Assembly: GCA_030425045.1 (NCBI GenBank)
Contig: JAUHVL010000020.1
Span: forward strand, 1 to 55,213
Origin: a bacterium
GTDB lineage: Bacteria > Bdellovibrionota > Bacteriovoracia > Bacteriovoracales > Bacteriovoracaceae
Direction: 5' to 3'
DNA: 55,213 nucleotides
The position numbers and the translations under genes are program-made. Numbering within the stretch: the stretch's first letter is position 1; each line of letters begins with the position of its first letter. A model generated the notes under the pieces. It was not told the origin of the DNA, searched no databases, and was given only the letters and a program-made list of their open reading frames with translations. Shown in pieces: positions 1 to 55,213 of the stretch.

Positions 1-918
1 AAATTGATGCGTCCAAATGTTTCACTACAATATAGAAACTTTAGTTTTGAAGATAAAATAAAAACAGACTCTCTCGATTACTCTCAAAAGTCTGTTCTCA
101 ATCGTTATTCACTTATCTATAAACAAAGTATCAGCTCACGATTTGATATAAGAGGTGAGCTCAATTACGACCAGCTTAGTAATAAAGATAGCGATTTGAC
201 TCTGGAGAACTACCAAGTTGAATCTCAAAATATTGCTTTTGAAACAAATTATTCTTTTAAATTTGATATGGACTGGAGGCTTAAAATTTTCTATAACCAA
301 TATGATAATATCAACGAAGAGGAAAATATATTTCTCTTTGCCAAGAAAGAATCTAATTTTTCTGGTTATACATTACTAAGAAAAGAAATCGAAAAACATT
401 TTCTCTCACTTTCCTATGCTAGGGAGTATGCACTCGTTCCAAAAGCTGCTGATCTCTCAATTACATTCTACCAAATAGATTCACTCGACTTATTTGATAG
501 TATTGAATTTTCTCAAGAATTTACAACAACAGTAGGTTTTAGAGCTTCTCGTACCAAAGAAATTGATCGAGACTTTTATGTTTATTCTATCAAGCCCCTC
601 TATCGCCCAAAACAATTAGGAAACTGGGAATTTTCGTTAGAATATAAATCCCAAGAAGAAGCAACGGCCCCTGATTTTTGCACAACGACTTTTTTTACTT
701 CTTGGTATAATAATTTCAATAAGCTCTTTTTTGATTTTACGACTGCACTTTCCTACACCAACTTTGATGAATCTTATGCTCATGATACAAAACTCACTCT
801 CCGCTATCAGCTCCCTGCTGAGCTTGTTTTTAGTACAGAGCTCTCCTATCTCTATGAATTTAAAGGAGATAAAGATAAATCCAGCTCAATACTTGTAAGC
901 CTGACTCGGTCATTCTAA
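1..918 (+). CDS. outer-membrane beta-barrel protein, C-terminal part (5' end outside window)
   Basis: The reading frame is open to the first base of the window, so the true start is probably upstream; the in-frame TTG at 4 is not a convincing start. The visible 305 residues alternate short polar and aromatic/hydrophobic strands (for example SFKFDMDWRLKIFYNQYD and FFDFTTALSYTNFDESY), as expected of amphipathic beta strands, and the protein ends in SILVSLTRSF with a terminal Phe, the usual last strand of an outer-membrane barrel recognised by BamA. No specific family was recognised. A promoter follows within 40 bases of the stop, so the next gene may be transcribed separately. The barrel call is inference from strand pattern and C-terminal Phe. 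Confidence 0.6.
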   Translation, partial: KLMRPNVSLQYRNFSFEDKIKTDSLDYSQKSVLNRYSLIYKQSISSRFDIRGELNYDQLSNKDSDLTLENYQVESQNIAFETNYSFKFDMDWRLKIFYNQYDNINEEENIFLFAKKESNFSGYTLLRKEIEKHFLSLSYAREYALVPKAADLSITFYQIDSLDLFDSIEFSQEFTTTVGFRASRTKEIDRDFYVYSIKPLYRPKQLGNWEFSLEYKSQEEATAPDFCTTTFFTSWYNNFNKLFFDFTTALSYTNFDESYAHDTKLTLRYQLPAELVFSTELSYLYEFKGDKDKSSSILVSLTRSF

Positions 919-953
919 CAGTTATATGTAAGAAAAATTATTTAACTCTATTC

Positions 954-983
954 CTGACAAGATGAATTTTTTCTTTCTATAAT
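954..983 (+). promoter_or_regulatory. sigma-70-type promoter for the hydrolase/oxygenase pair
   Basis: A CTGACA -35 (954-959) and a perfect TATAAT -10 (978-983) are separated by 18 bases. The ATG of the following gene is at 989, only five bases after the -10, so transcription would begin at or within a base or two of the start codon. There is no Shine-Dalgarno sequence in the remaining bases. The hexamers are seen; use in vivo is inferred. Confidence 0.55.
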
Positions 984-988
984 TAGGT

Positions 989-1864
989 ATGAAAAATTTA
1001 ACCATACTATTTATAAGTCTCTTTAGCTTTTCTCTTTTGGCCACGCCTTTAGTTCCAACAGATCCGGAACATCCAGGTAGCTTAGTTTATAATTACGATT
1101 ATCAAAAAATCATTTTTGAAGCTGGTAATCGAGAGATTGTGTTTTATTCACCTCTCTTAAACAATACAAACCAAAAGGTTCCTCTCATTGTTTTTGGCCA
1201 TGGCCAGGCTCTTGGGTACAAGCAGTATGAAGAAAGTTTTATCCATTTTGCAAGAAAAGGAATTGCTGTCGTTCACCCTCAGTATGATCGAAACTTTTTT
1301 GACCGTAAGTGGAGAAGAATGGCAGCGGATTATAACCGTCTCGTGGCCATCACAATAAATAAGTATCAAAACCTCATCGATACTTCTAGAGTGGTTTATT
1401 CAGGTCATTCAAAAGGAGCTTATATTGCCTTACTCGCTGCTGGCTCTGATAATCTTCCCGTCAATTTAAAAGCGACAGTACTTTTCTCACCAGCTGGTTT
1501 TGATGAGGAACTACTCCAATCGATGGATAGTACTGTTCCTTTAACTCTTATTCGTTCTAAAGATGATCGTATCATTAAGAGGGAATTAAACTTTGAAATA
1601 TATTCAAAGGCACCCTCTCTCTATAAGCAGTTCATTGAAGTTGAAAATTATAATAATTTAGAAGCAGGACACTTCTTTACTCTTACCAAATCAACACTTT
1701 TTGGGGGCAACGATGGACCGACGGCATTTCATCATCATGGTATGTGGAAATGGCTCATTGGTGCGACTCTAGATACTAGCCTTGATAACCCTTATATTTA
1801 CGGAGCAGAAACAATTACCAGTGGGACAAATAAGATGACTCATGAAATCTTAAAAAGCTGGTAA
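989..1864 (+). CDS. secreted alpha/beta hydrolase (chlorophyllase/PET-hydrolase-like fold)
   Basis: A 291-residue protein with a signal peptide (about residues 1-19, cleavage near LLA/TPL) followed by an alpha/beta-hydrolase domain. The oxyanion strand is VPLIVFGHGQALGY (64-77), the nucleophile elbow is GHSKG with Ser141, the acid is probably Asp192 or Asp193 in RSKDD, and the catalytic His is His228 in EAGHFF. The GHG oxyanion motif and small size resemble chlorophyllase-like and dienelactone-hydrolase-like esterases; the substrate is unknown. It should act in the periplasm or outside the cell. The stop is three bases before the start of a carotenoid-oxygenase-family gene, so the two are almost certainly co-transcribed and may act on the same hydrophobic ester or its cleavage product. 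The start is unusual in lying directly after a -10 box. Confidence 0.75.
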   Translation: MKNLTILFISLFSFSLLATPLVPTDPEHPGSLVYNYDYQKIIFEAGNREIVFYSPLLNNTNQKVPLIVFGHGQALGYKQYEESFIHFARKGIAVVHPQYDRNFFDRKWRRMAADYNRLVAITINKYQNLIDTSRVVYSGHSKGAYIALLAAGSDNLPVNLKATVLFSPAGFDEELLQSMDSTVPLTLIRSKDDRIIKRELNFEIYSKAPSLYKQFIEVENYNNLEAGHFFTLTKSTLFGGNDGPTAFHHHGMWKWLIGATLDTSLDNPYIYGAETITSGTNKMTHEILKSW

Positions 1865-1867
1865 AAT

Positions 1868-3346
1868 ATGTTTAATCGCAGGGAAGCTCTTAAATATACA
1901 GCTGCAGCGACGGCACTTATGGGACTTGATCCTTGGAGTATCATCAAAGCAAGCTCTCACCCTCATCATCTTAGTAGAAAAGCTTATAAAAATGTTACCG
2001 AAGAAGGTACATGGCAGCTAAATCATATTGATGGAACCCTTCCCAATTTAAACGGTGAAGTTCTCAGAGTTGGTCCAGGAATAAAGAATAACTTTGGTCA
2101 TAAGTTACGCCACTTTTTCGACGGAGACGCTTTTTTAAATCAAATAATCATTAGTCAAAATGGAGTTCAGCTAAAGGCCCAATTCATTCAAACACCTCAA
2201 AGAATGAAGGAGCAAAGAAAAAAGCAAATGCTCTTTGATGAGTTTGGAACTGAAGCTCCAAAGAATACTTATAAAAGAAAAAATCAACCCAATATTAATC
2301 TCATTAAATGGAATGAGCACTATCTGGCCCTTTCAGAAGGTGGTGCCCCCTCTTTGTTACACACCGGAAGTTTAGACTTCAGAAAATTTGAGTATTTTAA
2401 TGGCAAGTTGAAAAAAAATATTGGAATGTCCGCTCATCCAAAAATTGATCCCATATCAGGAAATCTCTACACATTTGGAATTGAACAAGGTCTCTCTAAA
2501 GCTTTAGTCGTATATGAGTTAAATAAATCCAGTGGTGAGTTAAAGGTACTTTATCGCTTAAAACAAAAACATATTTATATGATTCACGATATGATGATTA
2601 CCGAAAATCATATCATTTTCCTCATTCCTCCTGCTTATTTTAAAATTATGGATATCGTTTTCGACAAAGGAAGCCTTGCAGATGCAATCGAATATGATCC
2701 CAAACTCGGTACTACCTTACTGATTCTCGATAAAAAAGGTAAATCAAATCCCATCGAAAAGAAATTACCTCCGGGTCTCGTTTTTCATAATAGTAATGCC
2801 TATGAAGAAAATGATAGTATTTATTTTGATAGCTTTATCGCTGAAGACCACTCACTTTTAAATACTATCTCAAATTGGAAGTTGGATAAAAAAGAAAAAA
2901 GCAATACTAAAACACCTCAACTTAATAGTTACGAATTTAATTTAGCATCAAGAACACTACATAAAAAAAGTACAAACTTAGGTCATCACGATTTTCCTAT
3001 CTTTAATGGAGCGTATACGACGAAGAAAAACCGCTATCTCTACTGCGCCAAACTTGGTCCGGCCCATGACTTAATTGCGATGTCGGGTACTTCTAAATAT
3101 GACAAAGAAAAAGATACTCTTCTAACATATGAAACAAATTCATCTGAACTTTTCGGCGAGCCTATCTATGCTCAAGGAGATAATATTCTTGAAGACGATG
3201 GATACCTTCTCGTCCCTGGGTATAACGCTGATAAGGATGAAAGTTTTTTAGAAATTATCAATGCTATCGATATGAGTTTTCAAGCGAGGATTTGGTACGA
3301 TCGCTATTTACCACTTGGCTTTCACGGAAACTTTTATTCTGCTTAA
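1868..3346 (+). CDS. carotenoid cleavage oxygenase family protein (RPE65/CCO-like), Tat-type leader
   Basis: A 492-residue protein of the carotenoid oxygenase family, non-haem Fe(II) dioxygenases that split polyene or stilbene double bonds. The seven-bladed-propeller signatures are visible: NGEVLRVGPG near 62-71, RHFFDGDAF near 81-89, and the four iron-binding histidines as His190 (SAHPKID), His240 (MIHDMM), His307 (FHNSN) and His486 (GFHGNF). The N-terminus has NRREALKY followed by an Ala-rich stretch, a likely twin-arginine signal, so the folded iron enzyme would be exported; most characterised bacterial members are cytoplasmic. Length is normal (about 480-500). It follows the alpha/beta hydrolase by three bases. 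Downstream lies an inverted-repeat element and then convergent genes, so it ends its operon. Family confident; substrate unknown. Confidence 0.85.
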   Translation: MFNRREALKYTAAATALMGLDPWSIIKASSHPHHLSRKAYKNVTEEGTWQLNHIDGTLPNLNGEVLRVGPGIKNNFGHKLRHFFDGDAFLNQIIISQNGVQLKAQFIQTPQRMKEQRKKQMLFDEFGTEAPKNTYKRKNQPNINLIKWNEHYLALSEGGAPSLLHTGSLDFRKFEYFNGKLKKNIGMSAHPKIDPISGNLYTFGIEQGLSKALVVYELNKSSGELKVLYRLKQKHIYMIHDMMITENHIIFLIPPAYFKIMDIVFDKGSLADAIEYDPKLGTTLLILDKKGKSNPIEKKLPPGLVFHNSNAYEENDSIYFDSFIAEDHSLLNTISNWKLDKKEKSNTKTPQLNSYEFNLASRTLHKKSTNLGHHDFPIFNGAYTTKKNRYLYCAKLGPAHDLIAMSGTSKYDKEKDTLLTYETNSSELFGEPIYAQGDNILEDDGYLLVPGYNADKDESFLEIINAIDMSFQARIWYDRYLPLGFHGNFYSA

Positions 3347-3436
3347 TCTATGTAAACTAATGGATCTAAATATTGGTATCTTATAGTTAGATTGTATTTA
3401 TAACTGGTCATTTTCATTCTTTTCTAAGTCCAAAAC

Positions 3437-3613
3437 AAAACATCCTTGTTTTCGATAACCAATATCGGGCCATCCTGCCCCGACTCTTCGGGCAAGTATT
3501 GGTCATCTTATAATTTTTAATATTGTAACGACTTATAGATGCTCTGAACTTGCCCACGCAGTGGGTGCGACCACGATGGGAGCATTCTGAGTATCGAAAA
3601 ACAAGGATGTTTT
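3437..3613 (+). repeat. structured intergenic repeat, copy A (terminal inverted repeats)
   Basis: The element is bounded by near-perfect inverted arms (3437-3457 and 3592-3613, one extra A in the right arm). Inside, two blocks are almost identical to the second copy at 12712-12879: 3480-3507 (28 bases, 26 identical, containing CTTCGGGCAAGTATTGG) and 3547-3586 (40 bases, 38 identical, containing CCCACGCAGTGGG). The roughly 40 bases between the blocks are unrelated in the two copies. Possible stems include CCAATA/TATTGG, GGGCAAG/CTTGCCC and CCCAC/GTGGG. It fills the space between two convergent genes. It could be a MITE-like element or a structured RNA/terminator; no coding potential was seen. 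The rest of the 333-base gap shows nothing else. Confidence 0.75.
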
Positions 3614-3679
3614 TAGAGTGATTTTGCCGAAATAAGCGAAGTTAAAACCTTTATTGACAATACTTAATTCCATCAATTC

Positions 3680-5599
3680 CTAATCCTTGCTCCAAAAAGC
3701 TTCACGCATTTTTCTATCTTGTAAAGCACGTCCAACCATAATAAACCAAGCCGTCGAGGCGACAGACGGAGCGGTTGTGAATTGAAACTCTATTTCATTG
3801 GTTGCATAAGGGAGGGCGCCATCATTACCTTGAGCAAGCAGTGTATGCTTTGTATCTCTCATTGCTTCTTTTATACGCCCAAGTTTAAGCTTCGCCATGA
3901 TCACCCCGTATGTTCCCTCAAACCATACAATTGGAATATCATTCCAATCTTTTTTGGGATTTTTTGGGTAGAAAATTTTATTAATCTCTTCACTCTCATA
4001 AACAAGAAAGTTTCGATAAGGTTTATGTCCTTTAAATTTTCCATGTTGTGTATAATATTTGTGGGCCTTATTTAGTGCAATATTAGCTAATTTTTTCTTA
4101 CCAATACTATTTAAAAGCATAGCACCCCATGATGCTGTATCAAGTGCTTCTACGGGGTCACCACCATTTTTATTATGCCCACGATTAAATTGTTTTAACT
4201 TTGAATTCCAAGACTTTTTAACAAGTGAGTCTTTCAATAAGTTTGCGCTATTAATATACTTTTTATTATTTAAAAATCGTCCTAAATCTCTAAGAAGATA
4301 ATAGGAGTCAATATTATGTTCGATAGAGTTCCATTCTATTTTTCCTTTACGATACAACTCTTCTGGTTTTCCTGACTGAGGATTTTTTGCAATATAATAA
4401 CTTCCCTCACCACCAGTAATAAGTCCGTAACGTTTATCTTTTTTATCTGTAATTTGACGATCGATAATATAATTCGTCATTTTTTTAAGAAAATAGATAT
4501 TACTTTTTGCCTCACTGGTGGTGAGATAGGCCTTATCAAATTTCTTTCTCAAATCGAGATAAAAGACGACAGCGTACCCAAACCAAGCCGAAGCACCATT
4601 TCTTACTATAGATCCACTTTCATCTTTATCATTAGGCCAAAGATTATGTGTATTGACGGAGAACCAATGTTTTCCCGTTTCAGATTGACTTCGCCAGACA
4701 CCATCTATAATTTTTTGAGCATTTTCAAAATCACCAAGCATGGCAAAGGCAATAACGGTAAGAGCATTATCATATAGCGATGACTTACTATAAATATAAG
4801 GGAAAGCTGGACTTTCAGGGTTAGCAATATAACTGAGAATTAAATTTCTTCTCGGTGATACAGGATTAGGCACGATATCATTGGGAGTCATTTGTCCGAG
4901 AAGCCATACATAAGCTTTTTTAATTGCTTGACTCAATCTATCTTTTTTAAACTTAACGGGAAGCTGTTCTTTTAATTTAATAAAAGCAGGAAGTTTCTTT
5001 TGATCTCCAATCTTAACATCACTGATATACTGAATGAACTTCATGCCCACATCAACCGCATCACTAATAGAATTATCCACGTCAATAGCAAGTCTAAACA
5101 TGGTCATCCCTCGAGTAATGCGACGATGGTGATCTGGCCAGATATACCAATACATCAGAACTCTTTGGTAACCATCTTTACTTGCGACAGAGTAACGAAT
5201 GGGAAATTTACTATCACCAAGTTTAATGGTTTTTATAGAGCGATTTTCCATTTGCCACTCTTTGCCAAAATAACAAACTTCAGCGGCATGAAAGTCACTC
5301 TCATTTGAGCCATGGGCCACAAGTAAGTATAAACTTCTTGTTTCTTCTTCTTTTTCTGTTCGGTATTCATAATAGCGATGAAAAACGAGATCCATTTGGA
5401 GAGGAAGATCTTCACTCGACCAATTATCAAATGTTTTTGGAAATGACTCTAAAACTTCTCGATCAAGATAATTAGAATTCGATGGGAAACTTCCCTCATT
5501 CTTTGTTGCAAAATGATAAGAGGTATCGGCAGGAAATTTGTAATAGTTTGCAAAAGAAAAATTAATTGAAACAAACAATAAAAAAATTATTTTTGACAT
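3680..5599 (-). CDS. EpsI-like (DUF3485) domain fused to an alpha/alpha-barrel glycosidase-like domain, secreted
   Basis: A 639-residue protein with a signal peptide (about 1-17). Residues about 45-205 resemble the exosortase-associated EpsI/DUF3485 domain: FPKTFDNWSSEDLPL matches the usual fP..ig.W opening, and HAAEVCYFGKEW matches the H..EvCYpG.GW core with its Cys; a Y-W-Y region and an Arg-rich strand follow. Residues about 220-625 are helix-rich and look like a six-hairpin glycosidase-type barrel, with SLYDNALTVIAFAMLGD, EWNSIEHNIDSYYLL, DTASWGAMLL, WFEGTYGVIMAKLKLG and TAPSVASTAWF. Acidic residues in IEHNID and WFEGT could be catalytic; this is inference. EpsI is normally a short separate protein or an exosortase C-terminal extension, so this fusion is unusual. 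Its start overlaps the end of the exosortase gene by 13 bases. Likely a periplasmic glycan-processing partner of that system. Confidence 0.65.
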   Translation of the reverse strand: MSKIIFLLFVSINFSFANYYKFPADTSYHFATKNEGSFPSNSNYLDREVLESFPKTFDNWSSEDLPLQMDLVFHRYYEYRTEKEEETRSLYLLVAHGSNESDFHAAEVCYFGKEWQMENRSIKTIKLGDSKFPIRYSVASKDGYQRVLMYWYIWPDHHRRITRGMTMFRLAIDVDNSISDAVDVGMKFIQYISDVKIGDQKKLPAFIKLKEQLPVKFKKDRLSQAIKKAYVWLLGQMTPNDIVPNPVSPRRNLILSYIANPESPAFPYIYSKSSLYDNALTVIAFAMLGDFENAQKIIDGVWRSQSETGKHWFSVNTHNLWPNDKDESGSIVRNGASAWFGYAVVFYLDLRKKFDKAYLTTSEAKSNIYFLKKMTNYIIDRQITDKKDKRYGLITGGEGSYYIAKNPQSGKPEELYRKGKIEWNSIEHNIDSYYLLRDLGRFLNNKKYINSANLLKDSLVKKSWNSKLKQFNRGHNKNGGDPVEALDTASWGAMLLNSIGKKKLANIALNKAHKYYTQHGKFKGHKPYRNFLVYESEEINKIFYPKNPKKDWNDIPIVWFEGTYGVIMAKLKLGRIKEAMRDTKHTLLAQGNDGALPYATNEIEFQFTTAPSVASTAWFIMVGRALQDRKMREAFWSKD

Positions 5600-6423
5600 A
5601 CTTTTTTATACAACCAGTAGATCGTCGTTAAAGCGATAAAAAAGATCACCGTGTTTCCCTTATCATGAAAGGCATCATAGGCCCAATAAGGATCAGTGAA
5701 AATCGCCGTCACCAACATTAATGTTACTCTGATCATATTATAAAACTGAGCTGTCAAAAAACTAAGTAAAATAAAGCTCAATCCCAATTTTATTTTATAA
5801 GGGCGCCATATTAAAAGTATGATTGAAAAGGTTGGTAATACGAGAAACGACCTTATACCACTACTAGCGGGACCAACGACAAAAGTACCCGAGTCGATAA
5901 CTATCCTACCTTGAGAAACTTCATTTACAACACCAAAAAGTGAAAGTAAGTGCCCCGATAAAACACTGCTACTAATCTGAAGATAGGAAGTTAAATGGTA
6001 TATATAGGGGAAAGGGGTAATCACCAAAAGAAAAAGAATAAGGTAGAACCTTTCATAACTTCTCATTAAAACGCATTTAAATAAAAAGAAATTTAATAAT
6101 AACCAAAGAGATAGTGCACCTAGAAAAGGTGCTCGTAAATAATACTCGGCAATGGCCGAAACAATTAAAGAAATAATAGGAATGATTAAATTGATAGCAT
6201 TTAAATTATAGATAAGAGGTTTATACTTCCATCTTCTTGATTTAAATTTCTTGAAAACAAAAATAAAAGCTGCAATGAGAAAGAAGTAAACATGCTGGTA
6301 ATGATCACTTTTAAACCATGAAAATAAAAGCCATTCTATATGGTAAAGATTTATAAAAACATAGAGTAATAAAAAAAGGACAATGATGAAGCTAGCAATC
6401 TTCTTTTTTAATTCCAAGCTCAT
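5587..6423 (-). CDS. exosortase/archaeosortase family membrane protein with Ser replacing the catalytic Cys
   Basis: A 278-residue polytopic membrane protein of about eight hydrophobic segments, the size and topology of exosortases, transpeptidase-like enzymes that cleave C-terminal sorting signals such as PEP-CTERM. The conserved regions are recognisable in order: PASSGIRSFL (185-194), where the family has A-C-S-G-I/L-R; QFYNMIRVTL (Asn229, Arg232); and FHDKGN (His253). Arg and His of the usual Cys-Arg-His triad are present, but the Cys position is Ser187, encoded AGT. The only other cysteines (117 and 276) are outside the motif. It starts inside the end of the small upstream gene (32-base overlap) and overlaps the EpsI-fusion gene downstream. 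It may be a serine-using variant or a non-cleaving homologue. Family is confident; activity is not. Confidence 0.8.
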   Translation of the reverse strand: MSLELKKKIASFIIVLFLLLYVFINLYHIEWLLFSWFKSDHYQHVYFFLIAAFIFVFKKFKSRRWKYKPLIYNLNAINLIIPIISLIVSAIAEYYLRAPFLGALSLWLLLNFFLFKCVLMRSYERFYLILFLLVITPFPYIYHLTSYLQISSSVLSGHLLSLFGVVNEVSQGRIVIDSGTFVVGPASSGIRSFLVLPTFSIILLIWRPYKIKLGLSFILLSFLTAQFYNMIRVTLMLVTAIFTDPYWAYDAFHDKGNTVIFFIALTTIYWLYKKVCQK

Positions 6424-6766
6424 CCCTGCGATTACGATATAAAATTAATGAGACAAAGCCCATCGTGGCCAGACCCATGGCCGCCGTTGATAATTCATCA
6501 ACTTGAGGATCTCCTGGCCGACACCGTCCAGTACGACTACAGAAAAAATCTCTCATTCTATCTCGAGCATTATCTCTTTCTGTCCTACGACTATCTCTAC
6601 GATCACCTCTTTGATTACCAACATTATCTCTTCGGTTATTGCTTCGACCATTATCATTTCTAAAATTTCGAATATCATTTCGACCGCGATCATTATCAGC
6701 AAATACAGGAATTGATAAAAGACTTATCAAGATTATAACTAAACTGCTTTTCACCATAGATCTCAT
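6392..6766 (-). CDS. small secreted Arg/Asp/Asn-rich protein, candidate substrate of the adjacent exosortase
   Basis: A 124-residue protein with a signal peptide (about 1-23, VFA/DND), a very polar region rich in Arg, Asp and Asn (24-73), two cysteines in FFCSRTGRCRPG (76 and 82), and a C-terminal module made of an acidic/polar motif DPQVDE (86-91), a 19-residue hydrophobic helix (92-110) and a basic cluster RNRR (111-114), then ten more residues. Motif, helix and basic cluster are the three parts of an exosortase sorting signal, although the motif is not PEP and the tail after the basic cluster is longer than usual. It lies directly before, and overlapping, the exosortase gene. AGGG six bases before the ATG supports the start. 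The substrate role is inference from architecture and position. Confidence 0.6.
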   Translation of the reverse strand: MRSMVKSSLVIILISLLSIPVFADNDRGRNDIRNFRNDNGRSNNRRDNVGNQRGDRRDSRRTERDNARDRMRDFFCSRTGRCRPGDPQVDELSTAAMGLATMGFVSLILYRNRRDELGIKKEDC

Positions 6767-6789
6767 ATTTGGCCCTGGTTAAATAACCC

Positions 6790-6803
6790 TATACTTAAGT
6801 ATA
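6790..6803. promoter_or_regulatory. perfect 14-base palindrome upstream of the sorting-substrate gene
   Basis: TATACTTAAGTATA is exactly self-complementary and lies in the only gap (62 bases) inside the six-gene operon, 24 bases upstream of the small Arg-rich gene. It could be a regulator-binding site or part of an internal AT-rich promoter. Seen directly; function is inferred. Confidence 0.35.
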
Positions 6804-6828
6804 TCATAGTTTAAATTATGGCCTTTTC

Positions 6829-7620
6829 TTATCCTTCCCAACTACCTATAATCACAAGAGGAAAAAGCCACTGGAGCAGAGGATCCACCTCAAAGACTAT
6901 TTTCTTTCCTACAATTTCCTTTTGTTTTTCAACAGTTATGTAATATTGATCGATATCCCATCTTTCACCAGAGGAACCATTCCAGTCATCACCTCTTCCC
7001 AAGGGTTTACCGTTAATGAGGTTCGTACTGCCATTTCCCTTTAATCCGTGACCACCAATAACGGCAATTTTGAAAGGCGCTGACTTCGCCTTTAAATCTA
7101 CCCCATGTAGTGAGCCAGGGTAAAAGGCCTCTAAACCAGCAAAAATCTTTACACGATTTTCAGACTTTTGTTTTTCAAGTAAGACCATGGCATGTCCATA
7201 GTATTTAGGATTTGGCTTCGTCTTTCCCGCTAGCTTAATAGTATATGTCCCTTTTTTTAAACGAAGTTCGGCCACCGCTAAAAATAGTTTTCCTTGAGTA
7301 TAGTTTTCATAAAAATGTTTTGCTTTTACCTTTATAATTTTGTCATTTAATTTGAGGTTAATATTTTTATGTTCACTTGGAACTCCCGCTGATTCACCGG
7401 ACCAAATAAGAAGTACTTTTTCATAATCTCTTGAGAGCTCATAACTGAATGTACTATTTTTAGTGCTACTTCCCAGCACCTTAAAGTCATAACCTTTTTG
7501 GTTAAAAATTGAGGAATACTTTTTACTTAACCTACGAGACTTTTCATCAGTTAAAGATGCAGCAAAAACAACCTTATATAAGGATAGAGCTAATAATAAA
7601 AACGCGAATACTATTTTCAT
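6829..7620 (-). CDS. secreted protein of the exosortase-like operon, unknown function
   Basis: A 263-residue protein with a signal peptide (about 1-20, VFA/ASL). The mature part looks beta-rich, with alternating strands such as VLLIWSGES, LFLAVAELRLKKGTYTIKLAG and KIAVIGGHG. The C-terminal motif GDDWNGSSGERWDIDQYYI, followed by a strand and VDPLLQWLFPLVIIG, is weakly reminiscent of DUF3344-type surface domains, but I cannot confirm this. Its ATG overlaps the stop of the glycosyltransferase gene (ATGA), so the two are translationally coupled and likely work in the same process. No catalytic motif was recognised. Confidence 0.55.
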   Translation of the reverse strand: MKIVFAFLLLALSLYKVVFAASLTDEKSRRLSKKYSSIFNQKGYDFKVLGSSTKNSTFSYELSRDYEKVLLIWSGESAGVPSEHKNINLKLNDKIIKVKAKHFYENYTQGKLFLAVAELRLKKGTYTIKLAGKTKPNPKYYGHAMVLLEKQKSENRVKIFAGLEAFYPGSLHGVDLKAKSAPFKIAVIGGHGLKGNGSTNLINGKPLGRGDDWNGSSGERWDIDQYYITVEKQKEIVGKKIVFEVDPLLQWLFPLVIIGSWEG

Positions 7621-9104
7621 GCATTACCTTCTAATCGGTTTTGAACATCATCCACTTCATCTCCATCATCGTCGTCATCTTCACTTTTGGCAAAGCCTGT
7701 TCTGGTCATTTCACCCCAAGTTTTATCTCCGATAAGATATTTATAAAAACCTTTTAGTCTCCATATCAATGTCAACTGACGATATCCAAAATTTTCTAAG
7801 ATTACATATATAATCATTTTTAAAAAATCTACCTTAGTATGATACTGACCTAAGGAAACTTGAGTCAATAGCATCGAAGTTGTTGTTAAAATTAAGGAAA
7901 AGCCAACTGAGGCCACAAAAAACAACGCGAAAAAATTATAATCGACAATATTAAAAACGAGAGCACCAATAAAAATCATCCAGCCGAGAAATTCGATAAA
8001 AGGTGATAAAAGTTCTCCAAAAATAAAAAAGGGAAAGGCAAAAGTCCCAATGACTCCGTAACGAGGATTAAAGGCCATGCCCTTGTGACGGTAAAGTGCA
8101 TCTAATAAACCACGATGCCATCTTTCTCTTTGTCTTGCTAAAACATTTATGTCTTCGGGAACCTCTGTCCAAGCAACCGTATCTGGTAAACAATACACCT
8201 TATAAGGATTACCTCTAATTTTTTCATTATGGTGAATTCTAACGGTTAACTCCATATCTTCGCCAACAGTATCAGCGAGGTAACCACCACATTCTAAAAC
8301 CGTCTGTTTATCAAAAAGACCGAAGGCACCGGAAATAATCATATTGCCACCAATATAATTCCAGCCCACTCTCCCAAAAAGATAGGCCCTCATATATTCA
8401 ACAATTTGAATTCCCGCTAACATTGATTTTGGAAAGTTAACTTTACTCACAACACCATTTTTAAAGGTACAATCATTAATAACCCCAATTGTTCCCCCAA
8501 CGGCAACCACATCTTTTTCAACTAATAAGGTTGTCATGGCCCTTAAAAGACCGTCTTTTGCAATGAGAGTATCGGCATCGAGTGCGAGAAAATAGGCAAA
8601 TTTTGAGGCATTAATTCCACAATTGAGAGCGTCTGCTTTTCCACCGTTTTCTTTATCAATAAAAAGTAAATTGTCATACTTCTTAGACTTAAAATATCCT
8701 CTAACTTTTTCAGTGGGTATATTGACCGGAAATGCTGGTGGAACCAGATACATTTCAAACTTTTCTCTCATCACTTCACTGGTATTATCTTTCGATCCAT
8801 CATTCACGACGATAATTTCGTAATGGCCATAATCAAGTTTAAGCATTTGCTTAACACTATCATAAATTGTAATTCCCTCATTATAAGCGGGAACAATAAT
8901 CGTAATGGGGGGAAACGGCTTTTCTCGACCAAAAAGATGCTCTCTTTCAATTTCAAGCTCTTTATTTCTAAAAAAGACCTGAGGAATTGAAAGCAAAAGA
9001 AGAAGCATATAGATTGAATTTAATCCAATAAAGTAAATGATAATGATGAACGAGAAATCATTAACAATTTGAATAAATCTTAATAAAAAATATTCAAAAT
9101 CCAT
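7617..9104 (-). CDS. membrane processive family 2 glycosyltransferase (PgaC/hyaluronan-synthase-like)
   Basis: A 495-residue inner-membrane GT-A enzyme. One or two N-terminal membrane helices (about 10-40) lead to a cytoplasmic catalytic domain with TIIVPAYNEG, VVNDGSKDN (nucleotide-binding Asp), LALDADT (DxD), TVGEDMELT and the Q/RxxRW acceptor motif RQRERWHRG, followed by several membrane helices. This is the arrangement of processive beta-glycan synthases that couple polymerisation to export. The tail ends in a run of acidic residues (DDDDDGDEVDD). Start and stop overlap both neighbours (TAATG with the HEAT gene, ATGA with the secreted-protein gene), so it is the centre of a coupled gene set. 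Sugar specificity cannot be read from the sequence. Confidence 0.85.
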   Translation of the reverse strand: MDFEYFLLRFIQIVNDFSFIIIIYFIGLNSIYMLLLLLSIPQVFFRNKELEIEREHLFGREKPFPPITIIVPAYNEGITIYDSVKQMLKLDYGHYEIIVVNDGSKDNTSEVMREKFEMYLVPPAFPVNIPTEKVRGYFKSKKYDNLLFIDKENGGKADALNCGINASKFAYFLALDADTLIAKDGLLRAMTTLLVEKDVVAVGGTIGVINDCTFKNGVVSKVNFPKSMLAGIQIVEYMRAYLFGRVGWNYIGGNMIISGAFGLFDKQTVLECGGYLADTVGEDMELTVRIHHNEKIRGNPYKVYCLPDTVAWTEVPEDINVLARQRERWHRGLLDALYRHKGMAFNPRYGVIGTFAFPFFIFGELLSPFIEFLGWMIFIGALVFNIVDYNFFALFFVASVGFSLILTTTSMLLTQVSLGQYHTKVDFLKMIIYVILENFGYRQLTLIWRLKGFYKYLIGDKTWGEMTRTGFAKSEDDDDDGDEVDDVQNRLEGNA

Positions 9105-10360
9105 TATCCGGCCTTCTTTTTCTTATTCTCTAAGTTTTGCTGCTCTTGCATTTGCTTAAAAGCTTCTTTCATATCTTTCGTTTTTTGCGCGTCTGATTTT
9201 CTCACGTTTTCAAAATTCATTTTTAGAGCAACTTTCTGCTCATCTGATTTTAAATTTAGACGTTTTACATATTGGGCCATTTGATAAGCATAACGATCTT
9301 GTTTCGCTGTAATTGAATTTAAAGCAGCAAGTCCTGGACGATCTAGCTTTGCTAAGGCCAAAGCTGCATTAAATCTCACCCACCAATTTTTATCACAAAG
9401 GTTTTGCAGTAGTAATGGAATTGCCTGATAAGCTTTTCTTTCGCCTAATAACTTTGACGTTAGTGAGCGAACTTCCCAATCTTTATCTTTCATGTAACGA
9501 AGTAGCATTTGAGTTGCATGAAAATTATCAAACTTATTTAAACATCGTATCGCCGTTAATTTTAATTGCTTGTTTGGAGAGCGAACATCTCGTTTTAATA
9601 AGAATAGGTCAGAATTCTCAACAGAGTCAGAAATAATATCGATACAAACTCGTCTTATTTCGGGGTCTTCTTCATCGAGAAGCCTCTCTCTTACAAATTC
9701 CAAAAAGTCTTTTTGGCTATTTTTCATAAGATCGACATACACCGCTCTGGTATGACGATTTTCTCTTTTCATACTGTCGATAATGGCCTGAACAGAATAA
9801 TTATTTCCAATTTTTAAAAGCGGTCCGAGAGCAATAAACCGATTGTGAGCAACAGGATCAAGTAAGAACCCAATCAAATACTCTTCATCGCAAGGACGAG
9901 GATCTAAAATCATACATCGTAATGCCCAGTAACGTTTAATCCAATGAGTTGAGTGTGCATCAACTCTTGCCATAGGAAGTAGTAACTCCGTTAACAGGTG
10001 ATCCAGCATAAATAACCAATGAGTATTTGTTTCAAACTTTTTGTTTAATTTAATAATAACAGGTATGATTAAGGCTAAATTCTTCCACTCTGGCTTTAGA
10101 GACTCAATTGAAATAAAAACTCTTTTGTTGATGGCATTTGAGATAAATTTATATATATCGTTTTGAAGCGCAAAAGATTTTTTATACTTTTTTAATTTAA
10201 ATTTATTGTAAAAAAGTACCGTGCCAATGGTGAAGGCAATAATTATAAATTCAGCGGCTAAAATTTTTCCTAGAAATGGCAAAGACAAAAACCAAGAGAC
10301 ACTATCGGAAGCGATAAGTGACATATGTTGAAAAATGGATGAAAGTTTTTCCATTACCAT
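9104..10360 (-). CDS. membrane-anchored HEAT-repeat protein
   Basis: A 418-residue protein with one membrane helix near 30-50 followed by a basic stretch (KFKLKKYKKS) and then a long helical solenoid. HEAT-like repeats are clear in about 150-370, for example HFIALGPLLKIGNNYSVQAI-type and DWEVRSLTSKLLGERKAYQA-type pairs, ending in a charged, probably coiled tail rich in Lys, Glu and Gln. Such proteins are scaffolds. The last base of the TAA stop is shared with the ATG of the glycosyltransferase gene, which suggests that it assembles with that enzyme at the cytoplasmic face. It is the first gene of the operon; the 157 bases upstream contain no clear promoter that I can defend. Confidence 0.7.
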   Translation of the reverse strand: MVMEKLSSIFQHMSLIASDSVSWFLSLPFLGKILAAEFIIIAFTIGTVLFYNKFKLKKYKKSFALQNDIYKFISNAINKRVFISIESLKPEWKNLALIIPVIIKLNKKFETNTHWLFMLDHLLTELLLPMARVDAHSTHWIKRYWALRCMILDPRPCDEEYLIGFLLDPVAHNRFIALGPLLKIGNNYSVQAIIDSMKRENRHTRAVYVDLMKNSQKDFLEFVRERLLDEEDPEIRRVCIDIISDSVENSDLFLLKRDVRSPNKQLKLTAIRCLNKFDNFHATQMLLRYMKDKDWEVRSLTSKLLGERKAYQAIPLLLQNLCDKNWWVRFNAALALAKLDRPGLAALNSITAKQDRYAYQMAQYVKRLNLKSDEQKVALKMNFENVRKSDAQKTKDMKEAFKQMQEQQNLENKKKKAG

Positions 10361-10517
10361 AGTATTTTTATCGGCATAAATAGGATAAAAGTTGATGAAA
10401 TCACTACGATTTAATTTGATCGAAGTACAAGATATTAGGGACTTATAAAAGTGTAATAAAAAAAACTGCTATGAGGAAGTCAAGCTAAAGGATTTTCAAC
10501 TGTTTACGAATGTTCTT

Positions 10518-11057
10518 CTAATCAAAAAACTCATGAGTTACCAAAGCCGAGAGAAGATCTACTTTGGTGATAATGCCTAAAACTTTGCCAGTTTTATCAA
10601 TAACAGGAATGGCACTGATCATTTCTTTGACAAAAACTTGAGCGACCTCTAACAACTCCGTTTCTTCATCACAACAAAGAACAATCGTCCCCATCACATC
10701 TTTTACAGAAATGAGATTAAACAATGTATCTCCTTTCAATTTTAAAAGGTCACGATCTGACAAAAGACCAATTATTTTTTCATTTTTTATAACAGGTAGA
10801 TGATGAAAGTTATGCTTCAGTAAGACGTCCATCGCTCTATCGAGGCTAAAGTTTTCTTCTACGGTTTGAATATATTTAGTCATTTTTTCAATAACAAAGT
10901 GATGTGCGCCTTTGGGATACTCAATTTTTTTTTGGTGATAGGAATTACCATGGGGAAGAGTTTTTTCGATTCGGCTTTTTTTCTTACCATCTTCATCGAC
11001 GAGATAATTAAATTGATGGGGGTGAACAATACCGTTTGTTACGAGATAAAAAGACAT
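10518..11057 (-). CDS. CBS-domain-pair protein
   Basis: A 179-residue soluble protein. Two CBS domains fill residues about 50-175: MDVLLKHNFHHLPVIKNEKIIGLLSDRDLL and VAQVFVKEMISAIPVIDKTGKVLGIITKVDLL carry the typical hydrophobic-P-V-(I/V)-x-G-I/L-(I/L)-(S/T)-x-x-D-L pattern. CBS pairs bind adenosyl nucleotides such as AMP, ATP or SAM and act as sensors. The first 45 residues are a short basic segment without a recognised domain. There is no partner domain, so it is a stand-alone regulator of unknown target. It starts four bases after the lipoprotein gene, which suggests a two-gene operon. Confidence 0.8.
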   Translation of the reverse strand: MSFYLVTNGIVHPHQFNYLVDEDGKKKSRIEKTLPHGNSYHQKKIEYPKGAHHFVIEKMTKYIQTVEENFSLDRAMDVLLKHNFHHLPVIKNEKIIGLLSDRDLLKLKGDTLFNLISVKDVMGTIVLCCDEETELLEVAQVFVKEMISAIPVIDKTGKVLGIITKVDLLSALVTHEFFD

Positions 11058-11061
11058 GGCC

Positions 11062-11736
11062 CTATTGCTTTACTTGCTTGAACTTGCGAAAACCATCATC
11101 TGAGCAGACTTCAACCTTCTCTCTTTCAGAGACAATCCCAGCATTATTTGAATTGATATTATTAACTTTTAAGGTATCAATTGCTTCACTTATATACTCA
11201 TCGCCTTCGAGCACATATCGACCACGAGTCATCACATAGGTTGACCCATTAACTTGAAACGAGTGAAAATACCGATAAAAACCTTCATCAACAACAACGC
11301 TAACAACTTTCTTCTGATCATCGGAAGCACTATTATTAAAATCGATATCTGCACAAATTCGTTGAAGCATACCCGACTTATCAGTTTCAATTTGTCTAAT
11401 AAGTGAGTCACCAGTTAAAACATCAAATCGATATTCTTCCAATGCCGTTCTTACAACTTTTGCTGTGACATCTACTTTAAAACTATAATCATTTTCGCTG
11501 CAACTTGATTCATAGATTTTAAAAGAATGATTTAAATTATTACTGGCATTAAAAGCTTGTCTTTTTTTGGTGAAGGCAAAACAAAGATCTTTGGCGACAC
11601 TATAACTATCACCAACCAAGTTTGTTTGAACAGGAATCACTCCCCCAATTTTTTGATCGGAGTTGGTCGCCTCTTTCTCACCAGCACCACAAGACATTAA
11701 TAAAATAAGAGTCGTTATCAAAGTTATTTTCATCAT
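11062..11736 (-). CDS. lipoprotein, unknown function
   Basis: A 224-residue protein with a lipoprotein signal: a hydrophobic stretch ending in LLMSC, lipidated Cys at residue 16. The mature chain has four further cysteines spread over the length and a mixed beta-like pattern, so disulphide bonds are possible. Two Met codons open the frame; either could start. It precedes a CBS protein by four bases. No family was recognised. Confidence 0.65.
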   Translation of the reverse strand: MMKITLITTLILLMSCGAGEKEATNSDQKIGGVIPVQTNLVGDSYSVAKDLCFAFTKKRQAFNASNNLNHSFKIYESSCSENDYSFKVDVTAKVVRTALEEYRFDVLTGDSLIRQIETDKSGMLQRICADIDFNNSASDDQKKVVSVVVDEGFYRYFHSFQVNGSTYVMTRGRYVLEGDEYISEAIDTLKVNNINSNNAGIVSEREKVEVCSDDGFRKFKQVKQ

Positions 11737-11765
11737 AATTTATTCTAATCTGCTCAACTAAATCT

Positions 11766-11780
11766 GTCTAAAGTTTAGAC
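11766..11780. promoter_or_regulatory. palindromic site upstream of lipoprotein/CBS genes
   Basis: GTCTAAAGTTTAGAC is a perfect 7-base inverted repeat around a single G, 30 bases upstream of the lipoprotein start. It resembles an operator. The remaining bases of the 222-base gap hold the short ORF at 11897 and nothing else I can support. Confidence 0.3.
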
Positions 11781-11896
11781 GAGGTAAAAACCACTCACAA
11801 GCTTAATGACTCTATCTAGCTGAAATCACTACAAACAAATGGTATTTAGTTTGCAACTTCTCTAGTTGTGAATCGAGGATACAGGGAGGGATATCC

Positions 11897-11917
11897 ATGG
11901 AAAAAAAATCATCTTAA
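11897..11917 (+). other. six-codon ORF with a strong ribosome binding site
   Basis: AGGGAGGG lies seven bases before an ATG followed by GAA, a run of eight A bases, two Ser codons and TAA, encoding MEKKSS. A strong ribosome site on such a short frame suggests either a leader peptide for the PilZ-like gene 42 bases downstream or a frame broken at the A-run: in another frame the same DNA reads on for about 40 codons, into the PilZ-like gene's 5' end. Neither is proven. Confidence 0.3.
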
Positions 11918-11958
11918 ATTCAAAACATTACCTAAAGAAATTTATCTAAAAAAAGCAA

Positions 11959-12621
11959 ATGACATTGTTTTTCCCAGGAGCTGTTTTGAATATACCGACA
12001 TTAAGAGAAGAAATAAGAAAAGCTATGATTAGTGAAATCTTAAAAAACCTTCCCCATCAAAAAAAAATTACCTTATGGCAAAGCTTAGACATGAGAAAAG
12101 ATTACTTACAAGTTAAGCTTGCTAAAATCGATGAAGAAAAGGCCGTCCTTAAGTTTTTTACCAAAGATAGTAAGCATGCTTTTAAATTTGATAGTAAAAA
12201 GTATCTTTACTTTTATGAAGCTAAACGTACTTTTATTTTTAAATCAAAAATCTCATTTCAATCCGCATTCGAGCTGGAATTGAGAATTCCAGAATTTATT
12301 ATGATTGAAGACTTAAGACAAGAGGTGAGACGCTCTGGAATCCTAGAACAATTATATGTTCAGTTTAAATGTTCTCACCCCAATGCCTTGGGAGTCATGG
12401 AGAAAAAAGTACTAGATTACGGAACCGGAGGCTTCTCAGTAATCGTCAATTCGGTTGAGGCCAAGCATCTTTACCAAGGAGATCTCATCCAAGTTCTCAC
12501 GGTTTCAAATGATACGGGATCAAATTTAGAAAGGGTGGCAAAAATTGTTCACACCAATCATTACTTTGATGGAGAAAAATATTTAACGAATAAGATTAAA
12601 GTTGGGTTTAATTTTCTATAA
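11959..12621 (+). CDS. PilZ-like domain protein (YcgR-type arrangement)
   Basis: A 220-residue cytoplasmic protein. The N-terminal half (about 20-105) is a beta-rich YcgR-N-like domain leading into LELRIPEFIMIEDLRQEVR. The second half looks like a PilZ c-di-GMP receptor domain: RQEVR gives the RxxxR motif and, 30 residues later, LDYGTGGFSV occupies the D/NxSxxG position with Gly replacing Ser. c-di-GMP binding may therefore be weakened. The first in-frame ATG (11959) has no ribosome site. A TTG at 11986 is preceded at five bases by AGGAG and is a good alternative start, giving a protein nine codons shorter. The gene ends before a repeat element and convergent genes. Confidence 0.6.
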   Translation: MTLFFPGAVLNIPTLREEIRKAMISEILKNLPHQKKITLWQSLDMRKDYLQVKLAKIDEEKAVLKFFTKDSKHAFKFDSKKYLYFYEAKRTFIFKSKISFQSAFELELRIPEFIMIEDLRQEVRRSGILEQLYVQFKCSHPNALGVMEKKVLDYGTGGFSVIVNSVEAKHLYQGDLIQVLTVSNDTGSNLERVAKIVHTNHYFDGEKYLTNKIKVGFNFL

Positions 12622-12711
12622 CTTTATTAAACTGATCCCTCTAATTGGAGATAAGTTTTCAACGTAAACTCGTAACATTTAAAAGTTCTAAATACTTACA
12701 AAAAGTAAATT

Positions 12712-12879
12712 AAAACTTCCATGTTTTGGGATAACCAATATCGGGTCATCCATGACCCGACCCTTCGGGCAAGTATTGGCCATCTCCTATTTTAAAACAA
12801 GAGATGTTTAAAACTTGCCCACGAAGTGGGTGCGACCACGACGGGAGCATTTTAAATGTCTAAAAACAGGGACGTTTTT
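12712..12879 (+). repeat. structured intergenic repeat, copy B
   Basis: Second copy of the element at 3437-3613, same orientation. The terminal arms (12712-12733 and 12857-12879) pair over about 16 positions with differences that partly preserve pairing. The two conserved inner blocks match copy A at 26/28 and 38/40 bases. Here the first internal hairpin is stronger: TCGGGTCAT and ATGACCCGA are perfectly complementary around CC. Like copy A it sits between convergent genes (PilZ-like and GT4). The rest of the 315-base gap is plain AT-rich DNA. Confidence 0.75.
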
Positions 12880-12936
12880 ATAGGTTTATCAAAAATAAAA
12901 TTAATTCCAAAAATGTAACATATCCATTTAAGAACA

Positions 12937-13974
12937 TCAGATTATAACTTTATTAGCATGGCCTTCAGCATATTTATTCCAGCCAATTTTGAATTTTATA
13001 TCGTTAAACTTCATGGCCTGCCCTCGAACTTTTTCAGGGCGATATTCTTCGGCATCAAAATGGGAGATCCATTTCATAAGATCCGTTAACTGACCATATA
13101 TCGCTGTTCCCTCGGAGTCAGAAAAGAAAAAGGAAAGACCAGACTGGGCCGACATAATGACAGGTCGTCCACAGGCGAGAGACTTGATAGCAAGGTCTGA
13201 AAATATTTTCTTGGAACCAATGAGTATTCCTTTTGAATTGGCCATCACTGGTGCGAGATGATCGTCACCAAGGTACTCCCCTTTTGCATTTCCATCTTGT
13301 TCATTTGCTTTTAAAAGTCTAAACGCCACTTGGTTTTCTTTTAAGGTTGAAATGAGATCACCAAGCTCTGTGGCATCATAACTTGATTCATCAATTAACC
13401 AATAACTCGCTTTAAGAAGTTTTCGTTGCTCTTTTCCAAATAAGGGAAAACGATCGATTTTTACCGGAGGAAACATCACTTCTTTAGGAGCATCCGTTTT
13501 CACATCAAAAATATTTTCATTTGCAGAAACAATAACTCTGCTATCTTTGATACCCTTATCTACAGAAGATTTCACGAAACTTCTAAAAAGTTTATCGCGC
13601 ATTCCTTTTTTCTCTGGCCACCATTTGTGATCACTTAAAAGATAAGAAATTTTTGGCGTGGTTTTACAATGAGAAATCATTGAGGCAAATCCACTACCGA
13701 TACAAATGATCAAATCAAAAGAGCATGGAATGTGAAGATTATTGGCAGCTCCAGGAGCAACAAGACTCCATTTCCAAAAATCGTCTTCATTTTTAACAAA
13801 ATGGCTCAAAAAAGATGAATGAATTTTTCTTTGCTCGATAGGTCCTGCAACACTTCCAACCTTATGAACCAGAGTAAAAACCTCACTATAGGGAAAAAGA
13901 AGGACAAGGGATTCTAGTACTTTTGTTTGATAGTTTTTTTCGATCAAATAGTCACATGCCAAGGCAACTTTCAT
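12937..13974 (-). CDS. GT4-family glycosyltransferase
   Basis: A 345-residue GT-B type protein. The opening MKVALACDYLIEKN, then VLESLVLLFPYSEVFTLVHK, is the pattern of GT4 mannosyl/rhamnosyl-type transferases, although the usual Gly-Gly-Ala-Glu after the first strand is missing. Mid-protein it has an ISYLLSDHKWWPE segment and the C-terminal domain has the nucleotide-sugar region SKKIFSDLAIKSLACGRPVIM, matching the typical E.FG...iEAmA.G.PVI motif but with the first Glu changed to Asp. The gene overlaps the upstream SDR gene by four bases (ATGA) and is last in the trmFO-led run. It probably transfers a sugar during surface glycan synthesis; donor and acceptor are unknown. Confidence 0.7.
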   Translation of the reverse strand: MKVALACDYLIEKNYQTKVLESLVLLFPYSEVFTLVHKVGSVAGPIEQRKIHSSFLSHFVKNEDDFWKWSLVAPGAANNLHIPCSFDLIICIGSGFASMISHCKTTPKISYLLSDHKWWPEKKGMRDKLFRSFVKSSVDKGIKDSRVIVSANENIFDVKTDAPKEVMFPPVKIDRFPLFGKEQRKLLKASYWLIDESSYDATELGDLISTLKENQVAFRLLKANEQDGNAKGEYLGDDHLAPVMANSKGILIGSKKIFSDLAIKSLACGRPVIMSAQSGLSFFFSDSEGTAIYGQLTDLMKWISHFDAEEYRPEKVRGQAMKFNDIKFKIGWNKYAEGHANKVII

Positions 13975-14954
13975 AAATTATTCTTAAGTGCTTTGAAATA
14001 TTCCGTGGTTTGTCTTAGGCCCTCTTCGAATCCTACTTTGGGAGAATAATCACTAATGGCCATCAGCTTATTCATATTCGGTCTTCGCTTTTTAGGATCG
14101 TCTTCAGGAAGAGGATGGTAACTAATCTTAGATTCACTTCCTAGTAATTTTACAATTAACTCAGCAGCTTCTTTAATCGTGTATTCATCAGGGTTACCAC
14201 AATTAAATGGTGTATGAACTTGTGAAAAAAGCACATTATGGATCGCTTGTATTAAGTCCGTCACAAAACAAAAAGATCTTGTCTGACTGCCATCTCCATA
14301 GACGGTAATATCTTTATTTTCTAATGCTTGATTCACAAAATTTGGAATCACTCTTCCATCATCAGGACGCATACGAGGTCCATAGGTATTAAAGATACGA
14401 ATAATTCTCGTGTCGACGTTATAACGACGGTGATACATCATCGTGAGCGCTTCTGCGAATCTTTTAGATTCATCATACGGTGATCGAATACCGATGGGGT
14501 TAACTGCTCCGACGTATTCTTCAACTTGTGGATGAATTTCTGGGTCACCATAAACTTCTGAAGTTGAAGCTTCGAGAAACCTTGCACCATGGTCTTTGGC
14601 CAACTCAATTAAATTTAAAGTTCCTGTAGAATTCACCAACATAATTTCTAGTGGAATAGTTTTAAAATCTAAAGGAGAAGCGGGAGACGCAAGGGATAAA
14701 ATATAATCAAACTTTTTATCTTTAAAATCTGGTAGCCCTTCATAAATATTACACTCAATAAATTCAAATTTTTCATACTTTGATAGGATTTCAATATTTG
14801 ATCTCGAACCAGTAATAAAATTATCAAGCCCTACTACATTTGCACCGAGGTTTAGGTACATTTCACTAATATGGGAGGGTACAAAGCCAGCTGCACCAGC
14901 GATAAGAAAAGTTTTTCCTGTTAGATCTGTTGGGAGTTGAATCCTCTGCCCCAT
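13971..14954 (-). CDS. UDP-glucuronate decarboxylase (UDP-xylose synthase)-like SDR epimerase/dehydratase
   Basis: A 327-residue extended short-chain dehydrogenase. Motifs match UDP-xylose synthases, which convert UDP-glucuronate to UDP-xylose with bound NAD: SLASPASP (about 88-95), ASTSEVYGDPEIHPQVE, NPIGIRSPYDESKRFAE with the catalytic Tyr-x-x-x-Lys, RIFNTYGPRMRPDDGRVIP and GDGSQTRSFCFVTDL. The nucleotide-binding turn reads GAAGFVPSH (20-28), so the third Gly of GxxGxxG is Pro26, encoded CCC, which is unusual. Length is near normal. It overlaps the GT4 gene and follows the EamA gene at 11 bases. It would supply a nucleotide sugar to the neighbouring transferase; UDP-xylose as product is by family. 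Confidence 0.75.
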   Translation of the reverse strand: MGQRIQLPTDLTGKTFLIAGAAGFVPSHISEMYLNLGANVVGLDNFITGSRSNIEILSKYEKFEFIECNIYEGLPDFKDKKFDYILSLASPASPLDFKTIPLEIMLVNSTGTLNLIELAKDHGARFLEASTSEVYGDPEIHPQVEEYVGAVNPIGIRSPYDESKRFAEALTMMYHRRYNVDTRIIRIFNTYGPRMRPDDGRVIPNFVNQALENKDITVYGDGSQTRSFCFVTDLIQAIHNVLFSQVHTPFNCGNPDEYTIKEAAELIVKLLGSESKISYHPLPEDDPKKRRPNMNKLMAISDYSPKVGFEEGLRQTTEYFKALKNNL

Positions 14955-14965
14955 AGTGACTCCTT

Positions 14966-15850
14966 TTAATAATGCTTGATCTTAATTATAGTCGAGCCCG
15001 TTAATAATAAAAGACCGCCAGCAATCTGGAAAGCATCCAACGATTTTCCTAGGAAAATCCAATTTAATGCGACTGCACAAAATGGAAAGAAAAGTTCCGC
15101 CAACGTGCATAATCTGGCGGATAATAGTCTTAACCCGCGATAATAAAAATACATTCCAGCAATACCAGAGAGCCCTACCATAATGCTTATCTTGGCCCAA
15201 TAATCAAAATTTATGGGCAGTGCAAAGGGACGACTGACGACGATAGGAATGAGAAAAATCAAACCGAAAAAAAAACGACCGGCCATGATTTCTTTTACAG
15301 AATAATTATTTTCTAAGGCCTTACCAAAAACAGTCGCGAGCCCCCAAGAAACAACAGAAAATAAAGTTAGTCCGTAACCTAATAGCATTGATTTATTTAA
15401 AGAAAAATCAGATGTTTTAATCCCTGAAATATCTTGAAAACTAATAAGAAAAGCTCCCACCAAACATAAAATCGCCCAGACAAAGTATTGTCTTTTAAAT
15501 TGCTCACCAAGAACAATACGAGCAAAGACGATGGCCACAAGAGGCTGGAACTTTTGTAAGAGAATGACTAATGAGGGATTGATGAGCACAAAGGCCTTAG
15601 TAAAAGTCAACGTAGCAAGGGCGGAACCGAGTCCACCAATCATGGCAAAATAAAAAATCTCTTTGACCTTGGCCTGCCAAAACTTTTTAAGTAATGAGGT
15701 AATCACCGGTGAAAAAACTAAACATAAAAGAGCGTGTTCAGTGAAGACAAGGAGGTCGGGAGAGAAGCCACCATACAAAAGTGGATATCTAATTAAGGTA
15801 TCTAATGCCCATAACGTACAGGCAATAATAACAAAGAGAACTCCTAACAC
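14966..15850 (-). CDS. EamA/DMT-family membrane transporter
   Basis: A 294-residue protein with ten hydrophobic helices arranged as two five-helix repeats (about 1-135 and 150-290), the EamA fold of the drug/metabolite transporter superfamily. The repeated signature near the end of each half is visible, VAIVFARIVLGEQFKRQYFVWAILCLVGAFLI and VALNWIFLGKSLDAFQIAGGLLLLTGSTII in character. Substrates of this family range from amino acids to metabolites and cannot be read here. It overlaps the trmFO end by seven bases and precedes the nucleotide-sugar gene. Confidence 0.85.
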   Translation of the reverse strand: MLGVLFVIIACTLWALDTLIRYPLLYGGFSPDLLVFTEHALLCLVFSPVITSLLKKFWQAKVKEIFYFAMIGGLGSALATLTFTKAFVLINPSLVILLQKFQPLVAIVFARIVLGEQFKRQYFVWAILCLVGAFLISFQDISGIKTSDFSLNKSMLLGYGLTLFSVVSWGLATVFGKALENNYSVKEIMAGRFFFGLIFLIPIVVSRPFALPINFDYWAKISIMVGLSGIAGMYFYYRGLRLLSARLCTLAELFFPFCAVALNWIFLGKSLDAFQIAGGLLLLTGSTIIKIKHY

Positions 15851-17190
15851 TGAGTATTACTCCAATGCTGCTTAAAACTCTCCATCGCTTTAAGTGCGAC
15901 AATCTTTCTTTTTTCTTTTTTAATCATCGCTCGTTTTTTACCACGAGTTTGCGACTTTTGGAGTGTAACAGAAGGTAAAAGACCAAAGTTGATATTACTT
16001 GGTGAAGGTTTTTTCTGAGTTCTTATATAACGAACAAGGGCCCCGATTGCCGTTTCATAAGGCCAGGTTACCACTTCCTTTCCTTGGATTTTTCGAGTCA
16101 ATTGCCAAGCAACATAGAGTCCCATCGAAGCACTTTCCGTATAACCTTCGACACCGGCTATTTGACCAGCAAAATACAGGTTGGGATTTTTCACTGAAGA
16201 GAGGTCGTCATTGAGCATTTCATAGGCATTAATAAAAGTATTACGATGTACACTTCCAAGGTGTAAAAACTCAGCGTTCTCAAGTCCCGGAATCATTCTA
16301 AAAACTCTTTTTTGTTCAGGGTATTTTAGTCTTGTCTGAAGCCCGACTAAATTAAAAGCATCGCCGGCCAAGTTTTCTTTTCTAAGTTGCACACAAGCAT
16401 AGGGAAGAGTGCCATCTTCACGTTCTAAACCAATTGGCTTCATACAAGAAAAACGGGCAGTCTCGACTCCCCTTTCCGCCATGAGATCAATGGGTAAACA
16501 TGATTCAAAAAACTTTTCCTTTTCAAAATTATGGGCCGGAACTTTTTCTGCCGCCACCAAGGCTTCGATAAACTTTTCATATTCTTCTTTGGTAAACGGA
16601 GCGTTTAGATAATCTGCTTTTTCCGTTTTATGACGATCTTTAAAATACAATTTATCATAATCTAGACTATCCGCATCAACCACAGGCGCAATTGCGTCGT
16701 AGAAATATAAATCTTTCTTATCTCCATAGCTGGCCAGCCAACTCTCAAGCCCAGGAGAAGTGAGAGGTCCTGAACAAACAACGGTGTACTGGCATCCATG
16801 CTCACTTGCCAATTTCAAGGGATCAACGACGTCAACTTCAATAGTCTCAATATTCTTATGAGCTTTTACAATTTCAGTGATCTCTTTAGAAAATTTTTCG
16901 CGATCAACGGCCAATGCATCACCAGCAGGAACACTATGTTTTTTTCCTATTTTTACCACGAGCGATTCAAGGGCCTCCATTTCACTTTTTAAAAGCCCAT
17001 GAGCACTATAGGGGTCCATTGACTTTAACGAGTTTGTACACACCAGCTCAGCATAATCTTTTAGTTTCTGAGCAGGCCCTAAGGAGATTGTTTTTTTCTC
17101 AGCCAAAACGACTTGAATATTTTGGTTAGCGAGATAAAAAGCCGCTTCACATCCGGCCAATCCAGCACCTACGATTAATACCTTTTCCAT
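15844..17190 (-). CDS. trmFO: methylenetetrahydrofolate-dependent tRNA (uracil-5-)-methyltransferase TrmFO
   Basis: A 448-residue flavoprotein that makes m5U54 in the T-loop of tRNA using methylenetetrahydrofolate and FADH2. The FAD-binding Rossmann motif VGAGLAGCEAAFYL starts at residue 7; AELVCTNSLKSM carries Cys51, equivalent to one of the two key cysteines of the Bacillus enzyme; SCMKPIGLE, QLRKEN, GLQTRLKYPEQ and AGQIAGVEGYTESA are all family signatures. Length is full. It diverges from nadE with about 40 bases between starts, and heads a run with the EamA, UXS-like and GT4 genes. Confidence 0.95.
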   Translation of the reverse strand: MEKVLIVGAGLAGCEAAFYLANQNIQVVLAEKKTISLGPAQKLKDYAELVCTNSLKSMDPYSAHGLLKSEMEALESLVVKIGKKHSVPAGDALAVDREKFSKEITEIVKAHKNIETIEVDVVDPLKLASEHGCQYTVVCSGPLTSPGLESWLASYGDKKDLYFYDAIAPVVDADSLDYDKLYFKDRHKTEKADYLNAPFTKEEYEKFIEALVAAEKVPAHNFEKEKFFESCLPIDLMAERGVETARFSCMKPIGLEREDGTLPYACVQLRKENLAGDAFNLVGLQTRLKYPEQKRVFRMIPGLENAEFLHLGSVHRNTFINAYEMLNDDLSSVKNPNLYFAGQIAGVEGYTESASMGLYVAWQLTRKIQGKEVVTWPYETAIGALVRYIRTQKKPSPSNINFGLLPSVTLQKSQTRGKKRAMIKKEKRKIVALKAMESFKQHWSNTQC

Positions 17191-17232
17191 TTGCTTCCTT
17201 TGTACCTATCTTCTATACTGCGAGGAGAAATG

Positions 17233-18948
17233 ATGCAACTAAATCTCCACCAAACACATATTTCAATCGGCGATTTTCAAGCTTCTTGTGAAAGCTTAAA
17301 AAACCTTATTGATCAAAATGTTACAGGCCTCCATTTATTTCCAGAATTGCACTTTTCGGGCTATCCTCTGCAGGATCTGGTTTTTCAAAAGGAATTCTGG
17401 TCTCGTTACCTTACAAACATTGAGCAGCTTGACCTCTGGCTAACAAAACAAAAAGAGAATGATCAGCTTTTAATTCTTGCCGGTGGACTTGATTATGAGT
17501 TTGATGAAAATAATCTTATTACTCATATCACCAATGTCATTTACAAAATAACTCCAGGACATAAATCGCAGGCCATCTACCGAAAATGCCTTTTGCCCAA
17601 TTATGATATTTTTGATGAGAAGAAATACTTCACTCCTGGAAACGATATTGGAACCGTTCAGTTCCTAGGTAAAAATATTGCTCTTTTGATTTGTGAAGAT
17701 ATGTGGTTTAGCTCTGGTTATGAATATGATCCTGTCGAGGCATTAAAGAAATCTAAAGAGCAATTTGATTTAGTGGTAAACCTCTCTGCTTCTCCCTTTT
17801 TCATTGGAAAACAAGAAAAAAGAATCGAGCGGGCCTGTGAAATATCGAGCGAACTTGCTGCTCCTTTTGCCTATGTCAATCGTGTTGGTGGAGAAGATGA
17901 AATTCAATTCGATGGGGGCAGTTTTATCGTTAATGGTGATAACGTTGAGCTTGTCGGTAAGAGATTTTCTTCTGATCTCTTAATTTTAGACCTACCAGAC
18001 TATAAAAAGCCCAAGAAAAAGCTAAAAAGTGACCATATCAATACTTGGGAATCTCTGTTTAATCCCAATTTAGACTGTTCTCACTCTCCCTGTCTTTTAA
18101 ATTCCTTAAGTGATAATGGCGATAAAGAAGTCTTGGCCGCCGTGGTTTTTGGCATAAGCGAATATGCACGAAAATGTGGCTTCAAAAAAATTCTTGTGGC
18201 CTTATCTGGAGGAATTGACTCTGCGGTGGTTGTGGTTCTCGCCAAGATGACAGGGTTGCCAGTTGAAGCGGTTTATATGCCTTCACTTCATTCTAGCTCT
18301 CTGTCCTACGAGGGGTCTTTAAAACTATGCCAAAATTTAGGAATAAAGCTAAAAAACTTTCCAATTAAGTTTCTCCACTCCACAACAAGTCATGGTTTTA
18401 TGGAAAACTTTGGTGATCAACTTGCTGGAATTGCTGATGAAAATATCCAAAGTCGCCTGAGAGGGGCACTCATTTACACCCGCTCAAACCAAACCGGAGC
18501 GATGGTTCTTAATACCTCAAATAAATCGGAACTCGCAGTGGGCTACTCTACTCAATACGGTGATAGTGTCGGTGCCATAAGTCCCCTAGGAGACCTCTAC
18601 AAATCTGAAGTTTATCATCTTGCTGAGCTGATTAATAAAGATTCTGAAATCATTCCAAGAGAGATTATCGATAGGCCACCCACAGCTGAACTTAGACCTG
18701 ATCAAAAAGACGAAGAAAGCCTGCCTCCCTATGAAAGACTCGATGCCATTTTAGAGGGCTTTTTATCTTATCGTTTTACTCGTGAAGACTTGATTAAGCA
18801 TGGACATGCAAAAGAAGAAGTTAAAAAAGTATATGACCTTTACACAAAAAGCGAGTATAAAAGGAATCAGTTTGGGCCAATCATCAAACTTCGCCCAAAA
18901 AGTTTCGGTTTTGGATACCGAGTGCCTATCACGGCAAGAAAAAAGTAA
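17233..18948 (+). CDS. nadE: glutamine-dependent NAD(+) synthetase
   Basis: Two-domain enzyme of about 571 residues that amidates nicotinic acid adenine dinucleotide to NAD. The N-terminal nitrilase-like glutaminase shows its Glu-Lys-Cys triad in FPELHFSGYPLQDL, YRKCLLPNYDIFDE and LICEDMWFS. The C-terminal synthetase has the PP-loop ALSGGIDSAVVVVLAK and NKSELAVGYSTQYGDSVG. Length is typical of the short bacterial form. The frame is open back to 17191, but GAGGAG at 17222-17227 favours a start at the ATG at 17233 (five-base spacing); the ATG at 17230 is only two bases away. The gene is followed 33 bases later by the histone H1-like gene. Confidence 0.95.
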   Translation: MQLNLHQTHISIGDFQASCESLKNLIDQNVTGLHLFPELHFSGYPLQDLVFQKEFWSRYLTNIEQLDLWLTKQKENDQLLILAGGLDYEFDENNLITHITNVIYKITPGHKSQAIYRKCLLPNYDIFDEKKYFTPGNDIGTVQFLGKNIALLICEDMWFSSGYEYDPVEALKKSKEQFDLVVNLSASPFFIGKQEKRIERACEISSELAAPFAYVNRVGGEDEIQFDGGSFIVNGDNVELVGKRFSSDLLILDLPDYKKPKKKLKSDHINTWESLFNPNLDCSHSPCLLNSLSDNGDKEVLAAVVFGISEYARKCGFKKILVALSGGIDSAVVVVLAKMTGLPVEAVYMPSLHSSSLSYEGSLKLCQNLGIKLKNFPIKFLHSTTSHGFMENFGDQLAGIADENIQSRLRGALIYTRSNQTGAMVLNTSNKSELAVGYSTQYGDSVGAISPLGDLYKSEVYHLAELINKDSEIIPREIIDRPPTAELRPDQKDEESLPPYERLDAILEGFLSYRFTREDLIKHGHAKEEVKKVYDLYTKSEYKRNQFGPIIKLRPKSFGFGYRVPITARKK

Positions 18949-18981
18949 CGTTAAAAAGTTAAAAGAATATAAGGAGTCCCT

Positions 18982-19467
18982 ATGAAAATTGATATCGATG
19001 TGGTCATCAACAGAACATGGAAAGAAGTAGCAAAAAATATTGAAACGACTTTAAAAAAGAATGGTCTTCCGTTAGACCAACTTCAAAAACGAGTCAAAAG
19101 TTTTACTACAAAAGCGGAAAAAGATCTTATGAAAGTCATGGACAAAGATCTTCCTCAAATGCTGAAGAAATTTAAAAAAGAAAAACAAAGTCTAGAAAAA
19201 ATGGTTGAAAGCACTATTCAAGACGAAATCAAAAAGGCCAAGAAGTTTATTGATGAGCACAAAAAAGAGCTCAATAAACTTCAAGATAGAGTGGAAAAAT
19301 ACGCTCAAAAAACATCAAAGTCTACTAATGCGGCCAAGAAAAAAGCAAAAAAAGTAGCAAAAAAGGCGACAAAGAAAAAGACAACCAAAAAGAAAGCAAC
19401 CAAAAAAGTGGCCAAGAAAACAACAAAGAAAACGACTAAGAAAAAAACAGCTAAAAAGAAAGCTTAA
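18982..19467 (+). CDS. histone H1-like Lys/Ala/Thr-rich nucleoid protein
   Basis: A 161-residue basic protein. Residues 1-105 form an amphipathic, probably coiled-coil helical region with many Lys and Glu. From about 112 to the end the sequence is almost only Lys, Ala, Thr and Val in KKATKK/KKTTKK repeats, like eukaryotic H1 tails and the AlgP/HctA-type bacterial proteins, which bind and compact DNA non-specifically. AAGGAG sits six bases before the ATG. A strong intrinsic terminator follows, and the preceding NAD synthetase gene ends only 33 bases upstream, so they may share transcripts. DNA binding is inferred from composition. Confidence 0.75.
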   Translation: MKIDIDVVINRTWKEVAKNIETTLKKNGLPLDQLQKRVKSFTTKAEKDLMKVMDKDLPQMLKKFKKEKQSLEKMVESTIQDEIKKAKKFIDEHKKELNKLQDRVEKYAQKTSKSTNAAKKKAKKVAKKATKKKTTKKKATKKVAKKTTKKTTKKKTAKKKA

Positions 19468-19492
19468 GCAATAGATTAAAATCTATCTAGAT

Positions 19493-19522
19493 AAAAGGCG
19501 ATCATTACGGTCGCCTTTTTTT
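19493..19522 (+). terminator. rho-independent terminator
   Basis: AAAGGCGA and TCGCCTTT pair around a nine-base loop and run into a T tract, 26 bases after the H1-like stop. An additional short inverted repeat (ATAGAT/ATCTAT) lies just before it. Confidence 0.85.
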
Positions 19523-19584
19523 ATGCTAAAAGGCGGTTGCCAATTTCAATGATTCGCATAAGAATTAATCCATAGGAGATTTTT

Positions 19585-20019
19585 ATGAGAAAACTAACGA
19601 TTATTATGTTCGCCCTTTTATCATTCAATTCTTTTTCAAACTCACTAGATATAGACTGTAGACCTTCTGCAGATACAGTTTTTAAGGACGTTGTTGTTAT
19701 TAAAGGTAACGTATATTCAGCCCCTGCGAGTACTCGATTTAATGGTTACCTAGATGTACAAATTCCTTATTTAAACGTAGACGAGAGAAGACTAGCTGTC
19801 AGCGGTAGAAAAGAATATATCGATTATATCAATTCTTATGCTTATGTTCTAAGAGGTGAACTTTCAGGAATGACAAATAACTACCTCTCTCCAAGTATAA
19901 AAATTACAGATAATAACACCATTGGCGTTAGAGAAATCAATGTTATGTATGATTTTGTGGTCTATACTTGCCAATTAAGTGAATCTACTGTCATTGATTT
20001 TGATATTGTTGTAAATTAG
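19585..20019 (+). CDS. small secreted protein, unknown function
   Basis: A 144-residue protein with a signal peptide (about 1-18, SFS/NSL). The mature part has two cysteines (DCRP and YTCQL), which may form one disulphide, and alternating strands suggesting a small beta domain. GGAG six bases before the ATG supports the start; TTGCCA followed by TAAGAAT about 17 bases later is a weak promoter. It is isolated by a terminator upstream and a 77-base gap downstream. No family was recognised. Confidence 0.6.
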   Translation: MRKLTIIMFALLSFNSFSNSLDIDCRPSADTVFKDVVVIKGNVYSAPASTRFNGYLDVQIPYLNVDERRLAVSGRKEYIDYINSYAYVLRGELSGMTNNYLSPSIKITDNNTIGVREINVMYDFVVYTCQLSESTVIDFDIVVN

Positions 20020-20096
20020 TCAATTTTTATACAGCTTGTTGAATAAAACCTATAGTAAAGATAGAATTATAGTGATGTTTATAAATATGGAAGTTT

Positions 20097-21710
20097 ATGA
20101 GAATTCTATCAATTGATGCTGGTACCTATAGTGTTAAATACCTAGTAGCGACTCTCGAGCGAAAAAAAATTACAATCGATTTCTCTGAAGAAATTATTGT
20201 TCCTTCCCTCACACCACCTGTTCCCACTGAAAACGAACAGGAAATTATCGACAATCAACCCTATATTCCATTAGATCAGTGGACTGAAATTATTCGATCC
20301 ATTTCACAAACTGATGAAGAAACAAAAGTTATTCTACAATATCCTCATCAACTTATTACCTCCCGTTATTTAACCCTTCCCAATGTGAGTAATAAAAAAC
20401 TTGATATGATGATTCCCTTCCAACTTGATGAGAGTATTCCCTACTCCTCCATGGATTCCCATATTATTAGTTCTCTTGAAAAAGATGCTCATAATGTCCA
20501 TGGGATTGTCAGCGTCGCTCAAAAAAATGAGTTTGAAACTTTTTATAATCATTTGAGATCAAGTGAAATTCTTCCTTCTCTTTTAACCAGTGAACTCGAC
20601 CTTATTAATACTTATGTGTCGGGGATAAAAATGGAGGGGCCAGCTGCCATTATCGATATCGGTCATAGAACCACCAAGGCCTATATGATTTATCAAAATA
20701 GAGTAATCTCTAATCATATTTCCCATCGAGCAGGTGTTTCTATCGATTATGCTATCGCGCAAGCCTATAATATTTCTCTCGAAGAAGCGTCTGAATATAA
20801 ACATCAAAATTGTTTTTTTCTGACAGAAGGACAATACGATTCTGTGAACGATGAACAAAAAGAATTTGCCAATCTCATGAAAGAGACGATGGGACCTTTA
20901 ATTCAAGATATCAAGAGATGGACCCTTGGCTTTCGAGTTAAATATGGTCTGCCTATTGAGAATGTCTATATCACAGGTGGAACAAGCCAAATTAATAATA
21001 TCGATAATTTTCTTACGCAGACGACAGGTAAGATTACTAAGCATCTTGGACAAATCGAGAAAATTGATGATGACTCGCAGACAATTGGTGCTAATGCCAA
21101 TCAATTTTACCTAAGTAAAATTATGGCCGCGACTCAAGCTTTCAAAGAAAGACCTCATAACTTTCTTTTTGGAAACTACTCAAGAGCTCATGGCCATAGT
21201 ATTCCTGCCCATAGTGCCGCTTTTATACTGGCCAGAACATCCCTACTCTCCATTGCTTTTTCCGTTTTACTGCTAGCTGAAATCTTTTTAATCAGTGCTG
21301 ATAATAAAAAAGTCGCAAAGGCCGTTAAAAGATCAGTGAAGTCGCCTGAGCTTGCACTAACCAGAGCGCAACAAAGGTATTACCCCAAAAAGGCCGATAA
21401 ACTTTTAAAAGCTTTGAAAAAGAAAAAAAATGTTATCACTCAAGAGGTAAAAACTATCCAGTCTGCCTCTGAAGTTAATGCGATTGCTCCTCTTGCTATG
21501 ATCAACAAATTAGTCGGTAAAAAGAAAGATGTAGAAATGATATACTTTAGAGGAGATGGTGAAATGAACCATGCTCGCTTCTTAGTCAAAGATGCCGCTC
21601 AATTAAAAACTCTTGAAAAAAGTTTATTGGCCCTCGGTCTTGATAATGCTCGAGCAAGTGCAAGTCCTCCTAAAAAAACCATCGATTTTCACTTTGAGGT
21701 AATGCCATGA
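20097..21710 (+). CDS. gspL: type II secretion GspL-like protein with PilM-type ATPase fold
   Basis: A 537-residue inner-membrane protein. Residues 1-345 have an actin/PilM-like fold: RILSIDAGTYSVKYLVATL phosphate-1 loop, PAAIIDIGHRTTKAYMIYQN phosphate-2 loop and VYITGGTSQINNIDNFL adenosine loop. One membrane helix at about 373-396 is followed by a basic, coiled periplasmic region and a small C-terminal alpha/beta domain. This is the GspL layout, the platform protein that links the GspE ATPase to the pseudopilus. It overlaps gspM by four bases (ATGA) and leads gspM and gspN. Other secretion genes are not in the window. Confidence 0.75.
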   Translation: MRILSIDAGTYSVKYLVATLERKKITIDFSEEIIVPSLTPPVPTENEQEIIDNQPYIPLDQWTEIIRSISQTDEETKVILQYPHQLITSRYLTLPNVSNKKLDMMIPFQLDESIPYSSMDSHIISSLEKDAHNVHGIVSVAQKNEFETFYNHLRSSEILPSLLTSELDLINTYVSGIKMEGPAAIIDIGHRTTKAYMIYQNRVISNHISHRAGVSIDYAIAQAYNISLEEASEYKHQNCFFLTEGQYDSVNDEQKEFANLMKETMGPLIQDIKRWTLGFRVKYGLPIENVYITGGTSQINNIDNFLTQTTGKITKHLGQIEKIDDDSQTIGANANQFYLSKIMAATQAFKERPHNFLFGNYSRAHGHSIPAHSAAFILARTSLLSIAFSVLLLAEIFLISADNKKVAKAVKRSVKSPELALTRAQQRYYPKKADKLLKALKKKKNVITQEVKTIQSASEVNAIAPLAMINKLVGKKKDVEMIYFRGDGEMNHARFLVKDAAQLKTLEKSLLALGLDNARASASPPKKTIDFHFEVMP

Positions 21711-22333
21711 GCGAACAAAAAGTTAAAATGTCTCTTTTTAAAAAGCTAGACTCTCTCATTTTTGAGCAAATTGATAACTTAATCAATCATCCCAATTATC
21801 GAGAGTTAATGGGAAAGCTAGATGTCCTCACTGACGAACAGGTAAAAATTGTTAATCACGTTGTTTCATACGCAATTATTACATTACCGCTGATCATCTT
21901 CTTTGCCATTTTAATAACTTTTTTTAGTGCTCAGTCTAAACTTTCTGTCTCTACAGATATTCTTTCAACCATAGATGAGATTAGTGCTAATAAATCTTCT
22001 GTCAGCTCTCTGGAAAGAACATTAATTTCTCCAGGTCCGGCCAATAATATTAATGAATTTCAAACCAAGCTGGTGGGTATTCTCACTCGTTATAATATTG
22101 CTTCTGATAAAGTAACAGTTAAGACCTTTGCCACTGAATCGAGTGGCGGAAATATTAAAAAAAGTCGCTCTCAAGTGGTCTTTAGTCGCTTTTCTTCAAA
22201 AAACTTAGCTGATTTTCTAACCGGTTTAACACTTACTCAAAAACTTAAAATTATAGATATCGAAATTAAAAAGACGGAAGATAGAACACAACTTTTTGGG
22301 CAGCTATCATTAATTCACTACGGAAAAAATTAA
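21707..22333 (+). CDS. gspM: type II secretion GspM-like protein
   Basis: A 208-residue bitopic protein: a cytoplasmic N-terminus of about 50 residues, one helix (about 50-72), and a periplasmic coiled plus ferredoxin-like domain with an alternating pattern near the end (LKIIDIEIKKTEDRTQLFGQLSLIHYG in character). Size, topology and position between gspL and gspN fit GspM, which pairs with GspL in the inner-membrane platform. Primary-sequence similarity in this family is weak, so context carries the call. Confidence 0.6.
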   Translation: MSEQKVKMSLFKKLDSLIFEQIDNLINHPNYRELMGKLDVLTDEQVKIVNHVVSYAIITLPLIIFFAILITFFSAQSKLSVSTDILSTIDEISANKSSVSSLERTLISPGPANNINEFQTKLVGILTRYNIASDKVTVKTFATESSGGNIKKSRSQVVFSRFSSKNLADFLTGLTLTQKLKIIDIEIKKTEDRTQLFGQLSLIHYGKN

Positions 22334-22338
22334 GTTAG

Positions 22339-23259
22339 ATGAATAAAAAATACGAAGATAATGTCATTCAAGATGAAACTTACACCATTCCTATGGATGT
22401 AAAGTTAAAAATCACGATTGTTTCTCTCGTGTTTGCCTTGGTGGGACTGTTGATGAACCTCCCCATGCTTGGCAACGTCGAAGAGCAAATTGAAACGGCG
22501 ATAAAGTCTAATCCTCAATGCCCAATCACCTATAAGAAATTTAACTTAAGTTATGTCCTTCCCAAAGTGACTTTAACGAAACCCGTTATACCGGGACGAT
22601 GTTTTAATAACCCCTCTTCTTCTCTCAAATTAGACTCTGTAACCACAAGTTTTACCATTCCAAGCTTTATTCCTCCCGGCCTAAAGTTTCATTCGGTGAT
22701 TAAAGGTCTTGGGTCTGAAATAAATGTCTACCCAAGAGTAACGGCAGGAACAGTTGATATTCGAATTACAAAAAGTAAGATTAATGCCAAATTTATCAAC
22801 GCATTTACCGTTTACCCCAACCTTTTAAATGGTAATATGAGCTTAGAAGGCTTTTTCTCTACAGTAAAAAACAAACTTGATAGCGGCGTTGCTAAATTGT
22901 CTTCTAAAAACCTTGTTATCCCCGCTCAAACTATTAACTTCTTTGAAATTCCCGAGTTACTTCTCAATAAACTTAACTTGGTTATCAAAATTGAAAAAAA
23001 TAAATTAAATGTAAACCAACTTCTTATTGGAAACGAAACATCTCCGATCAGAGCTGAGATCAAAGGAACGATTAACCTCAATCAAAGGGCCATGAATCTC
23101 TCTATTTTAAATCTTCAAGGTAAAGTTAAATTCTCGAAAGACTTTCTTAAGTCATTTGCGATTTTAGAAATGATGTTAGCCCAAGCGAAACCTGTTGATG
23201 AGTATTACAGTTTTACTCTGACAGGCCCCCTTGGTTCGCCGAAGCCTACTTTCAAGTAA
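22339..23259 (+). CDS. gspN: type II secretion GspN-like protein
   Basis: A 306-residue protein with one N-terminal membrane helix (about 27-44, VSLVFALVGLLMNLPM) and a long beta-strand-rich periplasmic part resembling the AsmA-like GspN fold of deltaproteobacterial-type secretion clusters. The C-terminus YYSFTLTGPLGSPKPTF contains the G.l..P...G-type ending typical of GspN. It starts five bases after gspM and closes the three-gene set. Role in secretion is by family and context. Confidence 0.7.
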   Translation: MNKKYEDNVIQDETYTIPMDVKLKITIVSLVFALVGLLMNLPMLGNVEEQIETAIKSNPQCPITYKKFNLSYVLPKVTLTKPVIPGRCFNNPSSSLKLDSVTTSFTIPSFIPPGLKFHSVIKGLGSEINVYPRVTAGTVDIRITKSKINAKFINAFTVYPNLLNGNMSLEGFFSTVKNKLDSGVAKLSSKNLVIPAQTINFFEIPELLLNKLNLVIKIEKNKLNVNQLLIGNETSPIRAEIKGTINLNQRAMNLSILNLQGKVKFSKDFLKSFAILEMMLAQAKPVDEYYSFTLTGPLGSPKPTFK

Positions 23260-23495
23260 TTATAGATTACAGATGGACTTAACTCTTGATCATTCTAAAT
23301 TCGCTTCTGATTATATTAAGCTATTCTAAATATTTTCAAGATCCGAACTGAAACGCCACGACGACGCTATGAGCGGGCTACCATAGTAGAGATGCCAAAG
23401 TAAGCTCCCGTCACCACAAGTTGCAAATAATGATTCTTCTCTTTTTTTTACTTTAAAATAATGCAAATAAATTTAGGTAAGTATCAACTATATTA
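23260..23495. other. intergenic gap with a GC-richer block
   Basis: The 236 bases after gspN are AT-rich except for 23341-23420, which is clearly richer in G and C than its surroundings and contains short complementary pieces (CTAC/GTAG). No ORF, terminator or known RNA was recognised. It shares GCTCCCGTC with the reverse strand of the repeats at 3437 and 12712 but nothing longer. Confidence 0.3.
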
Positions 23496-25471
23496 CTATG
23501 ACGGCACTTCATAATAATATGTTCGAAGTAAGTTTATATAGAAAGGTAACTTACCGTCTCTATGTTCAATCATAAGTTCAACTTTCCAAGAAACTGGATA
23601 ACATAATCCAAAATCTATTCCTGTTGAACAATGACCGGCGACATTAACATAAGAGCTCTTTTTAGAGTCAAATAAGTATTTAATAAGCTCATTTTTTTCA
23701 TATTTAGGAAATTTTCTCATTCTAAAATAACCAGGTAAAAATTTTATTTTATACTGATTATCTATAGTTTTTGTATCTAATATTTCTTTATAGTTTTCCC
23801 ATTCATCTAAAACAATACTTGTCCCAGAAGGATGCTCAAGCTTTAAATTATTTATTTTAGTTAAAACAACTTTAACTTTTTCTTTTTTATCCCAATGAAA
23901 AAAAAATCTGTTGGGTAGTTTCTTTTAAATCGATTTGACTCTCCTGCCGGGCAACTTATATGACTATTTTTGTATTTTTTATTTATACTAAATTCTTGAC
24001 CTTCAAGACATTTATAAGTTATTTTCCTTAAATTCGTTGGCCATACTCTTCTTTCTGCTTTTTTTCTGTAGTTTTTACTCTTATAATTCAAATACCTTTT
24101 ACCAATTAAGGCATCAGGATATTTAAACTCATTCCATGTTCCAATACGAAATGCATTCAACATATTATCAGATATATTTATGACGTCCTTTGAATTTACA
24201 ATAGTTTTTATAAGCCATTCATTGTTTTTTTTATAGAAATATATTCTTTTTTTATCTTCTAAATCATTTAAAAATACGTTTCCATTGATATCAACAATTA
24301 AATGATCTCTAGGTTTTTTCAAAAATTTTTTAATAATATTCCCTATTTCATAAAAGTTTCTTTCTCCATTTTCATCAGTAGAGCGCGACCAGGAATAGCC
24401 TCTATTATCATTTATTGTTACTCCATATGAGTCCCAGTACTCCGGGGAAATTTTATGTTTTACGCCATCAATTTTGACTATTTTCTTAACAATGCTAATT
24501 CCATTTTTACTACTAGAATAAAATTGATGATTATATAAAAAACTCTGATAACAATTCTCCGTTTTAATTTCCGTTAAACATCGCTCAAAGTCTGAAAAAT
24601 ACTTCTTTAGTGATCTATCACTATAAAGGTTTTCAATTTCAACTCTCAACTGATTTTCTATACCTCTATCAATGCTTGTATCTGTATGATTAGAATATAG
24701 GTGTTGTTTGCTCATTACAAAGCTATTGCGTTGTCCATCAAAATTTTCATAAAAAACCTCAGCATCAAGCAGAACAGGAGGATATACATTATCATTAAAG
24801 CTTGGCTTTAAGACCTTTTTAATTTCATAAATATTCGATTTACTCCAAAGAAAGTCTCTATCTCCATTATATACAAGCTTAAATTTATCATCATTAAATT
24901 TGCACATATATTTTTTAGAAAAATTTACATCGTCTTCAAGCTTCAGCTTACAAACCTTTTCTTTAATAATGATATAACCTTTTTCACAAAATTCTTTTTC
25001 ATAATCACAAGAATATATTCTTTTCATAAAAATATTTAAGTTATCTTTACAGAACGACATAATAACACTTCCTGCTCCCCAAAAAGTAGATTTTGAACAT
25101 TCACTTACTTCTCGATATACAGTGCTTAAATTTACGAAAAACCTGTTTGGTTTTTTAAATATTTTATTCGGTTCTTTTTCTAAGTTCAGAATATAATTCT
25201 CAAAATCATTATGACTTAGGAAAATCCTATTAAAGTTATTTTCATCCCAAACCCAATCACTAGATGGAGATAGTTTATTTTGAATAACTGAGCGCAAAGG
25301 AACTTCTTTAATTTTTTCGATTAAAAAACTATCTGAGTATAAATTCTCTACTCTCTTCTTTTCTATTGAATAAAAAGAATTGAACCAAGAAACAAGCTGT
25401 TTATTAGTTACTCCAAAAGAATCTAAAGAAACTATCAATAGTAGAAATAAAGTTAGATTTTTAATCATCAA
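23496..25471 (-). pseudogene. secreted protein gene split by a frameshift at a nine-base homopolymer
   Basis: Two frames belong to one gene. The long one (23861-25471, 536 residues) has a signal peptide (about 1-20, SFG/VTN) and several Cys-containing segments, then ends at KKKKLKLF soon after a run of nine T (coding strand; A at 23898-23906). Adding one base to that run continues the protein as FHWDKKEKVKVVLTKI and on through the downstream frame to the stop at 23496, without any other stop, to a total near 658 residues. The downstream frame ends CSTGIDFGLCYPVSW...YYYEVPS. So the gene is an off-state phase variant, a recent pseudogene, or a sequencing error. It is very AT-rich, and no family was recognised. 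Confidence 0.7.
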
Positions 25472-26082
25472 ATTCCTTGTTACAAATCATCACAGCATTA
25501 AAAACTTGTTTAAATTTTACATGAATTAAAAAATACTTAAAGAAAATATTCCAATCAAAATAAATATCCAAACTAGACAAAAACAGACATCTTTAAGAAT
25601 AAAGAGACTGAGGTATCTAGAGTATACCAAGATGCAACATTCAATTCCTTCTCAGCAGTCCAAAGATCAAGGTGATGAAAGAAAAAAAATTAACAAAGAT
25701 AAAAAGTTCATAATGTTTGCCTATTTAGCGTCTTGCTCCCTAGAAGAAATATGCTAAACATCATTTACCAAGAAGGTTTTTAGGTTTAGAAAAAACTTGA
25801 TTTATTGCTTTTCACGAAAATACTGATTTAGTTAAAAAGACGGAAACATTTTAAAATTACTGCCGCTTTAAATTTTGATCGTCCAAATTTGACCAAACTA
25901 TTTGCCTTAAGATAATGAAAATCTTCTATCCAACGACTATATCGGCCGATCAGAATTTTGAGATCTGGGAAAATATTGATCTATTGCTGATGCGACACTA
26001 CCTTATATTTTAACATGTAGCCTGCAAATTTTTTGTACTTTATTGAGGTTTTTAAAATTTTTGGCCACCTTCTGGCCAACTT
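25472..26082. other. 610-base gap with decayed coding fragments
   Basis: No complete gene was found. Small open stretches on the + strand include 25632-25757 (41 codons, MQHSIPSQQSKD..., no ribosome site), a stretch ending near 25914 that reads KITAALNFDRPNLTKLFALR before TAA, and 25915-26013 (32 codons). The ALNFDRPNL stretch has the look of a real protein C-terminus, possibly a transposase, with no intact start, so this is probably an eroded mobile or accessory gene. It lies between the frameshifted gene and hicAB. Confidence 0.35.
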
Positions 26083-26418
26083 TCACCCAACTTCTTTTTC
26101 GATCTTTTCGTCAATCGCTTCATTTAGCCAATCATTCATACTAAGGTCTTTGGCTTGAGAAATTTTAGAAACAATTAAATGTCTCTCCTCTCCCATTCTA
26201 ATTCTTGTTTCACCTGAAACAGGCCTTTCAGGATCTTTCCCTTCAGACTCACAAAATTCAAGGTAATCATCAACAGAAGCTTTAAACTCATCCTCTATAC
26301 TATCAGCATCTTTCGCTTGAAATGTTACGACATCATTGATCCCAACAACTTCACCATGAAGAATTTTGGCCTCATCATCATAAATAACTTTTCCTAAAAA
26401 TCCTTTATACTTAAGCAT
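26083..26418 (-). CDS. hicB: HicB-family antitoxin
   Basis: A 111-residue protein. Residues 1-55 have the partial RNase-H-like HicB fold (YKGFLGKVIYDDEAKILHGEVVGINDVVTFQAKDADSIEDEF in outline), which binds the toxin. Residues about 75-108 (RHLIVSKISQAKDLSMNDWL in part) form a ribbon-helix-helix-type DNA-binding tail, used to repress the operon. It overlaps hicA by eight bases. Order toxin-then-antitoxin is the usual hicAB order. Confidence 0.9.
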   Translation of the reverse strand: MLKYKGFLGKVIYDDEAKILHGEVVGINDVVTFQAKDADSIEDEFKASVDDYLEFCESEGKDPERPVSGETRIRMGEERHLIVSKISQAKDLSMNDWLNEAIDEKIEKEVG

Positions 26419-26686
26419 CGTTTTCCTCCAAAATTTTTAATACTCCCGAGTTATCTAAAAATTTTCTAACTGATTTCACAGCACCTTTATCTGTCACCTT
26501 TTCAGGGTGAGGCCTATGAAATACAGCAAGAGTTTCTCCTAATTTTACTCGTACCCGTGAACCGGACCCTTCAGTTATCTCTCCACCTAAAGCGAGAAAA
26601 AGTTTTTCAATATCTCGCCAAGGTATGCTCGGTGAAACAGGGTCCCTAAATACTTTTTCTAATGTCTTCTTATTCTTACTGTTCAC
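26411..26686 (-). CDS. hicA: HicA-family mRNA interferase toxin
   Basis: A double-stranded-RNA-binding-fold toxin that cleaves mRNA at the ribosome. NSKNKKTLEKVFRDPV at the start, DIEKLFLALGGEITEGSGSRVRV, and VFHRPHPEK with the catalytic-type His, then VRKFLDNSGV, match the longer HicA subfamily. That subfamily begins Met-Asn-Ser-Lys, so the start is taken as GTG at 26686 (91 residues). The frame is open 12 codons further, but those codons overlap a 31-base inverted repeat that looks like the operator. Confidence 0.88.
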   Translation of the reverse strand: MNSKNKKTLEKVFRDPVSPSIPWRDIEKLFLALGGEITEGSGSRVRVKLGETLAVFHRPHPEKVTDKGAVKSVRKFLDNSGVLKILEENDA

Positions 26687-26689
26687 GAG

Positions 26690-26720
26690 GACAATGGTAC
26701 CACGAACTGGAACCATTGTC
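26690..26720 (-). promoter_or_regulatory. inverted repeat, probable hicAB operator
   Basis: GACAATGGTACC and GGAACCATTGTC form 12-base arms with one mismatch and seven bases between, ending three bases upstream of the GTG of hicA. This is where HicB or the HicAB complex would bind to repress its own promoter. Pattern seen; binding inferred. Confidence 0.55.
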
Positions 26721-26957
26721 AATTACCCAATATTAACAACTAGTTATGATCTAAGACAACAAGCTCATATTTAATACTGAATGAAAGTTTAATTAATGAA
26801 AGTATCTGTCACTTAGTTAAATAACCGAGTGTTTTAGTGTCAAAAGATAAACATCGGAAAGTCTATTTCTGTAAGGTTTTAACGGTTGTCACTTAAAAAT
26901 AATCGTCTGAAAATTATATAAGCATAAAACTTACCAACACACACAATCGGAGAAATT

Positions 26958-27029
26958 ATGCAAAATTTAAAGAGACAACGACTGAGGACACATATTGAAA
27001 AAAGGAACTTCAAGAGCATTATTTGGTAA
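26958..27029 (+). CDS. 23-codon ORF with good ribosome site, overlapping the next ORF
   Basis: ATG at 26958 preceded by GGAG at a five-base spacing; product MQNLKRQRLRTHIEKRNFKSIIW, strongly basic. The next frame starts inside it. It may be a leader peptide that couples translation of the 71-codon ORF, or a small basic peptide in its own right. No family was recognised. Confidence 0.4.
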   Translation: MQNLKRQRLRTHIEKRNFKSIIW

Positions 27030-27210
27030 TCTCTTACAACGTATTCAGCTAGAAAATAAAACTTCTGATTCTAAGAAGTTTTTCAGTCGCAGTCTTAAAA
27101 AATCACAATCTTTAGAAGCAATATTAACAACTATTAGTAGTGAAATATTTAATCAAGTAGAGGTCGAAACTGATCAAGGAGGTATTTTGAAAATTTTATT
27201 AACAAGATAA
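26995..27210 (+). CDS. small protein of unknown function (TTG start)
   Basis: A 71-residue soluble protein (MKKGTSRALFGNLLQRI..., ending in ILKILLTR), opening with TTG at 26995 after GAGGA at a six-base spacing, inside the 23-codon ORF. Helical N-terminal half with many Lys, Ser and Leu; a short beta-like end. A strong hairpin begins at the very next base after the stop. The location between hicAB and an HNH nuclease suggests an accessory or phage-derived gene. Not recognised. Confidence 0.4.
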   Translation: MKKGTSRALFGNLLQRIQLENKTSDSKKFFSRSLKKSQSLEAILTTISSEIFNQVEVETDQGGILKILLTR

Positions 27211-27294
27211 GGCTCTCAACTGATTTTATACCCGAAGGAACAGTTGAGAACCAATAAATACGGCAATTTTTATTATCGCAACTGTTTCCTTCAT
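27211..27294 (+). other. pair of mutually exclusive hairpins upstream of the HNH gene
   Basis: Stem 1: 27211-27222 with 27241-27252 (11 of 12 pairs, 18-base loop). Stem 2: GAAGGAACAGTTG at 27234-27246 with 27279-27292 (13 pairs with one bulged base). Both use CAGTTG at 27241-27246, so only one can form at a time. A third hairpin, AACCGT/ACGGTT at 27312-27333, lies just before the GAAGG ribosome site of the HNH gene. This has the form of an attenuator or regulated leader. Confidence 0.45.
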
Positions 27295-27346
27295 GTCAAC
27301 AAACTTAAATTAACCGTTATGTTTAAGACGGTTTGAAGGTAAAAGT

Positions 27347-27688
27347 ATGATTAATTCAAATTTATTCTATTCAGAAAAAAGAGCGCCCTCTACGACTGTT
27401 GCAGGTAATTCATTTAGTAATGAAAAAATCAAAGCAGTCTGGAATAAAGCTGCGAAAATTCCGGGAAAAGACCCCAACTTTTGGCGTAAAGACAAATGTG
27501 GTGCGAAAATTTTTTCAGGGGATTATGGCAAACGCAATGAGATGTTTGGTTGGGAAATCGACCACATCATACCCGAATCGAAAGGTGGTAGTGATAATCT
27601 ATCAAACCTACAACCATTGCACTGGCGAAACAACGCTTCTAAAAGTGATGGGTCGGATTATAGCGACTATTGTGTGATTAGCTCTTAA
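27347..27688 (+). CDS. HNH endonuclease
   Basis: A 113-residue protein. Residues about 50-100 are an HNH nuclease: WRKDKCGAKIF, then GWEIDHIIPESKGGSDNLSN with the metal-binding Asp-His, and LQPLHWRNNASKSDG with the second His and Asn pair. Small stand-alone HNH proteins occur in phages, plasmids and genomic islands as nicking or restriction-like enzymes. GAAGGT precedes the ATG. An overlapping open frame (27399-27677) is a shadow. The role here is unknown. Confidence 0.85.
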   Translation: MINSNLFYSEKRAPSTTVAGNSFSNEKIKAVWNKAAKIPGKDPNFWRKDKCGAKIFSGDYGKRNEMFGWEIDHIIPESKGGSDNLSNLQPLHWRNNASKSDGSDYSDYCVISS

Positions 27689-27698
27689 CTTCTTAAGA

Positions 27699-27724
27699 AG
27701 AGAGGAGGTCACTCCTCTCTTTCA
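27699..27724 (+). terminator. terminator hairpin after the HNH gene
   Basis: AGAGAGGAG and CTCCTCTCT pair perfectly around a four-base loop and are followed by TTTC, eleven bases after the HNH stop. The T tract is short. Confidence 0.6.
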
Positions 27725-27820
27725 TCTAACATTTATCAAAATTCGGCCCTTGTAAAAACGGCCATAACCACCGTAGGCCATATATAACGTACTAATTTTT
27801 ACCACATGGAGGTATTTAGA

Positions 27821-28021
27821 ATGCAATCGATTATTAATTTGTTTACCGTCGTTTCAGTCCTACTTGCTTTGAAATTTGGAGTTCCTAGAGTTCATCATTA
27901 TCTAAAACTAAAAGCATTAGAAAAAGTCGCGAAAGGGTGTGATAAGCCGACACTCATGAGAAATTCAGAGTCATTTTTTCAACTTCTCTTGAAGTCTTTC
28001 AAACGGAGTTTTACCCTTTAA
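27821..28021 (+). pseudogene. small membrane-anchored protein, 3' end replaced by IS remnant
   Basis: GGAGG eight bases before the ATG at 27821 supports this start over the ATG at 27806. The product begins MQSIINLFTVVSVLLALKFG, a single membrane helix, then a basic segment HHYLKLKALEKVAKG. From about 27938 on the frame runs into DNA that belongs to the IS481-like remnant, so the last 20-30 codons (to 28021) are antisense to the transposase gene and not native. The original C-terminus is lost. Function unknown. Confidence 0.45.
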
Positions 28022-28458
28022 TCCTCCATGTGGTCTATATAAATTGTAAAGTTTTTCCCATTCTTCGACTTTTCTTTTTAAATCTTTATCGTTTTTATAG
28101 TTTAAATGATAATAAAACTCTTCTTTGTCTGTTCGATGAGACCTTTCAACTTTTCCATTAAGTCTTGGAGTGCCTTTTCTGATATAAACATGTTTGATGC
28201 CATGATCTAGTACTTCCCAATGAAACTTCGCTTGGAATTCATGGCCATTGTCAGTCCTAATCATGGCGATTTTGAAAGGAAACTTTTTTTGTATATATTT
28301 AAAGAAGTCGATTGCATTCGCTTGTGTATGACGATCATAAACTTTTAAAACTCTCATTCTGGTTGCATCATCAATTGCTGTATACTGGAAGCGTTTTATT
28401 TTCTTTTTACCTTTTTTAAAAATGAGGAATTTAACATCCATTTGAATATCCATTTGAA
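27938..28458 (-). mobile_element. truncated IS481-like element: C-terminal transposase fragment
   Basis: The minus strand encodes about 160 residues of an IS481/IS3-type DDE transposase catalytic domain: MDVKFLIF with the first Asp, FQYTAIDDATRMRVLKVYDR, MIRTDNGHEF with the second Asp, and NGKVERSHRTDKEEFYY with the Glu, then YRPHGGLKGKTPFERL. The stop is at 27971. The N-terminal helix-turn-helix half is absent; upstream (28459 on) the frame is antisense/out-of-frame DNA of a different gene. TGTGATAAGCCGACACTCAT at 27938 may be the element's terminal repeat; this boundary is a guess. The other end is deleted. Confidence 0.75.
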
Positions 28459-29039
28459 ATAATGGTAAAAGTTTCACCAACAGTAATATTTGCATGATGC
28501 CCAACCTTGGCCTGACGTAAGGCCCTCATATAAAGATCACCACCAACATTTAATGTGGTATTACTTCTAATATTTACTCTAGCATCCCCTGTCGCCTGAG
28601 TTGAAACCATCTCTAAGGTTCCACCAATATCTAAATTTGTATTTGCTTGAAGAGTAACAATATTTGCTGAATATAATTTAGCGTCAGCGACCGTGGTTAA
28701 ACTCGCCCCACTTTCAATACGAACTTCTTCTTTAGCAACTAAACAAGCTGTTCCAGTCGCTGAAAGGTTTCTGTTATTTTCAATAATCAGCTTACAAGCT
28801 GAAAACAAATTGATGTCTCCAGTGTAATCAAAGTCGATTTTAAGGTTTTTAATTTTATTCGTATTAGAATTTAATCCCAGATCAACCATATACGTATTAA
28901 TATCGGCCTCACTGGTCGCCACAAACGTTCCTTGACATTCAAGTGCGTCATTTGGGTGAGTCGTAATACAATTTTGAGAATAAACGCTAAATGAGACAAG
29001 AGATGCCCATAGGCATAAGATTAGCTTTGCAGGGTTCAT
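28431..29039 (-). pseudogene. secreted beta-helix (adhesin-like) protein, truncated at the C-terminus
   Basis: A 202-residue frame with a signal peptide (about 1-21, VYS/QNC). After a Cys-containing start, the sequence becomes a ladder of short strands (NTNLDIGGTLEMVS, ARVNIRSNTTLNVGGDLYM, HHANITVGETFTI), the pattern of polymer-like beta-helix surface proteins. It ends at SNGYSNGC within a 12-base tandem duplication (28435-28458) exactly where the transposase coding begins, so the true C-terminus has been lost. Probably non-functional. Confidence 0.6.
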
Positions 29040-29205
29040 AAATTAAACTCCATTTTCAATTTTATGAATAACGAATAAAAGTAAATTTGTTTTTGAAAGC
29101 GTAAGCTGTCTTAGATGTTCACGTCAAGTTTTTATTTCAATTAGAATAATCAAAGAGTCTAGCGCGAAGCAAACTTGCTTAAATTACTTCATTTGAAAAA
29201 TTTAA

Positions 29206-29928
29206 TCATAAAATTTGAGAGAGAAATTCTTTTGTACGTTCTTCTTTTGGGTTCGTAAAAAAGATATCCGGTGATGAGTCTTCTATAATTTTTCCTTCAT
29301 CCATAAAAATAATCCGATCGGCCACTTCTTTGGCAAAGTTCATTTCGTGAGTAACACAAATCATGGTCATTCCTTCTGCCGCAAGAGTGATCATCACATC
29401 TAAAACTTCTTTTACCATCTCGGGATCAAGGGCCGAAGTGGGCTCGTCAAAGAGCATCAACTTTGGATTCATACAAAGGCTTCTTGCTATGGCCACTCGT
29501 TGTTGTTGACCACCAGATAACTGAGCCGGATACTTACTCGCTTGATCGGCAATTTTAACTCTTTCGAGTAGCTCAATTGCTTTTGTTTCAGCTTCAACTT
29601 TTGAATTCTTTTTTACCACAAGGGGTGAGAGAGTTAAGTTTTCTAAAACTGTGAGATGAGGAAAAAGGTTAAACTGTTGAAAGACCATACCAACTGTTTG
29701 TTTAATTTTTTGTTGATTTTTTAAATTATTCGTTAACAAAAGACCATCGACCTCAAGGCTTCCTTGTTGATGTTCTTCTAACGCATTTAAACAGCGAATA
29801 AGAGTCGACTTGCCGGAACCCGAGGGGCCGCAGATAACAATTTTTTCTCCACTATTTACCGAAAAATTAATATTTTTTAAAACTTGAAAATCATCAAACC
29901 ACTTACTTACGTTTTGCATTTTAATCAT
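29206..29928 (-). CDS. aapP: general L-amino-acid ABC transporter, ATP-binding protein
   Basis: A 240-residue ABC ATPase that powers amino-acid import. Walker [11 protein letters not shown] (34-43), Q-loop [14 protein letters not shown], signature [15 protein letters not shown], Walker [15 protein letters not shown], and switch His in CVTHEMNFA match the GlnQ/AapP group. Its ATG overlaps the aapM stop by four bases. The strand has a short gap to a broken gene downstream; no clear terminator was seen. Confidence 0.93.
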
Positions 29929-30956
29929 GCTTTGTTCTCCACAAATTTCTTTTCAAGAGCGAGGGAATAACGGCCCATCGAAAAACAAAAAATAAAATAT
30001 ATGATAGAAGCGAAGAGATAAGCCTCAACACTAAAACCTAGCCAGTCGGGATCTTTTAACGCTGTTTTTGTTGTTAACGAAAGATCAAATAAAGCAATAA
30101 TCGCTACCAGTGATGTATCTTTAAACATGCCTATGGCCGTATTAATCGTTGGAGCAATGACGTACTTTAAGGCTTGAGGTAAAACGATAAAGCGCATACT
30201 TTGATAATAATTAAGCCCCAAACTCTGAGCCGCTTCAATTTGCCCTTTTTCAACTGCAGCTAGTCCTCCCCTTACCACTTCGGCCATATAAGCTGCTGCA
30301 AATAAAATGATGGCAACCTGAGCTCTTAAAAGCTTAGGAATAATCATTCCTTCAGGTAAAAAAAGCGGAAATAAAACAGACGCCATGAAAAGAACACTGA
30401 TTAAAGGTACTCCTCGAATCAGCTCAATATAACAAACACAAAATACACGAATGATCGGTAAGCTTGATCTTCTGCCTAAGGCCAACAGAATTCCTAGCGG
30501 ATAACTTATGAAAATTCCTACAGAAGATAATATCAACGTTAAGGGAAGCCCACCCCATTTATCACTTGGTGCTCCATACATAAGCCAAGTACAAGTGCCC
30601 ATATTGAAAAGCCAAACAACCACTAAACTTTTATTCCATCGTTCAAATTTTAGACTATAAAAAAGTAGTGTTAAAAAAAGAATCATCGCTAAAATTGGTC
30701 GCCAAAGAATTTCTCTTGGATAGAGCCCAAAAAGAATAAAGACAAACTTTTCACGAATAAAACTTAAACACGCTCCACTGGCCTCACGACAGGCATTGGC
30801 GTCTCCCAACCAGACCGAATTTAAAAAGAGCCAATAGAGAAGTTTTTCGAGAACGATTGAGATTAAACAAAGTAGAATAATACTGAGAAACGTTTGTTTA
30901 GAATTTTTGAGAAAACTTTTTTTTACCCATTTGGCAAAGGCAAGGGACTGTTTCAT
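29925..30956 (-). CDS. aapM: general L-amino-acid ABC transporter permease AapM
   Basis: A 343-residue permease with about eight helices and a His/Glu-Met-type inner-membrane component loop, [23 protein letters not shown], that contacts the ATPase. The inserted N-terminal helices before the permease core ([21 protein letters not shown] region) are characteristic of AapM rather than simple HisM/GlnP permeases. Overlaps aapQ and aapP by four bases each. Confidence 0.9.
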
Positions 30957-32059
30957 CTCCCCTCCCTTTTTTCAAGACGATAATTATAAAAATTAATAAT
31001 AAGTGACGTTAATAAACTAAAAAATAAATAAACGGCCATGATAATTAAAACGGCTTCGATCGCCTGACCAGATTGGTTCATCACAGTATTCATAATAGAG
31101 ACAAAATCAGAATAACCAATTCCAACGGCGAGTGAGCTATTTTTTGTTAAGTTTAAAAACTGTGACGTCACAGGAGGAAGGATGACTCGTAAGGCCTGGG
31201 GAAAGATAACGAGTTTCATTGTTTGTTGAGAGTTAAGCCCTAAAGATTTAGCCGCTTCCCATTGCCCCTTCCCCACACTTTCAATTCCAGAGCGAACTAT
31301 TTCGGCGACAAAGGCGGCCGTATACAAAACAAGCCCTGTCATAAGCGCAGTAAATTCGGGTGATAAACTAAGACCACCAGAAAAATTAAATCCCTCTAAC
31401 GTTGGAAAGGTTATTTCAGAGGGAGCCCCACCAAGTAACCAAACGAGAGGAATCATCAAAAGTGGATAAAATGTCCTCAACTTAAAACTAATCAAACTAC
31501 AAAGAGCAAAAGAAAGAAGAACGTATTTCCAAATAAAATGTTCTTTGAAAAAGGGTATAAAAAAACCTCTTTGAGAAAAGTAAACACCAGGAAGTGGATT
31601 GAGAGCATCCTTGATATCAGGTAATACCTCAGTAAAAAGTCCGTACCAAAAAAATAACTGAAGTAATAAAGGAATATTTCTAAAGATATCGATATAGAGA
31701 TAACTTAATTTTTTTAAAATAAAATTAGAAGAACGACAGGAAATGGCGATGACAATACCTAGGCCTAAGGCCAGTACATTGCCAATCAATGAAACCTTAA
31801 GAGTATTGAGAATACCAACAAAGATGGCCTTGATATAACTATCTTCAGACCAAAACTCAATCATCGACTCTGCGATAAAAAAGCCCGCTTCTTGAGTTAA
31901 AAAACCAAAACCAGAAGCAATATTTTGTCTCTCTAAATTTTCGACAACATTGGAGTAGAGATAAACCCCAATAGCGAAAACAAAGACAAAAAACAGTACT
32001 TGATACAAATATTGTCTATAACGTGGATGATTCCAAATTTTCTGCAAAGCGCATTTCAC
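30953..32059 (-). CDS. aapQ: general L-amino-acid ABC transporter permease AapQ
   Basis: A 368-residue permease. NLERQNIASGFGFLTQEAGF and the following SYIKAIFVGILNTLKVSLIG are diagnostic of AapQ; EAAKSLGLNSQQTMKLVIFPQAL is the ATPase-contact loop. It is first of the three-gene set aapQMP and diverges from the RND exporter gene with 75 bases between. The binding protein gene that normally precedes it, aapJ, is 3.4 kb away on the same strand. Confidence 0.9.
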   Translation of the reverse strand: MKCALQKIWNHPRYRQYLYQVLFFVFVFAIGVYLYSNVVENLERQNIASGFGFLTQEAGFFIAESMIEFWSEDSYIKAIFVGILNTLKVSLIGNVLALGLGIVIAISCRSSNFILKKLSYLYIDIFRNIPLLLQLFFWYGLFTEVLPDIKDALNPLPGVYFSQRGFFIPFFKEHFIWKYVLLSFALCSLISFKLRTFYPLLMIPLVWLLGGAPSEITFPTLEGFNFSGGLSLSPEFTALMTGLVLYTAAFVAEIVRSGIESVGKGQWEAAKSLGLNSQQTMKLVIFPQALRVILPPVTSQFLNLTKNSSLAVGIGYSDFVSIMNTVMNQSGQAIEAVLIIMAVYLFFSLLTSLIINFYNYRLEKREGR

Positions 32060-32134
32060 CTTATGTTTTAGAATATTTTAGTAGGGAATAGTACTACTGG
32101 CCATTACTGAGTAGCACAATTAAGATGTTTTCAG

Positions 32135-34513
32135 ATGACAATTCAAACCGATATCCAAAACCTTGATAAACAAAAAATTCCTCGAGCGTTTGCAGGATTC
32201 GTGGTCGCTAATCCCAAAAAGTTACTATTTCTCTTTTTCCTTATTTTAGCTGCGGGAGCACCATTTCTTTTTCAAATCAAAACAGGGTGGTCTCAACGAG
32301 TTTGGTTCGACAAAGATCATGAGCTCATCAAACAAATGGATCAGTTCGAGAAATTTTTCGGTTCAGATGAATATGTCAGTATCGTCGTTCATCAAAAAAA
32401 TGGTATTTATAATCGTGAAACGTTGAAACTCATTAAAGATATCACTGAAGAGATGTGGACTGTCAGTGAAATTATTCGAGTAGAATCCCTCACCAATGTC
32501 AATATTATCAAAGGTGAAGATGAAGACATCCTGATCAACCCTCTCGTTCCAGGTGACTATAGAGGAACTCAAGCTGAAATAGAGTTGATTAAAAAAAATG
32601 CCTACGAGAATCGAGACGTCACCAGATTTTATGTCAACGACGCCAGTACGCTCGCCATTATTAACGCTGGCGTTCGCCCCACCTTTGAAAAAGAAGCTCG
32701 CTATGAAGTGGTGATCAATGAAGCAAAAGAACTCGTCAAAAAATATCGTGGAACAGGAGGTGCCACTGTTAAGGTCTTAGGATCAGTGGCAGCAAATAAT
32801 GCCTTTAGAGAAGTTTCGGCCAACGATACCAAAAACCTGATTCCCTTGATGCTTTTTCTGATGTTGGCCTTATTATACTGGCAGTTTCGATCAAAACTCT
32901 CTTTAATCATGCCTTTTGGACTCATTGCTAGCACTGTCGGAATTACCTTTTCCTTTTTAGGTCTATTGGGAATAATCTATAATAGTCTTCTCGGGGCCAT
33001 ACCAGGTATTCTCTTTGCTATCAGTATTGCTGACACCGTTCATATTTTAACCGCCTATTATTATTTCAATCGAAACGGACTAAATGCAAAGGACTCCATT
33101 CTCTACTCATTAACAAAAAACTTTGCGCCCACATTATTAACATCCGTTTCTACCGCCATCTCTTTTTTCTCACTCTCTATCAGTGAAATCGCACCTATTC
33201 GCGACTTGGGAATTTTATCGGGGATTGGAACTATCTTCGCCTGGATTTTTACTTATATCTTTATTGGATCTACAATTGTTCTTATTTCTAAAAGACTAGA
33301 CGAAAAAGCTAAAAACAAAAAAGTTAAAAATAAAGTTAAGACAGTCGGCATGACTCTTCCGAAGAGAGAAATCATCCAGCTGATTGATCGCTTTCGTTGG
33401 CCAATTGCTTTTGGCTTTATTTCTTTTACAGCGCTCTTTCTTTATATTGGCCTACAAAACGAAGTGAATTCTGATCCCATTAAATATTTTTCAGAGTCAA
33501 CTCCTCTTAGAAAATCTTATGACTTTGTTCATCGTGAGATGGATGGTCTACGAGGATTAGAGTTGATGATCGATAGTGGCGTCGAAGATGGAATCAAAGA
33601 TCCCAAGTTTTTAAACAAACTAGAAGAGTTTAGCGAATGGCTTTTAAGAGACCCTCGTATTACAAGACTTCAATCATTCAAAGAAGTCGTAAAGAAAATG
33701 CATCAGGTTTTAATGGGCGGAGACCAAAAAGAGTACCGCATTCCTGATAACCAAAATACCATTGCTGAAAGTCTTTTTCTCTATACTCTGGGGCTTCCTC
33801 AAGGAACCAGCATTAACCATCTTTTTTCCAGTAATAATCGTTATATGCGAATGAAAATGGTCTGGACCATTGAAAAGTCTAAAGAGTCTTCACTCATGGC
33901 CAAAAAAATCGAAAAAGAGGCCATGGAAAAATTCAACCTCAATGTTAAAGTCGCTGGCAATGGACCTATCTTTTTAGAAATTAATGATCTTGTGGTGATA
34001 TCATTTTTTAAATCAATGGGTCTTGCCCTGCTCCTTGTTTCGGGACTTCTCCTTTTTATCTACAGAGATATCGTGCTCGCCGTTTCTTCACTATTTCCCA
34101 ACGTCATTCCCCTTTGTTTCGGTGCTGGTCTGATGATGATACTAGGAAAATATATTGATATCGGAACATCGATTGTTTGTACGGTCTGTGTGGGAATTGC
34201 TGTGGATGATACCATCCACTTTATTAGTTCCTATAAACAACACCGAAAAGATGGGCTCGATGCCTACAGTGCTATTGAAAAAACTTACGCCGTAACAGGA
34301 CTCGCTCTAGTCACCACCACCATGTTACTTGTTATCGGTTTTGGTTCATTTATATTAGCCGATTTCGTTCCCAATCATAACTTTGGTCTCCTCTCGGCTT
34401 ACGTTTTAGTAATGGCCCTTTTCACAGATCTTATTTTCCTTCCGGCCATAATTTTAATATTTGATAAAACGAAAACACATCACTTCGAAGATACGGTAAA
34501 CGACGCACTTTAA
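32135..34513 (+). CDS. MMPL/RND-family exporter
   Basis: A 792-residue inner-membrane protein with two repeats of one helix, a large periplasmic loop and five helices (first helix near 28-46; loops about 47-230 and 445-630). The intramembrane acidic residues used for proton coupling are visible in both halves: AISIADTVHILTAYYYF and VGIAVDDTIHFISSY. This is the hopanoid/lipid-type MMPL group of RND transporters, which usually work without an outer-membrane channel; the substrate is unknown. Its stop overlaps the stop of the opposing lipoprotein gene (34510-34513). Confidence 0.85.
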   Translation: MTIQTDIQNLDKQKIPRAFAGFVVANPKKLLFLFFLILAAGAPFLFQIKTGWSQRVWFDKDHELIKQMDQFEKFFGSDEYVSIVVHQKNGIYNRETLKLIKDITEEMWTVSEIIRVESLTNVNIIKGEDEDILINPLVPGDYRGTQAEIELIKKNAYENRDVTRFYVNDASTLAIINAGVRPTFEKEARYEVVINEAKELVKKYRGTGGATVKVLGSVAANNAFREVSANDTKNLIPLMLFLMLALLYWQFRSKLSLIMPFGLIASTVGITFSFLGLLGIIYNSLLGAIPGILFAISIADTVHILTAYYYFNRNGLNAKDSILYSLTKNFAPTLLTSVSTAISFFSLSISEIAPIRDLGILSGIGTIFAWIFTYIFIGSTIVLISKRLDEKAKNKKVKNKVKTVGMTLPKREIIQLIDRFRWPIAFGFISFTALFLYIGLQNEVNSDPIKYFSESTPLRKSYDFVHREMDGLRGLELMIDSGVEDGIKDPKFLNKLEEFSEWLLRDPRITRLQSFKEVVKKMHQVLMGGDQKEYRIPDNQNTIAESLFLYTLGLPQGTSINHLFSSNNRYMRMKMVWTIEKSKESSLMAKKIEKEAMEKFNLNVKVAGNGPIFLEINDLVVISFFKSMGLALLLVSGLLLFIYRDIVLAVSSLFPNVIPLCFGAGLMMILGKYIDIGTSIVCTVCVGIAVDDTIHFISSYKQHRKDGLDAYSAIEKTYAVTGLALVTTTMLLVIGFGSFILADFVPNHNFGLLSAYVLVMALFTDLIFLPAIILIFDKTKTHHFEDTVNDAL

Positions 34514-35316
34514 AGCTGACTTCCACAAGGCTTCATTAAACGAACACCATGAGAATAATCATAATAACCTTCATCTCTGGTGTGAGCGGGACTTGCGGTT
34601 CTTTGATAAAATGATCCATCTCTTCTAGCGAAGCCATAAATTCGGCAATCATTTGTATACCATTTGAAATGGCCATCGATCATGCGAGTTCTTCCGGTTT
34701 CAGCACGAGCTCTCATGACGGAGTTATTCATCATCTCGTTCATATTATCATAACGATCTTCGAGGTTATTTGGGCTAATGGGAATTGCTGGAACTTGAAA
34801 ACCATTTTGACGAGCATATCTTCCGATTTCCATAAGCTGTGATTCCGTGGGCATCACATAACCCCAGGCATTGGCAATTCTTTCAGCGTCAGGACATGTC
34901 AAAGGAAGATAAGTGCCATCTGCTAAGGTGACATGATCATTTAAAACTTCAAAACAACGACCTCCAATATCCATCGTCGTAGAAGTCATATTGTCAGGTC
35001 CGGCATCGATAATTTGTTGAACCAAATCAAGTCGAACGGTCTCAGTTTGAATATCATATTCACCTGTGGTGAGCTCTGTACGCTCAGGTCTTAAAGTCGC
35101 GCACTGAGCGTTCATTCCACTAGACGGATCACTTAGCTCTCTTGTGACTTCCTCTCCCGTTGGAACGCGATCACCTCTTCCAAAGAGTCTTTGAAAAGCA
35201 TTTCTCGCTTCACCATTTTCACGAAAATCTTCGTGCATAATATTTCTATTTTGGCGTCGGCAAGAACACATCACCACCAAAACAAAAACTATGATGAGTT
35301 TTAAAAAGTTGGGCAT
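34510..35316 (-). CDS. lipoprotein, unknown function
   Basis: A 268-residue protein with lipoprotein-type leader VMCSC; the lipidated Cys is probably residue 17 or 19. The mature chain starts with an Arg/Asn-rich linker. Residues about 120-175 (IGGRCFEVLNDHVTLADGTY, PLTCPDAERIANAWGYVMPT) and 205-268 (HFKWYTNDCRIYGFARRDGSFYQR) look like a compact secreted domain with paired cysteines. Not recognised. It lies between aapJ and the exporter, head-on to the latter. Confidence 0.6.
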   Translation of the reverse strand: MPNFLKLIIVFVLVVMCSCRRQNRNIMHEDFRENGEARNAFQRLFGRGDRVPTGEEVTRELSDPSSGMNAQCATLRPERTELTTGEYDIQTETVRLDLVQQIIDAGPDNMTSTTMDIGGRCFEVLNDHVTLADGTYLPLTCPDAERIANAWGYVMPTESQLMEIGRYARQNGFQVPAIPISPNNLEDRYDNMNEMMNNSVMRARAETGRTRMIDGHFKWYTNDCRIYGFARRDGSFYQRTASPAHTRDEGYYDYSHGVRLMKPCGSQL

Positions 35317-35437
35317 AGGTTTTCCTGAGTTCTCACTCCATTATAAGTGAAAGCTCAAGTATATAAAAATATTCAGAACTTTGACGTAATTTCAGTTGAT
35401 TAGAAAGCGGCTTGTATACACTGAAACTTGTCAGTTT

Positions 35438-36448
35438 TTAGCGAAGAGGAGGTGCATACATGAGGCCGCCTTTGGTCCAAAGGTCGTTCATCCCTCTTTC
35501 CAGTTTAAGCGGTGTCTTCTTCCCTACATGGCGCTCGAAAACTTCGCCGTAATTTCCTACTCTTTTAATTATTTGATAGGCCCAATTTTCATTTAATCCG
35601 AGGGCCTTCCCATTACCTTTTATCTTCCCCAGTAATCTTCTTATGGCCGGATCTTTACTTTTTAAAAAGCTATCTACATTTTTAGAAGAAATCCCCTTTT
35701 CCTCAGCATCAATCATGGCATAGATACTCCACTTAACAATATCAAACCATTGATCATCGTCATGCCTGACAGCAGGACCGAGAGGCTCTTTTGAAATAAT
35801 TTCGGGTAGGATAATATAGTCACTTGGATTTTTTACTTTTGATCTCTCTGCAACCAAACCAGAAGCATCATTTGTGAAAGCATCACAACGTCCCTTAAAA
35901 AAAGCTTGTGTCACTTCATCATTTGATTCAAAAACAACGGGCTTCATTTTCATTCGATTTTTTCGAAAATAATCTGCTAAGTTAAGCTCTGTTGTGGTTC
36001 CTTGCTGAGTACAAATCGTTGCCCCATTTAATTGTTTTGCCGAAGTAATTTTCGAGCTCTTTCGTACCATAAAACCCTGGCCGTCATAAAAGGTAGTAGG
36101 AGCGAAGTTTAGACCCTGGGCCGTATCTCTTCCCAATGTCCATGTGGTCACACGAGATAAAATATCAACTTCTCCTGATTGAAGTGCAGTAAAACGAACG
36201 GGAGCATTGAGAGGAACAAACTTAACTTTATTTTCATCACCAAAAACGGCAGCAGCAACGGCCTTACAAATATCAACCTCAAGACCCTTCCAAACACCTT
36301 TTGAATCAGGTGTTGAAAAGCCTGCTACACCTTGAGTCACCCCACAGGCCAAATACTTTTTCTTTTTTACTTGCTCCAGAGTAGATGTTTTAGCGTAGGA
36401 AAAATGGACAATAAGAAATGTCGTAAGAAAACCACAAATAAATTTCAT
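35438..36448 (-). CDS. aapJ: general L-amino-acid ABC transporter, periplasmic binding protein
   Basis: A 336-residue secreted solute-binding protein (signal peptide about 1-19, SYA/KTS) of family 3. TLEQVKKKKYLACGVTQGVAGFS, KGVWKGLEVDICKAVAAAVFG, FTALQSGEVDILSRVTTWTL and YDGQGFMVRKS are all characteristic of AapJ, which binds a broad set of L-amino acids and feeds AapQMP. AAGGAT precedes the ATG. It is separated from aapQMP by the lipoprotein and exporter genes, unlike the usual aapJQMP operon. Confidence 0.92.
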   Translation of the reverse strand: MKFICGFLTTFLIVHFSYAKTSTLEQVKKKKYLACGVTQGVAGFSTPDSKGVWKGLEVDICKAVAAAVFGDENKVKFVPLNAPVRFTALQSGEVDILSRVTTWTLGRDTAQGLNFAPTTFYDGQGFMVRKSSKITSAKQLNGATICTQQGTTTELNLADYFRKNRMKMKPVVFESNDEVTQAFFKGRCDAFTNDASGLVAERSKVKNPSDYIILPEIISKEPLGPAVRHDDDQWFDIVKWSIYAMIDAEEKGISSKNVDSFLKSKDPAIRRLLGKIKGNGKALGLNENWAYQIIKRVGNYGEVFERHVGKKTPLKLERGMNDLWTKGGLMYAPPLR

Positions 36449-36542
36449 CTCTAAATCCTTATCGTTTAGTATTAGGCACTAAAAATCTACACGAGTTAAA
36501 CGAAACTTCAACTAAAGAAATGAATGAATCAATTGGGAATAA

Positions 36543-36830
36543 TTAATAAGTTTGCTGCTGAGCTTCTTGTAGATAATTATCAAGAGTCGCCTGATAATCG
36601 TTAAGCATAGCACTCATCAGCTCATCTTTTGATATTTCGAGAACCTGTCCTACCTTATTTAATGTTTTCAAAGGGATAGCACAGATTCCTCTTTCAACAT
36701 TACTAATAAATTGGCCATTTTTATAACCCAGAAGCTCAGACAGTTCCGCTTGCGAGTAACCCTTTTGATGGGCCAAACGACGATCTTTGATCAATTTTGC
36801 GATATGTTTAAAACTTCTTTGCTTACTCAT
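36543..36830 (-). CDS. XRE-family helix-turn-helix regulator
   Basis: A 95-residue Cro/CI-type DNA-binding protein. The HTH is SQAELSELLGYKNGQFISNVERG (26-48), with ICAIPLKTLNKVGQVLEIS completing the five-helix domain; the 25-residue tail is Gln-rich. It is one gene upstream of aapJ and separated from it by 94 bases. A perfect inverted repeat 46 bases upstream may be its own operator. Targets are unknown; aapJ or the acetoacetyl-CoA synthetase gene are candidates by position. Confidence 0.85.
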   Translation of the reverse strand: MSKQRSFKHIAKLIKDRRLAHQKGYSQAELSELLGYKNGQFISNVERGICAIPLKTLNKVGQVLEISKDELMSAMLNDYQATLDNYLQEAQQQTY

Positions 36831-36875
36831 TTAAATCTCCAATTTCTGCAGGGACAACAACTATAGTTTAATTTT

Positions 36876-36897
36876 ACTGTAGTAGTTTTCCTACAGT
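36876..36897 (-). promoter_or_regulatory. inverted repeat upstream of the XRE gene
   Basis: ACTGTAG and CTACAGT are exact inverted copies eight bases apart, touching the stop codon of the acetoacetyl-CoA synthetase gene. No T tract follows on the minus strand, so an operator is more likely than a terminator. Confidence 0.45.
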
Positions 36898-38822
36898 CAA
36901 CTAGGAAATTTGATTTTTTTGATCGACTCGAGACTGGCAGGATTGACGACGGCCTCTATGGTACTGATTTCCTGACCATTAATGATTCTGGTGGCGACAA
37001 TCTCCATTTTTTTACCACTGCGGGTGTAAGGAATATCCGTAACTGCAAAGACATGTTGAGGAACATGTCGTGGAGTACAGCCTTTTCTGATGGCCGTTTT
37101 AACTTCTTTGATCAATTCATCATTTAGTGAAGATTGAGTTTTTACTAGTAACACCACTTCCACATCACCGTTATATTGACGACCAACACAGAGAGAATCT
37201 TCAATCCATGGAAGTCTTTCTGTCTGACGATAAATTTCAGCTGTCCCAATGCGAACACCGCCAGGGTTTAACGTAGCATCAGATCGTCCATGTACAATGA
37301 CTCCTCCTCTTTTGGTCAACGTGATAAAGTCTCCATGGTGCCAAGTTTTTTCAAATTTATTAAAATAAGCTTTCTTAATTTTTTCATTATCAGGATCATC
37401 TAAAAAATAAACTGGCCTTGAAGGAAAACTACTTTTACAAACAAGCTCTCCTTGCTCATCGATAAGCTCATTTCCTTCACTATCAAAACAAGCAACGTTC
37501 ATACCGAGTCCAAGACATTGAATTTCACCTCGATAAACAGCACCAATAGGATTACCTAACATAAAACATCCAATGATATCGGTACCACCAGCGATGGATC
37601 CTAAACAGAGATCGGCTTTTATCTTTTGATAAACAAAATCAAATTGTTCCGGTAGCAGAGGGGCCCCTGTCGAGAGAATGGTCTCTAAATGAGGAAGTTC
37701 AAAATCAAGGTTATAACCTGAGTCTTCAAGGGCCTTTAAAAATTTGGGAGACGTTCCAAAAATATTAATTTTTTCTCGCTTTGCCAGGCTAAAAAACTCT
37801 TTAATACTAGGATAAGCAGGAGAACCTTCATAAAGAACAATTTTTGCACCAAAATAAAGTGAACTGACTAACCAGTTCCACATCATCCAACCACAAGTGG
37901 TAAAGTAAAAGATCGTTTTATCTTCATTGAGATCACTGTGAAGCCCAAGCTCTTTTACATGCTGTAGTAATGTTCCCCCATGGGAGTGAACAATACACTT
38001 TGGTTTCCCCGTTGTTCCCGACGAATACATAATATAAAGAGGTGTTTTAAAATCAACCGAAACAAATTCGAGATGGCTCTCATTTGAAAGATAATCATTC
38101 CATAGTGAAACTTGTCTGATATTTTTCAGCTCAGGGTTTGTTTGAAATAAATCTACAACCACCGTCTTTTTTAAACCTTCAAGTTTAGATGTGATGGTTT
38201 CAAGTCGAGAAACCAAATCAACTTTTTTACCGTTATAGGTATAGTCACTACAGCTTATTAAAACTTTAGGCTTCGATTGAGAAAAGCGATCGATCACTCC
38301 CTCTATTCCAAAATCACAACTCGTCGATGTAAAAACTCCACCAAGAGAAACTGTGGCCAGCATAGAGATAACAGTTTCAAGACAATTAGGCATATAACAA
38401 GCAACGACATCACCTTCACTGATATCATGCTTTAAACTTTCTCTCAGTTGACCAACTTTATAAGCGAGCTCTCGGTAACTGAGATCAACTTTTTTTCCAC
38501 TTTCGTGATGAAAGCTAAGGGCCGTTTTTTCACTATCAGCATGTCTTAAAAGATTTTCAGCGAAATTTAGTTTTGCTTTTGGAAACCAACCATAACTCTT
38601 AAAATGATGATCTAGGCAAACAGGCTCTCTCTCACCCCTCAAAGTAATTTTAGTGAAATCACATAACTCATTCCAAAAGTCTTCCGAGTTATCCACACTC
38701 CAGCGGTGGAATTCTTCATACTGAGAAAACTTAAGTTGGTATTTTGATTCAATACTTTTTTGAAAGGCGGTTATTGCTGCTTTCTCAATTCTATTTTCAG
38801 ATGCTTGCCAAAGTGCTTCCAT
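36897..38822 (-). CDS. aacS: acetoacetyl-CoA synthetase
   Basis: An adenylate-forming ligase of about 641 residues that activates acetoacetate with ATP and CoA. Near the start LWQASENRIEKAAITAFQKSI and YGWFPKAKLNFAENLL are typical of AacS; the AMP-binding P-loop is MYSSGTTGKPKCIVHSHGG; GWMMWNWLVSSLYFG, HGDFITLTKRGGVIVHGRSDATLNPGG in outline, and the catalytic Lys in TRSGKKMEI complete the fold. The frame opens at 38864, but the ATG at 38822 (GGGAT eight bases before) gives the expected N-terminus. It complements HMG-CoA lyase of the leucine operon 7 kb away, which releases acetoacetate. Confidence 0.9.
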   Translation of the reverse strand: MEALWQASENRIEKAAITAFQKSIESKYQLKFSQYEEFHRWSVDNSEDFWNELCDFTKITLRGEREPVCLDHHFKSYGWFPKAKLNFAENLLRHADSEKTALSFHHESGKKVDLSYRELAYKVGQLRESLKHDISEGDVVACYMPNCLETVISMLATVSLGGVFTSTSCDFGIEGVIDRFSQSKPKVLISCSDYTYNGKKVDLVSRLETITSKLEGLKKTVVVDLFQTNPELKNIRQVSLWNDYLSNESHLEFVSVDFKTPLYIMYSSGTTGKPKCIVHSHGGTLLQHVKELGLHSDLNEDKTIFYFTTCGWMMWNWLVSSLYFGAKIVLYEGSPAYPSIKEFFSLAKREKINIFGTSPKFLKALEDSGYNLDFELPHLETILSTGAPLLPEQFDFVYQKIKADLCLGSIAGGTDIIGCFMLGNPIGAVYRGEIQCLGLGMNVACFDSEGNELIDEQGELVCKSSFPSRPVYFLDDPDNEKIKKAYFNKFEKTWHHGDFITLTKRGGVIVHGRSDATLNPGGVRIGTAEIYRQTERLPWIEDSLCVGRQYNGDVEVVLLVKTQSSLNDELIKEVKTAIRKGCTPRHVPQHVFAVTDIPYTRSGKKMEIVATRIINGQEISTIEAVVNPASLESIKKIKFPS

Positions 38823-38892
38823 AACGATCCCAGAAAAAAAGATAGCATAATGCTTGGTTCTCAATGTGAAAAGTTTGTCTTATGCTAAAGGG

Positions 38893-40926
38893 ATGTTCAG
38901 TATCGATTCACTTAACCCAGAGCAGCGAGAAGCAGCTTCTGCAATTGAAGGTCCCCTTTTAATTTTAGCGGGGGCAGGCACCGGTAAAACACGAACCATC
39001 ACCTTTAGAATGGCCCATATGGTGGCCAACTTGGGCATTAAGCCCAACTCTATACTCGGAGTCACGTTTACCAATAAAGCCGCAAAGGAGATGCAAGAGC
39101 GTTTGGGAAATCTGATTAAGGTAAAAAAGGCTGACCGCCCACTTCTGTGTACCTTTCACAAGCTGGGGTTATTGATTTTAAAAAAAGAGATTTCAAAACT
39201 TGGTTATCATAAAAACTTTAGCATCTATGGACCTGCTGAGCAGTCGTCGATTATTCGAGAAGCCTTGAAAAAGTTTAAGGCCGAAAAATCCTTTGATCGT
39301 AAAATGATTATGGCCAGTATTGGTAATCTTAAAAATCGTGGCATCAGTGAAATTGACTATGCCGACTCTGAGCTGTTTGACCCTGATGATCCCTACTCTG
39401 TTGCGACAGAATATTGTTATCGCTTTTACCAAGATAAACTGCATTTTTATAATGCTATTGATTTTGATGATATTTTACGTTTAACCATTGAACTCTTTCG
39501 AAAGCATCCAGAAATCGCAGAGGAATATTCTCGAAAGTATCAATACATCATGGTCGATGAATATCAAGATACCAATAGTATACAATTTGAAATGGTACGT
39601 GCCCTAACATCGACTCACGATAATCTCTGTGTGGTTGGTGACGATGATCAATCAATTTATGGTTTTCGTGGTGCTGATATCACAAATATTTTAAGCTTTG
39701 AAAAACATTTCCCTAGAGCAAAAGTGATTAAGTTAGAGCAAAACTATCGCTCAACGTCTCCTATTTTAGATCTCGCCAATAATGTTATTAAAGTAAATAA
39801 AGAAAGAAGAGATAAAAATCTCTGGAGTAATAAACAAAACGAACACGACCCACTACTTTGGGCCATGAGTGATAGCGATCATGAAGCACAAGTGATTGTC
39901 GAAGAAATTACTCAATATCAAGCGAAAGGATTTCCGCTTCATGAAGTGGCCATCTTATATCGCTCGAATACACAAATTCCTCCCTTTGAAGATGAGCTAA
40001 GACTTTCTCAGGTCCCCTATACTATTTTTGGTGGCCAAAAGTTTTATGAGAAAAAAGAAATTAAAGATTTGATTGCCTATATGCAGGTTCTTTTAAATCC
40101 TCACGACCAACTGGCCATGAGAAGAATTTTAAATGTTCCCAATCGAGGCATTGGAAATGTAACGTTAAAAAAGTTTATCGCCATAAGTGAAGAGCAAAAC
40201 TGTTCGCTTTATAATGCGCTCAAAAAAAATACCGACATAGCGGGAGCAACAGCAAAAGCTGTCTTTAATTTTGTAGAGTTGATTGAAGAATATCGCGATG
40301 TTTTTAAAAGCTATCCTCTTCCCCAGGCCATTAGTAAATTAGTCGAAAAAATTGATTATAATCGCTTTATTGATAAACAATACGATCAAACAAGCCAAGC
40401 GACGTTAAAAAAGAATGATGTCGCTCAGTTTATTGAATCGGCCGAAAGATTTATTCGAAATCATCCCGATAAGGCCTCCCTTGAAAACTATGTAGAACAA
40501 TTATTACTTCAAGATGTTCGCGATAAAGAAAACGAACCAGAAGATGACGAGGGAAAGGCCAATCGAGTAAATATGATGACCCTCCATACGGCGAAAGGGC
40601 TGGAGTTTAATTTGGTCTTTTTAGTTGGAATGGAAGAAGAGCTTTTACCCCATAAAAAATGTATTGCTGAGGCCGGTGGTCTTAGCGAAGAAAGAAGACT
40701 TGCTTACGTTGGTGTCACCAGAGCCCGAGAGCGACTTATCATGAGTTATTGTAAAGAGCGTATGCTTTACGGCAAAAAAACACCACGCTTTCGCTCACGC
40801 TTTATCAACGAGCTCAATCAACATTATATCGAACAAGACCGCACAACCTTTGGCCACCTCTCTGAAGAAGAGGCAGAAGACTATAAGAAGTCATTCTTTG
40901 CAAACTTAATGGATACTCTCGACTAA
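38893..40926 (+). CDS. UvrD/Rep/PcrA-type superfamily 1 DNA helicase
   Basis: A 3'-5' DNA helicase of about 677 residues used in repair or replication restart. All SF1A motifs are present: LNPEQREAA Q-motif, LAGAGTGKTRTI Walker A, VTFTNKAAKEM Ia, MVDEYQDTN Walker B, VVGDDDQSIYGFRGA III, LEQNYRS IV, MTLHTAKGLEF V and YVGVTRARERL VI. The size is closer to Rep than to UvrD, and the C-terminal Tudor-like tail of UvrD/PcrA is not obvious. The start is uncertain: ATG 38893 begins the conserved region, while GTG 38866 is also in frame. It ends overlapping the stop of the opposing repeat-protein gene. Confidence 0.9.
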   Translation: MFSIDSLNPEQREAASAIEGPLLILAGAGTGKTRTITFRMAHMVANLGIKPNSILGVTFTNKAAKEMQERLGNLIKVKKADRPLLCTFHKLGLLILKKEISKLGYHKNFSIYGPAEQSSIIREALKKFKAEKSFDRKMIMASIGNLKNRGISEIDYADSELFDPDDPYSVATEYCYRFYQDKLHFYNAIDFDDILRLTIELFRKHPEIAEEYSRKYQYIMVDEYQDTNSIQFEMVRALTSTHDNLCVVGDDDQSIYGFRGADITNILSFEKHFPRAKVIKLEQNYRSTSPILDLANNVIKVNKERRDKNLWSNKQNEHDPLLWAMSDSDHEAQVIVEEITQYQAKGFPLHEVAILYRSNTQIPPFEDELRLSQVPYTIFGGQKFYEKKEIKDLIAYMQVLLNPHDQLAMRRILNVPNRGIGNVTLKKFIAISEEQNCSLYNALKKNTDIAGATAKAVFNFVELIEEYRDVFKSYPLPQAISKLVEKIDYNRFIDKQYDQTSQATLKKNDVAQFIESAERFIRNHPDKASLENYVEQLLLQDVRDKENEPEDDEGKANRVNMMTLHTAKGLEFNLVFLVGMEEELLPHKKCIAEAGGLSEERRLAYVGVTRARERLIMSYCKERMLYGKKTPRFRSRFINELNQHYIEQDRTTFGHLSEEEAEDYKKSFFANLMDTLD

Positions 40927-41624
40927 ATTGAATTTAGTGCGCTACTACATGAAGTTGGATAAGTAGAAACTTCCTCACCAGTATTTACATTGAGCATATT
41001 CCAACTATCTTTACAGAAAAAGCCGTTTTTAAGCTCTTTCATCGCTGTTTGACATGCTTTTGGATAAGTGGAAACTTCTTCGCCGGTTTTAATTTTTAAG
41101 ATATTCCAGCTATCTTTACAAAACATCCCCTTTCTCATCTCTTTCATAGCTGTTTGACATGCTTTTGGATAAGTAGAAACTTCTTCGCCGGTTTTAATAT
41201 TTAAGATATTCCAACTGTCTTTACAGAACATCCCATCACTCATTTCAGTCATGGCCTTTTGACATGCTGTTGGATAAGTAGAAGTTTCTTCGCCAGTTTT
41301 AATATTCAAGATATTCCAACTATCTTTACAAAACATTCCTTCTTTCATTTCATCTAAAGCAGTTTGACAAGCAGTTGGGTAAGTAGAAATTTTTTCTCCA
41401 GTTGATACATTAAAGAGGTTCCAACTATCTTTACAAAATATATTTAAACTTTCTCCACCACAAAGATTTTCCGATAAAATATCCTCTTTGGTTACTCGAG
41501 TGGCTTCACCATCTTTACAACGGACTGACCAGTTACCTGCTTCGTCTTGAACCAGAAGCTCAACATCATCGAGACCGGCGTGAATATTCGTCACTAATAG
41601 AAGAGAAAGAAGAATTGATTTCAT
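40923..41624 (-). CDS. secreted protein of five tandem 35-residue Cys repeats
   Basis: A 233-residue protein with a signal peptide (about 1-16, IHA/GLD). After a unique region of 46 residues come five repeats beginning at Phe63, 98, 133, 168 and 203, an exact 35-residue period: FCKDSWN, a short strand, TGE, STYP, then a Cys and Ala/Met-rich helix. Each unit has two cysteines, so one disulphide per unit is likely. The last unit is four residues short. The family is not recognised. The stop overlaps the helicase stop by four bases. Near-identical DNA in units 2-4 makes copy-number change likely. Confidence 0.7.
   Translation of the reverse strand: MKSILLSLLLVTNIHAGLDDVELLVQDEAGNWSVRCKDGEATRVTKEDILSENLCGGESLNIFCKDSWNLFNVSTGEKISTYPTACQTALDEMKEGMFCKDSWNILNIKTGEETSTYPTACQKAMTEMSDGMFCKDSWNILNIKTGEEVSTYPKACQTAMKEMRKGMFCKDSWNILKIKTGEEVSTYPKACQTAMKELKNGFFCKDSWNMLNVNTGEEVSTYPTSCSSALNSI
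40926..41438 (-). repeat. 105-bp in-frame tandem repeat (about 4.9 units)
   Basis: Five units, each 105 bases, encode the 35-residue repeats. Inner units differ by only a few bases over long stretches, for example in the segment encoding the KDSWNIL core and the TGEEVSTYP core, whereas the two outer units are more diverged. This pattern fits duplication by slippage or unequal recombination from the inside. Confidence 0.85.
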
Positions 41625-41730
41625 TTGTTTTCCTGTTGTTAAATTATGTGTAGCTGTCTTATAACATATGAATCTTACTCACTTTTTTCTTTTGAAAAGT
41701 TTTCAGATTTTCTAAGTCAGTGGAGACATC

Positions 41731-41759
41731 TTGACCTTTTTTCCACTGAATTGTACTAA
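41731..41759 (+). promoter_or_regulatory. sigma-70-type promoter for the DUF3050 gene
   Basis: TTGACC at 41731-41736 and TACTAA at 41754-41759 are separated by 17 bases; GGAGAAG follows at 41775-41781, just before the ATG at 41784. The -35 is strong, the -10 moderate. Confidence 0.45.
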
Positions 41760-41783
41760 TAAATACAATCATTTGGAGAAGAT

Positions 41784-42536
41784 ATGATCAATCAAAACCA
41801 GTTCACTGAAGACCTTAATCACTTAATTGGGACCTTAGAAAACCATCCCCTCTATAACGAAATTAATTCTCTCAAGCGGTTGCGCTTTTTTATGGAAAGA
41901 CATGTTTATGCGGTTTTTGATTTTATGAGCCTGGTAAAAAATCTTCAACAAGAAATCGCTCCGGCTAATTCTTATTGGGTGCCTCCTAAAAATAACGATC
42001 TCGCCCGTTTTATCAATGAGATTGTTTTAAGTGAGGAGTCCGACATTACTGATGACGGACGTCATATGAGTCATTTTGAAATGTACTGTCATGCCATGAG
42101 TGAAGTTAAAGCAGATGCAGATTTTCCTTTTCATTTCGCACGTCATTTTATGATGGGAGAGCTGAGTAATCCCGATATCCCAAAACCTGCCAGAAAGTTT
42201 ATGAGGCATACCTTTTCAACAATTGAGCAGGGAAAACTCCATCAAATTGCCGCTTCTTTTTGCTTCGGACGAGAGAAATGTATTCCTCCTATGTTTAAGG
42301 CCTTATTAGAAAAGATGAATATTGATGAGCAATCTGCCCCTATGTTTCATTTCTATTTAAAAAGACATATCGACCTCGATGGTGATTCACACGGGCCTTT
42401 GGCCATGAAAATGATAGCCGAGCTTTGTGGAAATGATGAATCAAAATGGCATGAAGCTAAGGAAGCAGCAAAGTCTTCTCTCAAAGCAAGAATCCAGTTT
42501 TGGGATGATGTATTAGCTGAAATTAGAGAAGTTTAA
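41784..42536 (+). CDS. DUF3050 family protein (haem-oxygenase-like fold)
   Basis: A 250-residue helical cytoplasmic protein of the DUF3050 family, which has the haem-oxygenase-like fold also used by diiron oxidases. Candidate metal ligands lie in ERHVYAVFDFMSL (Glu38, His40), HFEMYCHAM (Glu99, His103) and YLKRHIDLDGDSHGPLA (His195, Asp198 or Asp201, His203), the three core helices that carry ligands in such enzymes. The full length and these motifs match the family; the reaction is not known. It has its own promoter and is followed by a 188-base gap that contains an 8-base inverted repeat (ACTATTGA at 42558, TCAATAGT at 42581) and nothing else. Confidence 0.75.
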   Translation: MINQNQFTEDLNHLIGTLENHPLYNEINSLKRLRFFMERHVYAVFDFMSLVKNLQQEIAPANSYWVPPKNNDLARFINEIVLSEESDITDDGRHMSHFEMYCHAMSEVKADADFPFHFARHFMMGELSNPDIPKPARKFMRHTFSTIEQGKLHQIAASFCFGREKCIPPMFKALLEKMNIDEQSAPMFHFYLKRHIDLDGDSHGPLAMKMIAELCGNDESKWHEAKEAAKSSLKARIQFWDDVLAEIREV

Positions 42537-42724
42537 TTTTACAATCTTATGAACTTAACTATTGATACTTTATTCATCTCTCAATAGTCCTTCAAAACTA
42601 TTAAGATTCTATTAGCAATGACTTTTTAATGACTTAACTCCTGTAAAAGCTATCTCCTCTCTTTAAATCAAAGAAATAACCTGATACAAGCTCTCCTTAA
42701 ACACATCATACAGGAGACTATTAA

Positions 42725-43225
42725 ATGAAAAACTTAATCCTATTTTCTGCGGTTTTGGGAACAATCTTTTCCGTAGGCGCTAGAGACATTAAAAAAGCTT
42801 ATCAATGTCAAACGACTGAAGAGTCTTATCGTGAAGTCAAAGCAAAAGGTAATATTGATTTTACACTGAATACAAACAAGTATGGTATGAGATATCTAAC
42901 AAATGTTAATGGCATGATTAGAGCTGATTGGAGTGAACTCAGTGAGACTCCTTCTTTTTATGAATACAAAGGTTGGTTTAATATTAAGTCCATAGACGAA
43001 AACTTAGATTATAAACCAAGAAAATATAAAAACTATTCACAATTTAGAGACTTCGATGCCACCAGTTCAAAACAAGGTATGTGGGGTTATTTTGTGTTAG
43101 AAAAAGAAAATCGTCAGACTCAAAATTCTAATGGTGGAAACACTTTAATGGCCCACTATATTTTTCAAGCCGGTGATCATATTGGTGGAACGATTGATTT
43201 CGTTTGCTATCCTGATCGTTGGTAA
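42725..43225 (+). CDS. small secreted protein, unknown function
   Basis: A 166-residue protein with a signal peptide (about 1-19, VGA/RDI). The mature part contains Cys near each end (YQCQT and FVCYPDRW), probably disulphide-linked, around a beta-rich, Lys/Tyr-rich middle. CAGGAGAC lies seven bases before the ATG. Its stop abuts that of the opposing histone-fold gene. Not recognised. Confidence 0.6.
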   Translation: MKNLILFSAVLGTIFSVGARDIKKAYQCQTTEESYREVKAKGNIDFTLNTNKYGMRYLTNVNGMIRADWSELSETPSFYEYKGWFNIKSIDENLDYKPRKYKNYSQFRDFDATSSKQGMWGYFVLEKENRQTQNSNGGNTLMAHYIFQAGDHIGGTIDFVCYPDRW

Positions 43226-43669
43226 TTATTTATTTTGAAAGTCCCGGTCCATGAGGGTTTTTCGACCTTCGGCCCGGGCATTATCGACCGCACCATCCAC
43301 AGCATACCTCACAATATGGGATAATTGTTCCATCACATTAGCAGAAGTATTCATTCCATGTTTTTGTTTCACATAATCTTTAAGTTTCGAGGCGACAATT
43401 AAGATATCCATTGGGTAATTGACGGGTTTACCACCACTACTTCCAGCGACGATTCTTCTTCTTGGTCGATCACTTTCATTTTTTGTCGTTGGTGCTTTCT
43501 CCTCTTCGGCCCAAGCAGATTTATGTCCCATAACTTCATCGTGTAGAGACCAACAATTCACAGAACAAAACGCATGCTTTTTGCAAGAGCTCACACTACA
43601 TTTTTGATAAAGACCACCAAGTGGAATCTCTTTTTTACAATTGCCACATGTTCGCCAAACATTACTCAT
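43226..43669 (-). CDS. zinc-finger protein with C-terminal histone fold
   Basis: A 147-residue protein with two parts. Residues 8-49 hold Cys8, Cys11, Cys24, Cys29, Cys35, Cys39, His43 and His49, a spacing that fits a MYND/ZZ-like finger binding two zinc ions. A polar linker (50-82) with RPRRR follows. Residues 85-144 resemble a single histone fold: PMDILIVASKLKDYVKQK helix, a central helix ending AVDGAVDNARAEGRKTLMDRD. The GRKT and an Asp seven residues after the Arg (Arg136, Asp143) are the loop-2 signature of archaeal and bacterial histones. Bdellovibrionota are known to carry histones, and zinc-finger histones have been proposed in surveys of prokaryotic histones. Likely a DNA-binding chromatin protein. 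Confidence 0.75.
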   Translation of the reverse strand: MSNVWRTCGNCKKEIPLGGLYQKCSVSSCKKHAFCSVNCWSLHDEVMGHKSAWAEEEKAPTTKNESDRPRRRIVAGSSGGKPVNYPMDILIVASKLKDYVKQKHGMNTSANVMEQLSHIVRYAVDGAVDNARAEGRKTLMDRDFQNK

Positions 43670-43690
43670 ATCTTCCCCAACCTTTTAGTG

Positions 43691-43717
43691 AAAAAAGAAA
43701 GGACCATCATGGTCCTT
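43691..43717 (-). terminator. rho-independent terminator of the two-lipoprotein operon
   Basis: AAGGACCAT and ATGGTCCTT pair perfectly around one base and, on the minus strand, run into TTTCTTTTTT. It ends transcription coming from the lipoprotein genes at 43777-44513, before the histone-fold gene. Confidence 0.8.
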
Positions 43718-43776
43718 ATATATATTCATCCTTGAATAGGAGGTACGTCCACACCCCATAATCGTCCCTGACAAAA

Positions 43777-44136
43777 CTAATTCGTATACATTCCTTCAAC
43801 TGTTAACGTATGACGAGAGATAAAAGGTAGTACACTAAAGAGAACATCTTTAGAGGACTGATCAATTGTCACACGTAACGATTTAATATTTTTACAGGCA
43901 ACATCATGTTGACCTAAATAACTTTTTAAAAAGACCTGATGAGGTGAGCTATACTCTGTGGTGAGACCATGGGTCCAAATTCTCTTTTTGATAATAAAGT
44001 CAGGCTTAAAATCGGGGTCAAAATCAAGAGCATAGGTAAAATTCTTATCATCGGAAAAACAGCCACGAGGAACGACCTCGATATGACCAGCACACGACAT
44101 AGAAAAAAGCCCTAATAAAACGACCAGAAGTTTCAC
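43777..44136 (-). CDS. small lipoprotein
   Basis: A 119-residue protein with lipobox FSMSC (lipidated Cys15). The mature part has two more cysteines (RGCFSD and VACKN) and a beta-like pattern. It overlaps the upstream lipoprotein gene by four bases (ATGA), so the two are co-translated and probably work together at the same membrane. No family was recognised. Confidence 0.6.
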   Translation of the reverse strand: MKLLVVLLGLFSMSCAGHIEVVPRGCFSDDKNFTYALDFDPDFKPDFIIKKRIWTHGLTTEYSSPHQVFLKSYLGQHDVACKNIKSLRVTIDQSSKDVLFSVLPFISRHTLTVEGMYTN

Positions 44137-44513
44137 TGCAGATACTCCCTTCGTTTAATAGACCTAAGTTCAGGATCTAGTGTTAGACCAAATCCTCTTA
44201 TCTTATATTCTTTGGGAACATAAAGACCTAAGCTAAAGATGGTTTGAAAAATCGCCTTGGCGCTCATATAGGTTTGAATATGAACATTTGCCACACTGAC
44301 ATAACCACGATCTTTGAAGGCCTCATCGATAAACACTTTTTTATCGTCGCCAATTAACCCCCAGAGGAAAAATTCTTTTTTTCCATAAATCTCTAAATAG
44401 TCGTGGTGATCTTTATGTTTTGATACATAAACAGGAATCTGACCGCGATTGGTGAACTGCACACTAGAGCAGCCAGAAAGTAATAAAAAAGGAATAAGCA
44501 AGTTTATGCCCAC
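44133..44513 (-). CDS. Bor-like small lipoprotein
   Basis: A 126-residue protein with lipobox LLSGC (Cys15). The region EFFLWGLIGDDKKVFIDEAF, then VANVHIQTYMSAKAIFQTIF and LGLYVPKEYKIRGFG, has the outline of the Bor/Iss family of small outer-membrane lipoproteins (FFLWGL, then a hydrophobic helix, then a G-Y-P turn), but the usual internal cysteines are missing. The match is weak. First gene of a two-lipoprotein operon. Confidence 0.5.
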   Translation of the reverse strand: MGINLLIPFLLLSGCSSVQFTNRGQIPVYVSKHKDHHDYLEIYGKKEFFLWGLIGDDKKVFIDEAFKDRGYVSVANVHIQTYMSAKAIFQTIFSLGLYVPKEYKIRGFGLTLDPELRSIKRREYLQ

Positions 44514-44595
44514 CGAAATTTCCTATATCTGTTTGGATTTATTTAATTGTTGAATAGTGTCACTAGCATGTCATGCCATAGCGCAATACGAACAG

Positions 44596-45369
44596 TTAGT
44601 TTTTTTTCAAAAATTTTCTTACTTGTGTTTCATGAAAATCAGTGCGTTGAGCAATACCTTGGTAAGAGGCCAGTAATAATAGGCTTGAAGGAAGATCGTG
44701 ACGGTGACAATGTTTGATTGCCGCTTTGGCCATGGTTAAACTTTCAATTGAAATTTTCAAAAACTGCTCACAAAATTTTTCAGTTTCTTCTTTTAGTTTT
44801 TCTAGAGAAACAAGTTTATTCACAAGGCCCATCTCTTTGGCCTCACTGGCGGAATAAATTTTGGCCGTTAAATACATCTCCAATGCTTTGGTATAACCGA
44901 CAACACGATTCATAAAAAAAGGTCCACCGTCTCCAGAAATGAGACCGAGACTGCCAAAAGTTACACCAAACTTTGCCGTATCACTCGCAATTCGGAAATC
45001 ACACATAGCACTGAGGTCACATCCAGCACCAATAGCTGCTCCATTGACCATGGCGACTGTCACAGTATTGATTGATTCCATCGTAAGTGGAATCTGTTGG
45101 ATTCCATGTTCGTAATTTTGTTTAAGGGTAAAGCTATCACCAGCAAACATTCCTGACTTTTCATCCATCGCTTTTAAATCACCACCAGCGCAAAAACAAT
45201 TTCCGGCTCCGGTTAAGACAATCACTTTTATCTTTTCATCAGCATCGGCACTTTTTAAATTTTGACAAAGATCGACTATCATTTGAGAACTAAAAGCATT
45301 TTTACTTTCAGGTCGATTAAGTTTAATCCAACAAATCTCATTTTCTTTTGTTACTTGGATTTCACTCAT
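44596..45369 (-). CDS. enoyl-CoA hydratase/isomerase family protein
   Basis: A 257-residue crotonase-fold enzyme. NRPESKNAFSSQMI, AGNCFCAGGDLKAM (oxyanion hole and CoA-binding AGGDL), and GAAIGAGCDLSAMCDFRIAS are family signatures; the position of the first catalytic Glu is occupied by Gly or Asp in FGSLGLISGDGG, so the reaction may differ from simple hydration. Last gene of the leucine operon, two bases after HMG-CoA lyase. A second hydratase (48243) is the better match for methylglutaconyl-CoA hydration. Confidence 0.8.
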   Translation of the reverse strand: MSEIQVTKENEICWIKLNRPESKNAFSSQMIVDLCQNLKSADADEKIKVIVLTGAGNCFCAGGDLKAMDEKSGMFAGDSFTLKQNYEHGIQQIPLTMESINTVTVAMVNGAAIGAGCDLSAMCDFRIASDTAKFGVTFGSLGLISGDGGPFFMNRVVGYTKALEMYLTAKIYSASEAKEMGLVNKLVSLEKLKEETEKFCEQFLKISIESLTMAKAAIKHCHRHDLPSSLLLLASYQGIAQRTDFHETQVRKFLKKN

Positions 45370-45371
45370 GA

Positions 45372-46277
45372 TTATTTTCCTTTGAAAACGCGATTAATTT
45401 TTGATTCAGAGCTTTTGTTTAAGGCCTTAAATACTGATGAGCTTGCTTCAATTAATTTATTTAAGTCCACACCTGTTTCAATCCCATGGGAACGTAATAA
45501 ATAAACCAAGTCTTCTGTCGCCAAATTCCCTGTGGCCCCTTTTGCGTAGGGACACCCCCCAAGTCCTCCAGCAGAACTATCATAGATAGCAACACCGTGT
45601 TCTAATCCGACAAGGACATTTGATAAGGCCATAGACCTGGTATCGTGAAAGTGAAGTGCCACTTTTTCTAAACCAAATCTTGAGTTTACATTTGTTAAGA
45701 CTTCATCAACCTGTATCGGTATGGCCACACCTGTGGTATCACCAAGTGAAATTTCATCCACATGATGCTGGTGAAAAAAGTCCATGACTTTTAAAAGTCC
45801 CTCGACAGATGTTATTCCCTCATAGGGACAGCCAAAAACCGTTGAGATATAGGCCCTAATTTTTAAGTTATTTTTCTTGGCCTCTTCAAGCACGGGACCA
45901 ATTCGTTTAAGGCTTTCTTCCACCGTGGCGTTAATATTTCTTTTATTAAACTCATTGCTCGTCGCTGTAAAAACAGCAATAGATTTTACCTTGGCAGCAA
46001 GGGCATGCTCCATTCCTTTTAAATTTGGAACGAGACAAGGGAGATCGATATTTAGACCAGCAACTCCACGATAAACCTCTGATGCATCTGCCATTTGAGG
46101 GATACGATCAGCTCGAACAAAACTTGTGGCCTCAATCGTTTGTAAACCTGCAGCGGCAAGATTTTTTATAAACTCAACTTTTATTTCCGCAGAGACAAGT
46201 GTTTTTTCATTTTGAAGTCCATCACGCGGACCGACCTCAACAATTTTAACCTTTTTTGGAAAGTCATTAAACTTCAT
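45372..46277 (-). CDS. liuE: hydroxymethylglutaryl-CoA lyase
   Basis: A 301-residue DRE-TIM barrel enzyme that splits HMG-CoA into acetyl-CoA and acetoacetate, the last step of leucine breakdown. VEVGPRDGLQNEKT opens the barrel; TSFVRADRIPQMAD, SLGDTTGVA and LHFHDTRSMAL carry metal and substrate residues; GLGGCPYAKGATGN contains the active-site Cys. Length is typical. Its start overlaps the biotinyl-subunit gene by four bases. The acetoacetate it makes can be activated by the synthetase at 36897. Confidence 0.93.
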   Translation of the reverse strand: MKFNDFPKKVKIVEVGPRDGLQNEKTLVSAEIKVEFIKNLAAAGLQTIEATSFVRADRIPQMADASEVYRGVAGLNIDLPCLVPNLKGMEHALAAKVKSIAVFTATSNEFNKRNINATVEESLKRIGPVLEEAKKNNLKIRAYISTVFGCPYEGITSVEGLLKVMDFFHQHHVDEISLGDTTGVAIPIQVDEVLTNVNSRFGLEKVALHFHDTRSMALSNVLVGLEHGVAIYDSSAGGLGGCPYAKGATGNLATEDLVYLLRSHGIETGVDLNKLIEASSSVFKALNKSSESKINRVFKGK

Positions 46278-46765
46278 GAAGGACTCTCACTTTGGGCCGT
46301 TATAGAAACTAGCTCAATATCTCCTTCAACCAGCTCCCCTTCTTTAAAGAGAAATTGATCGACAGTACAATCACAAGGAGCTTTTAGTGAATGCTCCATT
46401 TTCATCGCTTCCATCACCAGTAACGTCGTTCCCTTGGCCACAACATCACCTTCCGAAACAGAAAGCTTTAATATTTTCCCAGGCATTGGAGATTTTAAAC
46501 TCCCCACATCATCACTTTGAGCTCCTCCTCTTTTGAGAAGTTCTTTTTCGACAAAGTATTGCTTGCCCCCTAGCCGACAATAGCCGTCTTTATAATGAAC
46601 ACGATAATTTTTCCCCTCTATACCTAGAGTCATACTGGTTTCATCTTTCGCTGTTAAAAAAATTTCAAATGCTTTTCCCTCTAAGTTAAAGTTAACGGCG
46701 TTTCTATCTTTTTTAAGATGGGATACAAGATGAGTTTCCTGATTTATTTTATATTTTTTTTCCAT
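46274..46765 (-). CDS. biotin carboxyl carrier part of methylcrotonyl-CoA carboxylase alpha
   Basis: A 163-residue protein. Residues about 25-75 are a small beta barrel matching the BT domain that joins the alpha chain to the beta chain; residues about 92-157 are the biotinyl domain with Lys122 in VMEAMKMEHS. Its ATG lies three bases after the TAA of the biotin carboxylase gene and in the same frame (TAA-ACA-ATG), so the two frames together would give one alpha chain of about 658 residues, the normal size. No convincing ribosome site of its own was seen (AGGA is about 15 bases away), which suggests stop-restart or readthrough. Confidence 0.85.
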   Translation of the reverse strand: MEKKYKINQETHLVSHLKKDRNAVNFNLEGKAFEIFLTAKDETSMTLGIEGKNYRVHYKDGYCRLGGKQYFVEKELLKRGGAQSDDVGSLKSPMPGKILKLSVSEGDVVAKGTTLLVMEAMKMEHSLKAPCDCTVDQFLFKEGELVEGDIELVSITAQSESPS

Positions 46766-46768
46766 TGT

Positions 46769-48250
46769 TTAGTTTTTAAATCCTTTTAATTCACTCCAAA
46801 GAGTGTTGTTTGTCGTTGTTGATGTCATTTGAGATTGAGTGTTGTCAGCAAGTAAATGTGCCGCTAGGGCCAGCGCCTTTTCTTCTAGGGCCGATTCTTT
46901 TTCTTTTAAACTTTCTTCATGGGTGCTGACAAAATGAGTAAATGTATTTCCCGCGATGAACTCTTTGTGATCAAGAATTCTTTTGAGGTATTCGATATTA
47001 TTAACTGGCCCTAAAAAAGGAATATCATCAAAGCTATGCTTCATTTTTTCAATGGCCTCTGCTCTATTTTGTCCCCATGTAATTAGTTTTGCCAGCATGG
47101 GATCAAAGTCAATTGAGATTTGATTTCCATCTCTATAACCCGTATCCAAGCGAACATTATTGAGACGAGGCTCCCCTACATAAGAAATTTTTCCCGTACT
47201 GGGAAGAAAGTTATTATCTGGGTTTTCAGCATAATAACGAACTTCTAAGGCGTGACCTCTTTGGGTAATATCCTTTTGAGCAAAAGGAAGTTCAAGTCCG
47301 GCGGCTACCATAATTTGTGCTCGCACTAAATCGACTCCGGTCACCATCTCTGTTATCGGATGTTCCACCTGAAGCCTGGTATTCATTTCAAGAAAATAAA
47401 ATCTACCATCTTCGTCATAAATAAATTCAACCGTTCCCGCTCCCTCGTAATCGACACCTTTTGCTATTTCGACAGCGGCATTACAAATATCTTGGCGAGT
47501 TTTTTCACTGAAAGCAGGTGAAGGAGTCTCTTCAACAATTTTTTGATAACGCCTTTGAATAGAGCATTCTCTTTCAAAAAGGTGGAGATGGTTTCCTTTT
47601 TGATCACTCAAAACCTGTACTTCAATATGGCGAGGGTTAACAATAAATTTTTCAATCAATACTTTATCGTTACCAAAAGCATTCATCGCCTCTCGTTTAG
47701 CAGAGGCCAGTGCTTCATCGAACTCTGATGCCTGTTGGACAATTCTCATCCCCTTTCCACCACCTCCAGCAGAGGCCTTAACGAGCACGGGGTATCCAAT
47801 TTCTGAAGCTTGTTGTTTTAAAAAATCAGCTTCTTGATTATTTCCGTGATAACCGGGAATAGAAGGGACTTTTAGCTTTTCAATTTTTTCTTTTGAAGAA
47901 ATTTTATCACCCATGATTACCATGGCCTCAGCCGGTGGCCCAATGAGTTTAATCTTTGCTTCTGTTAATGCTTTGGCAAAATCAGCATTTTCTGACAAGA
48001 ATCCATAACCGGGATGTACGGCCTCGGCATTATATTTTTTTGCAATGGAAATGAGGTTTTCAATATTAAGATATGTTTGCGCGAGAGGACCAGAACCGAG
48101 ATTAATATTAATATCTCCCATAGTTGCGTGGGGAAGGTCCTCTTCTCCTTCAGTATAAATACTGATACTTTCGATCCCCATTTCACGACATGTTTTCATA
48201 ACACGACAAGCGATCTCACCTCTATTTGCAATTAAAATTCTTTTAAACAT
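46769..48250 (-). CDS. liuD: methylcrotonyl-CoA carboxylase, biotin carboxylase part
   Basis: A 493-residue ATP-grasp enzyme that carboxylates biotin. ILIANRGEIACRVMKTCREMG at the start (in outline), KASAGGGGKGMRIV, EVQVLSDQKGNHLHLFERECSIQRR (in outline), and FLEMNTRLQVEHPITEMVTG are all present. Residues beyond 450 carry the linker to the BT domain, ending TLWSELKGFKN and a TAA stop; the same frame then continues with the biotinyl part. Overlaps the upstream hydratase gene by eight bases. The assignment to methylcrotonyl-CoA rather than another acyl-CoA rests on operon context. Confidence 0.9.
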   Translation of the reverse strand: MFKRILIANRGEIACRVMKTCREMGIESISIYTEGEEDLPHATMGDININLGSGPLAQTYLNIENLISIAKKYNAEAVHPGYGFLSENADFAKALTEAKIKLIGPPAEAMVIMGDKISSKEKIEKLKVPSIPGYHGNNQEADFLKQQASEIGYPVLVKASAGGGGKGMRIVQQASEFDEALASAKREAMNAFGNDKVLIEKFIVNPRHIEVQVLSDQKGNHLHLFERECSIQRRYQKIVEETPSPAFSEKTRQDICNAAVEIAKGVDYEGAGTVEFIYDEDGRFYFLEMNTRLQVEHPITEMVTGVDLVRAQIMVAAGLELPFAQKDITQRGHALEVRYYAENPDNNFLPSTGKISYVGEPRLNNVRLDTGYRDGNQISIDFDPMLAKLITWGQNRAEAIEKMKHSFDDIPFLGPVNNIEYLKRILDHKEFIAGNTFTHFVSTHEESLKEKESALEEKALALAAHLLADNTQSQMTSTTTNNTLWSELKGFKN

Positions 48251-49013
48251 TCATCCAACTTGGTTTTCTTTTATCAAGTAATGCTTGCATCCCTTCTTGG
48301 GCCTCATCACCTACTCTTATTTCTGCAATTGTTTTACAAGTATAAGCAGTAGGCTCTTCACTCGATTTAACATTTTTAATTAATTCTTTCGCGGCAACAG
48401 CGGCAGCCGGTCCCGCTTGCATAAACTTTTTAACGGTCTTATCAAATATTTCGTGGATCTCATCACTATCGACAACATCGTGAACCAGGCCCATTTGCAT
48501 GGCCCGCTCAGCACTAAATCTCATACCGGAAAGAAAAAAAGATCGAGCTTGAGACTCTCCAACTTTGGCCATCACAAAAGGTGAAATCACCGCGGGGACA
48601 AGGCCCAGGCGAACTTCTGAAAAGGCAAACTTGGCAAGATGAGTTGCCATGACATAATCACAACAAGCAAGAATACCCGTACCGCCACCAAGGGCCGCTC
48701 CATGAACTTTCGCCAGAACGGGATAAGGGCAATCATTAATCGCTTTAAACATGGCCGCCAGCTTTTCACTGTCTTCAATATTTTCTTCCATCGAATAGGA
48801 CTTCATTTTTTTCATCCAGTTGAGATCGGCCCCAGCACAAAAAGAAGGTCCATTGCCTTCGATTGAAATTAATCTAATATTTTTTTCATCAGAAAAAGCT
48901 AAAAACGTTTTTGTTAACTCTTCTATCATCTCATCGTTAAAGGCGTTGTGAATATCAGGTCGATCTAAAAATATTTTGACGAGTCCATTTTCTTCTCTTT
49001 CAACTTTAAACAT
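48243..49013 (-). CDS. liuC: methylglutaconyl-CoA hydratase-like enoyl-CoA hydratase
   Basis: A 256-residue crotonase-fold enzyme. DRPDIHNAFNDEMI, GPSFCAGADLNWMKKM with the CAGADL oxyanion segment and the WMK extension that is typical of the liu/AUH hydratases, GAALGGGTGILACCDYVMA, and FSEVRLGLVPAVISPFV with the catalytic Glu. It would hydrate 3-methylglutaconyl-CoA to HMG-CoA between the carboxylase and the lyase. It sits between the beta and alpha carboxylase genes, the usual liuBCD order. Confidence 0.88.
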   Translation of the reverse strand: MFKVEREENGLVKIFLDRPDIHNAFNDEMIEELTKTFLAFSDEKNIRLISIEGNGPSFCAGADLNWMKKMKSYSMEENIEDSEKLAAMFKAINDCPYPVLAKVHGAALGGGTGILACCDYVMATHLAKFAFSEVRLGLVPAVISPFVMAKVGESQARSFFLSGMRFSAERAMQMGLVHDVVDSDEIHEIFDKTVKKFMQAGPAAAVAAKELIKNVKSSEEPTAYTCKTIAEIRVGDEAQEGMQALLDKRKPSWMNV

Positions 49014-49024
49014 ACGATCCTCAC

Positions 49025-50644
49025 CTACATTCTAAAGACGCCAAATTTAACATCTTCAATATCACTGCCAAGACTTGCTTCTAATGCCAGACCTAAAATT
49101 TTTCTGGTGTCTTTTGGATCAATGATTCCATCATCCCAAAGTCTGGCCGTAGAATAATAAGCACTTCCCTCATTTTCATACTTTTCTAAAATCGGTTTTT
49201 GAAATTCCGCAATTTCAGCTTCCGTCATTTCAGCTTTTCCTTTGGCCACTAAGGCCCCTTGCCTCACGGTTGTGAGAACTCCCGCTGCTTGTTCTCCACC
49301 CATCACAGAAATACGAGCATTCGGCCACATCCACATAAATCGTGGTGAATACGCTCGGCCACACATTCCGTAATTACCTGCCCCAAAGGATCCGCCAATA
49401 ACCACAGTAAACTTAGGAACATTCACAGAGGAAACCGCCGTCACCATTTTTGCCCCATGCTTTGCAATCCCCTCGGACTCATATTTTTTTCCCACCATAA
49501 AACCGGTGATATTTTGTAAAAAGATTAAAGGGATTTTTCTTTGGCCACAAAGCTCGATAAAGTGAGCACCTTTTTGTGCCGATTCAGAAAATAAAATTCC
49601 GTTATTGGCAACAATACCTACTGTTCGACCATAGAGTTTTGCAAACCCACAGACAAGGGTTGTTCCATATTTTGCCTTAAACTCGTGAAACTTTGAGCCA
49701 TCCACTAAACGAGAAATGATCTCGCGAATATCAAAAGGAATACGTGTATCCTTTGATAAGATGCCATAGATTTCTTCGATTGGATAAAGAGGTTCTTCTG
49801 AGTTTGTACGCTCTAGGTAAGTTCCCTTTTGTTTATAATTTAAATTTTCAACAATATCCCGACACATTAAAAGTGCATCTGTTTCGGTTTCTGCAAAATG
49901 ATCGGCCACACCTGATTCAGAAGTATGAACTCTCGCTCCTCCTAAATCTTCTGCCGTCACTTCTTCTCCTGTCGCAGCTTTGACAAGAGGTGGACCCCCA
50001 AGAAAGATTGTTCCATTTCCTTTTACAATAATGGACTCATCGGCCATCGCTGGAACATAAGCGCCACCAGCGGTACAAGAACCACAAACAACCGCAATCT
50101 GGGGAATACCTTTGGCCGACATATTGGCCTGATTATAAAAAATTCTTCCAAAGTGATCGCGATCGGGAAAAACTTCATCTTGCATGGGAAGAAAGGCCCC
50201 ACCGGAATCGACTAAATAAATACAAGGAAGATTATTTTCAAGAGCTATCTCTTGCGCTCGTAAATGTTTTTTTACAGTCATGGGAAAGTAGGTTCCCCCT
50301 TTCACGGTGGCATCGTTGGCAACGAACATGCAAACCACACCGTGAACCATTCCAAGGCCTGTAATAATGCCGGCACTTGGAACTCCCCCTTCTTTTTCAT
50401 AGAGGCCATTAGCGGCAAGTGAGGATAGTTCAATAAAAGATGAGTCTTCATCTAAAATGGTTTCAATTCTCTGTCTGGGAAGAAGTTTATTTCTTTTTAA
50501 GTGACGTTCAACAGATTTTTCTCCACCACCTTTTTTAACAGTTTCAATTCTCTCTTTTAACTGCGCTGCCAGTTCCTGATTAAAACTTAAATTTGAGTGA
50601 AATTGATCTGATTTTTTATCAACTGATGATGAAAGTACTTCCAT
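49025..50644 (-). CDS. liuB: methylcrotonyl-CoA carboxylase carboxyltransferase (beta) subunit
   Basis: A 539-residue carboxyltransferase. [53 protein letters not shown] and [20 protein letters not shown] are characteristic of the methylcrotonyl/geranyl-CoA group rather than propionyl-CoA or acetyl-CoA carboxylases. It takes carboxyl from biotin to 3-methylcrotonyl-CoA. First gene of the operon. A TATAAT box lies about 25 bases upstream of the ATG. The acyl-CoA dehydrogenase (isovaleryl-CoA step) that usually heads such operons is not in the window. Confidence 0.92.
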
Positions 50645-50669
50645 ATTGCCCTGCCTAAATTTTCACAAC

Positions 50670-50675
50670 ATTATA
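50670..50675 (-). promoter_or_regulatory. -10 box of the leucine-catabolism operon
   Basis: A perfect TATAAT on the minus strand, 25 bases upstream of the liuB start, with a ribosome site AGGCAGGG in between. No good -35 hexamer was found at 16-18 bases (GGAAAA at 17), so an activator may be needed. Confidence 0.45.
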
Positions 50676-50750
50676 CACATTAAAAGCTCGGGTTTTCCAG
50701 CATGGTAAGACGCACAAAGAGGACAAACAGATCAATAATGACAAATTTTT

Positions 50751-51785
50751 CTAACGACGAGTGGCCAATTTATGTAACTCAGCACAAAGTTGAGAAGATT
50801 GATGGATAAAAGTCCCCTCAATATTTTGTTTTCCGTTGATAGTCTCTTCAATTAACGGAAAGAGTAGTTTGATATAGAGGTTTGTAAAAGTATCCTCATT
50901 CCACTTTTTATGAAGAGAGAACTTTTTTTTCAGCGTCCATTTTTCAGGTAATGTTTTCACCCAAATTGTTTTTAAGGCATCATTAAATTCAATGGATCGA
51001 CCAGAGCAGCTGCGATTAAATATTTTAGTGGAATTACTTTTTTGGTTGGGACTAAGATGGGCCATATAGGTTTCGATCGCCGCTTCTAAAAGAGTCGTCC
51101 CTTCCCAAACCCTAGCGCCACTAAGAGGATGGTAACGAAGAAAAATTGTGTTTCCTCGAAAATCAAACGTTGCTTTTTCTTTTGATGGCCACCATGTTAC
51201 TAAAAACCGAATTCCCGTTTTTGAAGTAATTTTTAAGCCTAAAAATTTTGAAAGCCGTTTTAAAATTTTATCTGCATGTACTTTTTTTAACGACTTTTGA
51301 TAATTTATAAGATGAGATTTAAAACTGGTACTTTCTTTCACCATAGTCTGAATTTTAGGTAAGAAATGCTTATAAAATTTCGCTAAGAATTTATAGTCTT
51401 TTGACGTCACATAGGGGGACACCTTTTTTAACGCCTCCCCAACGCTTCGTGAAGAATAAAAGGCCATCGATAGAGGAACTGAAGCAATTCCCTTATCTCC
51501 AAAAAGAGAAATCGTAGGTGATGCTTCCGTTACATACGAAGAGTAATTGCTATCGGACTTTCTTCGAAGAGCAATATACTCATTGATCAGATTGAGGTCC
51601 TCTCCTCCAATCTCACCAAATTTTTTTTCCCAATGGCGACGAATCGCTGTGGGAAGTTTTTCAGTCCATAGAGAAACATGATCCATAATTTCAAAAACAT
51701 CAGCGGCTTCAGAATAATTGACGGTGACTTTAGAATAAGTTTTTAAGGATAAAAAAAGAAAAAGGGTCAAAGATAAAACTTTCAC
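50751..51785 (-). CDS. secreted protein, unknown function
   Basis: A 344-residue protein with a signal peptide (about 1-18, TYS/KVT). The mature part is mostly helical, with many Lys/Ser/Leu, a strand-like middle FLVTWWPSKEKATFDFRGNTIFLRYHPLSGARVWEGT in outline, and three cysteines, two in the NRSCSGRS and QLCAEL segments. The region FRGNTIFLRYHP followed by a helix could be a zinc-less peptidase-like fold, but no HExxH motif is present. It ends 106 bases upstream of the leucine operon and starts 51 bases after the large secreted protein, so the two may share a transcript. Confidence 0.55.
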   Translation of the reverse strand: MKVLSLTLFLFLSLKTYSKVTVNYSEAADVFEIMDHVSLWTEKLPTAIRRHWEKKFGEIGGEDLNLINEYIALRRKSDSNYSSYVTEASPTISLFGDKGIASVPLSMAFYSSRSVGEALKKVSPYVTSKDYKFLAKFYKHFLPKIQTMVKESTSFKSHLINYQKSLKKVHADKILKRLSKFLGLKITSKTGIRFLVTWWPSKEKATFDFRGNTIFLRYHPLSGARVWEGTTLLEAAIETYMAHLSPNQKSNSTKIFNRSCSGRSIEFNDALKTIWVKTLPEKWTLKKKFSLHKKWNEDTFTNLYIKLLFPLIEETINGKQNIEGTFIHQSSQLCAELHKLATRR

Positions 51786-51836
51786 CCTTTTAGTATACTA
51801 CGCTTTTGAATTTTATCTAGGTTCCACCAATACGAT

Positions 51837-54809
51837 TTATAAATCTTTAAATGTTCGGTAACGAGTTTTTGGATTATCATCAACTTCTTCTTCAACCACT
51901 ACCGGATCATTAAGGTCGGGATTTTCTCCCTCGGGAAGTATCACGTTTTTAATTTCGATTTCACCATTTTCTAATAAGGTGTATCTGAGAAATTGATTAT
52001 TACCAAGATCTTTAAAAACAGGCTCGCCCTCTTCTAGTAAATCGAGATTCACCGTCTGCATAATTCGGCCTTGCATTTCAGCATAAGGAACTTCAATGGG
52101 TGCTCCATAGCGCTCTAATAAATCACTTGTTTCGGTTAAAAATAAGGCACTATCGTAACCACCACTAGCTGGACTTCTTCCCGATCCACCACCTCCACCG
52201 TAGGGAGCAGTAATACCAGAGCTATAACTTTCAGCAACGTCAGCTTCTTCGACCGCTTCATCTACTGGTGGTGCAATCGGATCTGTTGTGCCAGCTCCTT
52301 GAAAAGAGGTTGCCACATTGACATCCACCCCTTGAGGATCGGCCGATCCACCATTATTTCTATTAGCTAGCTGGCCTTCAAGATCAGCACGTAATCTCGC
52401 CAGCTCTGCTCTTTCTCTTTCAATTTCTGCCTGAAGGGCGAGCATATCTGCACTTGGAGCCACTTCCCCTTGCGCACCAGCTTCGCCAGCAGGCAATCGA
52501 CTTTCAAGGGCCGCAAGTGAGGCTTTTAATTCTTCTATTCGTTGAAGATAAGGAGCAAGCGCCGGATCACTTGGATCAATACTATCTTCTATATTTCTTC
52601 TGGTTTCAGTTGTGGTTACACCACCGTTCACTCCAGCGACACCACCATTAATTCCCGCAACGCCACCGTTGATCACACCATCAGGATTTCCTTTAGCAAG
52701 ACCAGCAAAAGCTGCACCAACACCATTTCTTCGATCAGAAGAATTGAGTTTGCCTCCGACGGTTCCACCACTAGCGAGATCACCTCGTAGCGATCTTCTT
52801 ATTGTCGCTCCCCCGAAAGGATCTTCATCCATATCAGGCCAAAGACTGTCATCTCCCGTTCCTCTACCTTGGGCGTTTCTTTCTCTATCTGAATAAGTTG
52901 TATCTCTCACCTTATCTGCTAAGTTAACATCGTTATCTGCCTGAGTGGCATCGTCACCTACGACATCGTCAAGATCATTACCTCGCATTCTTTCTCTGAA
53001 ATTAGCTATCTGAGTTGAATCGTTATCTGTAAAAGACTCTTGGGCCACAATACAGGCCATCCCAACGAGTGAATAATAGTTGCCGTTCATTTGATCTTGA
53101 GTGAGATTACTTGCACGCCACTGCTCACGTAAGTTATCTCTGTACTCACTGTTAAAAGCAAAGTCTAAACATTGATCCGTTTCTTCAGGTGGTAATGTTG
53201 GTGCATTATTCGCAATCTGCTCACAAAGGTTTTCTACTTTCTCTTTAAAGGTTGTACATGCGTTTTCAGAAACACCTCTTTCCATTTCGATAAATCTTTT
53301 GAAAATTTCAAACGTTGACATCTGTGTTGGTACCTGTGCAGACCTAGTGATACTTCCATCTGGATTAGCTGTCGCGACGACGCCATCTACTCTGGCTTGA
53401 CGATTATTAGACTGAATAAACTGCATTGCATTTTTAAAAGCTTGAGATACATTACTTATGTCATCGTTTTCTTTAAAATTAACCATTCCTTCTAGATAAC
53501 CATGACGTAATAAACCTGACGATCTTAATTCATCTTCAGTAACGTCAGCACTTGCCTCTCTTCTCACTCGATCTATTAATTGAACTGCTAGATAACGGGC
53601 CTGAAATTGATCTTGATTTTCTTCTAAGCCTGTCATCATCTGCATAATGATTTGTGTTTTTTCTATACGTTCAGATACGGCCAACTCTCCTTCGAAAACA
53701 AGTCTATTTGCAAGGTATTCAACAACCGAGTCACAAGGGTCAGCTGTACACTGCTGTCTCTCTTCACTTTCTGGGTTTTGTAATCTTTCATGAAGAGCAT
53801 CAGTACTTTCTCTTGAACCTAAACTATTATAAAGAAGTGTTGTATTTGCTTGATAGTTTTCAGGAGATGCTTCTGGATCACCACCTGCTTGGATTTGAAT
53901 AAACTTACCAATAGTATGACGTTGAAATGCTGTATAGACTTCACCGGCCGTTCTTCCTTCATCAATGAAGTTTTGTAGCTCTTGTTCACCAAAATCAGGT
54001 ACAACAAGTCTTGCCATCTCTGTCATTGTTTCTCTTTGATTGGCCTCTGCATTTGAAGCTGTAAAGGAAGCATCGTTAGGATTAAAGAATAAACAAGCAT
54101 CGGTATTTCCGAGTAAACAACCTGAGCCATTACTACCAATATAATTATTAAAAGTAGCATTTCCACCGCAGCTTAATACATCCATTCGATTTTCAGGAGT
54201 ACACGTTAAACCAGCGACGGCCGTTGCCCCATCTTGGGAACTCATAAGTTCTCCAATCAACTCATTTTGTTTTTCTGAAAGCTCTCTGTACTCTTCAGTT
54301 AAAGCTATAATTGATTCGTAATGAGATTGCCTTGCTCTTTCTATACTAGCTCCAATTGCACGATCATGTTGAGCTCGTATATGGTGCAGGTTTGAAGCAC
54401 AAGCATTTTTAAATTCCTCAATATCTTCATCACTAGGGTTAAAAACCGGACAACTATTTTCATCTCCAGGTCTAATTAATTCATCGACAAAGCGATTACA
54501 AAACTGCTCTTTTTGACCTTCTGTATTTTGAACTCCCCCAGTGCCAGCAGTTAATTCACTAATAAAAGTATCAATACTTGTCGCACATATACTTTGAGTA
54601 AGAGACATGGCCCCTTCAAAAGGATTACTTTCACCTTCAACTTGCGAGGGACATCTTTGCCATCCATCTTGACTTAAATACATCGTTCCCGTGGGGGCAA
54701 AGATTCTTCGACTTGGATTTTTTACAGAACCCTGACGAGGATCCACATCAGCAAAGATGCTTCCACAACTAAAAACGAAAAAGAATAAAAGGACAAACGA
54801 TCTGCTCAT
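51837..54809 (-). CDS. large secreted low-complexity/coiled-coil protein
   Basis: A protein of about 990 residues with a signal peptide (SRSFVLLFFFVFSC..IFA/DVD). Residues about 25-600 are acidic, Gln/Glu/Asn-rich and helical with several Cys pairs (CTPENRMDVLSC, CLLGNTDAC, ENLCEQIAN). Near 705-735 are three imperfect VxNGGVAG repeats, then a coiled coil (APYLQRIEELKASLAALESR, ADMLALQAEIERERAELARL), a Gly/Ser linker (SPASGGYDS), and a C-terminal domain ending RYTLLENGEIEIKN...TRYRTFKDL. That C-terminal domain resembles the end of the gene cut by the right window edge. The ATG at 54818 is also in frame, but GGAG spacing favours 54809. The family was not recognised; probably a periplasmic or surface structural protein. 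Confidence 0.65.
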   Translation of the reverse strand: MSRSFVLLFFFVFSCGSIFADVDPRQGSVKNPSRRIFAPTGTMYLSQDGWQRCPSQVEGESNPFEGAMSLTQSICATSIDTFISELTAGTGGVQNTEGQKEQFCNRFVDELIRPGDENSCPVFNPSDEDIEEFKNACASNLHHIRAQHDRAIGASIERARQSHYESIIALTEEYRELSEKQNELIGELMSSQDGATAVAGLTCTPENRMDVLSCGGNATFNNYIGSNGSGCLLGNTDACLFFNPNDASFTASNAEANQRETMTEMARLVVPDFGEQELQNFIDEGRTAGEVYTAFQRHTIGKFIQIQAGGDPEASPENYQANTTLLYNSLGSRESTDALHERLQNPESEERQQCTADPCDSVVEYLANRLVFEGELAVSERIEKTQIIMQMMTGLEENQDQFQARYLAVQLIDRVRREASADVTEDELRSSGLLRHGYLEGMVNFKENDDISNVSQAFKNAMQFIQSNNRQARVDGVVATANPDGSITRSAQVPTQMSTFEIFKRFIEMERGVSENACTTFKEKVENLCEQIANNAPTLPPEETDQCLDFAFNSEYRDNLREQWRASNLTQDQMNGNYYSLVGMACIVAQESFTDNDSTQIANFRERMRGNDLDDVVGDDATQADNDVNLADKVRDTTYSDRERNAQGRGTGDDSLWPDMDEDPFGGATIRRSLRGDLASGGTVGGKLNSSDRRNGVGAAFAGLAKGNPDGVINGGVAGINGGVAGVNGGVTTTETRRNIEDSIDPSDPALAPYLQRIEELKASLAALESRLPAGEAGAQGEVAPSADMLALQAEIERERAELARLRADLEGQLANRNNGGSADPQGVDVNVATSFQGAGTTDPIAPPVDEAVEEADVAESYSSGITAPYGGGGGSGRSPASGGYDSALFLTETSDLLERYGAPIEVPYAEMQGRIMQTVNLDLLEEGEPVFKDLGNNQFLRYTLLENGEIEIKNVILPEGENPDLNDPVVVEEEVDDNPKTRYRTFKDL

Positions 54810-54917
54810 TTTTACCATTCTCCATATGCCTTAACGGCTAACTCTCTACAATTCTTGACTTATTTACTTAATTATAAAGGTTGACCTTGATGAAAACCTA
54901 AGGAAAACGAAAACTTG

Positions 54918-54944
54918 GAATAAAGAAAGCCCCAAAATGGGGCT
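54918..54944 (-). terminator. rho-independent terminator for the gene at the right edge
   Basis: AGCCCC and GGGGCT pair around a five-base loop and on the minus strand run into TTTCTTTATT. It stands 82 bases after the stop of the partial gene and before the large secreted gene, so these are separate transcripts. Confidence 0.8.
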
Positions 54945-55026
54945 AACTATATGAATTAATTGAATGTCTTTTGAAATCAGGCTTTTGCTAAGTTGAAGGC
55001 TTGCAGCCAAAAATTATGGTCACTCT

Positions 55027-55213
55027 CTAGTTTCCAACTTCTCTAAAGATGTCATAACGAATTTTGGTCTCTGAAGCTTCTTCCGTTTCAACGGCGGCAG
55101 GTAATCTCGTTCTGGCGACATCTGGGTTATCACCGACAACCACTTGCTGTCTAAAGAGCGTCCCGTCACTTCTTTTTTCATGTAAAATAATGGTCCCATC
55201 TTCTAATCTTAAA
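55027..55213 (-). CDS. C-terminal fragment of a paralogue of the 990-residue secreted protein
   Basis: The minus strand is open from the window edge to a TAG at 55027-55029, giving 61 residues: RLEDGTIILHEKRSDGTLF, then QQVVVGDNPDVAR, an acidic stretch, and KIRYDIFREVGN. This parallels the end of the upstream protein in order: LLENGEIEIKN, EGENPDLND, EEEVDD, KTRYRTFKDL. A strong terminator follows. The rest of the gene lies outside the window. Confidence 0.6.
   Translation of the reverse strand, partial: LRLEDGTIILHEKRSDGTLFRQQVVVGDNPDVARTRLPAAVETEEASETKIRYDIFREVGN

Follow-up and report, generated by a model that had tools for sequence, protein, structure and literature searches.

The six genes between positions 10360 and 3680 on the minus strand of the window (the whole stretch of 55,213 nucleotides analysed here, from a member of the Bacteriovoracaceae) probably encode a synthase-dependent machine that makes an envelope or extracellular glycan and has a dedicated exosortase cassette built in. 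A HEAT-repeat protein, a GT2 synthase in the membrane and a glycosidase of the (alpha/alpha)6 type would form its core; the cassette would comprise a beta-rich protein, a small target protein, an exosortase homologue and an EpsI domain fused to the glycosidase. All six open reading frames were found at the expected coordinates, within the stretch that an earlier note on this DNA had described:

9104..10360, minus strand: HEAT-repeat protein, 418 aa (PF13646/PF02985; hydrophobic segment at residues 33-51)
7617..9104, minus strand: membrane-bound GT2 of the processive type, 495 aa (PF00535, PF13641, motifs)
6829..7620, minus strand: beta-rich secreted protein, 263 aa (alignments, AF2 model)
6392..6766, minus strand: small secreted protein, 124 aa (position, tripartite tail)
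5587..6423, minus strand: exosortase homologue, 278 aa (PF09721, active-site alignment)
3680..5599, minus strand: EpsI-glycosidase fusion gene, 639 aa (PF11984 and AF2 fold)
5050..5599, minus strand: EpsI/DUF3485 domain, about residues 20-190 of the fusion (PF11984)
3680..4940, minus strand: (alpha/alpha)6 glycosidase-type domain, about residues 220-639 of the fusion (AF2 model)

As the earlier note had proposed, the six same-strand genes read as one unit with four overlaps of 1-32 bases. The HEAT and GT2 genes overlap by 1 nt, the GT2 and beta-rich genes by 4 nt, the small and exosortase genes by 32 nt, and the exosortase and EpsI-glycosidase genes by 13 nt; the sole non-overlapping junction is a 62-nt gap between the beta-rich and the small gene. 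Promoter and terminator scans at the locus performed no better than on shuffled sequence.

The order GT2, beta-rich protein, small tripartite-tailed protein, exosortase homologue and EpsI-glycosidase recurs, small gene included, in two further Bdellovibrionota families and in Nitrospinota (four genomes), so that the possibility raised earlier of an arrangement found nowhere else did not materialise. The HEAT gene precedes the GT2 gene in relatives wherever the contig extends that far (directly upstream in L033, L034, L042, L043, L077, and L080). That distant genomes share this order makes the gene set more than a product of chance, and supports the view that the six genes constitute a single conserved system with its own dedicated target. 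The earlier description of a minimal set holds for the window version, which is the most compact, but not for the relatives, whose modules contain additional genes, mostly for a TPR/beta-barrel protein, and also include a protein that carries a CBM30 module; a GH94 phosphorylase lies close by. We regard the compact window set as a reduced form of this larger module. Likewise, a single dedicated target was found in the window, whereas two Nitrospinota genomes carry two or three target genes in tandem. The relatives with the gene set are distantly related groundwater and marine bacteria.

The HEAT-GT2-glycosidase core also exists in relatives without the exosortase cassette. In genomes that have this core and no exosortase, the EpsI domain and the beta-rich and small genes are all missing together. 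All 10 intact glycosidase genes with an EpsI domain lie in exosortase genomes, compared with none of the four intact ones without it (G031, G032, G033, G422); this 10:4 split leaves out G071 and G181, whose glycosidase genes are cut by contig ends, and ignores the kinship of the genomes. The GT2 and glycosidase of G033 are one fused protein. L037 and L041 contain the converse half-set, with beta-rich, exosortase, and EpsI genes next to a PEP-CTERM gene.

The HEAT protein has one N-terminal membrane helix and is probably the membrane scaffold of the synthase. The GT2 matches PF13641 and carries the processive QxxRW motif as QRERW (residues 325-329), along with NDGS, DAD, and EDME motifs. It matched the PgaC/IcaA model with an E-value of 2e-37, yet stayed far under the model cut-off, and in the GT2 tree it groups with G031-G033 (support 100/100). 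XrtG is an exosortase-family gene associated with the glycosyltransferase TIGR03111. The window locus is similar in that an exosortase-family gene is tied to a processive GT2 but differs in that the GT2 falls below the TIGR03111 cut-off (E 5e-29, score 101 against 364, with the PgaC model scoring higher) and in that an XrtG model gave no match to the window exosortase. With the Bcs (cellulose) and Pga (poly-GlcNAc) systems the locus shares a processive membrane GT2 with QxxRW, an (alpha/alpha)6 glycosidase in the operon and, in the relatives, a TPR/beta-barrel gene, coding for a TPR protein that probably contains a barrel. In contrast to these systems, the window operon has no TPR/beta-barrel exporter gene, no PilZ domain was found in its GT2, an exosortase cassette is present, and sequence comparison revealed no relationship with BcsB or BcsZ.

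BcsZ offers an (alpha/alpha)6 comparator for the glycosidase in the window operon. The AF2 model of the glycosidase half (pLDDT 78) predicts an (alpha/alpha)6 toroid, whose best structural match is MmpH (7qsj; Z 32.6, rmsd 2.8, 314 residues); other six-hairpin enzymes matched with Z 24-30. Identity to MmpH is 13%, and the fusion family has no sequence match to any PDB chain. MmpH is a mycobacterial methylmannose polysaccharide endomannosidase with the catalytic residues Asp47/Asp50 and Glu262 (PMC9883506). Asp277 and Glu561, invariant in the fusion alignment, appear to lie roughly at these positions and are candidates for the acid and base of the glycosidase. The EpsI domain matched PF11984 (DUF3485) with 46.4 bits (cut-off 26.1) over residues 46-153 only and TIGR02914 with 34 bits, below the cut-off of 42.8; R75, Y77, H104, E107, and C109 are invariant in its alignment.

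Neither the beta-rich nor the small protein matched a family in Pfam or NCBIfam. The beta-rich family comprises 11 loci in 84,980 genomes, was seen here only beside exosortases, and shows the invariant motifs GNGS, SxGxxWDxD, and DPLLQWxxP. Its AF2 model (pLDDT 81) is mostly beta. The structural matches, namely virus coat proteins, SIDT1, BcsB, and CBM-like jelly rolls, reached Z of only about 7-8, so no function was assigned; the weak jelly-roll resemblance to BcsB (Z 7.7) is not decisive. PDB sequence searches with the beta-rich and EpsI-glycosidase alignments gave no useful match.

The small protein has the features of a dedicated exosortase target, as far as its sequence and position indicate. 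It consists of a signal peptide, an Arg/Asp/Asn-rich middle and a tail of P-Q-V-D-E-L followed by a helix and basic residues, with hydrophobic stretches at 1-19 and 92-110. This tripartite pattern (signal peptide with motif, helix and basic cluster) is found in one of 55 window genes, the small gene itself, which occupies the same place between the beta-rich and exosortase genes as in the relatives. A leave-one-out tail profile ranked the small protein first of 238 ORFs (E 0.0028). A profile built from the Nitrospinota members alone did not recover it, so that the tails are linked by gene position, by architecture and, weakly, by the combined profile. Searched over six genomes, the tail profile matched nothing strongly beyond the system. 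Once mature, the small proteins are short and of low complexity, and their charge ranges from strongly basic to strongly acidic; one strongly acidic Cys-type target rules out that the carriers are basic and polycationic throughout. Such features do not suggest one particular fixed partner and would fit an exosortase that cleaves the small protein for release or activation only, the product being a regulator or a structural matrix protein that has no covalent link to the glycan. The founding description of the family left the exosortase acceptor unknown (Haft et al., 2006; PMC1569441), and we found no later identification in the literature searched. We consider cleavage alone a tentative but tenable alternative, against which the EpsI-glycosidase fusion and the fixed linkage to the synthase suggest a physical tie to the glycan.

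The exosortase homologue matched PF09721 with 80 bits (cut-off 25.7, E 2e-22) and the exo_archaeo signature TIGR04178 with 38.9 bits (cut-off 23). Its score against TIGR02602 (8TM_EpsH), 61.1 bits, was below the cut-off of 105.55, with a Nitrospinota relative reaching 102.0. Alignment with 23 other exosortases places Ser187, in PASSGIRS, at the Cys-x-Gly site of the family; its codon, AGT, is one change from TGT (Cys). The N-x-x-R motif is kept (NMIRV, Arg232). His253 is also kept but H-x-x-x-G is not, since HDKGN has Asn at the expected Gly and Gly one place earlier. The Ser noted earlier is real and not peculiar to this genome: the same residue in four Nitrospinota genomes rules out a sequencing error. 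These five S-x-G exosortases, the only ones found here, all lie inside the system, share HD[KR]GN and retain the Arg and His, and all five adjoin small proteins whose tail reads P-x-V-x-E-[LF]. Cys-type members of the system have different tails, e.g., PGAPEL, which is near-PEP. In the exosortase tree, with active-site columns removed, the window row joins the Nitrospinota Ser rows at 66/59, on a very long branch that leaves the placement unsure.

Loss of the family-invariant Cys and the change to H-x-x-G-N could instead mean that the Ser exosortase is a pseudoenzyme, whose remaining role would be to bind the small protein and the EpsI-glycosidase and so to serve the glycan machine as membrane tether or chaperone. 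The window protein is indeed very divergent (about 23% identity to its nearest relatives), and active-site losses occur in other homologues (Phe for Cys and Asp for His in L129, Lys for His in L041). However, the replacement is a Ser and no random residue in five of five cases over two phyla, Arg and His persist in each of them, dedicated tripartite targets are retained and even multiplied beside the enzyme, and L129, an orphan, does not belong to the system. We judge the pseudoenzyme unlikely.

With the EpsH/PEP-CTERM system (PMC1569441), the window set shares PF09721 homology, N-x-x-R and His, an EpsI/DUF3485 partner, the tripartite target tail, and polysaccharide genes in the neighbourhood. 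It differs from it by Ser for Cys, by PQVDEL instead of PEP, by a single dedicated target encoded beside the enzyme, by the fusion of EpsI to a glycosidase, by one processive GT2, and by the unnamed beta-rich partner. The own genome encodes a single exosortase homologue and a single DUF3485 protein, and PEP-CTERM models (PF07589/TIGR02595) matched neither the small protein nor anything else in it; the ordinary Cys exosortase with many PEP-CTERM proteins that the earlier note had considered was not found. It is quite improbable that the locus is an ordinary dedicated PEP-CTERM/exosortase pair lying by chance in a polysaccharide operon, even though exosortase genes almost invariably have exopolysaccharide genes around them (PMC1569441), sorting pairs of one enzyme and one dedicated target have been described (PMC3237569) and Cys-type tails are near-PEP, given the fixed gene set with the beta-rich family and the fusion, the conserved Ser, the lack of a PEP-CTERM match in the window target, and an exosortase that reaches the cut-off of none of the specific NCBIfam exosortase models tested.

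Our reading of the locus as a glycan machine with its own exosortase cassette builds, at the sequence level, on the gene set, its conservation, the co-absence of the cassette genes, the dedicated target, and the Ser with its altered tail. The GT2 would polymerise and export the glycan. The small protein would be secreted and retained in the inner membrane via its C-terminal helix, and its P-x-V-x-E-[LF] tail would be recognised by the exosortase and cleaved through Ser187 with Arg232 and His253, via an acyl-ester intermediate. The new C-terminus would then be handed to an acceptor, possibly glycan or lipid, and the EpsI domain would bring the glycosidase to the exosortase and thereby couple carrier processing to the trimming or release of the glycan. 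Catalysis by the serine, the acceptor, the identity of the glycan, the coupling, and a covalent bond between the small protein and glycan or lipid are what we infer beyond this basis. Several points weigh against the glycan-machine reading: the Ser could mean lost activity, the window operon has no exporter gene, the Nitrospinota-only tail profile missed the small protein, the window exosortase is placed unsurely in the tree, and the co-absence counts take no account of kinship. A more far-reaching version, a cross-phylum exosortase clade with a Ser nucleophile, P-x-V-x-E-[LF] recognition, a small carrier joined to the glycan of its own operon, and an EpsI-tied glycosidase, appears possible but doubtful.

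In classical exosortase loci, many scattered targets and a large polysaccharide cluster make a protein-glycan link hard to test. With one enzyme, one target (as many as three in Nitrospinota), one synthase, and one glycosidase in a short operon, the acceptor question becomes a small reconstitution problem. The conserved Ser at the position of the nucleophilic Cys provides a natural test of the exosortase catalytic model, and the beta-rich family adds an unnamed exosortase-associated protein.

The operon consists of six minus-strand ORFs that occupy positions 10360 to 3680 of the window:

10360-9104, minus strand, HEAT protein
9104-7617, minus strand, GT2 synthase
7620-6829, minus strand, beta-rich protein
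6766-6392, minus strand, small target protein
6423-5587, minus strand, exosortase homologue
5599-3680, minus strand, EpsI-glycosidase fusion

Successive genes overlap by 1, 4, 32, and 13 nt, as the earlier note had described for four junctions (1-32 bases), while the fifth, between the beta-rich and small genes, is a 62-nt gap. Upstream, 157 nt of intergenic DNA separate the operon from a CBS-domain gene; downstream, about 330 nt are gene-free, and a perfect 16-nt inverted repeat, AAAACATCCTTGTTTT (3437-3452 and 3598-3613), flanks 145 nt just 3' of the operon and has no further copy in the window. Profile searches identified HEAT, GT2, PF09721 exosortase, and DUF3485 in the operon and gave no family match for the beta-rich and small proteins. 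The host genome is 3.97 Mb in size and 99.9% complete, and the window is one entire contig. Elsewhere in the window, 40923-41624 encodes a secreted protein with about five tandem repeats of about 30 residues each (FCKDSWNILNIKTGEEVSTYPTACQ), and three genes at 20097-23259 resemble, by eye, GspL, GspM, and GspN of the type II secretion system. An integrase-core-like ORF (27971-28504) overlaps the end of a beta-helix-like ORF for a secreted protein (28431-29039), and this region, 27971-29039, looks like a mobile-element remnant.

PF09721 matches occur in only 4 of 129 genomes of the window's class, and the two other readable cases lie in different gene contexts. Querying the phylum with the EpsI-glycosidase retrieved long homologues of 38-42% identity in two other families, whose neighbourhoods show, where the contig suffices, the order GT2, beta-rich protein, small protein with tripartite tail, exosortase, and EpsI-glycosidase fusion. 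The recurrence that the earlier note had asked for is found in two other families of the phylum, and the order recurs in Nitrospinota as well. The beta-rich relatives at these loci are 27-34% identical. Most relatives carry an extra gene between GT2 and the beta-rich gene, encoding a TPR protein whose C-terminal part is probably a beta barrel; at L027/L043, two TPR proteins occupy this place and the barrel gene comes after the fusion. In several relatives, a CBM30-like domain protein adjoins GT2 and a GH94 phosphorylase gene is close by. When the beta-rich alignment was run against 84,980 species genomes, only 11 loci emerged, in MAGs labelled Deltaproteobacteria, Nitrospina, or Nitrospinota, plus one labelled Nitrospirota, which the later search lists under the Nitrospinota phylum group. 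The later search covered 77 genomes and brought the number of complete Nitrospinota cases to four. The gene unit is rare, yet its conserved order spans at least two phyla.

The glycan genes also occur without the exosortase. Three genomes from the family to which the window belongs (G031, G032, and G033) have a GT2, 57-61% identical to that of the window, next to a glycosidase without the EpsI domain. A HEAT gene lies 5' of GT2 where the contig extends there, and these loci have no exosortase, beta-rich, or small gene. G033 encodes GT2 and (alpha/alpha)6 glycosidase as a single protein of 942 residues (locus L034, contig C123, 6901-9729), and no exosortase gene is close to it. The fusion suggests that the two enzymes function together. 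In the Nitrospinota genome G422, HEAT and GT2 are accompanied by a TPR protein and an EpsI-free glycosidase; none of these four genomes has a PF09721 match. Conversely, one locus (L037/L041) carries a second, separate set of beta-rich, exosortase, and EpsI genes without GT2 or glycosidase (L041, 9406-12334), adjoining a divergent PEP-CTERM gene whose tail is recognised as such. The exosortase there has Lys at the expected catalytic His position (FWKYLGG). Counting only glycosidase genes whose decisive end is intact, all 10 with EpsI are in exosortase genomes and all four without it in exosortase-free genomes, a perfect split with a chance of 1 in 1001 under independence, which does not hold for these genomes. 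Since the window GT2 groups with those of G031-G033 at 100/100 support, the cassette running from the beta-rich gene to EpsI was gained or lost within the family.

According to Haft et al. (PMC1569441), the motifs invariant in exosortases are Cys-x-Gly, Asn-x-x-Arg, and His-x-x-x-Gly. The window enzyme reads PASSGIRS where others have, e.g., ADCTGIKS or DACSGLRS. All four Nitrospinota exosortases of the system read EPSSGIQS, and all eight readable exosortases of that phylum outside the system have Cys. Altogether, 24 exosortases were readable: five have Ser, all within the system, 18 have Cys, and one orphan has Phe. In the Ser enzymes, Asn-x-x-Arg and His are retained, and all of them have HD[KR]GN, which is in no Cys enzyme of the set. 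The retention of Arg, His, and the target tails makes a dead enzyme less likely. In the best tree computed without active-site columns, the window and Nitrospinota Ser enzymes fall together with support of only 66/59, and a single origin appears plausible. Outside the system, a homologue at L135 (10239-11105, G294:C52) has Cys replaced by Phe and His by Asp, apparently a dead exosortase by these residues; it lies directly 3' of a gene with, by eye, a histidine kinase-like end.

At their C-termini, the small proteins of Nitrospinota carry P-T-V-[SA]-E-[LF] followed by a helix and then basic residues, and most have a Cys pair shortly N-terminal to the motif. In two of these genomes the small target genes stand in tandem, three at L077 (9069-10283) and two at L042 (10887-11691), with PTVSE[LF] tails and dissimilar mature parts, some extremely Lys/Arg-rich. 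The window tail reads CSRTGRC-RPGD-PQVDEL followed by a helix and basic residues; tails in Cys-type systems read PGAPE[LM] or PEVFEI. When the window protein was left out of the tail profile, it scored best among the 238 ORFs of the window (E 0.0028). A Nitrospinota-only profile did not recover it, so the link between the tails is one of position and architecture more than of sequence. Against six genomes with such tails, a profile that included the window tail, whose own match is by construction, gave strong matches only in genes of the system. The many PEP-CTERM proteins that the earlier note had considered as an alternative did not appear: the PEP-CTERM model matches nothing in the window's genome. 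In its mature part, the window protein is short and, at a predicted pI of 11.6, strongly basic, which also applies to several relatives; one Cys-type target is strongly acidic, and charge is therefore not conserved.

For the EpsI-glycosidase, the AlphaFold2 model (pLDDT 78) resembles toroid glycosidases of the (alpha/alpha)6 type, most closely the endomannosidase MmpH (Z 32.6, rmsd 2.8, 314 residues). MmpH is reported to use Asp47 or Asp50 as acid/base pair with Glu262 (PMC9883506); the family's invariant Asp277 and Glu561 roughly fit these positions and are candidate catalytic residues. The beta-rich model (pLDDT 81) is beta for the most part, and its matches, including BcsB, have Z of about 8 or less, from which function is not assignable.

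The gene set would work like an exosortase system. The window enzyme lacks Cys-x-Gly and the exact His-x-x-x-Gly and scores below the TIGR02602 cut-off, and its target is no PEP-CTERM protein; we therefore call the enzyme an exosortase homologue that carries Ser in the nucleophile's place, outside the named exosortase classes. Exosortases beside polysaccharide genes are already known, and related sorting enzymes can form dedicated one-target pairs (PMC3237569). Apparently new here are the Ser, the unnamed beta-rich family, and enzymes below the specific NCBIfam exosortase models, none of which they pass. The open-licence literature searched yielded no paper on serine exosortases, and an earlier mention of Ser variants is possible.

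We propose that the HEAT-GT2-glycosidase core would synthesize and trim a glycan, and that Ser catalysis would proceed via an ester rather than a thioester intermediate. The carrier may be joined to the glycan, joined to lipid, or cleaved only, fates between which sequence does not discriminate. The cassette would process this small carrier protein at the same place as the glycan, and the EpsI-glycosidase fusion suggests that the glycosidase may be kept at the exosortase.
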